DNA from: Pseudofrankia saprophytica
GTDB taxonomy: Bacteria; Actinomycetota; Actinomycetes; Frankiales; Frankiaceae
Direction: 5' to 3'
Length of the DNA stretch: 64,000 bases
Assembly (NCBI RefSeq): GCF_000235425.2
Contig: NZ_KI912266.1
Coordinates: 3,539,671 to 3,603,670 of the forward strand
A program made the translations under genes and the position numbers. Shown one piece after another: positions 1 to 64,000 of the stretch. The notes under the pieces were generated by a model. The model did not search any database. It was not told the DNA's origin and was given only the letters and a program-made list of their open reading frames with translations. Position 1 is the stretch's first letter; every line of letters begins with the position of its first letter.

Positions 1-9354: not shown

Positions 9355-9390
9355 AGGCGCCTCCCGCGCAGACCGCCGCGGGAGGCGCCT
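9355..9390 (+). terminator. Strong hairpin, probable intrinsic terminator
   Basis: A perfect 14-bp stem, AGGCGCCTCCCGCG (9355-9368) pairing with 9377-9390 across an 8-base loop. There is no U-tract, which is normal for high-GC actinomycete terminators. It lies between two same-strand genes and would end the stress-gene transcript. Confidence 0.75.
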
Positions 9391-9515
9391 TGCCGTGTCT
9401 CCGGCCGCCTGGCTCCGCGGCGCGTGCGGCCTGTCCACAGCACGGTCGGCCTGTACGGCCAGGGCGCGCCCGTCCGGCGGCTCGCTCGAGCTTCTCCGAC
9501 AGTCCCACGGCGGAT

Positions 9516-9529
9516 GGGCCGATCGGCCC
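9516..9529. promoter_or_regulatory. Palindrome resembling a DosR box
   Basis: GGGCCGATCGGCCC is a perfect 14-bp palindrome that fits GGGNC-N4-GNCCC, the layout of the mycobacterial DosR box. It lies 117 bases before the start of the DoxX-type membrane gene and beyond the terminator of the previous gene, so that gene is the likely target. Confidence 0.4.
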
Positions 9530-9645
9530 ACCGACGGCACGCCCCGACAGGTCGAAACGACCGCCCGCGTGGCCCGCGCAGCCCCTGATCCGGGCGCCGC
9601 GGACGCACGACTCTAAGAGCCACACAACCAGGGAGGCGAAAGCAC

Positions 9646-10233
9646 ATGACAACCACCAACGAAACCGCCGCCAAGGCCGAGACGCGGTCCGGTCCGGTCG
9701 TCCCGTCGCCGTTCTCGACAATTTTCCGGCAGCGCGCTGGCGTCCGTGGCCTGGCCCTGGATATCGTGCTCGCGCTGACCAGGGTCAGCCTTGGATGGGT
9801 ATTCCTGTGGGCGTTCCTTGACAAGCTGTTCGGTCTCGGCCACGAGACCGCTTCGAAGGCGGCCTGGATTCACGGTGGCAGTCCCACCGAGGGATTCCTG
9901 GCCCACGGTGCCGTCGGGCCGTTCACGTCGTTCTACCACCACATCGCCGGCGCGGCCTGGGCCGACTACCTCTTCATGATCGGCCTGGTGGCCATCGGCA
10001 CCGCACTCATCCTCGGTGTCGGGATGCGCTTCGCGGCCGGTGCCGGCGTGGTCCTGCTCGTCATGATGTGGTCGGTCGTCCTGCCGCCCGAGAACAACGT
10101 CTTCATGGACGACCACCTGATCTACGCGCTCACCCTGATCCTGCTGGCCGCCCTGAACGCCGGCCAGTCGTTCGGCCTCGGCGGTGCCTGGGCGCGCACC
10201 GCGATCGTCCGCGGCCGCCCCTACCTGGTCTGA
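9646..10233 (+). CDS. DoxX/DoxD-like integral membrane protein
   Basis: 195 residues with about four hydrophobic helices (near 35-60, 100-120, 122-142 and 160-180). The motif LGWVFLWAFLDKLFGLG after the first helix, and the pattern of helices with DDHLIYALTLI near the end, match the DoxX/DoxD family. Members include the small subunit of thiosulfate:quinone oxidoreductase and mycobacterial DoxX, which supports redox stress survival. No DoxA partner is present, so the reaction is unknown. The start has a good GGGAGGCGAAAGCAC leader. A DosR-box-like palindrome upstream and a strong terminator downstream make it a single-gene unit. Confidence 0.75.
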   Translation: MTTTNETAAKAETRSGPVVPSPFSTIFRQRAGVRGLALDIVLALTRVSLGWVFLWAFLDKLFGLGHETASKAAWIHGGSPTEGFLAHGAVGPFTSFYHHIAGAAWADYLFMIGLVAIGTALILGVGMRFAAGAGVVLLVMMWSVVLPPENNVFMDDHLIYALTLILLAALNAGQSFGLGGAWARTAIVRGRPYLV

Positions 10234-10649
10234 ACATCCAGTCGGTCGATGAGTGGACCGGCACCGGACATCGTGAACCCATACGGTCAGCCCGGCATCC
10301 AGCGGTCGGGGCGCGTCACAGGACGCGCCCCGACCGCTTCGCGCACCCCACGACGGGGATCGCCCGACGTGCGTATCTGCTGTTCCCTGCTCGCTGAGCA
10401 GTTCGGCACCCCGGACTCCCTGACGGCCGCGGACGGCGAGGTGCAGGAAAGTCCGAGGGGCAGGAAGGCCCGAAACGCATCGCCGGGTCTTCGCTCTCCC
10501 GCGCGAATCGAACGTGCCAGTAGCCGGGCGGTTGCCCGCACACGGTGGCGCGTCAGCGCGGATGCGCCCTTCGAGCCAGTCCGAAGGTCCTGAAGCGGGT
10601 ACGCGGTGGGCACATGGTGGCGATCTGGTGCCGGTGGTTCGCTGGAATC
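10234..10649. other. Intergenic region between DoxX-type gene and ABC exporter
   Basis: 416 bases. The first part holds the 17-bp terminator hairpin at 10301-10338. The rest has no gene that I can support. In-frame ATG 10615 could extend the ABC ATPase into it. Confidence 0.55.
10301..10338 (+). terminator. Very strong intrinsic terminator hairpin
   Basis: A perfect 17-bp stem (10301-10317 with 10322-10338) closed by an ACAG tetraloop, the core being GGGGCGCGTC/GACGCGCCCC. It begins 68 bases after the stop of the DoxX-type gene. Confidence 0.85.
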
Positions 10650-11468
10650 ATGGTCGAGAAGAGCGGGGCGACCGCCACGCCGCTGCTGCGCGCCGAAGGT
10701 GTACGAAAGATCTATCGGACCGGCGCCGTCGAGGTGGAGGCGCTGCGCGGCCTCGACCTGGAGGTCGAGGCCGGCGAACTCGTCGCGGTCATGGGCCCGT
10801 CGGGTTCCGGGAAGACGACGCTGCTCAACTGCCTGTCGGGGCTGGACGACATCGACGGTGGCCGGGTGATACTCGGTGGCGTCGACCTGTTCGCGATGCC
10901 GGACGCCAAACGCACCGAGCATCGGGCCCGCACGATGGGTTTCGTCTTCCAGGCCTTCAATCTCATCCCGGTGTTCACCGCGGTCGAGAACGTGGAGCTT
11001 CCGCTGCTGCTCGTCGGCGTCGCACCGGCGCAGGCCCGCAGGCGAGCCGCGGACATGTTGGAGCGGGTCGGGTTGGGCGCGCGCGGCGCGCACCGGCCGA
11101 ACGAGCTGTCCGGCGGCGAGCAACAGCGGGTGACGATCGCCCGGGCCCTGGTGGCCCGCCCGGCGATCGTCTGGGCGGACGAGCCGACGGGGAACCTGGA
11201 CAGCGAGATGGCGGCGCAGGTCATGGACCTGCTGCGGACGCTCAACCGGGACGAGGGCCAGACGATCATCCTGGTGACCCACGACCCGGGGATCGGCGCC
11301 GCTGCCGGCCGGCTGGTCCGGATGCGCGACGGCGCGCTGATCAGCGACGAACGCCGCGTGCCCGCGGGTGTGCCAGCGTCCCCGGTGCCGCCCACCCCTT
11401 CCACTGCTGCCCCGGCGTCGGCGTCTTCGGCGCCCGAGGCGCCGGATGCACTCACATCGGTCGTCTGA
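10650..11468 (+). CDS. ABC transporter ATP-binding protein (MacB/LolD/FtsE type)
   Basis: 272 residues. All nucleotide-binding motifs are present: Walker [18 protein letters not shown]-loop in [13 protein letters not shown], signature [15 protein letters not shown], Walker [14 protein letters not shown] and switch His in ILVTHDP. The LNCLSGLD and [12 protein letters not shown] motifs are typical of the MacB/LolD group, which powers FtsX-type permeases that move lipids, peptides or proteins out of the membrane rather than solutes across it. The permease follows 24 bases later. A Pro/Ala/Ser tail of about 35 residues closes the protein. Start is uncertain: ATG 10650 is used because homology begins just after it; ATG 10615 is in frame with a slightly better leader. 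Confidence 0.9.
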
Positions 11469-11492
11469 GCGCGGCTTGGGGATGAGACGATC

Positions 11493-14453
11493 ATGTATCC
11501 GGAACTGACCGGCCCGCTGCTGGTCCTGCTGGTCGCGGCCGCGGTCGCGCTGATCACGGTGGGGGTCATCCGCCCGTTCCTGCGCAGGCTCGCGCTGCGC
11601 CAGGTGTCGCGCCGGCCGCTGGAGGCGGTGCTCGTCATCGCCGGCTCGCTGCTCGGTACGGCGATCATCGTCGGCAGCTTCGCGGTCGGTGACACGATCG
11701 ACCACTCGGTGCGGACCACGGCGTTCCGCACGCTGGGGCCGGTCGACGAGGAGGTCTACTCCGACGACCTGGCGCGCGGCGACGAGGCGGCGCGGCGTCT
11801 GGCGGCGCTGCGCGCCGACCCGGACGTCGACGGGCTGCTCACCGTGGTCATGGACAAGTCGGCGGTCAGCCGCGGCGACGGCGCGGCGCGCGTCGCCGAG
11901 CCGCAGGCGCAGGTCCTCGAGACCGACTTCGCCGCCGCCGCGGACTTCGGCGGCCGGGGCGCCGACGGCCGGGACGGCAGCCACCTGTCCGGCGCGGGTC
12001 CGGCGCCCGGCTCCGCCGTCGTCAACGCCGACCTGGCCGACTCCCTGGGCCTGCGGCCGGGCGACACCCTCACCGCCTATCTGTACGGCCGGCCGACGGC
12101 GCTGCGGGTCGAGCGGGTGGTGCCGGCCCGGGGGCTGGCCTCGCTGGGGTTCGCCAACGTCAACCGCGACCTGTTCGTCGCCCCCGGCACGCTCGCGGCC
12201 GCCGCGGCCCAGGCGGGCGGTGACAGCACCCCCTCGACGATCACGCTCGTGTCCAACCGGGGCGGCGTCGAGTCGGGCAGCGCGCTCACCGACGTCGTCG
12301 AGAAGAAGATCCGCGCCGCGCTCGGCGGGCTGACGACGTCCGGCGCGCAGGTGACGACGCCGAAGAAGGACGCGCTCGCGACCGCCGAGGACGTCGCCGG
12401 CCAGCTTGGCTCGTTGTTCCTGTTCATCGGCAGCTTCAGCATCATCGCCGGCGTCCTGCTGCTGGTGAACGTGTTCGTGATGCTCACCGACGAGCGGCGT
12501 GGCCAGCTGGGGATGCTGCGCGCGATGGGGATGCGCCGACGGCGGTTGATCAGCGCCTTCCTGCTGGAGGGCAGCGTCTACGGCGTCGTGGCGGCGGCGC
12601 TCGGCGTGGCCGCCGGCATCGGGGTCGGCTGGGCGGTGGTGCTGGTCGCGGCGCGGATCTTCGCGGCCTTCCAGGACGGCGGCAACGCGCTGGAGCTGAC
12701 CTTCGCCGTCACCCCGACCAGCCTGTTCAACGGCTTCGCCGTGGGCTTCCTGATCGCGTTCGCCACGATCGCGGCGACCAGCGCGCGGGTCAGCCGCCTC
12801 AACATCATCGCCGCGATCCGGGATCTGCCAGACGGGGCGGGCCGCAGGCCGCGTCGGTCGCTGCTCGTCGGTTCGATGCTGCTCGCGGTGCTGTGCGCGG
12901 CCGCCGCGGTCCCGGCGGTCGCCAGCAGCGAAGGTGTGACGACCTACCTGTTCCCCGCACTGGCCGTGCTGTTCGCCGTGCCGCTGGCGCGCCGGTTCGC
13001 CGGCACCCGGGCGGTCGCGACCGTCGCGTCGGCGCTGGTGCTGGCCTGGGGGCTGCTCGCGAACGTCGCGCGCCCGGACGTGTATGACAACGGCTCGACC
13101 GCCACCTACGTCGTTCTCGGCGTCATGGTCACGGGGGCGGCGGTGGTGCTGCTGTCGGTGAACCAGGACATCGTGCTGCGCCCGCTGCGCCTGCTCACCT
13201 CGCGGGCGGGGGAGACGGGCCTGGCCGCCCGGCTCGCGGTGACCTACCCGACGTCGCGGAAGTTCCGTACCGGCGCGACGCTGCTCATGTACTCCCTGAT
13301 CATCTTCACCCTTGTGATCATCACCGAGATCGGCGCCATCATCGGCGCCGGCACCGACCAGGCGGTCGTCGAGGCGTCCGCCGGCTACGCGATCCGGGCG
13401 GACATGGCCCCGTCGACGCCGATCGGCGACCCGATGCGCGCGCTGCGCTCGGGTGACCTGGCCTCCCAGATCACCGAGGTGACCCCGCTGACGATCGGCC
13501 GGGGCACCTCGGACGACCCCACCGGGCGTACGGACACCCCGTTGCCGGTCGTGCTGATCGGGCTGCCCGTGGCCGCCGCTACCAGCCATCCGCTCGCCCT
13601 CGACGCGTGGCTGCCATCCCTGGGCGCCGACGAGGCGGCGGCATGGCGCAGGATCGTCGCCGACCCCCGCTACGTCGTGCTCGACCCGTACTTCAACAGC
13701 ACCACCGGCCCGAACACCGACCAGGTCAAGCCGGGCGCCACCATCACCCTGACCGACCCGGCGACCGGCCGGGACGAGAAGAAGATCATCGCGGCGAAGG
13801 TCAAGAACGCCCTGCCCTACTACTCCTTCCCGGGACAGCCGCCGGCCTATCCCGTGTTCGCGGGCGCGGACACCGTACGGGCGATCTACGGCGACCGCGC
13901 GCAGGACACCAGCCTGCTCATCCGCGCCGCACCCGGGGTGAGCGACGAGAGGCTCGCCGCCACCCTGCAGGGCCGGTTCCTGGCCAACGGGCTGATCGCC
14001 AACCGGATCGAGCGCGACGTCCGGCGCACCTTCGCCGCCAACGTGAGCTTCTTCCGCCTCATGCAGGGCTACCTCGCGCTGGGCCTGCTCGTCGGCATCA
14101 TCGGCCTGGGCGTCGTCATGGTGCGCGCCGTGCGCGAGCGGCGCCGCACGATCGGCATCCTGCGGGCGCTGGGAGTGCGTTCCCGGACGGTCACGGCGGC
14201 CTTCCTCGGTGAGAGCGCGTTCGTCGCGGTCGAGGGGATCGTGCTGGGCGCCGGACTGTCCCTGCTCACCTCGTGGCTGATGTACACCAACAGCCCGGCC
14301 TTCGGCGGCCTCGACGTCGGATTCCCGATCGACTGGCTGACCATCGGCCCGACCGTCGGCGCGACCCTCGTCGCGTCGCTGCTGGCCAGCGCCGGCCCGG
14401 CACGCCGCGCGGCCGCCATCCGCCCCGCCGTCGCCGTCCGCGTCGCCGACTGA
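11493..14453 (+). CDS. FtsX-like ABC transporter permease
   Basis: 986 residues, the size of large actinobacterial double-FtsX permeases. An N-terminal helix (about 8-30) and a second (about 45-65) precede a large extracytoplasmic domain. An FtsX core follows (about 300-440; QLGMLRAMGMRRRRLISAF is the typical post-helix motif), then further helices, a second extracytoplasmic domain, and a C-terminal FtsX core (about 850-980) with RRTIGILRALGVRSRTVTAA. It forms the membrane part of the exporter with the ATPase directly upstream. Substrate is unknown; lipid or lipoprotein handling is the usual role. ATG 11493 has a GGGATGAG leader. The long open frame on the opposite strand is a codon-bias shadow. 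Confidence 0.9.
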   Translation: MYPELTGPLLVLLVAAAVALITVGVIRPFLRRLALRQVSRRPLEAVLVIAGSLLGTAIIVGSFAVGDTIDHSVRTTAFRTLGPVDEEVYSDDLARGDEAARRLAALRADPDVDGLLTVVMDKSAVSRGDGAARVAEPQAQVLETDFAAAADFGGRGADGRDGSHLSGAGPAPGSAVVNADLADSLGLRPGDTLTAYLYGRPTALRVERVVPARGLASLGFANVNRDLFVAPGTLAAAAAQAGGDSTPSTITLVSNRGGVESGSALTDVVEKKIRAALGGLTTSGAQVTTPKKDALATAEDVAGQLGSLFLFIGSFSIIAGVLLLVNVFVMLTDERRGQLGMLRAMGMRRRRLISAFLLEGSVYGVVAAALGVAAGIGVGWAVVLVAARIFAAFQDGGNALELTFAVTPTSLFNGFAVGFLIAFATIAATSARVSRLNIIAAIRDLPDGAGRRPRRSLLVGSMLLAVLCAAAAVPAVASSEGVTTYLFPALAVLFAVPLARRFAGTRAVATVASALVLAWGLLANVARPDVYDNGSTATYVVLGVMVTGAAVVLLSVNQDIVLRPLRLLTSRAGETGLAARLAVTYPTSRKFRTGATLLMYSLIIFTLVIITEIGAIIGAGTDQAVVEASAGYAIRADMAPSTPIGDPMRALRSGDLASQITEVTPLTIGRGTSDDPTGRTDTPLPVVLIGLPVAAATSHPLALDAWLPSLGADEAAAWRRIVADPRYVVLDPYFNSTTGPNTDQVKPGATITLTDPATGRDEKKIIAAKVKNALPYYSFPGQPPAYPVFAGADTVRAIYGDRAQDTSLLIRAAPGVSDERLAATLQGRFLANGLIANRIERDVRRTFAANVSFFRLMQGYLALGLLVGIIGLGVVMVRAVRERRRTIGILRALGVRSRTVTAAFLGESAFVAVEGIVLGAGLSLLTSWLMYTNSPAFGGLDVGFPIDWLTIGPTVGATLVASLLASAGPARRAAAIRPAVAVRVAD

Positions 14454-14490
14454 CAGGGCCAGTCATGTCAACCAGGAGAGGTGGGGCACG

Positions 14491-15072
14491 ATGCGCGCAC
14501 TGATCGTCTTCGAGTCGATGTTCGGTAACACCAGGGAGATCGCCGAGGCGGTCGCCGCCGGCCTCGCGGAGCGGATGGACACCGAGCTGGTGGAGGTCGG
14601 CGCCGCACCCGCCGCCCTGACCGGCGATGTCGACCTGCTGGTCGTCGGCGGCCCCACCCACGCGTTCGGTATGAGCCGGCCGAGTAGCCGACAGGACGCG
14701 GCTCGCCAGCTGGCCGACGCCACCAAGGGCGATCCCACCGCGGCCGGCGTGATCTCGACGGGTGTGGGGATCCGGGAGTGGCTGGCCGGCCTGGACCTGG
14801 CTCGGCCGGCGCCGGCCGCGGCGGTCTTCGACACACGGATGGGCTCGCGGCTCGCGGGCTCCGCCGCGGCGAAGGCGGCGCGGCTGCTGCGCCGACGCGG
14901 CGCGAACGTCGTCGGCCGCCGCAGCTTCTACGTCACCGGCACCCAGGGGCCCCTGCGCGACGGTGAGCGTGACCAGGCCCGCCAGTGGGCGGCGGCCCTC
15001 GCCGCGGACCAGGCGGCGGGTGGTGCGGCGGCGGGAGAGACTGCCGGGGTGCCCGATGGCGCGAGGGAGTGA
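14491..15072 (+). CDS. Flavodoxin-family protein
   Basis: 193 residues with a flavodoxin fold at residues 1-160. The FMN phosphate loop is [16 protein letters not shown] (about 8-23), followed by the loop [11 protein letters not shown] and a C-terminal helix with [14 protein letters not shown]. Flavodoxins carry one or two electrons at low potential on FMN. The start is clear (AGGAGAGGTGGGGC before ATG 14491). It sits between the ABC exporter and PEP synthase with short gaps and is probably in one operon with the latter. It may serve low-potential redox steps of anaerobic metabolism, such as the 2-oxoacid oxidoreductase; that link is inference. Confidence 0.85.
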
Positions 15073-15079
15073 GACCGTG

Positions 15080-17599
15080 ATGAGCCAGAACGGACCGATG
15101 AGCCAGAACGGACCATGGATCGCCTGGTTCAAGGAGCTGTCCGTCCACGACGTCGGCCTGGCCGGCGGCAAGGGTGCGAACCTGGGCGAGCTGACCCAGG
15201 CCGGCTTCCCTGTCCCGTCCGGCTTCGTCGTCACGTCCGCGGCCTACCTGCGAGCGCTCGCCGAGGGCGGCCTCGCCACGGAGCTCGCCCGGCGGGCGGC
15301 CGAGGTGGACCCCGACGACACGGCCGGACTGGCCGCCGAGGCCGCCGATCTGCGGGCGCGCGTACGCGCCGTGCCGGTGCCGGGCGACATCCGTCGGGCC
15401 GTCCTGGGCGCCTACCACGAACTCGGCGGCGGTGGCGGCCGGCCGATGCTCGTCGCCGTGCGTTCGTCGGCGACGGCCGAGGACACCGCCGGTACCTCGT
15501 TCGCCGGGATGAACCAGACGTTCACCGACGTCCGCGGCGACGACGAGCTGATCGAGCGCGTCCGCGACTGCTGGGCCTCGCTCTACGGCGAGCGGGTCCT
15601 GGCCTACCGCGCCGGCCAGGAGAAGGCCGGGCCAGGGTCGGACGCCGCGGAGCCCGCGCTCGCGGTCGTGGTGCAACGGATGGTGAACTCGGAGCGGTCT
15701 GGCGTGATGTTCTCCGCCGACCCGGCGAGCGGGGACACCAGCCGGGTGGTGATCGAGGCGGCGTTCGGCCTCGGCGAGGTCGTCGTCGGCGGGCAGGTCG
15801 TGCCCGACACCTACATATTGACCAAGGACGGCGGCGCGGGCGGGCCGGCGCTGCTGGACGCGCGGGTCGGGCGGCAGAGCCACCAGATCGTGCGCGGGCC
15901 GGACGGCCATGACACCCGGGTCGAGCTGACCGAGACCGAGGGCTCGCGCCGGGTTCTTTCCGGCGAGGAGGCCGTCGAGCTCGCCCGCCTGGCCGTCCGG
16001 GTCGAACGGCACTACGGCGCGCCGCAGGACATGGAATGGGCCGTCGAGACAGGCCAGACCTACCTCGTGCAGTCCAGGCCGATCACCGCCATGGGAACGC
16101 GGGAGGCCGACGGCGCCGCGGCGGCCGACCAACCAGGTGGCGCCCCCTGGGAACCGCGTGCCGCGGTGGCGCCTGGCGGCACGCGTCCCGGCGATGCCAG
16201 CGGTGGCAGTGGTAGCGACGGTGCTGGCGGAGCGCCGCTGCTGACCGGGCTCGCCGGCTCGCCCGGGCGGGCGAGCGGGCGGGTACGTATCCTGCGCTCC
16301 CCGGAAGACGAGGACCAGTTCCGTGACGGCGAGGTGCTCGTCGCCGAGATGACCTCGCCCGACTGGGTGCCGGTGATGCGCCGGGCCGCGGCGATCGTCA
16401 CCGACAGCGGCGGCATGACCTGCCACGCGGCGATCGTCGCCCGCGAGATGGGCGTGCCCTGCGTGGTCGGCGCCCGGGTCGCGACGTCGACGCTGTCCGC
16501 GGGGCAGATGGTCACCGTCGACGGCGCGCGCGGCGAGGTGCATGCCGGCGAGCTCGTCGCTCCGGCCGCCGCGGGTGCCGTCGCCGTCGCGGCGGAGAGG
16601 CCCACGGCTGCGGCGGCGCAGCCGGCTCTGGCGGTCGAGACGACCGCGACGAGGCTCTACGTGAACCTGGCGGTCGCCGAGCGCGCCGAACAGGTCGCGG
16701 CGCTGCCCGTCGACGGCGTCGGCCTGCTGCGTGCCGAGTTCATGATCGCGGATGCGCTCGGCGGCCAACACCCCCGCCACCTGCTCGCCTCCGGTGGGCG
16801 GGCCGAGTTCGTCGAACGGATGTCGGCCTCGCTGCTGCGGATCGTCCGCGCCTTCGCGCCGCGGCCGGTGATCTACCGGGCGACCGACTTCCGGACGAAC
16901 GAGTTCCGCGGCCTGCGCGGCGGAGAGCGGTATGAGCCGGTCGAGGCGAACCCGATGATCGGCTACCGCGGCTGCTACCGCTACATCCGCGACCCCGAGG
17001 TGTTCGCGCTGGAGCTGGAGGTGCTCGCCAAGGTCCGGGAGGCCTCGCCGAACCTGCACCTGATGATCCCGTTCGTGCGCACCCGCTGGGAGCTGGCAGC
17101 CTGCCTGGAGGCCGTGGATCGCAGCCCCCTGGGCGATCACCGCCGTGACCTGCACCGGTGGGTGATGGCCGAGGTCCCGTCGGTCGCCTACTGGATCCCC
17201 GAGTACGCAAAGCTCGGCATCGACGGCGTCTCGATCGGCTCGAACGACCTGACACAGCTCATGCTGGGTGTCGACCGCGACTCCGAGACCTGCGCCGAGC
17301 TGTTCGACGAGTCCGACCTGGCGGTGCTCGACGCGATCGGGCGGATCATCACCTCCTGCCGGGAAGCCGGCATCACGTCGTCACTGTGCGGGCAGGCGCC
17401 GTCGACCCATCCCGAGTTCGCCGAGCGGCTCGTGCGTCTTGGCATCACGTCGATCTCGGTCAACCCGGACGCCGTGGACACCGTCCGGCACACCGTTGCC
17501 GCCGCCGAGCGCCGCCTGGTGCTCGATGCGGCCCTGGGGCACACCATGGGACCAGGCCCGGCGACGAGGGCGGCAGCAAGCCCAGGACGTCCTGCGTGA
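15080..17599 (+). CDS. ppsA: Phosphoenolpyruvate synthase
   Basis: 839 residues (E. coli PpsA is 792). It converts pyruvate, ATP and water to PEP, AMP and phosphate, the entry to gluconeogenesis. The N-terminal ATP-grasp domain (about 20-330) has [20 protein letters not shown] and [20 protein letters not shown]. The mobile phosphohistidine domain has [18 protein letters not shown] with phospho-acceptor His449. The C-terminal PEP/pyruvate barrel has [19 protein letters not shown] and catalytic Cys770 in SLCGQAPS. An Ala/Gly-rich linker (about 345-395) is longer than usual. The 5' end carries an exact 18-base tandem repeat, giving two in-frame ATGs (15080 and 15098) that both encode MSQNGP; either may be used. 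It lies 7 bases after the flavodoxin gene. Confidence 0.9.
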
Positions 17600-17687
17600 A
17601 TCCTGCGCGGGGCCACGTCGGCCGGCGATGTGATGCCTGGCCTCACTCATCGATTCCCCTGCCGCCGCGCGCCGCGCCGGCGGTGCG

Positions 17688-20633
<2,946 letters not shown>

Positions 20634-20812
20634 ACGAGCCGCCACCATCCGGCGGCGGGCAGGTGCAAAGACGTGGTCCGCTCGGGAGTCCGGCATGCAT
20701 TGCGGCGTGTTGACTTCAGCTGGCGAGACGCAGAAGCGCGTCCATCGGGCCAGGTGATCGGTGTGCTGGTGGTCGAGTCGCTGTCTGGACGAACCGCTGT
20801 CTGGACGAATCG

Positions 20813-21838
20813 CTACCCGTGGCCTCGGATGATGGCGGTGGGGCAGGAGACACGGGCCAGGCACTGATGGGCGGTGCTGCCCAGCGACAGAGCTGGGAAC
20901 CCGCCGGCGCCGCGTGCGCCGAGAACCAGCAACTGGGCGTCCCCGGCGGCCTCGAGCAGGAGCGTTGCCGCGGCCCCGCCGGCCACCGACATCGGCTCGA
21001 CGGGAGGTGCGCCAGGCATGGTCCGAACGCCGGCCACGACGCGGCGGACCGAGTCGACCGGGTCGAGTACCGCATGGGTCCGTGCCGCGGCGACCGGCGC
21101 CCACCCGCCCCCGCGCCCGCCGCGGCCGGTCGCGGCCACCGCTCCAACGGGCGCCCAGGGAAGGGCCGACGTCCGATTGATCACGGGAATCGTCATCGGT
21201 ACCCGGCTCTGTGCCGGCGCAGTGCCCCGGACGGCCGCGACGTGCAGGACACGCAGCGGCACCCTCCGGAGGGCGGCTTCGCCGGCCGCCCAGCGGGCCG
21301 CGATCGCGGAGGCGCGCGAGCCGTCGACACCGACGAGAACCGGCTTCCCTGCCCGGTGTCGCGAGCGCGCCGTACCGGCGTCTGGCGGGACGACCACAAG
21401 CGGAATTGGAGCCTCGTGGGCGCATGCGTCGCCGACTGGGCCGGCCAACGCCCACCGCGTGGCAGCCCGCGGCTCGGCGCCTATGACCAGCAGTCCGGCG
21501 TCGAACGATTCCTGGAGAAGCGCGTGCGCGGCGGTGCTGTAGACCGTGCGTTCGTCAACGGGGACCTGAGCGCCGCTCAGCCGCAGGCGGTCGCCACCGG
21601 TACTGGCATACCGAGCGGCGGCGACCAGCCGCCGTAGCACCTTGTCGGCGGCCGCGGCCAGGTCCTCGAGCCCGGGCGAGGTGGCGATCGCGTCGACCTC
21701 GGCCGGGCGACTGTCGTCCGCCCATGCCAGTACGGCCCGCACCCGGACTCCCCGCCGGGACGCGTCGTCGAGTGCCCACGCGAGCGCCGCGGCGGACCCG
21801 GGAGAAGCGTCGACCCCGACGACGATCTCGGTGCGCAT
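20813..21838 (-). CDS. Tandem-domain universal stress protein, divergent first domain
   Basis: 341 residues with two UspA domains. The first opens EIVVGVDASPGSAAALAWAL but its ATP loop is degenerate (GAEPRAATRWALAGPVGD replaces the G-x2-G-x9-G-S pattern). The second has a good loop (GARGAGGFPALSLGSTAHQ). A roughly 60-residue insertion rich in Gly, Ala and Arg (about 205-265) interrupts the second domain. So probably only the second half binds ATP. It is more distant from the other two Usp genes here than they are from each other. It converges on the P-type ATPase. A 16-base tandem repeat (CGCTGTCTGGACGAA core) lies just beyond its stop, near 20780-20811. Confidence 0.85.
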   Translation of the reverse strand: MRTEIVVGVDASPGSAAALAWALDDASRRGVRVRAVLAWADDSRPAEVDAIATSPGLEDLAAAADKVLRRLVAAARYASTGGDRLRLSGAQVPVDERTVYSTAAHALLQESFDAGLLVIGAEPRAATRWALAGPVGDACAHEAPIPLVVVPPDAGTARSRHRAGKPVLVGVDGSRASAIAARWAAGEAALRRVPLRVLHVAAVRGTAPAQSRVPMTIPVINRTSALPWAPVGAVAATGRGGRGGGWAPVAAARTHAVLDPVDSVRRVVAGVRTMPGAPPVEPMSVAGGAAATLLLEAAGDAQLLVLGARGAGGFPALSLGSTAHQCLARVSCPTAIIRGHG

Positions 21839-22240
21839 GGCGATCTCTCTTTCCGCGACGGTTCCGCCGGTATTCGCGAGGGAATGAGGAGAGCCAGGGC
21901 ACGTTCGGTGACGCTTTCTGGCGCGTGCTCGGCATGCTGGCGGGAGAGCCGGTGAGGCCGGCTCGGTGCCGGTGGCGGCTCACGTCCCGGCGTCGAAAAC
22001 CACGACGTCGTCGCGGTGGCAACCCTCGAGACCTCCTCCTGTGCTGGTATGACGGTCTCGCGGCGGCGGCTGCCCCATCAGAGGCTGGGCGTGCCCCCGC
22101 GCTGGGTCGTTCGGCCTGTCGCTTGGGGTCCACCCATGGGCCGAGTGGCACGGGTCGACGTTTCCCGAGTGGACCGGGCGGCTACAACGTTAGGCCCGGT
22201 CATCTTTCCGGAAGCTGTCTGCCCAATTATTCTGCAGATC
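21839..22240. other. Intergenic region with regulatory-looking palindromes
   Basis: 402 bases between the divergent stress gene and the regulator pseudogene. GGGTCGTTCGGCCT at 22104-22117 fits the DosR-box layout at all but its last base. GACCGGGC/GCCCGGTC forms an inverted repeat with a 14-base spacer at 22172-22201, 40 bases before the pseudogene ATG. No gene is supported. Confidence 0.5.
22104..22117. promoter_or_regulatory. Possible DosR-type box
   Basis: GGGTCGTTCGGCCT fits GGGNC-N4-GNCCC except for the final base. It lies about 265 bases before the start of the minus-strand stress gene and about 125 before the regulator pseudogene. Confidence 0.3.
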
Positions 22241-22456
22241 ATGAAAAATGTGCGGGTGTTCCTCCTCGACGACTACGAGATTGTATGGCGTGGTATCTCG
22301 TAAAAGACCGTGAAGAACCACTTCTCCGCAATTCTGGCGAAGCTCGGACTGGCCAGCCGTACCCAGGCGGCCGTCTTCGCCACCAACGCCAGGACCAGCA
22401 ACCTTGTGTCACCCGAGTGGCCTTCGATGATGCCGTCGCCGTCAGTCCCTGGGTAA
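22241..22456 (+). pseudogene. Remnant of a DosR/NarL-type response regulator (internal deletion plus nonsense)
   Basis: ATG 22241 opens with MKNVRVFLLDDYEIVWRGIS, the start of a NarL/DosR receiver domain including the paired acidic Asp residues. Then TAA (22301-22303) interrupts. The same frame continues with KTVKNHFSAILAKLGLASRT and QAAVFAT, the recognition helix and last helix of a LuxR-type HTH. The intact regulator at 34895 reads LSEKTVKNY at the same place, so the stop is most simply a GAA-to-TAA change at the Glu codon. About 150 codons covering the phosphorylation Asp and most of the linker are missing without loss of frame. The frame ends at TAA 22454-22456. It cannot make a working regulator. 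It lies between two universal stress genes. Confidence 0.85.
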
Positions 22457-22602
22457 CGACTCCTTGGTCTCCGAGCGGGAGTCCGTGGCGCGGGCCACCA
22501 TCTGGACGATGGCAGCGCGGCCGGGCAGGTGGTCAACCGCCCGTCCTCGTCCACGAACAGATCCGAAAATGATCGAAAATTGCCGGACAGGGAGAGTGGG
22601 TC

Positions 22603-23577
22603 ATGGGCGCGCTACGTGTGCTCGTCGGGGTGGACGGTTCTCCTGGTTCCGAGGTGGCGTTGCGCTGGGCCCTCCGGGAGGCGGCACTGTGGTCCGCCGC
22701 GAGGATCGACGGCGGCCACGACGGTGGAGCACCGATAGTTACCTCGCTGCTGTCCTGGACCACGCAGGAGCCGTTCGGTGGCGTGCTGCGCGCGGCGACG
22801 ACTTCTGATTCCGAGACCCTTGCTCAGGCGGGGAGACGGAGGTTGGAGCGCTCGATCGAGCGAGTTGGCGGGGCGGTCCCGTCGGTCGACCTACACCGGT
22901 TGGTCGTCCCCGGTGAGCCGGTTTCGGCGCTCGTCGAGGCGGCTGGTGGCGCCGACATGATCGTCGTGGGGAGGCACAGGCACGGGCCGTTCCGTCGCGT
23001 GAACATCGGTTGCGTCACCCAAGGCGTCGTTTACCACGCTCCCGTTCCGGTCGTCGTCACCCGCCCAGCGGGCGACAGCGATGACGACGACGGGCTTGCC
23101 GGGCGGCTCGACGATGATCGACGCGCGGTCGTCGTCGGGGTCGATGGTTCGGAACTGTCGTTGGTGGCGCTGCGCTGGGCGGCACAGGCCGCTGCCATCA
23201 GGCAGGTGCCGTTGCGGGTGTTGCATGCCTGGGGCTGCTATGACCCGCTGTATGCAGACGTGTTTGCCGCCGCGGAGGATTCGTTGGCCAGGAAGGCCGA
23301 CGAGATCGTCGATCAGGCGGTGAAGTTCGGTTTGGGCGACGCGTCTGATGTCACCGTCGAGCCGGTCGTCTCGTCTGAGTCGGGCATTCGTGCCCTGCTG
23401 CGCGAATCGGAGCAGGCTCAGTTGCTCGTGGTCGGCAGCCGCGGCCTTGGCGGCTTTGAGCGCCTGTTGCTCGGTTCTGTGAGCCACCAGTGCGTCGTGC
23501 ACGCCGCCTGCGACGTCGCCGTCGTCCGTAACGACCGCCAGTCACCTCAGGATGTCGTGGCCCACGGCGAGAGGTAG
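22603..23577 (+). CDS. Tandem-domain universal stress protein
   Basis: 324 residues, two UspA domains, a near full-length paralog of the protein at 8219-9193. It has the same opening VLVGVDGSPGSEVALRWALR, the same domain-2 motif VLHAWGCYDPLYADV, and an intact second ATP loop (GSRGLGGFERLLLGSVSHQ). The first-domain loop is altered (GRHRHGPFRRVNIGCVTQ; Cys replaces the Ser that follows the last Gly), so ATP binding there may be weaker. AGGGAGAGTGGGTC precedes ATG 22603. Its codon use is a little less GC-rich than that of the paralog, so the duplication is not very recent, or one copy came from elsewhere. A likely hypoxia or stress-survival factor. Confidence 0.92.
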   Translation: MGALRVLVGVDGSPGSEVALRWALREAALWSAARIDGGHDGGAPIVTSLLSWTTQEPFGGVLRAATTSDSETLAQAGRRRLERSIERVGGAVPSVDLHRLVVPGEPVSALVEAAGGADMIVVGRHRHGPFRRVNIGCVTQGVVYHAPVPVVVTRPAGDSDDDDGLAGRLDDDRRAVVVGVDGSELSLVALRWAAQAAAIRQVPLRVLHAWGCYDPLYADVFAAAEDSLARKADEIVDQAVKFGLGDASDVTVEPVVSSESGIRALLRESEQAQLLVVGSRGLGGFERLLLGSVSHQCVVHAACDVAVVRNDRQSPQDVVAHGER

Positions 23578-23607
23578 GAGCGGAACAACGGCTACGCGGT
23601 CGATTGG

Positions 23608-23640
23608 CCCGTCGAGCCCGTCGAGCCCGTCGAGCCCGTC
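23608..23640. repeat. Short tandem repeat, 9-bp unit
   Basis: CCCGTCGAG is repeated three times and followed by a fourth partial copy, in the gap between the stress gene and the convergent GAF-EAL gene. It is probably slippage-prone spacer DNA. Confidence 0.6.
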
Positions 23641-23758
23641 AAGCGCCGGCCGAGTGGGCCGGAGACGCGGGGGACATGTCCCTGGATGACCGATCGGTCG
23701 TAGGTGTCGGGCGAGATGGCGATCGTCAGTATGCCGGTGCTCGCGCTGCGCGCGTGTG

Positions 23759-25051
23759 TCAAAGGCACGGGTTGAGCGACATCGCGGTGCCACGTGCCTG
23801 GCCGCCGGCTGCCGTGGCTGGCGGGAGACGGTTGCCCAGGCAGGCTTCGTTGATATCGGCGGTCGGTAGTCCGAGTAGGTTGCCCTGGCCATAGGTGATG
23901 CCGGAGGCGACAACGGCGTCCAGCTCGGCGGTCGACTCGATGCCCTCGGCCACGACGCGTCCCCCGATCTCGGCCGCTACCTTCGTGAGCCCGGCGGCCA
24001 CGGCCCGTCGCGCCGCGTCGAGATGGATTCCATGGGTGATGAAGTAATCCATCTTGATCACTTCGGGCCGCAGGTGCAGGAGCTGTTCTAGTCCCGAATA
24101 GCAGCTTCCGACGTCGTCCACCGCGATGTGCGTTCCGTGCCCTCGCAGCACCTCGGTAGCCAGGAGCAGATTGTGGTCGTCGCCGATGTAGTCGTGCTCG
24201 GTGATTTCGACGGCTATCCGTTGCGGCGTTCCGGTCTCGACGATGAGGTCGGTCAGTTTGTCGTTCACCGTAGCTGGTGACGCGTTCACGGCGAGGATCA
24301 CATCGGGTGGCATTGCCGGCAGTGCTCGCAGCGCGTTGCGGATGGCCGCTGTCTCCAACTCGTAGCCCAGACCCACGCTGGCCGCGGCGGCGAACAGGTC
24401 CTGCGGTCCGCGAGTGAGCGTCGGGAACCGTGCCAGTCCTTCGACCGCGACGGTTCGTCCGGTGGACAGGTCGACGACTGGCTGGAAGAACATCCGTGGG
24501 CCGCCCTGGTCGAGCAGATCGCTGATCTGTCGCCAGAGCGCGCTGCGCGTGTCCCACAGCCTTCTGAGATCGATGACGAACTCGGTGAGGAACGACGCGA
24601 GTAGCCGTAGGAACCCACCGTCGCTTTGATGGAGCGAGAGGCAAGGCTGTCGACCGAGGCAGCCGAGCATGCCGTACACCCGTCCCTCGGTGTCGGTGAC
24701 CGGCGTCGCCGCGTACGAGCCGATGGCGAACTCGTCCACCACGGGCACATGTGAGGTGCGCGGATCCGCCTGAACGTCCGGGATCAGCGACGGGAGATCC
24801 CCGGAGAGAACCTTCGCATACAGCGAACCGTCGCGGCGCACGCTGGTACCGAGGCCCAGCCCGAACGCGGAGGTATCGCCGCTGACCACCTGAAGGATCA
24901 GCAGATCTCCTTCCAGCCGTCCTAGCCAGGCGAGATCCATGTGCAGTCTGCGCCGCAGAACCTCGAGCAACTCGACGAGTACCGCCCATGGCTCGGCCAC
25001 CTGAGACCGAGGCCCCAGGCATGACGCGTGGCGCCGCGACCTCAAGTCCAC
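23759..25051 (-). CDS. GAF-EAL protein, probable cyclic-di-GMP phosphodiesterase
   Basis: 430 residues. A GAF-like sensor domain (about 20-175; GSYAATPVTDTEGRVYGML) precedes an EAL domain (about 195-410). The EAL residues needed for metal and substrate are nearly all present: VEGLARF in place of EAL, Asn in LAVNASPATV, EITEHD, DDVGSCYSGL, IKMDYF, VVAEGIES and GQGNLLG. EGL for EAL occurs in active members, so hydrolysis of cyclic-di-GMP to pGpG is likely. The GAF part may sense a small ligand or redox state. GTG 25051 is drawn as the start but is too close to GGAGAGGA; TTG 25045 has ideal spacing and may be the real start. It is divergent from the GNAT/acyl-CoA synthetase gene. Confidence 0.82.
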   Translation of the reverse strand: MDLRSRRHASCLGPRSQVAEPWAVLVELLEVLRRRLHMDLAWLGRLEGDLLILQVVSGDTSAFGLGLGTSVRRDGSLYAKVLSGDLPSLIPDVQADPRTSHVPVVDEFAIGSYAATPVTDTEGRVYGMLGCLGRQPCLSLHQSDGGFLRLLASFLTEFVIDLRRLWDTRSALWRQISDLLDQGGPRMFFQPVVDLSTGRTVAVEGLARFPTLTRGPQDLFAAAASVGLGYELETAAIRNALRALPAMPPDVILAVNASPATVNDKLTDLIVETGTPQRIAVEITEHDYIGDDHNLLLATEVLRGHGTHIAVDDVGSCYSGLEQLLHLRPEVIKMDYFITHGIHLDAARRAVAAGLTKVAAEIGGRVVAEGIESTAELDAVVASGITYGQGNLLGLPTADINEACLGNRLPPATAAGGQARGTAMSLNPCL

Positions 25052-25348
25052 TCCTCTCCGTTACCCCTTGCTGTCGAACCAACACACATCCGCTGCAACG
25101 CCGTGACCGGCTCGACGTATGTCCGCGTCCAGGCGGGTCGAGGTGCCAGACGACCGGGCGCAGCCATGTCGGAGGTCCCGACGTGGCTGGTCATCAGCAC
25201 CCTGCCGGCCCAGACGCGCATGAAGGACGCTCGATATCGCCGGACCGGACGATCACCGGACCGTCCACAATGCCGCCTGTCCGAGCGCACAGCCAGCCGG
25301 ATCCGCTCGACCGTGCGCGGTGTGGCGGCCGACGAGGGGAGATCGAGG

Positions 25349-28030
25349 ATGTGGTCCGAATGCGACGTGGTCCTGCGCGACGGCGCGATCGCACACCTGC
25401 GTCCGGTGCGAGCGGGTGAGGGGACGGGGCTGAAGGCGCTGCATGCCCGGTTGTCGGACCGCAGTAGCTACTTCCGGTTCTTCACGTCCGGCAGGTTGGC
25501 GGCCGACCGCTATGTCGACCACCTGGTCGACACCACCGACCCGACGCACGGCGCCCTGGTCGCAGTGGTCGGCGGGCGGCTGGTCGGTGTCGCAGGCTAC
25601 GAGCTGCTCGCGGATCGGACCCAGGCGGAGATCGCCTTCGCCGTGGAGGAAGCTCAGCACGGCCGGGGCGTCGGAACCCTGCTGCTGGAGCATCTCGCCG
25701 CGTACGCCCGTGACCGTGGGGTGACGACGTTCGTCGCGCAGGTCCATGCGGAGAACGTGGCGATGCTGGGGGTCTTCACCAAGGCGGGATTTCCGGTGCG
25801 CCGGCACCGCGATGCCGAGGTCGTCGACATCACGTTCCCGGTGATCCCGACCGAAAGCCTGCTCGCTGCCCAGGACAGCCGGGAGAGCGAGGCCGATGTG
25901 CGCAGCCTGCGGGCGTTGTTGCGGCCCCGGTCGGTGGTCGTGGTCGGCGCGTCGCAGCGGCCCCGCACCGTCGGTCATGAGGTCGTGCGCAACATCGTGG
26001 CGGGTGGCTTTCCCGGTCCGGTGTACGTGGTGAACCCGCATGCCACCGAGGTGGCCGGCGTCACCGCCGTGCCGACCGTGCGTGATCTGCCGGGGCTGGT
26101 GGATCTCGCCGTGGTGGCGGTTCCCTCGGCCGTGGCGGGCGAGGTCGTCGAAGACTGCGCGAGCGCCGGCATACGCGCCGTCGTGGTGCTGACGGCGGGA
26201 TTCGCCGAGGCCGGTGTCGAGGGACGGGCCCGCGAAGCGGAGCTGGTGGCCAGGGCCCGGTCATCCGGGATGCGGATCGTCGGACCGAACTGCATGGGAA
26301 TCGTCAACACGACGGCTGGGGTGCGGTTGAACGCCACGTTCGCGGTCGCGCCACCGCACGCAGGCCGGGTCGCCGTGGTCTCGCAGTCGGGCGGCCTGGG
26401 AATCGCCCTGCTCGAGCAGGCCAGCGCGCTGGGGCTGGGGCTGTCGACGTTCGTCTCGACCGGCAACAAGGCGGACGTCTCCGGCAACGACCTGCTGCTC
26501 TGGGCGGAGCAGGACGCGGACACCGACGTCGTCGCGTTGTACCTGGAGTCCTTCGGTAATCCGCGGAAGTTCTCCCGGATTGCCCGGCGGGTGTCCCGCA
26601 GCAAGCCGGTGGTGGCGGTCAAGGGCGGCGGCTCGGGGGCCGGGGCGCGCGCGGCCCGGTCGCACACCGCCGCCGCGGTGACGTCACGGACGCACACCGA
26701 CGCGCTGTTCCGGCAGGCCGGCGTGATCGCGGTCGATGGGCTTGGAGAGCTCCTGGACACGGTGTCGCTCCTCGCGCACCAGCCGCTGCCCGCCGGCAAC
26801 CGGCTCGCGATCGTTGGCAATGCCGGTGGCCCATGCGTGCTCGCCGCGGACGCGGCCGAGGCGGCCGGACTGACGGTCGCCGAGCTCACGCCCACCACTC
26901 AGGCCGAGCTGCGTGCGGTGCTGCCCGCCGGCGCCGCCGTCGCCGGGCCGGTGGACGCCATCGCCTCGGTGTCCGGGCCGGCGTTCGAGAAGGCCCTGCG
27001 CGCCGTTCTCGCCGACCCAGGAGTCGATGGCCTGCTGGCCGTCGTCGCGCCGACCCCGCTGACCGAGCCGGACGACCTGCCGGCCGCCGTGCGTGCGGCC
27101 GCCGCACACACCGGCAAGCCTGTGCTGGCCGTGCTGCTGGGTCAGGTCGCCCGAGTGACGACGCTGGAGCCATCCGACCGGACGGTCTGCGCGTACAGCG
27201 TGCCGGAGGACGCGGTCCGCGCCTTCGCCCGAGCCGCGGGTCACGCCGCATGGCTGGCCCGACCGGTGGGAACCGTCCCGGACCTGACCGGGCTGGACCG
27301 CGACCGGGCGCGGGCCATCGTCAACGAAGCCCTCGTAAAGGCTCCGGATGGCTGCTGGCTCCTGGCGGAACACGCCGTCGAGCTCGTCGCCTCCTACGGC
27401 ATTCCGGTCGCGCCGGTGACCCGGGTGGACTCGCCCGACGCCGCGGCCGCCGCCGCCGCTCAGATCGGCCGGTCGGTCGTCCTCAAGGCGGGCAATCCGG
27501 ATCTGGTGCACAAGAGCGACCGGGGCGGCGTCGCGCTTGGCCTCACCACCCCGGCGGCCGCTGCCGCGGCCTACGTGAAGATGGCCGCGCTGCTCGGTGA
27601 CGAGATGGGCGGCGGTCTCATCTCGCCGACAGCCGAGGCCGGGACGGAGACATTGATCGGCGTCGTGCAGGACCCCGCGTTCGGACCGCTTGTCGCGTTC
27701 GGGCTTGGTGGCGTCTTCACCGATCTGCTCGCTGACCGTGCCTACCGACTCCTGCCGCTGACGGACGTCGACGCGGCCGAGCTCGTCCGCGAGCCCCGTG
27801 GTGCCAGCCGGATCCTCGGCGGATTCCGTGGCGCCGCGGCCGGCGATCGCGCAGCCGTCGAGGACGTGTTGCTGCGCGTCGGCCGCCTCGCCGACGACAT
27901 CCCTGAGATACGTGAGATGGACGTCAATCCACTCATCGTCACCTCAAACGGAGCGGTGGCTGTCGACATCAAGATCCGCATCGCACCGGCGCTTGACGCC
28001 ACCGACCCCACCTTGCGGCGGCTTCGCTGA
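25349..28030 (+). CDS. GNAT acetyltransferase fused to ADP-forming acyl-CoA synthetase (Pat-like)
   Basis: 893 residues. An N-terminal GNAT domain (about 10-165; acetyl-CoA loop VEEAQHGRGVGTLLLEHLA) is followed by the CoA-binding Rossmann domain (about 190-320; SVVVVGASQRPRTVGHEVV), the succinyl-CoA-ligase-like domain (VSQSGGLGIALLEQAS) with the probable phospho-His in ARSHTAA near residue 440, and an ATP-grasp subunit at the C-terminus (VLKAGNPDLVHKSDRGGVAL). Proteins of this kind acetylate lysines of metabolic enzymes, notably AMP-forming acetyl-CoA synthetase. In E. coli PatZ the synthetase half is inactive and GNAT is C-terminal; the N-terminal order seen here is the actinomycete form. 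Whether the synthetase part makes acetyl-CoA here is open. ATG 25349 follows AGGGGA with 8-base spacing; the longer upstream frame lacks homology. Confidence 0.88.
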   Translation: MWSECDVVLRDGAIAHLRPVRAGEGTGLKALHARLSDRSSYFRFFTSGRLAADRYVDHLVDTTDPTHGALVAVVGGRLVGVAGYELLADRTQAEIAFAVEEAQHGRGVGTLLLEHLAAYARDRGVTTFVAQVHAENVAMLGVFTKAGFPVRRHRDAEVVDITFPVIPTESLLAAQDSRESEADVRSLRALLRPRSVVVVGASQRPRTVGHEVVRNIVAGGFPGPVYVVNPHATEVAGVTAVPTVRDLPGLVDLAVVAVPSAVAGEVVEDCASAGIRAVVVLTAGFAEAGVEGRAREAELVARARSSGMRIVGPNCMGIVNTTAGVRLNATFAVAPPHAGRVAVVSQSGGLGIALLEQASALGLGLSTFVSTGNKADVSGNDLLLWAEQDADTDVVALYLESFGNPRKFSRIARRVSRSKPVVAVKGGGSGAGARAARSHTAAAVTSRTHTDALFRQAGVIAVDGLGELLDTVSLLAHQPLPAGNRLAIVGNAGGPCVLAADAAEAAGLTVAELTPTTQAELRAVLPAGAAVAGPVDAIASVSGPAFEKALRAVLADPGVDGLLAVVAPTPLTEPDDLPAAVRAAAAHTGKPVLAVLLGQVARVTTLEPSDRTVCAYSVPEDAVRAFARAAGHAAWLARPVGTVPDLTGLDRDRARAIVNEALVKAPDGCWLLAEHAVELVASYGIPVAPVTRVDSPDAAAAAAAQIGRSVVLKAGNPDLVHKSDRGGVALGLTTPAAAAAAYVKMAALLGDEMGGGLISPTAEAGTETLIGVVQDPAFGPLVAFGLGGVFTDLLADRAYRLLPLTDVDAAELVREPRGASRILGGFRGAAAGDRAAVEDVLLRVGRLADDIPEIREMDVNPLIVTSNGAVAVDIKIRIAPALDATDPTLRRLR

Positions 28031-28107
28031 AACCCGTGACCGTCGACCTCGCGGTGAGATCGACAACCTGCCGACGGTGCGCCACCGCGTAGTCGACGAT
28101 TGCGTCC

Positions 28108-29145
28108 TCAGGCGCCGGCGAGGTGTTCGAGCACGTCCGACACGGGACGACGCCTGGTCGGCGCCAGTGGGGGAGTGGACGTGTCGGGGTAGCCGACACG
28201 AATGATCATTTGCGTGAGGCCGGTGGCTCCGGTCAGTGAGTGGACCAGCGAGCGGGTCGCCTCGATGTCGAGAGCCTGGCCGAGGGGAGAGGTCGCGAGG
28301 CCCTCGGTCGTGGCGGTCAGCAGCACGCGGCTGAGTGCCCGGCCAGCGCGTAGGCGGTCGGCGGGGCCGTCGGCGTCGGTGCCGAGGACGAGCACGCCAG
28401 GGTGCTCGACTCGGGCGGCGCGCACCCGTTCCCCGGCCTCGTCGGCGTTGGCCGGTTCGCCCCCCGCGCCGCCGGTGAAGTCGCGGGCCGGGAACTCGGA
28501 GGGACGCGACTCGGCGCTCGACAGAGCCGCCGGGCGCGGGATGCCGTCGGTGGCCTCCGGGTCGTCGCGGATCCAGGAAGCGAGCTCGGCCTGGTAGCCG
28601 GGGTCGTTGCGTTCGATCCAGTCGGCCCTGGCCAGCAGGACCGACAGCTCGATGCGGGCGTCCTCGCTGGTCAGCGACGCGAGCCAGCAGCCTTCTGCCT
28701 CGGCGGCCCGGCGCAGCGCGCGCACCTCGTCGATGGACAGCTCCGCCGGGGTGAGCGGGCGGCGGTCGGTGTGCCGGCGGGTGATGGCCTCGGCGAGCTG
28801 GGTCTCGTCACCGGTGGGTGGGCGATGGCCGATGATCGTCAATGTGGCCAGCCGGTCGGTGGTGAGGTCGGGGCCGTCGGGGAAGTCGCCGACCTCGACG
28901 TCCAGCCCGGCGGCGCGCAGCGACAACCAGCCGTTGAGCAGCGCGGCGCCGCAGCTGACCAGCAGCTGGCGGTGATCGTGGTCGATGACCGGGACGGCCC
29001 GGGAGAGGTCGGCGAACAGTTCCAGGGTCTCGTCGCGGAACCGCCATTTCCAGGGCTGGGTGTTGTGGATCGACGGCGCCAGGCCCGCGGCCTCGACCGC
29101 CGCGTATACCTGCTCCATCGAGAACGTAGTGCCGCTCGTGACCAT
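28108..29145 (-). CDS. Acg-like nitroreductase-family protein
   Basis: 345 residues. The N-terminal motif AGLAPSIHNTQPWKWRF (about 18-34) is the flavin-site signature of the Acg group (Rv2032, Rv3127, Rv3131), which has two fused nitroreductase halves. The second half contains TTEGLATSPLGQALDI and IIRVGYPDTSTPPLAPTRRR, both typical. Acg-type proteins bind FMN and are among the most strongly DosR-induced proteins of mycobacteria. Acg itself is thought to sequester flavin rather than reduce nitro compounds, so catalytic function here is uncertain. ATG 29145 follows GAGGAGACGACC; further in-frame starts upstream lack homology. It lies downstream of the 2-oxoacid oxidoreductase gamma gene on the same strand. 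Confidence 0.85.
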   Translation of the reverse strand: MVTSGTTFSMEQVYAAVEAAGLAPSIHNTQPWKWRFRDETLELFADLSRAVPVIDHDHRQLLVSCGAALLNGWLSLRAAGLDVEVGDFPDGPDLTTDRLATLTIIGHRPPTGDETQLAEAITRRHTDRRPLTPAELSIDEVRALRRAAEAEGCWLASLTSEDARIELSVLLARADWIERNDPGYQAELASWIRDDPEATDGIPRPAALSSAESRPSEFPARDFTGGAGGEPANADEAGERVRAARVEHPGVLVLGTDADGPADRLRAGRALSRVLLTATTEGLATSPLGQALDIEATRSLVHSLTGATGLTQMIIRVGYPDTSTPPLAPTRRRPVSDVLEHLAGA

Positions 29146-29471
29146 GGTCGTCTCCTCGTCCCGCTGCAGCCAACCGAACTTCATCGCCAACCCGGACCGC
29201 GACCAGCCCTCGCCCGGGGCATCATCACACGACTGCCCGGGGCTCACCCGGACACGCCGCACTCGTGATCCTGTCAGCTCGGCTCCGGCGTGCTTCGCGA
29301 GGAGTGGACGGTCACTGGGCGCCGGCCGCGACGGCCTCGAACGACTGCGCCGCGAGCGCTGCGACGATCCAAGCCTAGATCGGCAGGTGCCGGTCGAAGG
29401 TGCGGCCGCCGGACGGCGGTCGACCGGCGGGATGCCCGGCCGTCATCTGCGTCCGTCACCGCTGGATCGCG
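29146..29471. other. Intergenic region between porG-like gene and nitroreductase gene
   Basis: 326 bases without a supported gene. I found no DosR-type box and no strong terminator. The orphan gamma-subunit gene would be expected to have alpha/beta partners here, and none is present. Confidence 0.5.
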
Positions 29472-30071
29472 CTATGCGCGCGCCGCTCCCGGGGCGCGGT
29501 CCACGAGGGCGTAACGGACGAAGGCGTGTGCCGACCGGGCGGCCTCGACGTTGTCCGCGGCGACCCGGCCGGTGAAGCCTTCCTGGATCGCGGTCTCGAC
29601 GGCCTCGAGTGTGACGACGCCGGTCAGCGCGGCGAAGGCGCCGAGCAGGGCAGTGTTCGGCAGCGGGTGCCCGAGCGTGCGCCGGGCGATCTCGGTGGCG
29701 GGAACGGTCAGCAGGCGCACGGCCGCCAGGCCATGGTGCGCCGCGAGGTCGTCGAGGCCGAGTTCGTCGACGTCGTGGGAGGAGTTGACGAGGACGTAGC
29801 CGTCCGGCCGGATCCCCTCGAGCGTGTCCACCACGTGGAGCAGCGTTGGATCCTGCACGATCAGCGCGTCCGGGTGCAGCACTGGCTCGCGACGGCGGAT
29901 CGGCGCGTTGTCGACCCGGCAGAACGCGAGCATCGGCGTGCCTGCGCGCTCCGGGCCAAATCCGGCGAATGCCTGCGCGTACCTGCCCTGGGAGAAGGCG
30001 GCGGCCGCCAGGGTCTCGGCGGTGGTGACGATCCCCTGCCCGCCGCGTCCGTGGATCCGTACCGTGAACAT
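29472..30071 (-). CDS. 2-oxoacid:acceptor oxidoreductase gamma subunit (PorG-like), orphan
   Basis: 199 residues, full length for the family. It opens MFTVRIHGRGGQGIVTTAET, the signature of the gamma subunit of pyruvate or 2-oxoglutarate ferredoxin oxidoreductases. AFAGFGPERAGTPMLAFCRV and NTALLGAFAALTGVV are also typical. The full enzyme oxidatively decarboxylates a 2-oxoacid to acyl-CoA and passes electrons to ferredoxin, using TPP and FeS clusters held by other subunits. No alpha, beta or delta gene is nearby, so it either works with subunits encoded elsewhere or has another role. The leader is ACGGGGTAGAG before ATG. It is divergent from the DUF1876 gene across a 476-base gap. Confidence 0.85.
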   Translation of the reverse strand: MFTVRIHGRGGQGIVTTAETLAAAAFSQGRYAQAFAGFGPERAGTPMLAFCRVDNAPIRRREPVLHPDALIVQDPTLLHVVDTLEGIRPDGYVLVNSSHDVDELGLDDLAAHHGLAAVRLLTVPATEIARRTLGHPLPNTALLGAFAALTGVVTLEAVETAIQEGFTGRVAADNVEAARSAHAFVRYALVDRAPGAARA

Positions 30072-30547
30072 CTCTACCCCGTTCCTGTTGCTGCCGGGCG
30101 CCGAAGGCGCCGCGCCTGACAGCCACGGCGCTGTTGCGAGCCGGTGCCCCCCGACGGTGCACTCCCATCAGCGGCCAGGGCGTCCGGAGCGTCGACGGTC
30201 GGGTACCGGCACTATTGACTGTGCGCCATCGGCAAGGCCGGATCGCGGTACGTACGTCCCATCCTCGGGGGACCTGCGGGCACCGGCGCCGACCTCACCT
30301 TCCCGAGGTCGCCTTCCCGAGGTCGCCTGTCGCCCTCGTCGCGTACGCGCAGGCCGTCGACCGGCCGGACCGACCACAAAGGGGACCACCGCCGCGGTCA
30401 GGGAACACCTCGAAGGGTCGGATCGCCAGGCGGCCCCGTGCCGGCCGGGCCATCCGACGACGGTCCGGTCGGCACGGGTACGGCCTACCAGGGGCCCTGT
30501 CACCGGTCGATCGGCGGGGCGAGGCTCTAACCCATAGGAGAAAGGCG
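30072..30547. other. Divergent intergenic region, likely promoters
   Basis: 476 bases between porG-like and DUF1876 genes. It contains an imperfect DosR-like GGGAC-CTGC-GGGCA at 30269-30282, GTCCC/GGGAC arms around 30256-30273, a 14-base tandem repeat of CTTCCCGAGGTCGC at 30299-30326, and the strong ribosome binding site of the next gene (AGGAG 30536-30540). No gene is supported. Confidence 0.5.
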
Positions 30548-30826
30548 GTGTGCATCATGATCCAGGAAAAGACTTGGGCGGTAAGCATCTTCCTGACCGA
30601 GGGCGACGGCCTGACACAGGCGGAGGCGGTGCTGTACTCCGGCGCCGACCGTGAGCTGCGCGGCATCGGCCGCGCCCGGTGCGACCCGGACGACTACGAG
30701 ATCCCCGAGATCGGCGACGAGGTCGCAGCGTCCCGGGCACTGGCGGACCTGGCGCGCAGGTTGCGGAGCACGGCGGCCGGCGACATCGAGGCCGTGACGG
30801 GCGTCCACGCCCACGTGCATCCGTGA
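30548..30826 (+). CDS. DUF1876 protein, Rv1738-like (hypoxia/hibernation protein)
   Basis: 92 residues. EKTWAVSIFLTEGDGLTQAE, ELRGIGRARCDPDD, VPEIGDE-like IPEIGDEVAASRALADLARR and the final DIEAVTG line up with mycobacterial Rv1738 and Rv2632c. Rv1738 is one of the most strongly DosR-induced proteins; its structure resembles ribosome hibernation factors, and a role in halting translation has been proposed. GTG 30548 is chosen because AGGAG (30536-30540) is 7 bases away, whereas ATG 30557 would be too far. This gives an N-terminus MCIM..., and Rv1738 also begins MC. A single-domain cytoplasmic protein followed after 88 bases by a CBS gene. Confidence 0.88.
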   Translation: MCIMIQEKTWAVSIFLTEGDGLTQAEAVLYSGADRELRGIGRARCDPDDYEIPEIGDEVAASRALADLARRLRSTAAGDIEAVTGVHAHVHP

Positions 30827-30914
30827 TCCGTGAGATCGCGGAGCGCCAGAGCCACGAAGGACGCCAGGAAGACCCATGGCGCGCCGAGGACTGCCATGAA
30901 CTACGGAGGCTGAA

Positions 30915-31595
30915 ATGACAGTCACCTACCAGCTGCCGGTCACCGTTTCGCCGGACATGAGCCTCGCGGAGGCTGCCGGGCTGATGGACCGGGCCGGAGT
31001 CGGCTCGCTGCTCGTCGTCGACCGCGACGTCCTCGTCGGCATCGTCACCGACCGCGACCTGGTGCTGCGCGCCGTCGCCCGGCGGGTCCCGCACGACAGC
31101 CGGATCGACGGCGTGATGACCACCGGTGTGGTTGCCCTGCCCGCGACAGCCGAGCGGGACGAGGTCGTACGGGCCTTCCAGACGCACGCGGTTCGCCGGC
31201 TGCCGCTGATGGACGGCGCCCGCGTCGTCGGGCTCGTCACCCTGGACGACCTGCTCATCGACGCGTCGCCGGCGGAACTGCCGCGTCTCGCCGCCCTCGT
31301 CCGCCAGGAGGTCCGGCACCCGCACCACGAGGCTGGCCTGCCGGTCCTGGTGCACGCGCCGACCCGGCCGGCGCATGCCGTTGGCGCCGAGCCGGGGCGC
31401 CGGCAGGCCAGGGTCGGCGACCAGATCGTCATCCACCGGCACGCGGTTGGCGAACCGGACCGGGACGGGGAAATCCTGGAGGTGCGGCCGCCCGCGGGCG
31501 ACCCTCCGTTCCGGGTGCGCTGGGCGGACACCGGCAAGGTGACGTTCTTCTACCCGGGTCCGGACGCCGAGGTCCGCCACCTCGTTCACCACTGA
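30915..31595 (+). CDS. CBS-pair protein fused to DUF1918
   Basis: 226 residues. The Bateman module (about 1-120) has VGSLLVVDRDVLVGIVTDRDLVL-type and LPLMDGARVVGLVTLDDLLI-type ends. After a linker the C-terminus (about 165-222) is a DUF1918 domain: VGDQIVIHRHAVGEPDRDGE, ILEVRPPAGDPPFRVRW and FYPGPDAEV. DUF1918 is a small beta domain common in actinobacterial stress proteins and is usually a separate polypeptide; here it is joined to a nucleotide-sensing CBS module. GGAGG with 5-base spacing fixes ATG 30915. The gene follows the Rv1738-like gene on the same strand and may be co-regulated. Ligand and target are unknown. Confidence 0.87.
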   Translation: MTVTYQLPVTVSPDMSLAEAAGLMDRAGVGSLLVVDRDVLVGIVTDRDLVLRAVARRVPHDSRIDGVMTTGVVALPATAERDEVVRAFQTHAVRRLPLMDGARVVGLVTLDDLLIDASPAELPRLAALVRQEVRHPHHEAGLPVLVHAPTRPAHAVGAEPGRRQARVGDQIVIHRHAVGEPDRDGEILEVRPPAGDPPFRVRWADTGKVTFFYPGPDAEVRHLVHH

Positions 31596-31649
31596 CCGCC
31601 CGAGTGGACGGCGCCGGCCGGGGCGAGACCTTGCGTCTCCCTCCGGTCG

Positions 31650-31770
31650 GCGTCATGCGTTGCGCGGTGGTGAAGTCGACGGAGCGGTCACGGACCGGCC
31701 TATTGAGCTTGTAGATGTGGTCGCCGAGGAAGAACAGCATGGCGGTGTCGGTCTCGACGGTGCGGACCAC
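31650..31770 (-). pseudogene. Fragment of an Rv2004c-like phosphotransferase/kinase gene
   Basis: Reading leftward from GTG 31770, VRTVETDTAMLFFLGDHIYK continues LNRPVRDRSVDFTTAQRMT. This matches the start of the actinobacterial phosphotransferase/AAA-kinase family, whose consensus is roughly VETHxSxVFLxGDxAYKLKRPVxxxFLDFSTxxxR (Rv2004c, a DosR regulon member, is one). Homology stops after about 40 residues and the remaining several hundred codons are absent; the frame runs on antisense into the CBS-DUF1918 gene. It starts only 20 bases after the stop of the minus-strand CBS gene, so it was probably the next gene of that operon before deletion. The family match is from memory. Confidence 0.6.
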
Positions 31771-31789
31771 CGCCTGGCGGCGAGCGGGT

Positions 31790-32353
31790 TCAGCTGTCAG
31801 CGGGGAGCACCGGGGTGAGCCGGAACAGCACGGGTGTCATCGTCGTGGCCGTGGCTTCTCGGTGCGCTGGCAGCCCGCCGGCGAGCGCGCGGACCAGATC
31901 GCTGGTCGTGACGACGCCGATCAGGTCACCGGCTGGAGTCGTTACGCAGACGGCGTCGGTGCGATCGGCCGCCATCCGCGCGGCGACGTCGCGCAGGGAC
32001 GCGTCCCTGCGTACCCGGAGGGGCGGGTGATCGACGAGGTCGCGGACGGACCTGGCGGCGAGTGGGCGGACCATGCACTCGCTGGCCAACCGTCGGTCGT
32101 CGATCAGTCCGACCAGCCGGGACCCGTCCACGACTGGTAGGTGGCGGATGCCTGCGTGGATCATCAACTCCCAGGCAAGGAGGATGTCGTCGTCCGGGGT
32201 CGTGACCAGGACCCGGGTCGTCATCACCGCATCGACCGGCAGGTCGGCAACGTCGCCCACCGGCGCCCGGAACGTCTCCGAGGCAGAAGGTCGCACGTCT
32301 TCTCGGTCGCTGGGGCTGGGGCCGCATTCTCGTGGGTCGGGCTGTGTCCTCAC
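31790..32353 (-). CDS. CBS-pair protein
   Basis: 187 residues. After a 45-residue polar N-terminal tail there are two CBS motifs: VDAVMTTRVLVTTPDDDILL with IRHLPVVDGSRLVGLIDDRR, then VRDLVDHPPLRVRRDASLRD with AVCVTTPAGDLIGVVTTSDL. It probably binds adenine nucleotides and regulates a partner. GTG 32353 is fixed by GGGGAGG five bases upstream; the longer open frame above it is Arg/Ser-rich and not coding. A DosR-box-like palindrome lies 255 bases upstream. A truncated kinase gene follows it. Confidence 0.82.
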   Translation of the reverse strand: MRTQPDPRECGPSPSDREDVRPSASETFRAPVGDVADLPVDAVMTTRVLVTTPDDDILLAWELMIHAGIRHLPVVDGSRLVGLIDDRRLASECMVRPLAARSVRDLVDHPPLRVRRDASLRDVAARMAADRTDAVCVTTPAGDLIGVVTTSDLVRALAGGLPAHREATATTMTPVLFRLTPVLPADS

Positions 32354-32964
32354 CCGTGCCTCCCCTGGATCAACCGGCCCGGTCCGTCGATGACCGCGGT
32401 CGCCGGTTTGCCGACTCCATCGTGAGGCGCCACGTGCGGTGGCACGACCGGCAGAAGTCGCTGATGAGACGGAGCCGTTCGGACCACCGCTCACGGACGT
32501 CCGGCACAGGCAGCGATCAGCGGCACCGGCCACCAGCGGCGGCTCTTCGTCGGTGCGCGGTCCTGGCGAGGCGCTGGCCGTGTTCGGACCTATGAGACGT
32601 GCGGGCCGGACCGAAAGTCCCTGTTGATGGGGGCGGCTGCGGGGCAATCGTGGGATCCACCTCGACGACGGTGCACCTCCCCCCGGCGGGCTGTCGGCGA
32701 TCGATCATGGCTTCGGCGGCGTGCTGGGGTCAGCCCGCGAGCCTTGGACCATGACGAGGGGCAACATCCTTCGTCGCGATGCGTCGGTAGTCGGACACAG
32801 TTTTGGATCGGCCGCCTCGTCCCGTAGCCGTAACGCCCTCCAGTGACCACCAGAAGACGGCGGGCGAGTCAACCACATCTCGTGGTGCCTGATCACTCGG
32901 GGCACCTTGTTGCGCCTGCAACGGAGGGAAAAGGCGGAAGCATGCGTGAATATGCGGAGACTAG
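32354..32964. other. Divergent intergenic region between CBS gene and haem-sensor kinase gene
   Basis: 611 bases. No supported gene on either strand: all frames are Arg/Pro/Ser-rich shadows. It holds the best match to a mycobacterial DosR box in the window (32608-32621) and presumably both promoters. Confidence 0.55.
32608..32621 (-). promoter_or_regulatory. Probable DosR/DevR box
   Basis: Read on the minus strand the site is GGGACTTTCGGTCC, one base away from the mycobacterial consensus GGGACTTNNGGCCC. It sits between the divergent CBS gene and the DosS-like kinase gene, so it could control either or both, including feedback on the sensor itself. Confidence 0.5.
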
Positions 32965-34746
32965 ATGGCCGGTTGCACACAGTTTGGCTACGCTCCGGCC
33001 GTGGATGCAGTCAGCCGAGCGGACGTTTGGGCCGACCCGTTTGAGGCGCGGCGGTCCGAGCCACCGCTTGATGGTGACGACCTGATGTTTCCGACTGTTG
33101 CTCGCCTTGAGCTCGATGAGTTGCTGGCGCAGTTGGTCGACCGTGCCCAGGACGTCATGGCCACTCAGGGCCGGCTGCGGGGCCTGTTGCGCGCACACCG
33201 GATGGTGACGGCGGACCTGCGGCTGCCGACACTTCTGCGGCTGGTGGTCGAGGCCGCGTGCGATCTCCTGGACGCGCGGTACGGGGCGCTGGGAGTGGTG
33301 GCCCCCGACAGGACCCTCGAGGAGTTCGTCCACGTCGGCATCGACCCCGCGGACGTCACGCGCATCGGCCACCTGCCAACCGGTCAGGGCGTCCTGGGCG
33401 TTCTGATCGACGACCCGCATCCCCGCCGGGTGGACGACATCGCCCGCGACCCGAACGCCATCGGCTTCCCGCCCGGGCACCCACCGATGCACACGTTCCT
33501 CGGAGTGCCCATCACCGTGCGTGGCGAGGTATTCGGCAACCTGTACCTGACCGAGAAACGCGACGGCCGGCCCTTCACCGCCGAGGACGAGGAACTCGCG
33601 CTCGCGCTGGCGGTCACCGCCGGAGTCGCGATCGACAACGCCCGGCTGTTCGACGAGGCGCAGCGGCGACACCAGTGGATGAGGGCGTCTGCCGAGGTGA
33701 CCCACGAGTTGATGACGGAACCAGCAGAGCCGATCGACCTGGTTGTCGAGCGGGCGCGAGCCACCGCGCATGCCGACTACGCGGCCATGATCACCCGCGG
33801 TGACGATCCCGCCGCCGCGGTCGTGGAGGTCGCGGCCGGAGCGGACACCGCGGGAAACGCGGTTCCCCTCGATGGCAGCCTGACCGGGCGCGTACTCGCC
33901 GAACAGCACCCCGTGCTCACCGATGACGCCGCCGCGGACGCCTGCGATCTGGAACGAGGACCTGACATCGGGTGCCTCATCGCTCTGCCGCTGCGGGCCA
34001 GCACGGACGCCGACCGCCGTGTTCTCCTCCTGGGGCGCGCCCACGGACGTCAGGTGTTCACGGCCCCCGACCTCGACATGGCATCAAGCTTCGCCGGACA
34101 CGTGGCGGTCGCCCTGGAGCTCGCCCGGTCCAAGTCCGAGCGGGAACGACTCGTGGTGCTGGCCGACCGCGGTCGGATCGCCCGTGACCTTCACGATCAC
34201 GTCATCCAGCGAATGTTCGCCGTCGCGTTGGGTATCCAGGACGTCGCGCAATACGAGAAGACCGCGAACGCGGACCGCCTCAACGGCTTCGTCGAGGACA
34301 TCGACGCGACGATCAAGGACATTCGGCGGTCGATCTTCGAGCTGCGAGGAACCGCCCAGCTCGGGCGCGGGAACCTGCGCTCCGCCGTCGAGAAGATCGC
34401 CGCGGACGCCAAAGCCGGACTCGGCTTCGCGCCGACGGTGACCTGCGCCGGCCCTCTCGACACCGTCGTCGACGACACGCTGGCCGCCCACCTGCTGGCG
34501 GTGGTACGGGAAGCGGTGTCCAACGCGGCTCGGCACGCCCACGCCACCGCACTGCGGGTCAGCGTCCGCCTGGAGAACGACGAGATCGTCATCGACGCCG
34601 AGGACGATGGCGTGGGAATCGGGGACGCGGTCCGCAGCAGCGGGCTGACCAACCTGCGAGAGCGTGCCGACTCGCTCGGCGGGACGTTCCGGCTGACGGT
34701 TCCCACCGGGGGCGGCACCCACCTGCGCTGGACAGCTCCGATCTAG
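32965..34746 (+). CDS. DosS/DosT-like haem-GAF sensor histidine kinase
   Basis: 593 residues, close to DosS (578). The N-terminal coil is followed by GAF-A (about 90-230), GAF-B (about 245-385), and HisKA_3 and HATPase domains. In GAF-A, GFPPGHPPMHTFLGVP holds His172 and FGNLYLTEK holds Tyr194. These match the haem-ligand His149 and distal Tyr171 of DosS, with the same 22-residue spacing. The phospho-acceptor is His410 in IARDLHDHVIQRMF; the ATP site has VVREAVSNAARHAHA, DDGVGIG and SGLTNLRERADSLGG. Such kinases are inactive with O2 on the haem and active when it is lost or replaced by NO/CO. There are no membrane segments. ATG 32965 has a GGAG leader. The DosR-like regulator follows; in M. 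tuberculosis the order is the reverse. Confidence 0.92.
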   Translation: MAGCTQFGYAPAVDAVSRADVWADPFEARRSEPPLDGDDLMFPTVARLELDELLAQLVDRAQDVMATQGRLRGLLRAHRMVTADLRLPTLLRLVVEAACDLLDARYGALGVVAPDRTLEEFVHVGIDPADVTRIGHLPTGQGVLGVLIDDPHPRRVDDIARDPNAIGFPPGHPPMHTFLGVPITVRGEVFGNLYLTEKRDGRPFTAEDEELALALAVTAGVAIDNARLFDEAQRRHQWMRASAEVTHELMTEPAEPIDLVVERARATAHADYAAMITRGDDPAAAVVEVAAGADTAGNAVPLDGSLTGRVLAEQHPVLTDDAAADACDLERGPDIGCLIALPLRASTDADRRVLLLGRAHGRQVFTAPDLDMASSFAGHVAVALELARSKSERERLVVLADRGRIARDLHDHVIQRMFAVALGIQDVAQYEKTANADRLNGFVEDIDATIKDIRRSIFELRGTAQLGRGNLRSAVEKIAADAKAGLGFAPTVTCAGPLDTVVDDTLAAHLLAVVREAVSNAARHAHATALRVSVRLENDEIVIDAEDDGVGIGDAVRSSGLTNLRERADSLGGTFRLTVPTGGGTHLRWTAPI

Positions 34747-34776
34747 GTCCCCAGCCTGCGCGATGCCGTCGGCGGC

Positions 34777-34856
34777 GGGACCTTCGTAGTCATCGGAACC
34801 CATCGACGTGCGTCCGCGCCGGTCGTTGGGCGTGCGCGCCGCATGACGAAGGTCCC
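34777..34856. repeat. Long-range inverted repeat in the kinase-regulator gap
   Basis: GGGACCTTCGT (34777-34787) and ACGAAGGTCCC (34846-34856) are exact 11-bp inverted copies 58 bases apart, the only notable content of the 148-base gap between kinase and regulator. Each arm resembles half of a DosR box (GGGAC-YTT). They could be two binding half-sites for autoregulation, or the feet of an mRNA stem. Confidence 0.55.
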
Positions 34857-34894
34857 GAGGTCGCCACTCCGGTCGACGGATATCGGTCGAGGTC

Positions 34895-35569
34895 ATGCCG
34901 CGTATCGTCCTCGGCGTGGAGAAGATTACGGTATTCATCCTCGACGACCACGAAATCGTACGAAATGGTCTACGGCGCACCCTGGAGCGTCATGACGACA
35001 TCGAGGTGGTGGGGGAAGCCGGGCTCGTGGCGGAGGCGCTGCGGCGTATACCTGCCCTGACACCCAACGTGGCGATCCTCGACGGCCGGCTGCCAGACGG
35101 CAGCGGGATCGACGTCTGCCGCGAGATCCGGTCGCAGTATCCAGGCGTCGCCTGCCTGATCCTGACCTCGTTCGACGATGACGATGCCCTCTTCTCCGCC
35201 ATCATGGCCGGCGCCGCGGGCTACGTGCTCAAGGAGATCCGCGGCACCGACCTGGTGGGCGCGATCCGGACGGTGGCGTCCGGCCAGTCGCTGCTGTCGC
35301 CGTCGGTGACGCAGCGGGTGCTCGCCCGGCTGCGCGAGGGACCGAAGCAGGATCCGGTCCTCGCGGAGCTCAGCCCCCGCGAACGCGAGATTCTGGGGCT
35401 CGTCGCCGAAGGCCTCACCAACCGCCAGATCGGAACACGTATTCACCTGTCCGAGAAGACCGTCAAGAACTACGTGTCGAGCATCCTGGACAAACTCGGG
35501 CTGACCAGCCGCACCCAGGCCGCCGTCCTCGCGTCCAAGCACCTCGGTCAGGACCACCCGGCCTCCTGA
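34895..35569 (+). CDS. DosR/DevR-like NarL-family response regulator
   Basis: 224 residues (DosR is 217). The receiver domain begins VFILDDHEIVRNGLRRTLER; phospho-acceptor Asp63 is in AILDGRLPDGSGI; the Thr/Ser and Lys switch residues are in LILTSFDDDD and GYVLKEIRG. The LuxR HTH (about 150-215) has LSPREREILGLVAEGLTNRQ and LSEKTVKNYVSSILDKLGL; the Lys and Asn of KTVKN are the DNA-contacting residues known from DosR. It should bind palindromic DosR-type boxes when phosphorylated by the kinase upstream. ATG 34895 is annotated; GTG 34916 would give an N-terminus closer to DosR, and neither has a strong ribosome binding site. Confidence 0.92.
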   Translation: MPRIVLGVEKITVFILDDHEIVRNGLRRTLERHDDIEVVGEAGLVAEALRRIPALTPNVAILDGRLPDGSGIDVCREIRSQYPGVACLILTSFDDDDALFSAIMAGAAGYVLKEIRGTDLVGAIRTVASGQSLLSPSVTQRVLARLREGPKQDPVLAELSPREREILGLVAEGLTNRQIGTRIHLSEKTVKNYVSSILDKLGLTSRTQAAVLASKHLGQDHPAS

Positions 35570-35634
35570 CTCGCGCTGATGCCGGGTAGCGGGCGACCCA
35601 AGCCAGACAGGTCGCCCGCTACCTGGCGACCAGG

Positions 35635-36033
35635 TCACACGGGGTCGGAAGCGGTGCCGCCGGCGCCATCACCCGGGGGCCGCGCGGACGGGCCCGTGCG
35701 GATCGACTCGCTCCGGCGAGGGCGATCCTCCTGCCGGACGAGTCTCGCCCGCAACCGGGCCTGAAGTAGGTCGGTCGCTTCGCGCAGCGTTGTTCCCTCC
35801 CCCTGTGCCCGCACCTGGGTCCCGTTGACGTCCAGACTCGCCGTCGCCGACGCCGGGACCGTGCCAGGTCGTCCGCCCGTATCGAGCCTGATCTGCGTGT
35901 GCAAGATCGGTTCGTGGCACAGGCGTGCCAACGCGCTCACCTTCTCCACGGCATAGTCGCGTGCTGGCTGGGGCACGGGGCCGGAGATCTGGAACGTGAC
36001 GACACCGAGATCGTTCCGCGAAGTGCTGGTCAT
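35635..36033 (-). CDS. Short HPF/RaiA-like ribosome hibernation protein
   Basis: 132 residues. The region from about 10 to 95 (VTFQISGPVPQPARDYAVEK, HTQIRLDTGGRPGTVPASAT, ASLDVNGTQVRAQGEGTTLR, EATDLLQARLRARL) has the beta-alpha-beta-beta-beta-alpha pattern of the S30AE/HPF N-domain, which binds the 30S decoding region and blocks tRNA and mRNA. The C-terminal dimerisation domain of long HPF is missing; a polar, disordered tail takes its place. Mycobacterial Rv0079, in the DosR regulon, has a related N-domain. GGAGAAGAAA before ATG 36033 fixes the start. It converges with the DosR-like regulator gene. Confidence 0.75.
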   Translation of the reverse strand: MTSTSRNDLGVVTFQISGPVPQPARDYAVEKVSALARLCHEPILHTQIRLDTGGRPGTVPASATASLDVNGTQVRAQGEGTTLREATDLLQARLRARLVRQEDRPRRSESIRTGPSARPPGDGAGGTASDPV

Positions 36034-36090
36034 TTTCTTCTCCAGGATGCATCGCCTTGCCGTGCATTCAGCTGCCCATCGGCGGATGAG

Positions 36091-36555
36091 TCACATGTCG
36101 GTCGGCCTTTCCGATCGGGAGTTGCCGAATCCGAGTAGCGGTCCGAACTCGGCGTTCCAGTCGATCAAGCCGGCCTCGATCTCGGGCGGGACGGCCGTGT
36201 AGGTGCGGCGCAGAAAGGCCGCGACTCGCTGGGATGGCATTTCCAGGTCGGCCTGGCCGTCCGGGGTCGTCAGCGTCAGGGCCGTGACCCGCCGTTTGGC
36301 ACCGCAGGCCAGCCGGACCCGTACGTCGCCCACGTCAGGCGGTCGAGGACCGCCCGCCTTCAGCAGGGCGCGCGCGAACGTCCACTCGACGTTCTTGTCG
36401 GCCGCCATCCGAATGACGAGTGTTATCGCGATGGGGTCGGCGGGATCAAAACTCAGATGGCCGGTCAGCGGCAGCCGCTCCCCGTTGTCGACGACCAGGC
36501 CGATCGGCAGGTCGCAGGTGATCTTCTTTGCCGCGGATGACCGGTGATGCAGCAT
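36091..36555 (-). CDS. SsgA/SsgB-like sporulation and cell-division protein
   Basis: 154 residues. ITCDLPIGLVVDNGERLPLT, YDTADPYAV-like FDPADPIAITLVIRMAADKN, VEWTFARALLKAGG, GDVRVRLACG and a C-terminal MPSQRVAAFLRRTYTAVPPE match the SsgA-like family, which is confined to morphologically complex actinomycetes. SsgA-like proteins steer septum placement and spore wall building; SsgB recruits FtsZ. The N-terminal 10 residues (LHHRSSAAKK) are basic. ATG 36555 follows GAGGAGGGTCGAG. It is upstream of and co-directional with the HPF-like gene, and divergent from a membrane protein gene across a gap with a DosR-type box, linking sporulation and dormancy genes. Confidence 0.85.
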   Translation of the reverse strand: MLHHRSSAAKKITCDLPIGLVVDNGERLPLTGHLSFDPADPIAITLVIRMAADKNVEWTFARALLKAGGPRPPDVGDVRVRLACGAKRRVTALTLTTPDGQADLEMPSQRVAAFLRRTYTAVPPEIEAGLIDWNAEFGPLLGFGNSRSERPTDM

Positions 36556-36899
36556 CTCGACCCTCCTCGTCTTCTGCCGCGGTCCGTTCTGTGCTGGCCT
36601 AACCAATTTGCCGCCTGACCACGGCCTGGTCCTGAGACGACCGGCCGGACTTGGTAGGAGGAACGGACCTCTTGCAACGGCCCCGATAGACGCCAGGGTC
36701 CCGGCGAACGGGACTGTTGCCCCGTCGGCGCGGGGACCAACGCACCGTGACGGCCAGCCTGACGAGCGAGCGACCGCGCGAGGCCGCTGGACGTCGCGAA
36801 GGCCACGTCGCGAAGGTCAAGGCGCGAAGGCCGAATGGCACGGGTGGACCGGCCGGCAGTCATCTCGTTACCCGGCCTTCTGGGTGGGAGCCTGTGACC
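36556..36899. other. Divergent intergenic region with DosR-type box
   Basis: 344 bases between the SsgA-like and small membrane protein genes. Besides the box at 36710-36723 I see only GC-rich spacer with no convincing gene. Confidence 0.55.
36710..36723. promoter_or_regulatory. Probable DosR/DevR box
   Basis: GGGACTGTTGCCCC fits GGGNC-N4-GNCCC at every fixed position and differs from GGGACTTNNGGCCC at two. It is about 155 bases from the start of the SsgA-like gene and 177 from that of the membrane protein gene. Confidence 0.45.
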
Positions 36900-37331
36900 A
36901 TGACCGCCGCGCTATGCCTCTTCGTTTTCACCGTTGGAGCCATCTTCACCTTCGCGGTCCATGCCGAACCGGCCAGCATTGATTTCACCGCCGTCGGCGT
37001 CATCCTGATGGCGGTGAGCGCCTTCGCCTTCGTTCTCGCGATCGGTCGGGATTTCTGGCGTGATCGGGTTTATCAGGAGCGAGTCCGCCAGGGGACCGCA
37101 CCTCCGATGCCGATCGACCACTCGCTTCTTGTCGACCGCGACGCTCCCATCGAGGGCGAACGGCACAGCACGGGTGGTGCCTGGCGCCACGACCCGACTA
37201 CGGACGCCTGGCATCGCGAGCGCGACGAAGGCCGCAGCGGCGCCGACGGTCCACTCGGTGCGGATGACCGCGGCGCTCGTGGCGCCAGCCACGCGGCCTC
37301 CCGCGGCGAACACACCGAGACCAGGGCGTGA
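36900..37331 (+). CDS. Small membrane protein (DUF6458-like)
   Basis: 143 residues. Two close hydrophobic helices (about 3-22 and 30-50: TAALCLFVFTVGAIFTFAV and FTAVGVILMAVSAFAFVLAI) are followed by a long hydrophilic C-terminal tail rich in Asp, Arg, His and Gly. The helix pair resembles small actinobacterial membrane proteins of the DUF6458 kind; the tail does not. Start: ATG 36900 lies nine bases after GGGAG; GTG 36894 is possible. It ends 140 bases before the hydrogenase operon, on the same strand. Function unknown. Confidence 0.65.
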   Translation: MTAALCLFVFTVGAIFTFAVHAEPASIDFTAVGVILMAVSAFAFVLAIGRDFWRDRVYQERVRQGTAPPMPIDHSLLVDRDAPIEGERHSTGGAWRHDPTTDAWHRERDEGRSGADGPLGADDRGARGASHAASRGEHTETRA

Positions 37332-37471
37332 TCCGACGGCGCCGGTGGGCGCTCGGTGGTTGATGGTCATCCGGTCGACGCCGGTGCTGGCGTTCGGCTC
37401 GGTGTCAGTCCGCCGCCGCCGGGGATACTCCGACAGCACTGAGAGTGTCGTTCCGATGACGGTGGGGGGCC

Positions 37472-38668
37472 ATGGCTGCGGAGACTCGGGCGCCAGAGAC
37501 CGTCGTCGCGCCGGCGGAGTTGGACAACCTCATCGGGGTGCTTCGCGGCCGTGGGTACCAGGTGATCGGGCCGACCATCCGCGATGGCGCGATCATCTAC
37601 GCCGAGATCACCACCGCGGCGCAGCTGCCCACGGGATGGACGGACGCGCAGGAAGCGGCCACCTACCGGCTCGAGCGACGGTCGGATGAGGCCCGGTTCG
37701 GCTATGCCGTCGGGCCGCACTCGTGGAAGCAGTGCCTCCTGCCGCCCCGGCTCCGCCTGCTGCGTGTCCAGCGTGACCCGGAGCGCGGCTTCGACGTGCG
37801 GGAGGAACCTCCGCCCGATCGGCCGATGGCGCTCCTTGGTGTGCGCTCGTGCGAACTGCACGCGATCGCGATCCAGGACCGGATCCTCGCGGACGGCCGC
37901 CACCCGGACGACGACTATGCGGCGCGACGCGCGGACCTGTTCATCGTCGCGGTGAACTGCCATGAACCGGGCGGCACCTGCTTCTGTGCGTCGATGGACA
38001 CCGGCCCAGCCGTCAGCTCCGGCTATGACCTCGTGCTCAGCGAGATCCTCGACGGCGAACACCGGCTGCTCGTCGAGGCCGGCACGGCCCGCGGCCGCGA
38101 GGTTCTCGACCAGCTGGCCAGCCAGCCCGCGCGACCAGTCGACAGGGAGGCGGCGGCAGCCGCGGTGCGCGCGGCCGCTGACCGGATGGGCCGTACCGTC
38201 GAGGCGCGGGGACTGCGCGACCTGCTCGCGGACAACCTGGAGCACCCGCGCTGGGACGACGTCGCCGGGCGCTGCCTGACCTGCGGCAACTGCACCATGG
38301 TCTGCCCGACCTGCTTCTGCACCACCGTCGAGGACGTCGGTGACCTGGCGGGCGGGACGGCGGAACGCTGGCGCAGCTGGGAGTCCTGCTTCTCCCTCGA
38401 CCACTCCCACCTGCACGGCGGCGACGTCCGAGCCGCCCCGCGCTCGCGCTACCGTCAGTGGCTGACCCACAAGTTCGGCACCTGGCACGACCAGTTCGGG
38501 ACGTCCGGCTGCGTCGGCTGCGGACGCTGCATCACCTGGTGTCCTGTCGGCATCGACGTCACCGAGGAACTCGCGGCGATCCGCGGGAACGACGTGGACG
38601 GTGACCCGCCGGCTGTCCACCTGCCGCCGCCGACGGACGACGCCGCCGCCAGGGACGCGCAGCGGTGA
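37472..38668 (+). CDS. hyhB: Hydrogenase iron-sulfur subunit (HyhB-like, group 3b)
   Basis: 398 residues. The first 250 residues form the domain typical of sulfhydrogenase beta subunits ([50 protein letters not shown]). The last part has two cluster-binding motifs, [16 protein letters not shown] (about 268) and [14 protein letters not shown] (about 347), for two [4Fe-4S] clusters. It passes electrons between the NAD(P) module and the hydrogenase small subunit in the cytoplasm. First gene of a five-gene overlapping operon, with GGGGGG-CC before its ATG. The M. smegmatis counterpart (Hyh) is induced in hypoxia under DosR control. No clear DosR-type box was found in the 140 bases upstream. Confidence 0.9.
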
Positions 38669-39132
38669 GCACGGTCGACAGCTCGCTGCGCGACGCGGAG
38701 CTGTTCGCCGGAATGCCTCCAGAGCGTCTCGCGCTCCTCGCCGGACACGCCCGGGACGTGTCCTTCCACGCAGGTGACGCTCTGCTGCGCGAGGGGGATC
38801 CGGCCGACGTCTTCTACGTTCTGCGGCAGGGAACGGTCGCAATCGAACTGTTCGTCCCCACCCGCGGCCTGGTCCCGATCGAGACGGTCGGCGCAGGTGG
38901 ACTGGTCGGATGGTCGTGGTTGTTCCCGCCATACCGGCTGGTCTTCGACGCCCACGCGCTCTCGCCGGTCACCGCCAGCGTGGTGGACGGCGCGCGGCTG
39001 CGTTCCCAGTTCGCGGCCGATCCCGCGCTCGCCTACGACGTCCTCGTCCGCGTCTCGCGGGTGCTCGCCGAGCGGCTGTGGGCGACCCGCCTGAGGCTGC
39101 TCGATGTCTACGGAAACCCAGAGCAGGGCTGA
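38665..39132 (+). CDS. Cyclic-nucleotide-binding-domain protein of the hydrogenase operon
   Basis: 155 residues forming one cNMP-binding (Crp-type) sensor domain: [40 protein letters not shown] and RQGTVAIEL, then a long C-helix. There is no DNA-binding domain, so it is not a Crp regulator. GTG 38665 overlaps the previous stop (GTGA), meaning translational coupling. A similar stand-alone cNMP-like protein accompanies other group 3b hydrogenases of actinobacteria. It may regulate activity or assembly. The usual phosphate-binding RxxE/RxSA pair is not evident, so binding of cAMP is doubtful. Confidence 0.82.
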
Positions 39133-39151
39133 CCGGAGCGGCGCCGGGGCC

Positions 39152-40054
39152 ATGACTCCCCGCCCGTTCCGCGTCATCCAGCGGCACCAGGAGACCCACG
39201 ACACCTGGACCCTGTACCTGGCCCCGGCGGTCGGTACGGAACCGCTTCTCCGCCACCGCGCCGGGCAGTTCACCATGGTGTACGCGTTCGGCGTCGGCGA
39301 GGTTCCCCTGTCCCTCGCGGGCGGCGCCGGCTCCAGCGGCGGCGCGTGTCCGACCACCGGCACCGCGCCGGCGCTGGAGCCGGCACCACCCCGCACGGAG
39401 CCGGCGGCAGACGGGCGGACGCTGGTCCATACCGTCCGGGCGGTGGGCCCGGTGACGGAGGCGATCTGCGCGAGCCGGCCCGGCGACGTGCTCGGGGTCC
39501 GGGGGCCGTTCGGCCGAGGCTGGCCCCTCGACCCGGACCGGCTGGCGGGCGCGGACCTGGTCCTCGTCGCAGGCGGCCTGGGACTGGCGCCACTGCGTCC
39601 CGCTGTCGAGTACGTCCTGTCCCGGCGCCAGGAGTACGGCGACGTCGCGCTCCTCGTCGGCGGCCGCACCCCCTTGGATCTTCTCTACCACGACGAGCTC
39701 GCCGCCTGGGCCCGCGGCGGTGACATCCAGGTGCTGGTGACCGTCGACGCCGCCGACGCCGGCTGGACAGGAGACGTGGGCGTCGTCACCGCCCTGCTGC
39801 CCCGGACCCGGTTCGATCCGGCCCGCACGGTGGCATTCACCTGCGGTCCGGAGATCATGATGAGGCTTACCGCCCAGGCTCTCGTCGAGCGGGGCGTACG
39901 CGCGTCCGCCGTGCACCTGTCGATGGAGCGCAACATGCACTGCGGAGTCGGCCACTGCGGCCGCTGCCAGCTGGGCCCGCTGATGCTCTGCCAGGACGGT
40001 CCTGTCGCCGACTTCGGCCGGCTCGGCCCGCTGCTCTCCGTACGGGAGCTCTAG
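39152..40054 (+). CDS. hyhG: Hydrogenase FAD/NAD(P)-binding subunit (HyhG-like)
   Basis: 300 residues. FAD-binding barrel (about 1-130; [20 protein letters not shown]), NAD(P)-binding domain (about 130-255; [40 protein letters not shown]) and a C-terminal [2Fe-2S] motif, [19 protein letters not shown]. This is the dihydroorotate-dehydrogenase-electron-transfer (PyrK-like) fold. It exchanges electrons with NADPH or NADH. A 30-residue Gly/Pro/Ala insertion (about 62-98) is unusual. Start uncertain: ATG 39152 is chosen; ATG 39104, overlapping the previous gene by 29 bases, also has a passable leader and would add 16 polar residues. Confidence 0.9.
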
Positions 40055-40960
40055 ATGACCGCTTCAGCCGCCACCGTCCCGGTATCGGACGTCGGCGCCG
40101 GCGACCCCGCCACCACGTCTGCCGGGCGCCGGCGCCGGCTCGCGGTGTGGAAGTTCGCCTCCTGTGACGGCTGCCAGCTCACGCTGCTCGACTGCGAGGA
40201 CCAGCTGCTCGCGCTGGCCGACGCGATCGAGGTGGCCTTCTTCCTGGAGGCGTCCAGCGCCGTGGTCGCGGGGCCCTATGACCTCTCGCTCGTGGAGGGC
40301 TCCATCAGCACCGCGGAGGACGCCGCGCGTATCCGTCAGGTCCGCGCCGCGTCCCGGCGACTCGTCACGATCGGTGCGTGCGCCACCGCGGGTGGCGTCC
40401 AGGCACTGCGGAACCTCGCCGACGCCGACGAGTACCTCGCGGCCGTCTACGCCAGCCCCGAGTACGTCACCAGCCTCTCGACCTCCACCCCGGTCTCCAC
40501 ACACGTGCGGGTCGACTTCGAGCTCCAGGGCTGCCCGGTCGACCCCGGCCAGCTGCTCGAGGTCATCGGCGCCTTCCTGGCCGGACGGCGCCCGGCCATC
40601 TCCTCGGCCTCGGTCTGCACGGAATGCAAGCGCTCCGGGCGGGTCTGCGTCATGGTCGCGCACGGCACACCCTGCCTCGGACCCATCACCCATGCCGGCT
40701 GCGGCGCGATCTGTCCCGCCTACCACCGCGGCTGCTACGGCTGCTTCGGTCCCATGGAAAGCCCGAACACGGCCGCGCTGATCCAGCAGCTGGAGGTGCT
40801 GGGCATGGACGAGCGTGGGGTCACGAGGGTGTTGCGGACGTTCAACGTCGGCGCGCCCGCCTTCCGCGACGCCCTCGTGGAACCGCCCGCTGCGGCGGCC
40901 CAGCACGAGCACGCCGTAAGCGCGGCCCGTCGAAGGGCTAGAGACGATGAACGGCACTGA
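40055..40960 (+). CDS. hyhS: [NiFe]-hydrogenase small subunit (HyhS-like, group 3b)
   Basis: 301 residues. The proximal-cluster motif is [19 protein letters not shown] (about 35-53), with further cluster Cys in [24 protein letters not shown] and the C-terminal string [11 protein letters not shown] ... [19 protein letters not shown], so three [4Fe-4S] clusters are expected. No twin-arginine signal is present, as for cytoplasmic group 3 enzymes. It begins directly after the previous stop and overlaps the large-subunit gene by 14 bases. Confidence 0.92.
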
Positions 40961-42314
40961 TCCGACGCGTGCCACCGGACCTCGGACGCCGGGCAGGCCG
41001 GCGCGGCTGACCGGGCCGGGGGCAGCGGGCACGAGAACCATCGCGCCGGCGCCGCTCACCCGCGTCGAAGGTGAAGGACGTCTGGTGGTGCGGATCCGCG
41101 ACGGCCACGTCACCGAGGCCCATCTGGAGATCTTCGAGCCGCCGCGGTTCTTCGAGGCGCTGCTGCGCGGCCGGGCCTACACCGAGCCACCCGACATCAC
41201 CGCCCGCATCTGCGGCATCTGCCCGGTCGCGTATCAGATGAGCGCGCTCGCGGCCATCGAGGACATCTGTGGCGTCGACGTCGAGGGCCCCGCCGCCGAC
41301 CTGCGCAGGCTGCTCTACTGCGGCGAATGGCTGGAGAGCCACGCGTTGCACGTCTACCTGCTGCACCTGCCCGACTTCTTCGGCCATGACAGCGCCGTCG
41401 ACCTCGCTCGGTCCCAGCCTGAGCTCATCCGCGGGGGACTCGCGGTCAAGAAGGCCGGCAACACCGTGATGTCCGTCATCGGCGGACGTCCCATCCACCC
41501 CGTCAACGCCCGCGTCGGCGGCTGGTACCGGGCACCGGACCGCGCCGAGCTCCTCGGCCTCGTCGGCCCGCTCGAACGGGCCCGCGACCTCGCGGCCGAC
41601 ACCGCCCGGTTCGCCGCCGGGCTGGACTTCCCCGACGACCACGTCCACCAGCCGTTCGTGGCCCTCCACCAACCCGGCGAGTACGCGATCGAACGCGGGC
41701 GGATCGTTTCCACCGAGGGCCTGGACGTCACCGCCGCCGAGTACGACGACGCGGTCACCGAGCGGCAGGTGCCCTGGTCGAACGCGCTGCAGTCCACTCT
41801 CGCCGACGGCCGCTCCTACCTCGTCGGACCGCTCGCGCGCTTCGCGGTGAACGCTCCGTCCCTCGCCCCGGCCGCGCGGGAGACGGCCGCGGCCATCGGC
41901 CTGCGCCCGCCCGAGCGCAACCCCTACCGAAGCATCCTCGTGCGCTGCGTCGAGATGGTCCACGCCGCCGACGAGGCACTGCGGCTCATCGACGCCTACA
42001 CCCAGCCGGACTCGCCCGCCCTCCCGACCCCGCCCCGGGCGGGGACGGGCCACGGCGCCACCGAGGCCCCCCGCGGCCTGCTCCACCACCGCTACACCAC
42101 CGACGACGCCGGCACCATCCTCGACGCGAAGATCGTCCCGCCCACCTCCCAGAACCAGCTCGCCATCGAGGAGGACCTGTGCGGCGTCGTCGAACGCCAC
42201 CTCGACCTGCCGGAAGCCGAGCTGACGCTGCTCTGCGAACGCACGATCCGCAACCACGACCCCTGCATCTCATGCGCGACGCACTTCCTGACCGTCGACG
42301 TCACCCGCGGCTGA
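40947..42314 (+). CDS. hyhL: [NiFe]-hydrogenase large subunit (HyhL-like, group 3b)
   Basis: 455 residues. The Ni-Fe ligands are all present: L1 motif [14 protein letters not shown] (Cys89, Cys92) and L2 motif DPCISCATH (Cys440, Cys443, His446). After His446 nine residues remain (FLTVDVTRG), the peptide removed by the maturation protease during Ni insertion. The GKPIHP-like [14 protein letters not shown] segment is typical. Group 3b enzymes couple H2 and NAD(P)H reversibly and some reduce sulfur; in hypoxia they can dispose of reductant as H2. The assembly genes hypA-F are not in this window. An insertion rich in Pro/Gly (about 355-375) is mild. Confidence 0.93.
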
Positions 42315-42868
42315 TCGTCGTCGGGATCGGCAACCCGCACCGCGGCGACGACGGCGTGGGGCGGCTGGTGGCCGGGCTGGTCCGCGGCCAGCCAGGACCC
42401 GGAACGGAGGTGATCGACTGCGCCGAGCCAACCGGCCTGCTCACGGCCTGGAACGGGGTGGACGCGGCCTGGATCATCGACGCCGCCGGCCCGCCGGCCC
42501 CGCTCGCCGGGCCCGACAGGGCCGGAACGGTGCGCCGCCTCGCCGTGGTCGAAGGCGGCCCGCTCCACCCGGATTCCGTCGCCTCCACGCACGGACTGGA
42601 CATCGCGCACGTGATCGAGATCGGGCGAGCGCTCGGAGAGCTGCCAACGCTCGTGGTCATCTACACGATCAGGGCCCACCACCTGTCGGCAACCACGCCG
42701 ATCCACCCTCAGGTCGCGAGTGCCGCCCACCGGGTGGCCAAGGCCGTCGTCGCCGAAGCCGCCGCCTACCCGACAGTCCTGGGCGGCCTCCCATCAGATG
42801 ATCAGGTTTGGAGTCGCTGGGACGGAGAGCTCCCGGCTGATGATCAGCATCACGTCCGACACCACTGA
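42272..42868 (+). CDS. Hydrogenase maturation endopeptidase
   Basis: 198 residues; the core (about 12-165) matches the HyaD/HoxW/HycI family. VVGIGNPHRGDDGVG is the N-terminal motif with the Ni-sensing Asp, and a second acidic residue lies in IIDAAGP. STHGLDIAHVIEIGRAL and VVIYTIRAHH are also typical. It cleaves the large subunit after His446. ATG 42272 lies inside the large-subunit gene (43-base overlap), a common arrangement. The C-terminal 30 residues (GLPSDDQVWSRWDGEL...) are an extension of unknown role. Confidence 0.85.
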   Translation: MRDALPDRRRHPRLIVVGIGNPHRGDDGVGRLVAGLVRGQPGPGTEVIDCAEPTGLLTAWNGVDAAWIIDAAGPPAPLAGPDRAGTVRRLAVVEGGPLHPDSVASTHGLDIAHVIEIGRALGELPTLVVIYTIRAHHLSATTPIHPQVASAAHRVAKAVVAEAAAYPTVLGGLPSDDQVWSRWDGELPADDQHHVRHH

Positions 42869-42912
42869 GCCTCGAGGCCCTGGCAACGAACGGGCGCATC
42901 AGGCCTCCCGCA

Positions 42913-43959
42913 TCAGGCCTCCCGGCTCAGGACGACCTTCAGCGCACCGGTCTTGTCCGCGTGGGCGAACACGTCGTAGGCCTGCAGGAACTCGTCGAAC
43001 GGGAAGTGATGCGTGACGAAGCGGGACGCATTGATCTGCCGGCTGGTCAGCAGGCGCAGCAGCGTGGGCGTCGAGTAGGTGTCCACCAGGCCGGTGACGA
43101 TCGTGACGTCTCGTGTCCACAGCCGTTCCAGGTGCAGGGTCGCCGGCTTGCCGTGCACGCCGATGTTGGCCACCCGCCCACCCGGCCTGATGAGATCGGC
43201 GGCGAGTTCGAACGTGGCCGGAACCCCGACCGCCTCGATCGCGACATCCACGCCCAGCCCGCCGGTCAGCTCCATCACCACGTCACGGGGATCCTGCTCA
43301 CCGTTGTTCACGACCAGGTCCGCGCCGAACCGCTTCGCCGCGTCGAGCCGGCTCGACGCGAGGTCGATGGCGATCACGTGACTTGGGCTGAACAGCCGCG
43401 CTCCGCTGATCGCGGACAGACCGATCGGCCCCGCCCCGACCACCGCGACGACGTCCCCGGGCCGGATCTGACCGTTGAGCACGCCGACCTCGTAACCCGT
43501 CGGCAGGATGTCAGAGAGCATCAACAGCTCGTCGTCGCTGACACCGGCCGGCACAGGGTAGGTCGAGTTGTCGGCGAACGGCACGCGGACGTACTCGGCC
43601 TGGGTACCGTCGATTTCGTTTCCAAGAATCCATCCGCCACCGCCGAGGCACTGGCCGTAACGGCTTTCTCGGCAGAACCGGCACACACCACACGCGCTCA
43701 CGCACGACACGAGGACGCGGTCGCCGACCCTCACGTTCTTGACACCCGTGCCGACCTCTTCGACGGTGCCGACCGCCTCGTGGCCGATGATGCGACCGTC
43801 CGTCACGGCGGGAACGTCGCCCTTCAGGATGTGCAGGTCCGTGCCGCAGATCGTGGTGGTGTCCACACGCACCACCGCGTCCGTGTCGGACAGGATTTCG
43901 GGACGCGCGACGTCCTCCCAGGACTTGACTCCCGCACCGTGATAAACAAGCGCCTTCAT
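42913..43959 (-). CDS. Zinc-dependent alcohol dehydrogenase (MDR family)
   Basis: 348 residues. Catalytic zinc ligands are in TICGTDLHI and GRIIGHEAVG; the structural zinc is held by the four Cys of CVSACGVCRFCRESRYGQC. The Rossmann fold has VVAVVGAGPIGLSAISGARL and an Asp in AIDLASSRLDAAKRFGADLV, indicating NAD rather than NADP. Such enzymes interconvert alcohols and aldehydes or ketones. GGAGG with 5-base spacing fixes ATG 43959; the longer frame above it is not coding. It converges with the hydrogenase operon. GAAGGTCCC at 44031-44039, upstream, is the same DosR-like half motif seen near the regulator gene. A fermentative NADH sink is a plausible role. Confidence 0.9.
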   Translation of the reverse strand: MKALVYHGAGVKSWEDVARPEILSDTDAVVRVDTTTICGTDLHILKGDVPAVTDGRIIGHEAVGTVEEVGTGVKNVRVGDRVLVSCVSACGVCRFCRESRYGQCLGGGGWILGNEIDGTQAEYVRVPFADNSTYPVPAGVSDDELLMLSDILPTGYEVGVLNGQIRPGDVVAVVGAGPIGLSAISGARLFSPSHVIAIDLASSRLDAAKRFGADLVVNNGEQDPRDVVMELTGGLGVDVAIEAVGVPATFELAADLIRPGGRVANIGVHGKPATLHLERLWTRDVTIVTGLVDTYSTPTLLRLLTSRQINASRFVTHHFPFDEFLQAYDVFAHADKTGALKVVLSREA

Positions 43960-44674
43960 AGCGGCCTCCAGATGCCCGGGCGAATCAGCCTCCCTAGACT
44001 GCGTCCGGGGAGGCAGCCACAGGAGAGGCTGAAGGTCCCGCGCCCGCCGGCCGCTGGACACCCCTGTATCAGCTCCGGGCCGCCCGGTCGGTTGACTGCC
44101 CACCTGAGCAGGTGAGGACGAGCCGTTACGGCCAGATGATCCTGGAGCGGAAGTGACAAGGCGTCCGCATCCCCCAAATCCTGCACGGGTCGGGACCTTT
44201 GATGTTCTCGCACCGAAAGCCGGTGGGCAGAAGGTGTGGTTCGAGGTCCGAAGAAGGCCCGGGACAGGTAGGCGGGTGTCGGCTCCCGCCAACGAGGCGG
44301 GCGCCAGACGGACGGCGCCCAGTGGGAGGGGATGTCCACGTCGCCCCGCGCGGGTCTGTCGGGCGGGGGTAGCGGCCAACGTGTCGCGAAAACCGCTACC
44401 CCCTGCCGGCAAGCTATCGGCCGGGCTGGCACTCTCCTGGCCACCGACATTCCCAGCCGCCCAGATGAGGCCGAAGGTCTCGCCCGGATCTATTCGCGTG
44501 TCGAGCAAAGCCGTCGACTGACGGGTCGCAGACCGCCCGCCCCCGCCGCCCGTCCGGGGCGGGCGCGGTACGGCGGGGATCGCGCTGACACTCCGAACCG
44601 GCAGGAATCCAACATGAGGGAGAGCCTCCCTCTCGCGAGTTCCTATTGCGGGTATCGCCCGTGCCAGTGGCCGG
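43960..44674. other. Long non-coding gap between alcohol dehydrogenase and CHAT 2
   Basis: 715 bases. All frames on both strands look like composition shadows. Visible signals are the half motif GAAGGTCCC (44031-44039), GGGACCTTT (44192-44200) and a hairpin at 44534-44565. Confidence 0.55.
44534..44565 (-). terminator. Hairpin, possible terminator for CHAT 2
   Basis: CGCCCGCCCC pairs with GGGGCGGGCG across a 12-base loop. It lies 110 bases beyond the stop of the minus-strand CHAT 2 gene. The all-G/C stem could also be chance in this DNA. Confidence 0.35.
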
Positions 44675-47600
44675 TCAGGCACCAGCATGAATGTGGGATG
44701 CCCACTCGGAGGGGTGACGGGGCCAGGAGTCACGCAGATTTCGGGTGGCCGTGTGGACGGCGCCGGCGATGTTCGGGGGCTCGCTGAGGGTGGCGTAGAT
44801 GTACTCGGCGAAGGTGACGGCGCTGTGGTCGGCGACGGGCCAGAGGGTGGCGATGACGTGGCGGTAGCCGGCGAGCTGGAACGCGGAGGCGAGGTGGATC
44901 GCCTCGTCGGCGAGCCGGGCGCCGGGACGGGCTGTCTCGCAGGCGGACAGGAACGCCAGCTCGGCGTGGTGGAGCCGTAGCTGGGCCACGTCGACCACGG
45001 TCAGCGGCTGGTCGTGCAGGAGAAGCCGGCTGTTCGACGGGTCGGTGATCTCCGCGGTGCCGTGGCAGGCGAAATGCACCCACCGCGTGTCCGGCAGCCC
45101 AGCGAGGACGGCCTGACGTGTCGCCTCGGTGTCCGTCAGCACCGTCACGCCGCCGGGAAATCGTTCTTCCAGGCTGGCAGCCTCGGCATGTGCGCCGGGC
45201 AGGTCGGCTGCTCCGGGGGTGTGCGGCATCGCCACCGCCATCACTGACTGCCTGTCGAGGCCGTCGGTGGGACGTGGCCGCTCGGTGTCCACGTGACCGA
45301 CGCGGCGTGCATAGGCCAGCCCGCGGACCGTCGGCGTGTAGGAGGAGATCACTCGATCGATGACCGTGGCCGGGGCAGGGGCGGTGCGGCTGGAGTGATG
45401 ACCCGCGGCGTGAACAGGAAGAAATGACAGCAGCCCGGCCACGCACCACCACACCCGGGGCCAGGACTGTTCCTCCTCGGGCGGCCCGTGGATTCCCAGG
45501 TGGTCCAGAACCGGGCCGGCCACGGCGTCCCACAGCCAGCCCAGTATGTCGTCCAGCCGCCGCTGCGCGGCGATCCTGGTCGCGGACGAGCGGGGTGTGG
45601 CCAGGGCGTCGAGGAAATCGGCCACCCGGTTGTTGACCTCGGCGGGGGTCAGCTCACCCAGCTCGACGACATCGATACTGCCGGAGGTCACGAGCAGGGC
45701 ATGGGACCCGAAGGCGGAGACCGCGACGATCACGACCGGACCGTCGGCCGCCGCTGCCCGCAGCTGTTCCACCGGCGGGGGCAGGAGGAAGTCCCGGAAG
45801 GCCGGCAGCGCGCGGATCTCCGCGACGTGCTGGTCGAAGTCGGCGACCGCTCGTTGGCGCCGCGCCTGAACGCGGGCCATTCTGGCGGAATCCAGCAGCG
45901 CGGCGCCCGGCTGTTCCGCCGCTGGTTCGGCCGGCTCACTGGGCCGGTCGAGCTCGTAGCACAGCTCGACAAACCGTCTGGCGAGGTCGGGGTGAAGCTC
46001 GGCAAGCGCCGTCACGTCGGTACGGGTATCCAGCGCCTGGCCCAGCAGCACGCCGCGGCCCTGCTCGAACAGTTCCACGGCACGCTCAGGCAGGCCCGCG
46101 CGCACGCAGCACGCCGCCGCGTCCGCGGCCAGCCCGCTCATCTCGAACAGCAGATGCTCCTGGTCGGGGCGATCGAGGCCACGCGGCGCCACACCTCCCA
46201 GAAGACCGACGGCTGTCTCGAAACCGGCCGCCGCCTCCCGCCAGCGTCGGGCCGCCCCGGCGGCACGCCCCCATACAAGGGCGCCTCGGGCGCGCGCACG
46301 CGGCGAGGCCACCTCGACCGCGGCGGCCGTCTGTCCGGCGCGGACCGCGGCGTCGAGATCTGCCTGCACGCCCGTCTGCTCGAACCGGATGTTCAGCGTC
46401 GCACCAAGCTCGGACAGCATCGCTGCCCGGTTCGGATGGTCGGCGGGGATGGTGTCCACCGCGGCCTGCCCGGCGCGGATTGCCGCATCGAGATCGGGCA
46501 GGGCGCCACCCTGTAGATACCGATTGCGCAGCGCGAGGGTGAGGTTGAACAGCGACGTGGCCCGGCTGGGGTGGTCAGGGGGAGCCACCTCGATGGCAGC
46601 CTGTCCGGCACGGATCGCGGCGTCCAGGTCGGCCAGAACGCCGGTCGCTTCGAACCGCGCCTGCAGCGAACCGCCGAGATTGGACAGGCGCCCGGTGAGG
46701 TTGGGGTGGCCGGCCGGGGTAGCCTCTACGGCCGCCTCTCCGGCGGTGATCGCGGCGTCGAGATCGGTCTGCATGCCGGTTCGGTCAAACCGGCTTTGCA
46801 GCGCAGCGCCGAGGTTGGACAGGTACCTGGCGCGGTAGGGGTGGTCGGCCGGAGTGGCCGCGACGGAGGCCTGTGCGGCGCGGATCGCGGCATCGAGATC
46901 AGCCATCGCCCCACCCCGCTCGAATCGGATGCGAAGCGCAACGCCCAGGTTCGACAGGTATATGACCCGGTCAGGGTCGTCGGCGAGAGCCGCGTCTACC
47001 GCGGCCTGCCCGGCGTGGACCGCGGCGTCAAGATCTGTCATGGCGCCGCTCCGTTGAAACCTGACGCGCAGCGCTATGCCGAGGTTGGTCAAATACGTGG
47101 CGGCGACCGGGTTGTCGGCGGGCGTCGCAGCCACCGCGGCCTGCGCGGAGCGGATCGCGGCGTCGAGATCCGCATGTGCGCCCGTCTGCTCGAATCGGAT
47201 GCGCAGCGCGGCGCTGAGATTGGACCGGTACCCGGCGGCGGCAGAGCCGATGGCAGGTGTGGCCGCTACCGCGGCCTGTCCGGCGTGGATCGCGGCGTCG
47301 AGGTCGGCCAATGCGCCGTCCAGCTCGAACCGGGTCTGCAGCGCACCGCAGAGGAAGGACAGGCGTACAGCGGAATCGGGGTCGTCGGCGGGGGTGGCCT
47401 CGACCGCGGCCTGCGCGGCGTGGACCGCGGCGTCGAGGTCGGCCTGCACACCGGTCCGCTCGAACCGGGCCTGCAGCGCGACCGCGAGGTAGGCCAGCAG
47501 CGCGGCCCGGCTGGGATGATCGGCGGAGGTACCCTCGACCGCGGTCCGCGCGGCGTGGACCGCGGCGTCGAGGTCGGCCTGCACACCGGTCCGCTTGAAC

Positions 47601-49321
47601 CGGGTCTGCAGCGCGACGCCAAGACTGGCCAGCATCGCAGCCCGCTCGGGGTCGTCGGCGGGAGCTGCAGCCAAGGCAGCCTGCCTAGTGACGATCACGG
47701 CGTCGAGGTCGGTCGAGGCGCCGCCTCGCTCAAACCGGCTCTGCAGTGCGTTACTTAGGTTGGCCAACATCGCCACCCGGTCGGGGTGGTCGGGTGGAGC
47801 TGCCTCCAAGGCAGCCTGCCCAAAGGCGATCATGGCGTCGAGATCTGTGTGCGCGCCTGTCTGCTCGAATCGGGTCTGCAGCGCGGATCCAAGGTTAAAC
47901 AGCATCGTGGCCCGGCTGGGGTGATCGGCGGGCGTGGCCTTCACCGCGGCCTGTATGGCGGTCATAGCGGCGTCGAGGTCGGGCGAGGCGCCGCTTCGTT
48001 TGAACCGGCTTTGCAGCGCGGCGCCGAGATTGGACAGCATCACGGTCCGGCTGGGGTGGCTGTCGGGAGTTGCCTCCACCGCGGCCTGCCCTATCCGGAT
48101 CGCGGCGTCGAGGTCGGCCTGTGCGCCGGTCTGGTCGAATCGGGCCTGCAGCGCAGTGACGAGGCTGGACAGGTAATCGGCCTGGTTGGGCTGGCCGTCG
48201 GGGGTGGCGTCCACCGCGGCCTGGGCGGCGTCGATCGCGGCGTCGAGATCGGCCAAGGCATGACGGCACCCAAACCGGGTCTGCAGGAGGACGCCGAGGT
48301 TGTACAGCATCGCCGCCCGGTTGGGATGGTTGTCGGAAACCAAGTCCGCTGCGGCCTGTGCTGCGTGGATCGCGGCGTCGAGGTCGGCCAGCGAGCCGCC
48401 GCGTTCAAACCGGGTCTGCAACGCTATGCCGAGGCTGGCCAGGTATACGGCACGCTCGGAGTGGCCGGCGGGTACTGCCTCCGCGGCCGCCTGTCGGGCG
48501 ATGATCTCGGCCTCGAGGTCAGCCACGGCCCCGTCCCGCTGAAACCGGGTCCGCAGCGTACGGGCGAAGTTGGACAGAACCGCGGCCCGGCTGGGATGGT
48601 CAACAGGAATTGCCGCCACCGCGGCCTGTCCTGCGGTGACCGCGGCGTCGAGGTCGGCAGAGGCGCCATCCCGCTCGAACCGTATGCGCAGGGCACTGCC
48701 AAGGTTGGACAAATGGCCGCCACGGTCCGGTCTGTCGGCCGGGGTGGCCTTCAGCGCCTCCTGGGTAGCGGCGACCAGGGCGTCGACGTCGGCAGAGGCA
48801 CCGTCCCACTCGATCCGGATCTGTAGCGCGCGGCTCAGATGAGACAGGTACATGACGCGATCGGGGTGGTCGTCGGAGATCGTGCCCAGGGTTTCGCGCA
48901 GGAGATCGATCGCGGCATTCAGCGCGGCACGGTCCCCGGTGCGCAGCGCCTCGTCTACCAGGACGGTGGCGTTGGAAATCCGAGACGCGGGCGTGTCGAT
49001 GGGAGACGGCGGATGGGCGTCGAAGTGGGCGCGCACTTCATCAGGGAGCGCGTCCGGCAGGCTCTGGTACACCGGCGCGAACAGGACCAGCGCCGCCGCA
49101 AAGTCCCGTTGACCCTCCTCTGGGCCCAAGGCGATGCAGCGCGCCCAGTGCAGCCACCCGGCCTGAAAGGCGACTTCCAGATCGGCGAGAGGGTCGGGAA
49201 CGCTGCGAAGCAGAGCCTCCAGCTCGGCGACCGCCTTCGGACCCAGGACCGTGGCCGGGTTCCGGTAGCGGAGGAAACGCACCAACCTGGATTGTGCCCG
49301 GGCGAGCGCCCGCTTCCGCAT
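44675..49321 (-). CDS. Giant TPR-repeat protein with C-terminal CHAT protease domain (CHAT 2)
   Basis: 1548 residues. A basic N-terminal helix (MRKRALARAQSRLVRFLRYR) and a short non-repeat region lead into about twenty 46-residue TPR-like units (about 130-1080) of the form ADHPSRAAMLFNLGxALQTR-F, TGAxADLDAAIxAGQAAVEAT. The CHAT domain occupies the last 320 residues, with dyad His1420 (HFACHGTA) and Cys1461 (LSACETARPG). The repeats are more alike than those of CHAT 1, which suggests recent array expansion or gene conversion. It is divergent from the CATRA gene at 49825, so the two may share regulation. In described CATRA systems the CHAT protease is the proposed effector and TPRs the sensor or scaffold. 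Confidence 0.9.
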   Translation of the reverse strand: MRKRALARAQSRLVRFLRYRNPATVLGPKAVAELEALLRSVPDPLADLEVAFQAGWLHWARCIALGPEEGQRDFAAALVLFAPVYQSLPDALPDEVRAHFDAHPPSPIDTPASRISNATVLVDEALRTGDRAALNAAIDLLRETLGTISDDHPDRVMYLSHLSRALQIRIEWDGASADVDALVAATQEALKATPADRPDRGGHLSNLGSALRIRFERDGASADLDAAVTAGQAAVAAIPVDHPSRAAVLSNFARTLRTRFQRDGAVADLEAEIIARQAAAEAVPAGHSERAVYLASLGIALQTRFERGGSLADLDAAIHAAQAAADLVSDNHPNRAAMLYNLGVLLQTRFGCRHALADLDAAIDAAQAAVDATPDGQPNQADYLSSLVTALQARFDQTGAQADLDAAIRIGQAAVEATPDSHPSRTVMLSNLGAALQSRFKRSGASPDLDAAMTAIQAAVKATPADHPSRATMLFNLGSALQTRFEQTGAHTDLDAMIAFGQAALEAAPPDHPDRVAMLANLSNALQSRFERGGASTDLDAVIVTRQAALAAAPADDPERAAMLASLGVALQTRFKRTGVQADLDAAVHAARTAVEGTSADHPSRAALLAYLAVALQARFERTGVQADLDAAVHAAQAAVEATPADDPDSAVRLSFLCGALQTRFELDGALADLDAAIHAGQAAVAATPAIGSAAAGYRSNLSAALRIRFEQTGAHADLDAAIRSAQAAVAATPADNPVAATYLTNLGIALRVRFQRSGAMTDLDAAVHAGQAAVDAALADDPDRVIYLSNLGVALRIRFERGGAMADLDAAIRAAQASVAATPADHPYRARYLSNLGAALQSRFDRTGMQTDLDAAITAGEAAVEATPAGHPNLTGRLSNLGGSLQARFEATGVLADLDAAIRAGQAAIEVAPPDHPSRATSLFNLTLALRNRYLQGGALPDLDAAIRAGQAAVDTIPADHPNRAAMLSELGATLNIRFEQTGVQADLDAAVRAGQTAAAVEVASPRARARGALVWGRAAGAARRWREAAAGFETAVGLLGGVAPRGLDRPDQEHLLFEMSGLAADAAACCVRAGLPERAVELFEQGRGVLLGQALDTRTDVTALAELHPDLARRFVELCYELDRPSEPAEPAAEQPGAALLDSARMARVQARRQRAVADFDQHVAEIRALPAFRDFLLPPPVEQLRAAAADGPVVIVAVSAFGSHALLVTSGSIDVVELGELTPAEVNNRVADFLDALATPRSSATRIAAQRRLDDILGWLWDAVAGPVLDHLGIHGPPEEEQSWPRVWWCVAGLLSFLPVHAAGHHSSRTAPAPATVIDRVISSYTPTVRGLAYARRVGHVDTERPRPTDGLDRQSVMAVAMPHTPGAADLPGAHAEAASLEERFPGGVTVLTDTEATRQAVLAGLPDTRWVHFACHGTAEITDPSNSRLLLHDQPLTVVDVAQLRLHHAELAFLSACETARPGARLADEAIHLASAFQLAGYRHVIATLWPVADHSAVTFAEYIYATLSEPPNIAGAVHTATRNLRDSWPRHPSEWASHIHAGA

Positions 49322-49824
49322 CTTTGCCCCCGTATCAACCCGTCGTCGGGCGCGGCGACGGATCTGGTCCCACTCAGACCGTCAACGGTTCCTGATGGGC
49401 TGAGCGTCGAACCGGTCCGTCTCCTGAGCCACATCAACAGAATGACAGACCGCGTCTCGGCCCGTGACCATGCCCGCACCAGCGGTGCTGGGAGCAGTCC
49501 ACGTAATCTCGCCAGCCCGCGACGGGCCGACATAGCCGCGGCTTGGCTAGCCCTTGTCTTCGACACCTGTCGTGTCGCTGCTAGAGGCCGCGACGGCGGC
49601 AACACCGCGTTCCTTCGTCGCCGGGTCCGCGACCGACAGGATCCGCCAGACAGCCGCGGTTAGTGGTCCTTCGCTAGGCTAAGTCGATCTTCTAGCTGTC
49701 GGGGTGGTGATCGTGCGGCAGGTCCCCGATCCACGATGCCTGAGGAATGGTTGACTGAGTGGCGTGACCATGGGGCCGGATTCATCCTGGGCGGCAAGGG
49801 AGCCGTGTTGCCCCGCGGGCAGCG
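49322..49824. other. Divergent promoter region of the CHAT 2 / CATRA locus
   Basis: 503 bases with no supported gene. It is slightly less GC-rich than its surroundings. A TTGACT occurs near 49752 on the plus strand without a good partner -10. No inverted repeats longer than 7 bp were noticed. Confidence 0.5.
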
Positions 49825-51468
49825 ATGACTGACCGACCGCAGGCACAACCGGAAGCGGTGGCGGCGCGGCCGCTGGTCGACCCGGTGCTGGTCGTCTACC
49901 TTTTCGCTCCGCTTGGCGGGCCGGGCGCCTCGGACGCGTTCGACCACCTGCGTACTGTCTGGGACGCGTGCCGGGCTCGCCTGGGTATGGATCAGGCGAT
50001 TGGCGCGATCGGCGCTCCGGACACATTGCCGGACAACCTCACCGGCCTGTCGGCGACGACCGGCCTGCCGCCGACAGGCCGGGTATTGAGCGCCCAGGCT
50101 GGCCGAGACGCGCAGGCCGGCCGTGGCGAGGCGCTGCTGCGGCTACACCACGAGGTGCTGAGCCTCACGGTTCGGCTGGGGCCTCCGGCAGGGGCGCGGG
50201 GGTGGCGTGAGCTGGATGAACGCTGGTCCACGCAGACAGGACCATGGCCGCCCGAAACGATCACGGCTGTTCCCGTCGGTGGCCAGAAAGCCGATCCGGC
50301 CGAATGGGCCGATCCGTCGATCGGCGCGCCGGACGCGGCGCTGCTGGGTAGCGCCCGGGCGTACCTCGGGCTCATGGACGACACAGACGGGCAGCCGGTA
50401 GCGGCGGACGCAGCGACTGCCCGTGCACTGCTGACCTCCCTGCCGGCCGACATCGGTGACGACTGGGTGACCCGTGGCGCCGCGACCCGGTCGGGTTATG
50501 CCGTATGGGAGCTCGCCGACTGCCCCGAGGGACGGCAGCGGCGGCGGATCGTTGTCATAGGCCCACGCAGCCGGGAGAACGGGCTGAGCGCCTGGGCCTG
50601 GTCGCGGGGGACGGCCGAGATGACGCCCTTGGGCTACTACCTCCTGCAGGCGGCGAAGATTCGTTACCTGAATCGGCTTTGGGACGACGGACGTCGGGTC
50701 CGGGCGACCCGCGCCGTGTTGGACGGGATCACGGGCTCACTCGCCCGGCTGCTGGCGGAGGCTCCCCGGGCCACGGCGGCCGACGCCGCGGCGGCCCAGG
50801 TGGATGAGCGCGCCGACCCGGCGAACGACCTGCGGCGCCGGTCACGAGCCGCCGCAGCGGTCCTGGTCACGCAGTCCGCGGAGATCGGAGACCTCGCCCA
50901 GGCCGTCGACATCGCCACGTCGAACCTGGCCGAGGCCCGCAAGGCCGAGGTGCCTGTCGACCCGTCCGCCGGCTTGTTCGGCGATGACGTGGCGATGGCC
51001 CGTCTCTTCGCGCAGTCGCTCGCCGACGAACACAGCTATGTCGAACGCTCGTTGACCCGGTCGCGCGCGACCGCCGAGCTCGCCGCGGCGGACGGCCCGC
51101 CGTCCCCCGAGCGGCCACCGCCGCGCCCGCCGGCGCCGCGACCTGGGTCGTCCACGCCCCCGTCCGTTCCGCGCCGTCTTGAGGACTCAGCTCGTCAGGA
51201 CCTGCTGAAGGCGCTGGCGAGGGCCGTCTACCGGCCGGAGAGCGCCGTCGAGCTGCTGGAGGCCGTGGGCCTGAACAGGTCGTTGCAGGCCCAGATCGGC
51301 CCGTCGGGCGCGCTCGCTGCCTGGACGACGAACCTTGACGAGCTCGAGAACGGCAGGGTGGCAGACCCGCATCGCCGGCTCGTCAAGGCCGCTCTGGAGC
51401 GCTACCCGTACAACGAAGACTTCCGGGCCGCGGCGAGACATCTTGGACTCCCCGTCGCAGACTTGTGA
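49825..51468 (+). CDS. CATRA conflict-system protein with C-terminal effector-associated domain
   Basis: 547 residues. The N-terminal 400 residues (PLVDPVLVVYLFAPLGGPGA, then DAFDHLRTVWDACRARLGM; RRIVVIGPRSRENGLSAWAW; YYLLQAAKIRYLNRLWDDGR; helical region with ADEHSYVERSLTRSRATAEL) resemble the CATRA family, named for association with caspase-like (CHAT) and TPR proteins. The tail of the middle region looks alpha-helical and carries small hydrophobic residues. A Pro-rich linker (about 425-455) precedes an effector-associated domain (about 460-540: DLLKALARAVYRPESAVELL, ALAAWTTNLDELENGRVADP, LVKAALERYPYNEDFRA), a death-domain-like adaptor that recruits effectors with matching domains. The family call is from memory. 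No strong ribosome binding site precedes ATG 49825. Confidence 0.75.
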   Translation: MTDRPQAQPEAVAARPLVDPVLVVYLFAPLGGPGASDAFDHLRTVWDACRARLGMDQAIGAIGAPDTLPDNLTGLSATTGLPPTGRVLSAQAGRDAQAGRGEALLRLHHEVLSLTVRLGPPAGARGWRELDERWSTQTGPWPPETITAVPVGGQKADPAEWADPSIGAPDAALLGSARAYLGLMDDTDGQPVAADAATARALLTSLPADIGDDWVTRGAATRSGYAVWELADCPEGRQRRRIVVIGPRSRENGLSAWAWSRGTAEMTPLGYYLLQAAKIRYLNRLWDDGRRVRATRAVLDGITGSLARLLAEAPRATAADAAAAQVDERADPANDLRRRSRAAAAVLVTQSAEIGDLAQAVDIATSNLAEARKAEVPVDPSAGLFGDDVAMARLFAQSLADEHSYVERSLTRSRATAELAAADGPPSPERPPPRPPAPRPGSSTPPSVPRRLEDSARQDLLKALARAVYRPESAVELLEAVGLNRSLQAQIGPSGALAAWTTNLDELENGRVADPHRRLVKAALERYPYNEDFRAAARHLGLPVADL

Positions 51469-51565
51469 TCCCCCGCTGCAAGCGGCCCAGCTGGTTCTCA
51501 CGACTCGCGGAACCATGGTCAGCCGGGACGCGAAGAGCCGCGAAGAGCCATTATCATGTCAGCCC

Positions 51566-51931
51566 ATGGGGGACAGTGGCGCTGTTGTGTCGCCAGTACC
51601 AGCCGAGCTTCGGGGCCAAGCCTTGCTGACACTCCGCATGGCGCCCCGTTGGCGTCTCCCGCGGCAACAGTGGGACGACCTGGCCGGGCTTCTCTCTCTG
51701 CTGGAAGCGGCGCTGGACGCTGGCGACTCCACCACGTTCGGCAGGGCCGTGGACGACCTGATTGTCCTCGCCCCGACCAGGAACGTCAGCAACGTCGACG
51801 GTCCCGTCGTCGCGCCGCCGCCCGAGAAGATTCGCGAACGCCTCAACACGCTGGTCCATACGCTGAGCGAGCCCCTGCTGGAGGTCGCCACCGAGCCTGC
51901 TCGCCAGCCGGACCTGCCCGGCCAGCGCTGA
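51566..51931 (+). CDS. CATRA-system-associated small protein
   Basis: 121 residues, all-helical. LTLRMAPRWRLPRQQWDDLA, ALDAGDSTTFGRAVDDLIVL and VVAPPPEKIRERLNTLVHTL match the small partner always seen next to CATRA genes (WxLPxxxW, AAxxAGD and PPPxxVRERxNxLVHxL patterns, from memory). It begins about 100 bases after the CATRA stop. The start is uncertain: ATG 51566 is used; in-frame ATG 51513 would add 18 residues, and neither has a clear ribosome binding site. Likely a binding partner or inhibitor of the CATRA protein; biochemical role unknown. Confidence 0.7.
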   Translation: MGDSGAVVSPVPAELRGQALLTLRMAPRWRLPRQQWDDLAGLLSLLEAALDAGDSTTFGRAVDDLIVLAPTRNVSNVDGPVVAPPPEKIRERLNTLVHTLSEPLLEVATEPARQPDLPGQR

Positions 51932-52043
51932 GCAGGGTCCACCCGCGCCGACGGCGATCCCGAGGACGGGGGTCACCTGAGCGAGCTCCACACCGACCAT
52001 CGGGGTGACAGTGACGCGTGACCGAACGTCAGCGTCGGTCTCG

Positions 52044-55000
52044 TTACGGTCCGGCATGAATGTGCGACGCCCACGCTGACGGTCGTGAATACTGCTCCTG
52101 GAGCATACGAAGCGCCGCGTCATGAACGGCGTTGGCGACGCCCTCTCCTGCCGCGAGCCCGTCGTAGACGCGGCGGGTGATCCTCGCGGCGTATACGTCG
52201 TTGACCGGCCAGAGGGTACCGATCACATGGCGGTAGCCGGCGAGCTGGAACGCGGACGCCAGATGTATCGCCTCGTCGGTCAGCCGACGAGGCGACTGCG
52301 CCGTCGAACAGGCGGCCAGAAATGCGAGGTGTGCGTCCTCCAACCGCAGCCGAGCGACATCCACGACGGTGAGGGGCCGCTGCTGGTGATCTGCGAGCAG
52401 CAGCTTGCTGGCAGAGGGGTCCAGCGGGTCGACCTGCGCGTGACAGGAGAAATGGACTGACGGGGCTGACCGCATCGCGGTCAGCACGGACGTACGGCTC
52501 GCGTCGTTCCCGGTCAGTACCAGGGCGGAAGGGAACCGGCTACGAATGTCGTCCGCCTCGCTGGCGGCCCCGGGCAGGTCGGGCTCGTCGGGAGTTGTGG
52601 GCATGGCGACCGCGAGCACGCGGGGTACCACGTCACCGACGTGCCCGTCGACGCTGTCCAGGGCGCCACTGACGCTGTCGCCCGCCGATCGTTGGGAACG
52701 CACACGTCGTGAGTATGCGAGGGCTCGAAGGGTCGGGGTGTACGAGGAGATCGCGCGGGTGATCACCGACTCCGCGATGCCGGATCCCATGTCATGGCGT
52801 CCGGCGGCGTGCAGGGGGAGAAGCGACACCGGTCCCGATGGGCACCACCAGACCCGAGGCCATGGTTCGCCCGGCTCGGGAGCCGCCGTGAGGCCCAGCC
52901 GGGCGAGGACGCTGCTTGCCAGGTCGTCCCACAGCCAGCGCAACGTGTCGGACAGTCGTTGCTCCGCCTGCCGGCTGGAACTGGAATCAGCGTGCGACCG
53001 GGCCCTGTCGTCGACAAAGGCCGCCACCCGTTCCTCGACCGCCTCGACGTTCAGCCTTGGCAAAGGCACTGGTTCCTGCACCTCCCCGCCGCTCACGATC
53101 AGCGCATAGGAACCGAACGCGGATATCGCCACGATCACAACGTGGCCACCGGTCGAGACGGCCGCCAGCTCGTGCACCGACCATGGGCGCAGGAAGTCGC
53201 CGAAATCCGGCGAGGCTCGAATCTCTGTGACGATCTTTCCGAATGCCTCGACGAGTTCGCGGCGCTGCTCGTCACGGCGACGGGACCAGACGGCACGGAG
53301 GTCGGCAGCGTCAACACCGTCGGTCCCGGCACCCGCGTCGGCGCCGGGCACGATGCTCGGCTGGGCGACGCTGTCCGCCTGGTCCAGCTCGTCCCGGAGG
53401 GCGACGAATCGGCTGGCCAGGGCCGGGTGACGGGCGCGCAGTGCCGTGAGATCGGTGCGAGTGTCCAATGCCTGGCCCAGCAGGACGCCGCGGCCCTGCT
53501 CGAACAGCTCCACCGCCAGGTCCCAACGTCCGGCGTGGACACAGCACACCGCGGCGTCCGTCGCCAGGCCGCCGAAATCCTCCAGGAGGTGCTCCTGGTC
53601 GTCACGGGCAAGGCTGCGCGGCGCCACGAGACCCAGGAACTCCACCGCGAGGGTGAAACCCCGCACCGCCTCGTCCCACCGGCCGTCGGTCGCGGCGGCG
53701 AGTCCCCAGCGCCGGGCCGCGGCGGCCCTTCGTCGTGGCGTGGCGCTCTCGACCCGTGCGGCATCCTGGTAGGCGTTTCTCGCCTCATCCAGATCCTGTC
53801 GCGCGCGGAACCGATCGAACCTCAGCCGCAGGGTGTCGCCGAGATTCGACAGATACAGAGCACGGTCGGGATGGCCGTCGGGGGTGGCGGCCACCGCGGC
53901 CCGGATCGTCTCGGCGGCCTCGTCGAGGTCGCCTCGCTCACCGGTCCGCTCGAAGCGGGCCTGTAGACAGATACCAAGGTTCGACGAGTGGCCCGCGAGG
54001 CCCGGGCCGCCGAGAGGGCTCGCGGCGACCGCCGCCCGGGCCGCCTCGACCGCGTCGTCCAGGTCGGAGGCATTGGCGGCGCTCGCCGAGCGCTGGAGAA
54101 GCGTGGTGCTGAGGTTCGTCAGATATAACGCGCGGTCTCCATGATCCTCGGGGGTCGCGGACACTGCCGCTCGGTCCGTCTCCACCGCTTCGTCCAGGTC
54201 CTGCTGGCTTTCGGTCCGCGCGGACCGGATACTCAGGGCGATTCCGAGATTCGACAGGTGGGTGGCGAGGTTCGCATGGTCCGTCGGTGTCGCGGCGACC
54301 GCCGCCCTGCCCGCCTCGACCGCCTGGTTCAGATCGGCCAAAGCGCCATTGTGTTCAAACCGGCTCCACAGCCGGTTTCCTAGATTCGACAGGTACATGG
54401 CGCGGTCGGGATAGTGAACCGGGCATGCGGCGACGGCCTCCCGGGCCGCCTCGACCCCCTCGTCCAGATCCTGGAGCACCGCGGTCCGGTCGAACCGGGC
54501 CTGCAGAGCGGTCGACAGATTCGACAGGTACATGGGGCGGCTGGTGTGATCCTCGGGGGTGGCGGCCAATGCCGCCCGGGCCCTCTCGACAGCCTCGTCC
54601 AGGTCCGCCCGGCTCCTGTCCCACGCCGCCCGGGTCCACAGCAAGTTGCTGAGGTTCGTCAGGTACTTGGGGTGGTTGGCGCCGCGAACGGCGCTGGCGG
54701 CCACGGCCGCCCGTGCCCGTTCGACGGCCTCGTCCAGGTCCGGCCGCTCCCCGGCCCGTTCGAATCTGCGACGCAGGGTGATGCTGAGGGCGGACAGGCG
54801 CAGGGCGTGGTCGGGATGACCCTGGGCGCTGGCGGCCACCGCTGCCCGGGCCAGCTCGATCGATTCGTCCAGATAGGGCAGACCATCGGCACGCTCGTAC
54901 CGAGTGAGCAGGAAGATACTCAGATTGGCCAGGATCGACGGGCGGTCGGCGTGGTCGGCGGGTGCGGTGACCAGCGCCGCCCGTGCCGTCTCGATGGCCT

Positions 55001-55421
55001 CGCCGAGGATTTCCAGGCCCCCGTCCCATTCGAACCTGAGCCACAGCGCGCCGCCCAGATTCGACAGGTATTTGCAGCGGTTGGGGTCGGTTTCCCTGGC
55101 GGTCGTGACCGCCTCCCTCATCAATTCGATGGCCTCGTCCAACTGAGGCATGCCAGGAGTGCGCTCGGACTGGTCCTGCAGGGCGAGGCCGAGATCCGAC
55201 AGCCACCGGGCCCGGTCCGGATGATCCGGCCCCCCGGCCGCCAACGCCTCCCGAAGCAGCCGCACGGACTTGTCCAGCTTCCGGTCGTCACCGTGTCGAA
55301 TTCCCTCGCGAAGCAGCCGCCCGGCCCCGGCCGCACTGTCCACGGCGATCGAGCGATCGAGTCGTTCCTGAAACCGGAGCAACCGTTCCTGCGTCCGTAT
55401 GAGCCGCGCCCGAACCCCCAT
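52044..55421 (-). CDS. TPR-repeat protein with C-terminal CHAT protease domain (CHAT 3)
   Basis: 1125 residues. A short basic N-terminus (MGVRARLIRTQERLLRFQER) is followed by about eleven 46-residue TPR-like units (about 60-590) of the form DHxDRPxYLSNLxxxLWxRF, LADLDEAVExARAAVAA. The CHAT domain (about 820-1125) has His994 in HFSCHAQVDP, where the usual Gly after His is Ala, and Cys1038 in LAACSTAQSPR in place of SACET. The dyad is intact but the pocket residues differ from CHAT 1 and 2, so substrate choice may differ. It faces the CATRA pair (convergent, 112-base gap). The last residues SAWASHIHAGP are nearly identical in all three CHAT proteins of the window. Confidence 0.9.
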   Translation of the reverse strand: MGVRARLIRTQERLLRFQERLDRSIAVDSAAGAGRLLREGIRHGDDRKLDKSVRLLREALAAGGPDHPDRARWLSDLGLALQDQSERTPGMPQLDEAIELMREAVTTARETDPNRCKYLSNLGGALWLRFEWDGGLEILGEAIETARAALVTAPADHADRPSILANLSIFLLTRYERADGLPYLDESIELARAAVAASAQGHPDHALRLSALSITLRRRFERAGERPDLDEAVERARAAVAASAVRGANHPKYLTNLSNLLWTRAAWDRSRADLDEAVERARAALAATPEDHTSRPMYLSNLSTALQARFDRTAVLQDLDEGVEAAREAVAACPVHYPDRAMYLSNLGNRLWSRFEHNGALADLNQAVEAGRAAVAATPTDHANLATHLSNLGIALSIRSARTESQQDLDEAVETDRAAVSATPEDHGDRALYLTNLSTTLLQRSASAANASDLDDAVEAARAAVAASPLGGPGLAGHSSNLGICLQARFERTGERGDLDEAAETIRAAVAATPDGHPDRALYLSNLGDTLRLRFDRFRARQDLDEARNAYQDAARVESATPRRRAAAARRWGLAAATDGRWDEAVRGFTLAVEFLGLVAPRSLARDDQEHLLEDFGGLATDAAVCCVHAGRWDLAVELFEQGRGVLLGQALDTRTDLTALRARHPALASRFVALRDELDQADSVAQPSIVPGADAGAGTDGVDAADLRAVWSRRRDEQRRELVEAFGKIVTEIRASPDFGDFLRPWSVHELAAVSTGGHVVIVAISAFGSYALIVSGGEVQEPVPLPRLNVEAVEERVAAFVDDRARSHADSSSSRQAEQRLSDTLRWLWDDLASSVLARLGLTAAPEPGEPWPRVWWCPSGPVSLLPLHAAGRHDMGSGIAESVITRAISSYTPTLRALAYSRRVRSQRSAGDSVSGALDSVDGHVGDVVPRVLAVAMPTTPDEPDLPGAASEADDIRSRFPSALVLTGNDASRTSVLTAMRSAPSVHFSCHAQVDPLDPSASKLLLADHQQRPLTVVDVARLRLEDAHLAFLAACSTAQSPRRLTDEAIHLASAFQLAGYRHVIGTLWPVNDVYAARITRRVYDGLAAGEGVANAVHDAALRMLQEQYSRPSAWASHIHAGP

Positions 55422-55489
55422 GCCTGCATGCCATCACCTGGAAGGCGGTCCGGTACAGGAATGCGGAGATCTGTTTCTCACCCGCCGCT

Positions 55490-55931
55490 GTGAATATGCG
55501 ACGACCGGGCGTGGGAGCAGCGGGAGGACAAGCTCGGCCTCCAGCTCGGCTCCTGGCAGATCGGCGAGCCCCGGTGCCGAGGGCATGGTCACCAGCACGC
55601 CCACCACTCGGACCGTGCCGGTCGGAGCGGCGGCGGGCGTGCGTGAGCGCTCGCACGGTGGGCGTGTAGGACGACACCACCCGGTCGAGCACCGTTTCCG
55701 GACTGGCGGACGCGCGGGTCTCGTGCCGCCCTGCCGCATGCACCGGAAGGAAGGACAGCAGCCCGGCGGTGCACCACCACACTCGTGGCCACGCGTCGCC
55801 GGCAGGCGGGGGCCGGCCATCGCGGCCTCCGCCTCCGCCATCGCCTCCGGCGCCAGTACCAACGACGGTTCGCCCAGCCGGGCGAACCGCAACAGTCGCC
55901 GTCGCAGGCGCACGAGCGCCAGCCGCCCCAT
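55490..55931 (-). pseudogene. Decayed fourth TPR-CHAT gene
   Basis: Upstream of CHAT 3 on the same strand. From 55931 one frame reads MGRLALVRLRRRLLRFARLG and EPSLVLAPEAMAEAEAAMA, homologous to the start of CHAT 2 (RLVRFLRYRNPATVLGPKAV). A second frame then reads PRVWWCTAGLLSFLPVHAAG and ETVLDRVVSSYTPTVRALTH, the first part of a CHAT domain. The first frame resumes with VRVVGVLVTMPSAPGLADLP and GAELEAELVLPLLPR. So the TPR array is deleted, at least two frameshifts are present, and the catalytic His/Cys half is lost. Its 3' limit is vague. Expressed product is unlikely. Confidence 0.8.
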
Positions 55932-56113
55932 CCGCACCCCCGTCCCGGACCGGCCGCCCCGGCGCCGGCGCCTTTCGCTGGCCCGGGCACCGCCTCGGCC
56001 GCAGGACGCCACCGCCGGCACGATCATCGCGCGCGGCACCGATCGAACAGTGAAACCGCAGGCCACGCCCCCAAATCGGGTCTTGGCTCGCTACAGGCTC
56101 CGGTCGGTGCCCG

Positions 56114-57427
56114 TCAGATGACCTGAAGGACGACCGGTCTGCCGGGCGGCGCGGACTCGGACACCCGGAACGCGTCCCGGACGAGATCGACGGGCGGTTC
56201 GACACCGTGGCGATGGTGGATGACGGCCAGCGGCTCGCCGATCGACACGTGGTCTCCCACCCGGTGGCGCAGCACGACCCCGGCCGAGTGGTCCAGCGGT
56301 CCGCCCTTGACGAGCCGGCCCGCGCCGACCCTAATCGCGGCCGTGCCGATGGCGCGTGGGTCGATGTCCTCGAGGTAGCCCTCGCGGTCGGCGACGACCT
56401 GCTCACGACAGTCGGCGGTGGGCAGCCCGCCCGGCTCCGCCAGCGCGTCCGGCTCGGCTCCCTGCGCCACCGCCCAGCGGAGGAACCGTTCGTAGCCCTC
56501 GCCGCTGGCCAGGACCGCGTTCACCTTCCGCTCGGCCGCCTCCGGCGCGAGGTCCGGCTCGGCGCCGCGCAGCATCAGGGCGGCGATCGTGCGGCACACC
56601 TCCGTCAGCCCCGGCACCTCCCGTCCCCTGAGCACGTCCAGCGCCTCGCTCACCTCGAGCGCGTTGCCGACCGCGTACCCGAGCGGCTGGCTCATGTCCG
56701 TCAGCACGGCCCGGCAACGCAGGCCGGCCCCGGTGGCGACCTCGACCATCAGCCGCGCCAGGTCGAGCGCCCGATCCTGGTCCGGGAGCAGCGCACCCGC
56801 ACCCGTCTTCACGTCGAACAGCACGCCATGCGCACCCACGGCGATCTTCTTGCTGACGATGCTGGCCGCGATCAGCGGAAGGCTGTCGACCGTTCCGGTG
56901 ACGTCCCGCAGCGCGTACGTCACCTTGTCGCCGGGGGTCAGGCGCGCGCTCTGCCCGGTGATGACCATCCCCACCTGGTCGACCAGGCGATAGATCTCGT
57001 CGGCGTCGAGCTCCAGCCGCAGCCCACGAATGGACTCCATCTTGTCAATCGTGCCTCCGGTGAGGCCCAGGCCGCGTCCGCTCATCTTCGCCACCGCCAC
57101 CCCGCACGCCGCGACCAACGGCACGACGACGAGACTCACCGTGTCGCCCACGCCGCCGGTGCTGTGCTTGTCGAGCACCAGCCGCCCGGTCCTGGCGAAG
57201 TCGAGCGTCTCACCGCCGGTCACGTAGGCCCGGGTAAGGGCCACGGTCTCCGCCCGCGACAGTCCTCGACAGGCCACCGTCGCCAGCCAGGCGGACATCT
57301 GGTAGTCGGGGATCCGACCGGCGACGAAGTCCGCCACAAGCCGCTCGATCTCGTCCGCGGCCAGGGCGCTCCCCATCCTGGTGCGGACGACGGCGTCGAT
57401 GGCGCGCGCCGAGGCGTCAGCATTCAT
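56114..57427 (-). CDS. deoA: Thymidine / pyrimidine-nucleoside phosphorylase
   Basis: 437 residues. LVLDKHSTGGVGDTVSLVVV is the family signature. KMSGRGLGLTGGTIDKMESI, GQSARLTPGDKVTYALRDVT and SIVSKKIAVGAHGVLFDVKT carry the phosphate and pyrimidine contacts. It splits thymidine (or uridine) with phosphate to the base and deoxyribose-1-phosphate. The C-terminal 80 residues are the usual lobe. ATG 57427 follows GGAGACTGAGTGC; the larger open frame above is a shadow across the next gene. The deo partner genes are not seen nearby. Confidence 0.92.
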   Translation of the reverse strand: MNADASARAIDAVVRTRMGSALAADEIERLVADFVAGRIPDYQMSAWLATVACRGLSRAETVALTRAYVTGGETLDFARTGRLVLDKHSTGGVGDTVSLVVVPLVAACGVAVAKMSGRGLGLTGGTIDKMESIRGLRLELDADEIYRLVDQVGMVITGQSARLTPGDKVTYALRDVTGTVDSLPLIAASIVSKKIAVGAHGVLFDVKTGAGALLPDQDRALDLARLMVEVATGAGLRCRAVLTDMSQPLGYAVGNALEVSEALDVLRGREVPGLTEVCRTIAALMLRGAEPDLAPEAAERKVNAVLASGEGYERFLRWAVAQGAEPDALAEPGGLPTADCREQVVADREGYLEDIDPRAIGTAAIRVGAGRLVKGGPLDHSAGVVLRHRVGDHVSIGEPLAVIHHRHGVEPPVDLVRDAFRVSESAPPGRPVVLQVI

Positions 57428-57561
57428 GCACTCAGTCTCCACGCCGGTCTGGGAGATCCTGGGCGAGGCAGGCATCGCGAGCCCGCACCCGAGCGGACCG
57501 TGACCACCTGGTTCGACTTCCTGCGCCCCAGGCCCATGCGATCCTTGCCGCCGGACTGCTG

Positions 57562-58113
57562 TCACCAGTCGGTGGCCAGGGCGATGCCGAACAGGACGAA
57601 GCCGGCGCTGAAGACGACGAGGAAGACGGCCAGCCCGAGACCGACGTTGGTCACCTCGCTGGCCGCCCGGACCGAGTGAGGGTCGCCCGGGTGGTAGACG
57701 AGCGCGACGGCCGACGGAGGCTTGTGCCTGCCCGAGACCGTCTCGATCTGGGTGGCGCCGTCCTGGTCGGTGAAGCGGACCCGCGTGTACTCGTCCGTCG
57801 TCGTGGTCGTCGTCGTGTTTCCGTTGGCGTCCGTGCTGGTCGAGGTGTAGGTCTCGGTCCAGGTGCGCAGCGCGGTGCCGGTCGTCCGCATTCCGTTCGA
57901 CCGCAGCTCGACGATGTCGACCACGTTCCAGACCGCGACCGCCAGGAACAGCACCGCGAGCCCCATCCAGACCAGGCCGAACAGTGCCTCTCCCACCCCG
58001 GAGAGCGACATCCACCCGCGCCGGCGATACCTTCGCCGCGCCCGGGCGGCGGCGAGCCGCCGGGTGAACGAGCGCGGCCTGTCGCCGCTGCCGGTGGGGG
58101 TGTATGGCGGCAC
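57562..58113 (-). CDS. DUF3592-like membrane protein
   Basis: 183 residues with two membrane helices (about 40-65 and 152-180) flanking a soluble extracytoplasmic loop. In the loop, GTALRTWTETYTSTSTDANG, a run of seven Thr, EYTRVRFTDQDG and VALVYHPGDPHSV match the DUF3592 pattern (a small beta domain between two helices). The basic N-terminus (SFTRRLAAARARRRYRRRG) would stay inside the cell. GTG 58113 is the start; the leader (GGTGAGCT) is weak. Function unknown. It is upstream of deoA on the same strand with a 134-base gap. Confidence 0.75.
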   Translation of the reverse strand: MPPYTPTGSGDRPRSFTRRLAAARARRRYRRRGWMSLSGVGEALFGLVWMGLAVLFLAVAVWNVVDIVELRSNGMRTTGTALRTWTETYTSTSTDANGNTTTTTTTDEYTRVRFTDQDGATQIETVSGRHKPPSAVALVYHPGDPHSVRAASEVTNVGLGLAVFLVVFSAGFVLFGIALATDW

Positions 58114-58583
58114 GACAGCTCACCGTCCCATGCTCGGACGGTGAGCTGTGTCGATCACCGACATGTGTGCTTATGGGCGGAGGTAGATCGTAACCGTCCA
58201 GGTGCTGCCGGACAGTGACGTATCCGGCACCGGACACCGCGGTCCGCGCGCGGACCGGGGCCGTGGAGCGGCCCCGGTCCGCGCGCGGACCGCGCGGGCG
58301 GATCTCCTGCCCGAATGCGTCGCCGTTACTCCAGTGGGTCGGCTGGGGCGCGAGGGGGGCCGTTCCAACGTGCACGTCACGACCCCGTCCGGGAGGGCGC
58401 CGGGCCTCAGCGCTCAGCCAGGCGACCCTCGTGCCCGGAGGTCGCTACCCGGCGAGGGCCACTGTGGGGCTTCATGAGGGGCAGGACGGCCACCGTCAGC
58501 CCTGCGCACTCGCAGGCCGACCGACCCGGGCCGTGCGTAGCGATCATTCGGCCGGACCGTGACGTGACGGGAGGTGCCTCGCG
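58114..58583. other. Intergenic region with a large perfect hairpin
   Basis: 470 bases between the divergent DUF3592 and small-ORF genes. The main content is the inverted repeat at 58238-58294. The remaining sequence shows no supported gene. Confidence 0.55.
58238..58294. repeat. 26-bp perfect inverted repeat with nested 16-bp palindromes
   Basis: Arms 58238-58263 and 58269-58294 are exact inverted copies around a 5-base centre (TGGAG). Each arm contains GGTCCGCGCGCGGACC, itself a perfect 16-bp palindrome (58241-58256 and 58276-58291, 35 bases apart). It could be a bidirectional terminator, a cruciform-forming site, or a double operator. It lies 125 bases upstream of the DUF3592 start and 290 before the first small ORF. 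Confidence 0.85.
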
Positions 58584-58727
58584 GTGGATGAGGAGTCGTG
58601 GAAGGTGTGGGTCCGGCGGTATGGCCTGCGGCCCGCCGCGATGGATCTCGGCGAGGTGCGGGACATGGTGGGTGCCGAGACGGACCTTGGCTGGGACGCC
58701 GACGTCGAGCTGATGCGGGTGGGCTGA
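58584..58727 (+). CDS. Small protein of unknown function
   Basis: 47 residues from GTG 58584, preceded by GGGAGG nine bases away. The sequence (VDEESWKVWVRRYGLRPAAM, then DLGEVRDMVGAETDLGWDAD) is acidic with three Trp and looks like real coding DNA. TGA at 58725-58727 is followed at once by GTG of the next ORF in the same frame, so the two might once have been one gene. I do not recognise either. Confidence 0.5.
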   Translation: MDEESWKVWVRRYGLRPAAMDLGEVRDMVGAETDLGWDADVELMRVG

Positions 58728-59003
58728 GTGCAGCTGTTCAACGCCGGCGCGCTGGCGGACGTCCTGACGGTCTGGGGGGCCAAGGAGACCAACTTCGACG
58801 CGCACTGTTCGATCGATGTCCAGCTGCTCTGCGGCGCTGGCCTCGATGAGGCGAAGGCCCACCCGTCGGCGGCATGGGCGGACTCCGAGGACGCGGCCAG
58901 GGCGCTCGAATACCTCCTCGAGTGCGAGGCGGCCGGAGACTTCGAGAACTTCAACGTCGAGCGTTGGTCCCGCGCGGTGGCGGACTACTACGAAACCAGC
59001 TGA
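58728..59003 (+). CDS. Small acidic protein of unknown function
   Basis: 91 residues from GTG 58728, acidic, with no membrane segment. LFNAGALADVLTVWGAKETN and ALEYLLECEAAGDFENFNVE suggest a small alpha/beta protein. It continues the frame of the 47-residue ORF after a single TGA. It may be translated by re-initiation, or the pair may be a gene split by a nonsense change. There is no similarity I can name. It ends about 100 bases before the convergent MFS gene. Confidence 0.5.
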   Translation: MQLFNAGALADVLTVWGAKETNFDAHCSIDVQLLCGAGLDEAKAHPSAAWADSEDAARALEYLLECEAAGDFENFNVERWSRAVADYYETS

Positions 59004-59105
59004 GCGGCGACGTCCCGATGGCTGCGCGGACGCTGTTCGACAGCGAGACGCCCGCGTATGGGGTGACGCATGTCGAGCTGGGCGTTCAGCGGCTGCGTCG
59101 TCGGG

Positions 59106-60341
59106 TCACCGCGACACTGGCTCGGGAACCGGTCCGATCGTTCTCGCGGTGGCGCGGCGGTCGAGAGCGAAGCTGATCGTCGCCAAGGTCAGGCCGACGG
59201 CGCCGAGGGCCGCGCCGACCCAGGCGGGGGCACGGTAGCCCAGGCCGGCCGCGATCACGACGCTGCCGACGGCCGCGCCCAGGCTGTTGGCGATGTTCAT
59301 GGCCGACTGGTTCACCGCCGCCCCCATCAGCTGGGCGCCGGGCGCCACGGCGATCAGCAGCGACTGGAGGGCCGGGGCCAGGAACAGGCTGGTCGCGCCG
59401 AGCAGGAAGGCGGCCGTGAACAGCCCGGCCGCGGTGCTCGCTGCCAGCCCGAAGAAGGCCACCGCGGCGATCATGCCGGTGAAGCCGAGCAGTGTGGCGC
59501 GGTGCAGGTTCCGGTCGGCGTACATACCGCCCAGCGCATTGCCCACGGTCATGCCGAGCCCGACCGTGACCAGCACCCACGCCACCGTGCCGGGCGGCAG
59601 ACCGGCCACCGAGGTGGTCACCGGCGCGATGTAGCTGTCCACGGCGAAGAATCCGGCGAACCCGACCGCGGCGGTCACGGCGACCAGCCACACCTGCCGT
59701 CGGCGCAGCGCCCGCAGCTCGGCCGCGGGTGACCCGCCGGCGGCAGGCGTCTCCGGCACGGTGGCCGCCACGGCCAGCAGCGCGAGCAGGAAGACCGCGG
59801 CGATGGCCAGGTAGGCGACCCGCCAGCTGGCCGCCTGCCCCAGCCAGGTGACCAGCGGCACGCCGGCCACGTTGGCCACCGTCAGCCCGCTGAGCACGGC
59901 GGCGAACCCTCGTCCCTCGTTGCCCGGCCCCATCAGCGACGCGGCCAGCAGCCCGGCCGCCCCGAAGTACGCGCCGTGCGGCACACCGGCGACGAACCGG
60001 GCCACCAGCACCAGCTCGAACGTCGGGGCCAGCGCCGACACGACGGTGCCGAGCATGAGCAGTACCAGCAGCCCCAGCACCAGCCGCCTGCGAGGCATTC
60101 GGGCGGCGAGCACGGCGATCAGTGGCGCTCCCACCACCACGCCCAGCGCGTACGCGGTGATCATCCAGCCGGCGTGTGCCACCGCGTGCGACGGGGAGCG
60201 GGAGTACTCGGTCTTGAGCACTCCGTGCGCGATCTGTGGCAGCAGCCCGGCCGGCGCGAACTCGGTCAGGCCGATCGCGACGGCGCCGAGGGCCAGAGCG
60301 AGCAGCGCCGACCAGCGGCGCCGAGGGCTGAGATCATCCAC
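59106..60341 (-). CDS. MFS efflux transporter (DHA1, AraJ/YdhP-like)
   Basis: 411 residues with twelve predicted helices. ALALGAVAIGLTEFAPAGLL (helix 1) and GWMITAYALGVVVGAPLIAV (helix 2), followed by ARMPRRRLVLGLL (the loop 2-3 motif) and ARFVAGVPHGAYFGAAGLLA, are typical of DHA1 sugar or drug exporters of the AraJ group. It uses the proton gradient. ATG 60341 lies only about eight bases beyond a good -10 element, so the mRNA is probably leaderless. It is divergent from the ROK regulator, its likely controller. Confidence 0.87.
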   Translation of the reverse strand: MDDLSPRRRWSALLALALGAVAIGLTEFAPAGLLPQIAHGVLKTEYSRSPSHAVAHAGWMITAYALGVVVGAPLIAVLAARMPRRRLVLGLLVLLMLGTVVSALAPTFELVLVARFVAGVPHGAYFGAAGLLAASLMGPGNEGRGFAAVLSGLTVANVAGVPLVTWLGQAASWRVAYLAIAAVFLLALLAVAATVPETPAAGGSPAAELRALRRRQVWLVAVTAAVGFAGFFAVDSYIAPVTTSVAGLPPGTVAWVLVTVGLGMTVGNALGGMYADRNLHRATLLGFTGMIAAVAFFGLAASTAAGLFTAAFLLGATSLFLAPALQSLLIAVAPGAQLMGAAVNQSAMNIANSLGAAVGSVVIAAGLGYRAPAWVGAALGAVGLTLATISFALDRRATARTIGPVPEPVSR

Positions 60342-60348
60342 GCCGGCG

Positions 60349-60377
60349 ACTATAGCAACGCTGTTGCTTTAGTGTAA
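60349..60377 (-). promoter_or_regulatory. Promoter of the MFS gene with overlapping operator
   Basis: On the minus strand TTACAC (60377-60372) and TATAGT (60354-60349) are separated by exactly 17 bases. Between them lies AGCAAC-GCT-GTTGCT (60354-60368), a 6-bp inverted repeat. A repressor bound there would block the promoter. The ROK gene starts on the other side. Confidence 0.6.
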
Positions 60378-60386
60378 TGTGACGAT

Positions 60387-61586
60387 GTGCACCTGTCCTT
60401 TCTGCGGGACTACCACGAGGCTCTCGTCATCGCGCTGGCCCGGACCACGCCGACGATCGAGCGCGGCATGGTGGCCGACGTCACCGGCCTGACCCCGCAG
60501 GCGGTGTCCAAGGTGCTGGCCCGCCTGGTCGAGGAGGGTGTGATCGTCCCGGCCGGGGTGCGCCGCCCGGCTCTCGGCAAGCCGGCCACGGTCTACCGGC
60601 TGGTGCCGGACAGCCGCTGGGCGATAGGCGCGCACGTCACCCGGCGCGCCGTGCGCCTCGCCCTGACCGACCTGGCTGGCACGGTCCGCGCCTCCACCAC
60701 CACGTCGCTGCCGGCCGACTTCACCCCGGACCAGTTGCTGACCCACCTCGCTGCCGGCGTCGAGGGCATGACCACCGAGCACCACCTGTTCCCGGAACGG
60801 AAGCCGGCCCAGCCACCTGCCGCGGGACATTCGCAACCACGGCCAGGCCTCGAAGCCACCCGCGCGAGCGCCACCGACCAAACCGGTACGTCAACGGCGA
60901 CCCGCCTCGGGCGCAGGCTGGTGGGAGTCGGAATCGGCATGATCGGTCCGCTCGACCAGGCCAGCGGCATGGTCCGCGACGCACACGGGCTGCGCCACTG
61001 GCACGACGTCCCGCTGGCCGATCTCGCCGAGAAGAGGCTCGGCCTGCCGGTGCTGGTGGACAAGGACGTCACCGCCGGAGTGACGGCCGAAGCCTGGCGA
61101 TGCGGCGCCGGATTCCGCGACGCCGCCCTGGTCCTGGTCGAGACCGGGATCGGCGCCGGACTCTGGCTGAGCGGTGCGGCGCACCGTGGAACGCACACCA
61201 ACGCCGGCGAGTTCGGGCACACCGTCGTCCAGCTCGACGGCCCACCGTGCGTCTGCGGCCGGCACGGCTGCCTGGAGGCCGTCCACAACCGTGCCACTGA
61301 TCCGGCCGCGGCCGCGGCCGTGCTCGCGACCGGTGTGATCAACCTCCTGCAGACCCTCGACCTCGGCCACGTCGTCCTGGCTGGGTCCGACCTGCTCCGC
61401 CACGGCGCCGTCTACCACCAGACCGTGGAACGGGCCGTGCGCACCCAGGTTCCCCGGGCCGACTGGCTCACCGTCAACGTCACCCTGACCAGCCTCGGCA
61501 CCGACGTGATCGCGGCGGGCGCGGCGATGCAGGTACTGAACGCGCGTTACGGCCTGCCCGACCCGACCCGCCTGCGTGTCCCATAG
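60387..61586 (+). CDS. ROK-family transcriptional regulator
   Basis: 399 residues. An N-terminal winged helix (about 1-75; GMVADVTGLTPQAVSKVLAR, LGKPATVYRL) precedes the ROK sugar-kinase-like fold (VGIGMIGPLDQASGMVRDAH, ETGIGAGLWLSGAAHRGTHT). The ROK zinc motif is CVCGRHGCLE with His in GEFGHTVV. Regulators of this kind (NagC, Mlc, XylR) lose DNA affinity when a sugar or sugar phosphate binds. A low-complexity insert (about 130-175) is unusual. GTG 60387 is used. It is divergent from the MFS exporter with only 45 bases between, so it probably represses it and itself. Confidence 0.88.
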   Translation: MHLSFLRDYHEALVIALARTTPTIERGMVADVTGLTPQAVSKVLARLVEEGVIVPAGVRRPALGKPATVYRLVPDSRWAIGAHVTRRAVRLALTDLAGTVRASTTTSLPADFTPDQLLTHLAAGVEGMTTEHHLFPERKPAQPPAAGHSQPRPGLEATRASATDQTGTSTATRLGRRLVGVGIGMIGPLDQASGMVRDAHGLRHWHDVPLADLAEKRLGLPVLVDKDVTAGVTAEAWRCGAGFRDAALVLVETGIGAGLWLSGAAHRGTHTNAGEFGHTVVQLDGPPCVCGRHGCLEAVHNRATDPAAAAAVLATGVINLLQTLDLGHVVLAGSDLLRHGAVYHQTVERAVRTQVPRADWLTVNVTLTSLGTDVIAAGAAMQVLNARYGLPDPTRLRVP

Positions 61587-61659
61587 CGGGCGCGAACCAC
61601 GCCGCCCCGGGCCGTTTCATCCTTTGTTGTTCCACTCATAGCGCGCCGGCTCCGTCGCG

Positions 61660-62304
61660 TTGACGCGGGCGACGGCGCAGGGAGCGGAGCGACTGGAGGC
61701 GGCCGAGGTGCTGGACGACCGGGAGAGGGACGACGGTGACGACCCGGAGGGGACCTTCGAACGGTTCGTCGCCGTGTCGGGGGACCGGCTGCTGCTGACC
61801 GCGCTGTGGCTCGTCGGCGGTCACCGGGGCGAGGCGGAGGATCTGCTGCAGGGCGCGTTGGAACGCACCTATCGCCACTGGAACCGGGTCTGGGTAGGAA
61901 ACCCGGAGGCCTACGTCCGCCGGGCGCTCGCCAACGCCGCGACCAGCCGCTGGCGCCGGCTGAGGGTCCGGGGCCATGAGGTGCCGCTGCTCGCCGAGCA
62001 TGAGCCCGCCGGCCCCGACCTGCTCGACCACGCCATCCGGCTCACCCAGCGGGACGGGCTGGTCCGTGCGCTCCTGTCGCTGCCACCCCGTCAGCGGGCC
62101 GTCATCGTGCTGCGCTACCTCCACGACCTGCCAGAGGGCGAGGTGGCGGCCGCGCTCGGCTGCTCGATCGGCTCCGTCCGCAGCCAGGCGTTCCGCGGTC
62201 TTGCCAGGCTCCGCGACAGCCACCACCTGGTCGACATCGCCGACCCCCCGCCCGGCGACGAGCCGGCCGGGGCGAACACACCGCGCGGGAGGAACACGCT
62301 GTGA
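61660..62304 (+). CDS. ECF-type (SigE-like) RNA polymerase sigma factor
   Basis: 214 residues. Region 2 (about 32-95): FERFVAVSGDRLLLTALWLV, GEAEDLLQGALERTYRHWNR, YVRRALANAATSRWRRLR. Region 4 (about 130-185): LPPRQRAVIVLRYLHDLPEG, VAAALGCSIGSVRSQAFRGL. This matches actinobacterial SigE-family ECF factors. TTG 61660 is the drawn start; GTG 61708 is possible, and the first 30 residues are acidic and poorly conserved. It overlaps the next gene by four bases, so it is probably controlled by that membrane protein. Confidence 0.85.
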   Translation: MTRATAQGAERLEAAEVLDDRERDDGDDPEGTFERFVAVSGDRLLLTALWLVGGHRGEAEDLLQGALERTYRHWNRVWVGNPEAYVRRALANAATSRWRRLRVRGHEVPLLAEHEPAGPDLLDHAIRLTQRDGLVRALLSLPPRQRAVIVLRYLHDLPEGEVAAALGCSIGSVRSQAFRGLARLRDSHHLVDIADPPPGDEPAGANTPRGRNTL

Positions 62305-63401
62305 CCACAACTCCCCTCGAGGACGAGGTCCGCGCCACCCTGCGGACCGGGCTCGGCCACCCGTCCGTCGACCCTGGACTGGCGGAAGCAGTCCGTCACC
62401 GCGTCCAGCGCCGCCGTCGGCGGACCCGGGCCCTCGCCGCCATGGCCGCGGTCGTGGTCGTGGTCGCGGTCGGTGTCTCGCTACCGGTCGCCCTCCGCAC
62501 CGACGGGGCTGAGCGCGACAGCCGGCCAGCGCCCGCGGACACTGGCTCCACCTTTGCCGGTCTGGACTGGGCGAACACCACCGTCGACCCGCCGGCGCGG
62601 TGCGCCGCGGGCGATGGCGCATCGCGAGTGACGCTCCGCCACGGCGGCGGGCTGGTATCCGGCACGACCAGCGACGGTCCTGGCGAGGGCGTGCTGCTGG
62701 TGTTCGGCGGTTCCGCCACCGGCCGCTTCGTCGCCGGGTCCACCGCCGACTACGCGGCTGTCCTTCTGTACTGCCGCCACCTCGACCCGGGCGGCCCCGC
62801 CGTCGATACCTCGTTCGTTCAGGTCTATCGCGACGACCGCACGCTGCTCGCCACCCTCAGCCCGCCCGCGGTCAACGGCCAGGTTCCGACCGGGTTCGCC
62901 GACCGGAAGGTCCGTGCCATCGGCAACGAGCTCGTCACCGCGGTCGACTACCCACCCGCGCGGGACACGCCCGGGCTGATCACCCGCCGTACCTTCGTCT
63001 GGCGGTGGAACGGCGCCGAGTTCACCCCCTTCCTCACCGGCGAGGAACCCATCCAGGTGGTCCCGAAGGCGTTCATCCACGTCTGGTCCGGCGACATCGC
63101 GCGCAGCGATCTCGCCGCGCCCCGGCGCGTAGCCCTCGAGATCGCCGGCGGCGAGCAGGGAACGGTCATCGGCGTGCTGCTGCACCTGAACTGCTCCGGG
63201 AAGATGAAGCTCCTGTCGGCCGCGGCCGACGGCTCCGAGATCTACCTGGAGGAGCTGCCGGGGAACAACGGCTGCGCTCCGCCGCCCGCCCGCCTGACCA
63301 TCGACGCCTCGGGCCGCCTGCACTACGACTATGTGCCGCCCACCGACCCCGGCTCGAACGCCCAGAGCCTGACCGGGGGCGGCACCCTCACGAATCCCTA
63401 G
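62301..63401 (+). CDS. Single-pass membrane protein, probable anti-sigma partner
   Basis: 366 residues. An N-terminal cytoplasmic segment of about 42 residues ends in a run of Arg, then comes one helix (about 44-66, MAAVVVVVAVGVSLPVAL), and a large extracytoplasmic domain of unknown family with four Cys. GTG 62301 overlaps the sigma stop (GTGA). Genes in this position next to SigE-family factors often encode anti-sigma or sensor proteins, but no zinc-finger motif (HxxxCxxC) is present, so the role is inferred from position only. Confidence 0.6.
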   Translation: MTTTPLEDEVRATLRTGLGHPSVDPGLAEAVRHRVQRRRRRTRALAAMAAVVVVVAVGVSLPVALRTDGAERDSRPAPADTGSTFAGLDWANTTVDPPARCAAGDGASRVTLRHGGGLVSGTTSDGPGEGVLLVFGGSATGRFVAGSTADYAAVLLYCRHLDPGGPAVDTSFVQVYRDDRTLLATLSPPAVNGQVPTGFADRKVRAIGNELVTAVDYPPARDTPGLITRRTFVWRWNGAEFTPFLTGEEPIQVVPKAFIHVWSGDIARSDLAAPRRVALEIAGGEQGTVIGVLLHLNCSGKMKLLSAAADGSEIYLEELPGNNGCAPPPARLTIDASGRLHYDYVPPTDPGSNAQSLTGGGTLTNP

Positions 63402-63455
63402 TCGAGGTCGGCGGCGCGGGCGAGGTTGGTGAGGACAACGACCTCGCCGCGAGCG

Positions 63456-64000
63456 CTACAGCTCGATATGTGAGCCCATGACGACGGTGCGGTCGCGGGG
63501 GAGTCCGAAGTGTTCCGCCGCGTCGGCCGTCAGGTGGGACGTGGCGATGAACAGCCGCTTGCGCCAGCGTGCCATGGTCGGTGCGTCACCGGGTCTCAGC
63601 TCGATCTTGGACAGGAAGAAGGACGCCCCGGCCAGGTCCAGCTCGCCCTCGGTGGCTACCGGGTCGAGCATCCGCAGCGCGCCGAGCACGTCCGGTGTCT
63701 CCATGTAGCCGTACCGGGCGGTGACGTGGGTGATGCCGTCGTCGGTGTAGCCGAGTTCGTCCACGGCTGTCCGGTCGCTCGCCGGCACGCGTGGCACGGG
63801 CAGGGTCTCGACCGACAGGATCACGACATGGTCGTGGCGGACGTGGTTGTGCTCGACGTTGGCCCGCAGCGCCAGCGGCGCGGTGCGCTTCCCGCGGTTG
63901 AGGAACACGGCCGTGCCCGCCACCCGCATCGCGGGCAGGGCGCCGGTGCGCAGGTCGTCGACGAACGCGCGCAGCGACCCCTCGTGCTGTTCCCGCTGCG
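63456..64000 (-). CDS. kup: Kup-type potassium uptake protein, C-terminal part (5' end outside window)
   Basis: The last 180 or so residues of a Kup/HAK transporter. MRVAGTAVFLNRGKRTAPLA, LRANVEHNHVRHDHVVILSV, ETLPVPRVPASDR, ITHVTARYGYMETPDVLGAL and RKRLFIATSHLTADAAEHFG, LPRDRTVVMGSHIEL are typical of its cytoplasmic C-terminal domain. Kup proteins import K+ with protons; the membrane part lies beyond the right edge. The frame remains open to position 64000. It converges with the membrane protein gene. Confidence 0.9.
   Translation of the reverse strand, partial: QREQHEGSLRAFVDDLRTGALPAMRVAGTAVFLNRGKRTAPLALRANVEHNHVRHDHVVILSVETLPVPRVPASDRTAVDELGYTDDGITHVTARYGYMETPDVLGALRMLDPVATEGELDLAGASFFLSKIELRPGDAPTMARWRKRLFIATSHLTADAAEHFGLPRDRTVVMGSHIEL

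Follow-up and report, generated by a model that had tools for sequence, protein, structure and literature searches.

A 57-base perfect hairpin in Pseudofrankia saprophytica: a candidate orphan of a U-poor, terminator-type class

In the window analysed here, a stretch of 64,000 nt from the genome of Pseudofrankia saprophytica, positions 58238–58294 form a perfect inverted repeat, for which the first-pass annotation had considered a double operator and a mobile hairpin element among other roles. The locus raises the question of what such a structure is, and what it does or once did between the genes that now surround it. Comparison with the other long hairpins of the same genome leads us to favour, with some reserve, an extreme member of a U-poor, I-shaped, terminator-type class that has been orphaned by gene decay.

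Structure and copy number of the hairpin

The repeat finder resolved two arms of 26 nt (58238–58263 and 58269–58294) that are 100 % complementary, 92 % GC and separated by the 5-nt loop TGGAG, which is exactly the 57-base perfect hairpin with a 26-bp stem and a 5-base loop that had been described from the letters. The 16-mer GGTCCGCGCGCGGACC is present once per arm, with a start-to-start distance of 35. The two 16-bp palindromes reported earlier are therefore both present at the spacing claimed, although each in fact extends to an 18-bp palindrome, CGGTCCGCGCGCGGACCG (left copy 58240–58257, right copy 58275–58292, 35 bp centre to centre). Folding of 81 nt as DNA gave z = −8.1 against dinucleotide shuffles, and folding of 73 nt as RNA from both strands gave z = −8.5 and −9.0; in each case 0 of 200 shuffles were equally good, and the predicted RNA fold energy of the 73-nt stretch was about −72 to −75 kcal/mol. 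The 10 nt that follow the hairpin contain one T on the plus strand and three on the minus strand, and the U-rich tract of a canonical rho-independent terminator is absent behind this stem. A search for such terminators (stem plus U-rich tract) in 57900–58800 found none, and Rfam returned sub-threshold matches to the hairpin region, the best by E-value scoring 25.8 bits against a curated cut-off of 40.

Throughout the 9.98-Mb genome, GGTCCGCGCGCGGACC occurs at these two places, and the search for further copies of the 16-bp palindrome that the annotation had recommended returned none beyond the two arms. The exact double palindrome was found in 0 of 392 other genomes of the class, seven congeners included, and gave 0 matches in a collection of species-representative contigs, from which the own genome may be left out; no hairpin of the same sequence was found in the seven congeners. 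The hairpin region also matched weakly in congeners and elsewhere in its own genome (L006–L010, L012, L013 and L015); these matches were set aside as compositional, 0 of 8 forming a hairpin of at least 11 bp at that place. A mobile hairpin element or repeat of REP or MITE type, as had been suggested, might account for the perfect symmetry, and a hairpin repeat with a different sequence does occur in this genome in six copies. Such elements are recognized by several dispersed copies, whereas the present hairpin has a single copy in its own genome and none in the genomes searched, and it has no flanking direct repeats among those of at least 12 bases. A mobile origin was rejected on copy number and on this absence, and is very improbable.

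The six-copy repeat is an observation in its own right. It consists of ATGATCTGGTGGGATTTTCGGAG, a short loop and the complement; the exact stem is found at six places of the own genome (G000:C1:116075, 2239147, 4050530, 7273001 and 7305102, and C2:1130366; L155–L164), each of them outside called genes, and in 0 of the seven congeners. Its appearance is that of a small REP- or MITE-like element specific to the lineage.

The DNA around the 57-base hairpin is equally isolated. Among 34 other genomes of the order, positions 58114–58582 were matched at E ≤ 1e-6 at their right edge only (58529–58582, in one congener), and searches of plasmid and phage collections with 58110–58600 returned nothing at E ≤ 1e-5. 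Both results, together with the broken gene that adjoins the hairpin (see below), are consistent with a neutral, mutational product, in which a quasi-palindrome was perfected and lengthened by replicative template switching in decaying intergenic DNA and has no present function. PMC8794818 describes template switching as able both to generate perfect stems, even in a single event, and to maintain them. An origin of this kind is conceivable but doubtful, and the distribution of long hairpins in the genome bears upon it.

Long perfect hairpins as a class

Sampling of the genome was confined to contig C1, where 100 stretches of 20 kb were taken at even intervals; one of them (L069) overlaps the window and was dropped. 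The 99 stretches used, together with the window, amount to 2.044 Mb and contain 1,600 N. Perfect stems with loops of 3–12 were recorded, and genes were called by a home-made codon-score caller, which picks starts roughly and misjudged one locus (L142). The sample contains 235 stems of at least 11 bp, 97 of at least 14 bp, 31 of at least 18 bp, 16 of at least 20 bp and two of 26 bp. The 57-base hairpin has the joint longest stem of the sample, exceeding 95 of the other 96 stems of at least 14 bp, with one tie. Simulated third-order Markov sequence (6.2 Mb) yielded no stem of at least 14 bp, against the 97 in 2.044 Mb of the own genome; with the shuffles above, this upholds the earlier statement that the structure is far beyond chance. 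A long perfect hairpin in this genome is thus not a product of chance, yet it is a normal feature.

The 97 stems of at least 14 bp fall into convergent gaps (36), tandem gaps (36), divergent gaps (9), genes (14) and stretch ends (2), so that gaps with a gene end hold 72 of the 81 intergenic stems. Divergent gaps hold 9 of the 81 but make up 32 % of the intergenic length (binomial P = 8e-6, with base totals that include L069). A stop codon on the reading strand lies within 120 bp of the stem in 61 of the 72 convergent and tandem cases and within 300 bp in all 72, and 26 of the 31 stems of at least 18 bp are likewise in gaps with a gene end. U tracts are rare in the class: at least five T in the next 10 nt were counted for 5 of 83 hairpin/gene-end pairs (mean 2.1 T). 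The low T count after the 57-base hairpin is therefore typical, since the class is mostly without U tracts. Placement and scarcity of U tracts together give the picture of U-poor 3′-end hairpins. Since the class avoids divergent gaps and genes and favours gene ends, most long hairpins are not neutral, which argues against the mutational origin considered above, although it says little about one orphan. A reservation on the terminator-type reading is that 4 of the 97 stems are copies of a dispersed hairpin repeat and not gene ends as such.

Hairpins of this kind have been described in related bacteria. A Term-seq study of Streptomyces clavuligerus reported fewer than three U in 353 of 535 highly structured 3′ ends (PMC8269248), and in a re-analysis of 13 species the terminator hairpins of Streptomyces exceeded all others in length and stability and had the least U (3–4 U in 10 nt; PMC12207403). 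Perfect inverted repeats are reported to be more than 12-fold enriched after bacterial gene ends (PMC13155455), and I-shaped, U-less terminators located within 50 bp of the stop codon have been reviewed for mycobacteria (PMC12288462). The 57-base hairpin shares with the U-lacking, highly structured ends (HS-U-lack TEPs) described in PMC8269248 a GC-rich stem, a short loop, few U after the stem, a genome of 71 % GC and sibling hairpins at gene ends of the own genome; it differs from them in being known from sequence alone and in having no called gene end nearby. It likewise has no poly-U tail, as in the mycobacterial terminators of PMC12288462, but does not share their distance of at most 50 bp from the stop codon. 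In its shape and its class, it thus resembles the U-lacking structured 3′ ends of Streptomyces, an already known kind of structure. The ability of U-less hairpins to terminate on their own is a matter of dispute, which also counts against the terminator-type reading: the references of PMC12288462 include a study (Czyz et al. 2014) whose title states that the mycobacterial polymerase needs a U-tract.

Neighbouring genes and the orphaned position

The position of the hairpin relative to genes is where it departs from its class. To the left lies a predicted membrane-protein gene on the minus strand (57562–58113), with the start placed by codon score at 58011 or, alternatively, at a GTG at 58113; the hairpin is 124–226 bp upstream of the start. 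The label ‘DUF3592’ given to the gene earlier is unsupported, as neither Pfam nor NCBIfam produced a match above cut-off. Homologues of the gene are found in six genomes besides the own among 35, including a 66 % relative in G009. To the right, the plus-strand ‘small ORF’ of the annotation (58584–59003) is a broken gene copy, 139 aa long in its intact form, with a premature in-frame stop at 58725–58727. The copied stretch, 58535–59010, is 90 % identical over 479 aligned columns to an intact paralogue at 5.62 Mb in the same genome (L011), for the protein of which no family was found in Pfam or NCBIfam. The next gene, on the minus strand, encodes an MFS transporter (59106–60341; gene call and profile match), with homologues in 34 of 34 other genomes and a best identity of 48 % outside the own genome. 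The description of the hairpin as lying upstream of divergent genes thus rests on a broken gene copy, and the neighbours that are intact both read from the minus strand; once the broken copy is set aside, the hairpin occupies a tandem gap between the MFS and membrane-protein genes.

The nearest called minus-strand gene end is the MFS stop (59106), 811 bp from the hairpin, or approximately 335 bp once the 476-bp copied stretch is discounted; by our own gene calls, neither strand has a gene end within 300 bp of it. The remark that the hairpin is not simply behind a gene end is therefore literally correct, but a terminator-type reading still fits the genome class best. The hairpin has the long, stable, GC-rich perfect stem and the short loop of a U-poor terminator, and no U tract follows the stem, but the distance of 811 bp contrasts with the class norm of 120 bp or less (61 of 72). 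As no called stop codon lies where the class would place it, the hairpin is a putative rather than an established member of the U-poor terminator class. In the called gene arrangement the hairpin is one of the nine divergent-gap exceptions among 81, and a second perfect hairpin, with a 14-bp stem and a 7-nt loop (58115–58149; repeat finder), lies 88 bp to its left in the same called divergent gap and is another exception; both count against the terminator-type reading. A study of 13 genomes describes hairpins less than 15 bases apart as acting in clusters (PMC8355165), and at 88 bp the two hairpins are too far apart for a cluster of that description. The terminator-type reading also leaves the 18-bp palindromes of the arms to one side, as a terminator does not need them.

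Among ORFs of at least 90 nt across 58012–58534, a coding-like score was obtained, besides the broken copy, for the minus-strand ORF 58407–58862 alone (152 codons, score 16.1), which is antisense to the broken copy. Were it a genuine gene, the hairpin would follow its stop at a distance of 112 bp, just as is usual for the class. It has no Pfam match, and antisense ORFs above the threshold are frequent, numbering 1328 alongside 1494 called genes; it is unlikely to be a gene served by the hairpin. This ORF and the dispersed-repeat copies among the stems shift the balance slightly to opposite sides and leave the ranking of the readings as it was. To the left, a minus-strand reading shortly before the 14-bp hairpin (…STWTVTIYLRP) resembled a protein end and was considered as a relic gene tail. 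With 24 aa as the query, 76 of 197 genomes of the class yielded a match at E ≤ 1, the own genome among them, and the best E outside it was 0.003. That best match has no stop at its end and coincides in part with an ORF of 533 aa on the opposite strand; of the five matches listed next, four were unconvincing or out of frame, and the candidate was dropped.

The terminator-type reading, which the excess of long stems over simulated sequence, their gene-end bias, their scarcity of U and the broken plus-strand neighbour all support, would imply the following course of events. RNA of either direction would fold into the 26-bp stem, which may stall or release RNA polymerase or, alternatively, may block 3′-to-5′ exonucleases after release by Rho. 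The original gene end would have been lost or displaced in decayed DNA, of which the broken copy now fills 58535–59010, and the hairpin would have been left orphaned between the minus-strand MFS and membrane-protein genes. There, it could still stop minus-strand read-through ahead of the membrane-protein gene and so shield it, and its perfect pairing may have been kept by selection or by template-switch repair. A single hairpin is of little weight on its own, but it does show that any perfect GC-rich hairpin of this genome is to be compared first with the large class of U-less gene-end hairpins; orphaned ones within long ‘divergent’ gaps may be signs of gene decay.

The proximity of both hairpins to the membrane-protein gene also allows a reading as a leader attenuator or RNA-stability structure in the 5′ region of that gene, formed by the 57-base hairpin together with the 14-bp hairpin. 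Two strong tandem hairpins upstream of a start would suit this role, and the closer of them stops one base short of the GTG candidate. Nevertheless, the locus of the 66 % homologue (L017; 3,522 bases) contains no perfect stem of at least 11 bp, no Rfam family reached its curated cut-off, and no sigma-70-type promoter match was found in 57900–58800, with a consensus that covers actinomycete promoters poorly. A leader function is accordingly regarded as improbable. At the loci of the membrane-protein homologues in general (L017–L022), no perfect stem of at least 11 bp was found within 500 bp upstream of the gene, and at L020 a 15-bp stem with a different sequence lies 142 bp beyond the matched end of the homologue.

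The position of the 14-bp hairpin itself merits a separate remark. As its arm ends immediately before the GTG start candidate, the hairpin 58115–58149 could hide the ribosome-binding site of the membrane-protein gene.

The paired palindromes as binding sites

The presence of an 18-bp palindrome in each arm underlies the remaining alternative, in which two identical sites are bound by a dimeric regulator that controls the minus-strand membrane-protein gene, and the hairpin is a by-product of the duplication of a palindrome. The arm palindromes are the longest among the 97 sampled stems: an 18-bp palindrome inside an arm is found in 1 of the 97, as against 174 of 282,546 26-mers of the sample, and 14-bp palindromes in the arm are found in two other sampled stems. 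The distance of 124–226 bp from the gene start would suit an operator, and the two palindromic sites are identical. The genome, moreover, holds an operator-like double-palindrome hairpin elsewhere (L040, 14712–14753, one of the two stems with 14-bp palindromes). On the other hand, the 2.044 Mb contain as many as 293 palindromes of at least 16 bp, the hairpin has no regulator gene next to it, the ROK gene beginning 2.1 kb away, and the centre spacing of 35 bp corresponds to 3.33 helical turns, which does not place the two sites on one face of the helix. The stem runs two pairs outside and six pairs inside the palindromes, which would not be expected from a duplicated site. As for a promoter near the sites, the search of 57900–58800, with its poor coverage of actinomycete promoters, gave no sigma-70-type match.

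With the exact site nowhere else in the genome, near-copies of the 18-bp palindrome with up to three mismatches number 204, compared with 147 for the reversed control. Of the 20 sites with one or two mismatches, 15 were examined, and 14 of these lie in genes and one is intergenic (L152); the gene caller puts 13 in genes, and L142, which it called intergenic, sits in a 526-aa ORF. Further sites or a cognate regulator alongside, by which a regulon would be recognized, were thus not found for this hairpin. The double operator proposed in the first-pass annotation retains its palindromes but gains no support beyond them, and is considered unlikely.

A more elaborate version of the operator reading may also be envisaged, namely a lineage-specific switch in which the two 18-bp sites either bind regulator dimers as linear DNA or extrude as a 26-bp cruciform stem, supercoiling setting the availability of the sites for control of the membrane-protein gene. 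Such a switch would be a long shot. If either the operator or the cruciform reading were true, the locus would offer a useful model of one sequence acting as both binding site and structural switch.

The hairpin L040:14712–14753 deserves mention on its own account. It consists of two 14-bp palindromes, TAGCCGATCGGCTA, which form a hairpin with a 17-bp stem in a divergent gap of 109 bp next to a TetR-family gene, and it is likely to be a double operator. What the two structures share is a palindrome that is present twice and thereby gives rise to a larger hairpin, located upstream of a gene. Unlike L040, however, the 57-base hairpin has no adjacent regulator, its stem exceeds the palindromes, and its gap is long and decayed.

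A further sign of duplication may be present elsewhere in the window. The minus-strand ORF 55288–56406, between a large minus-strand gene (52044–55421) and the thymidine phosphorylase gene, contains phrases that by eye are like the C-terminal part of the large gene (e.g. WPRVWWC…HAAGRH), as if it were a decayed duplicate of part of that gene.
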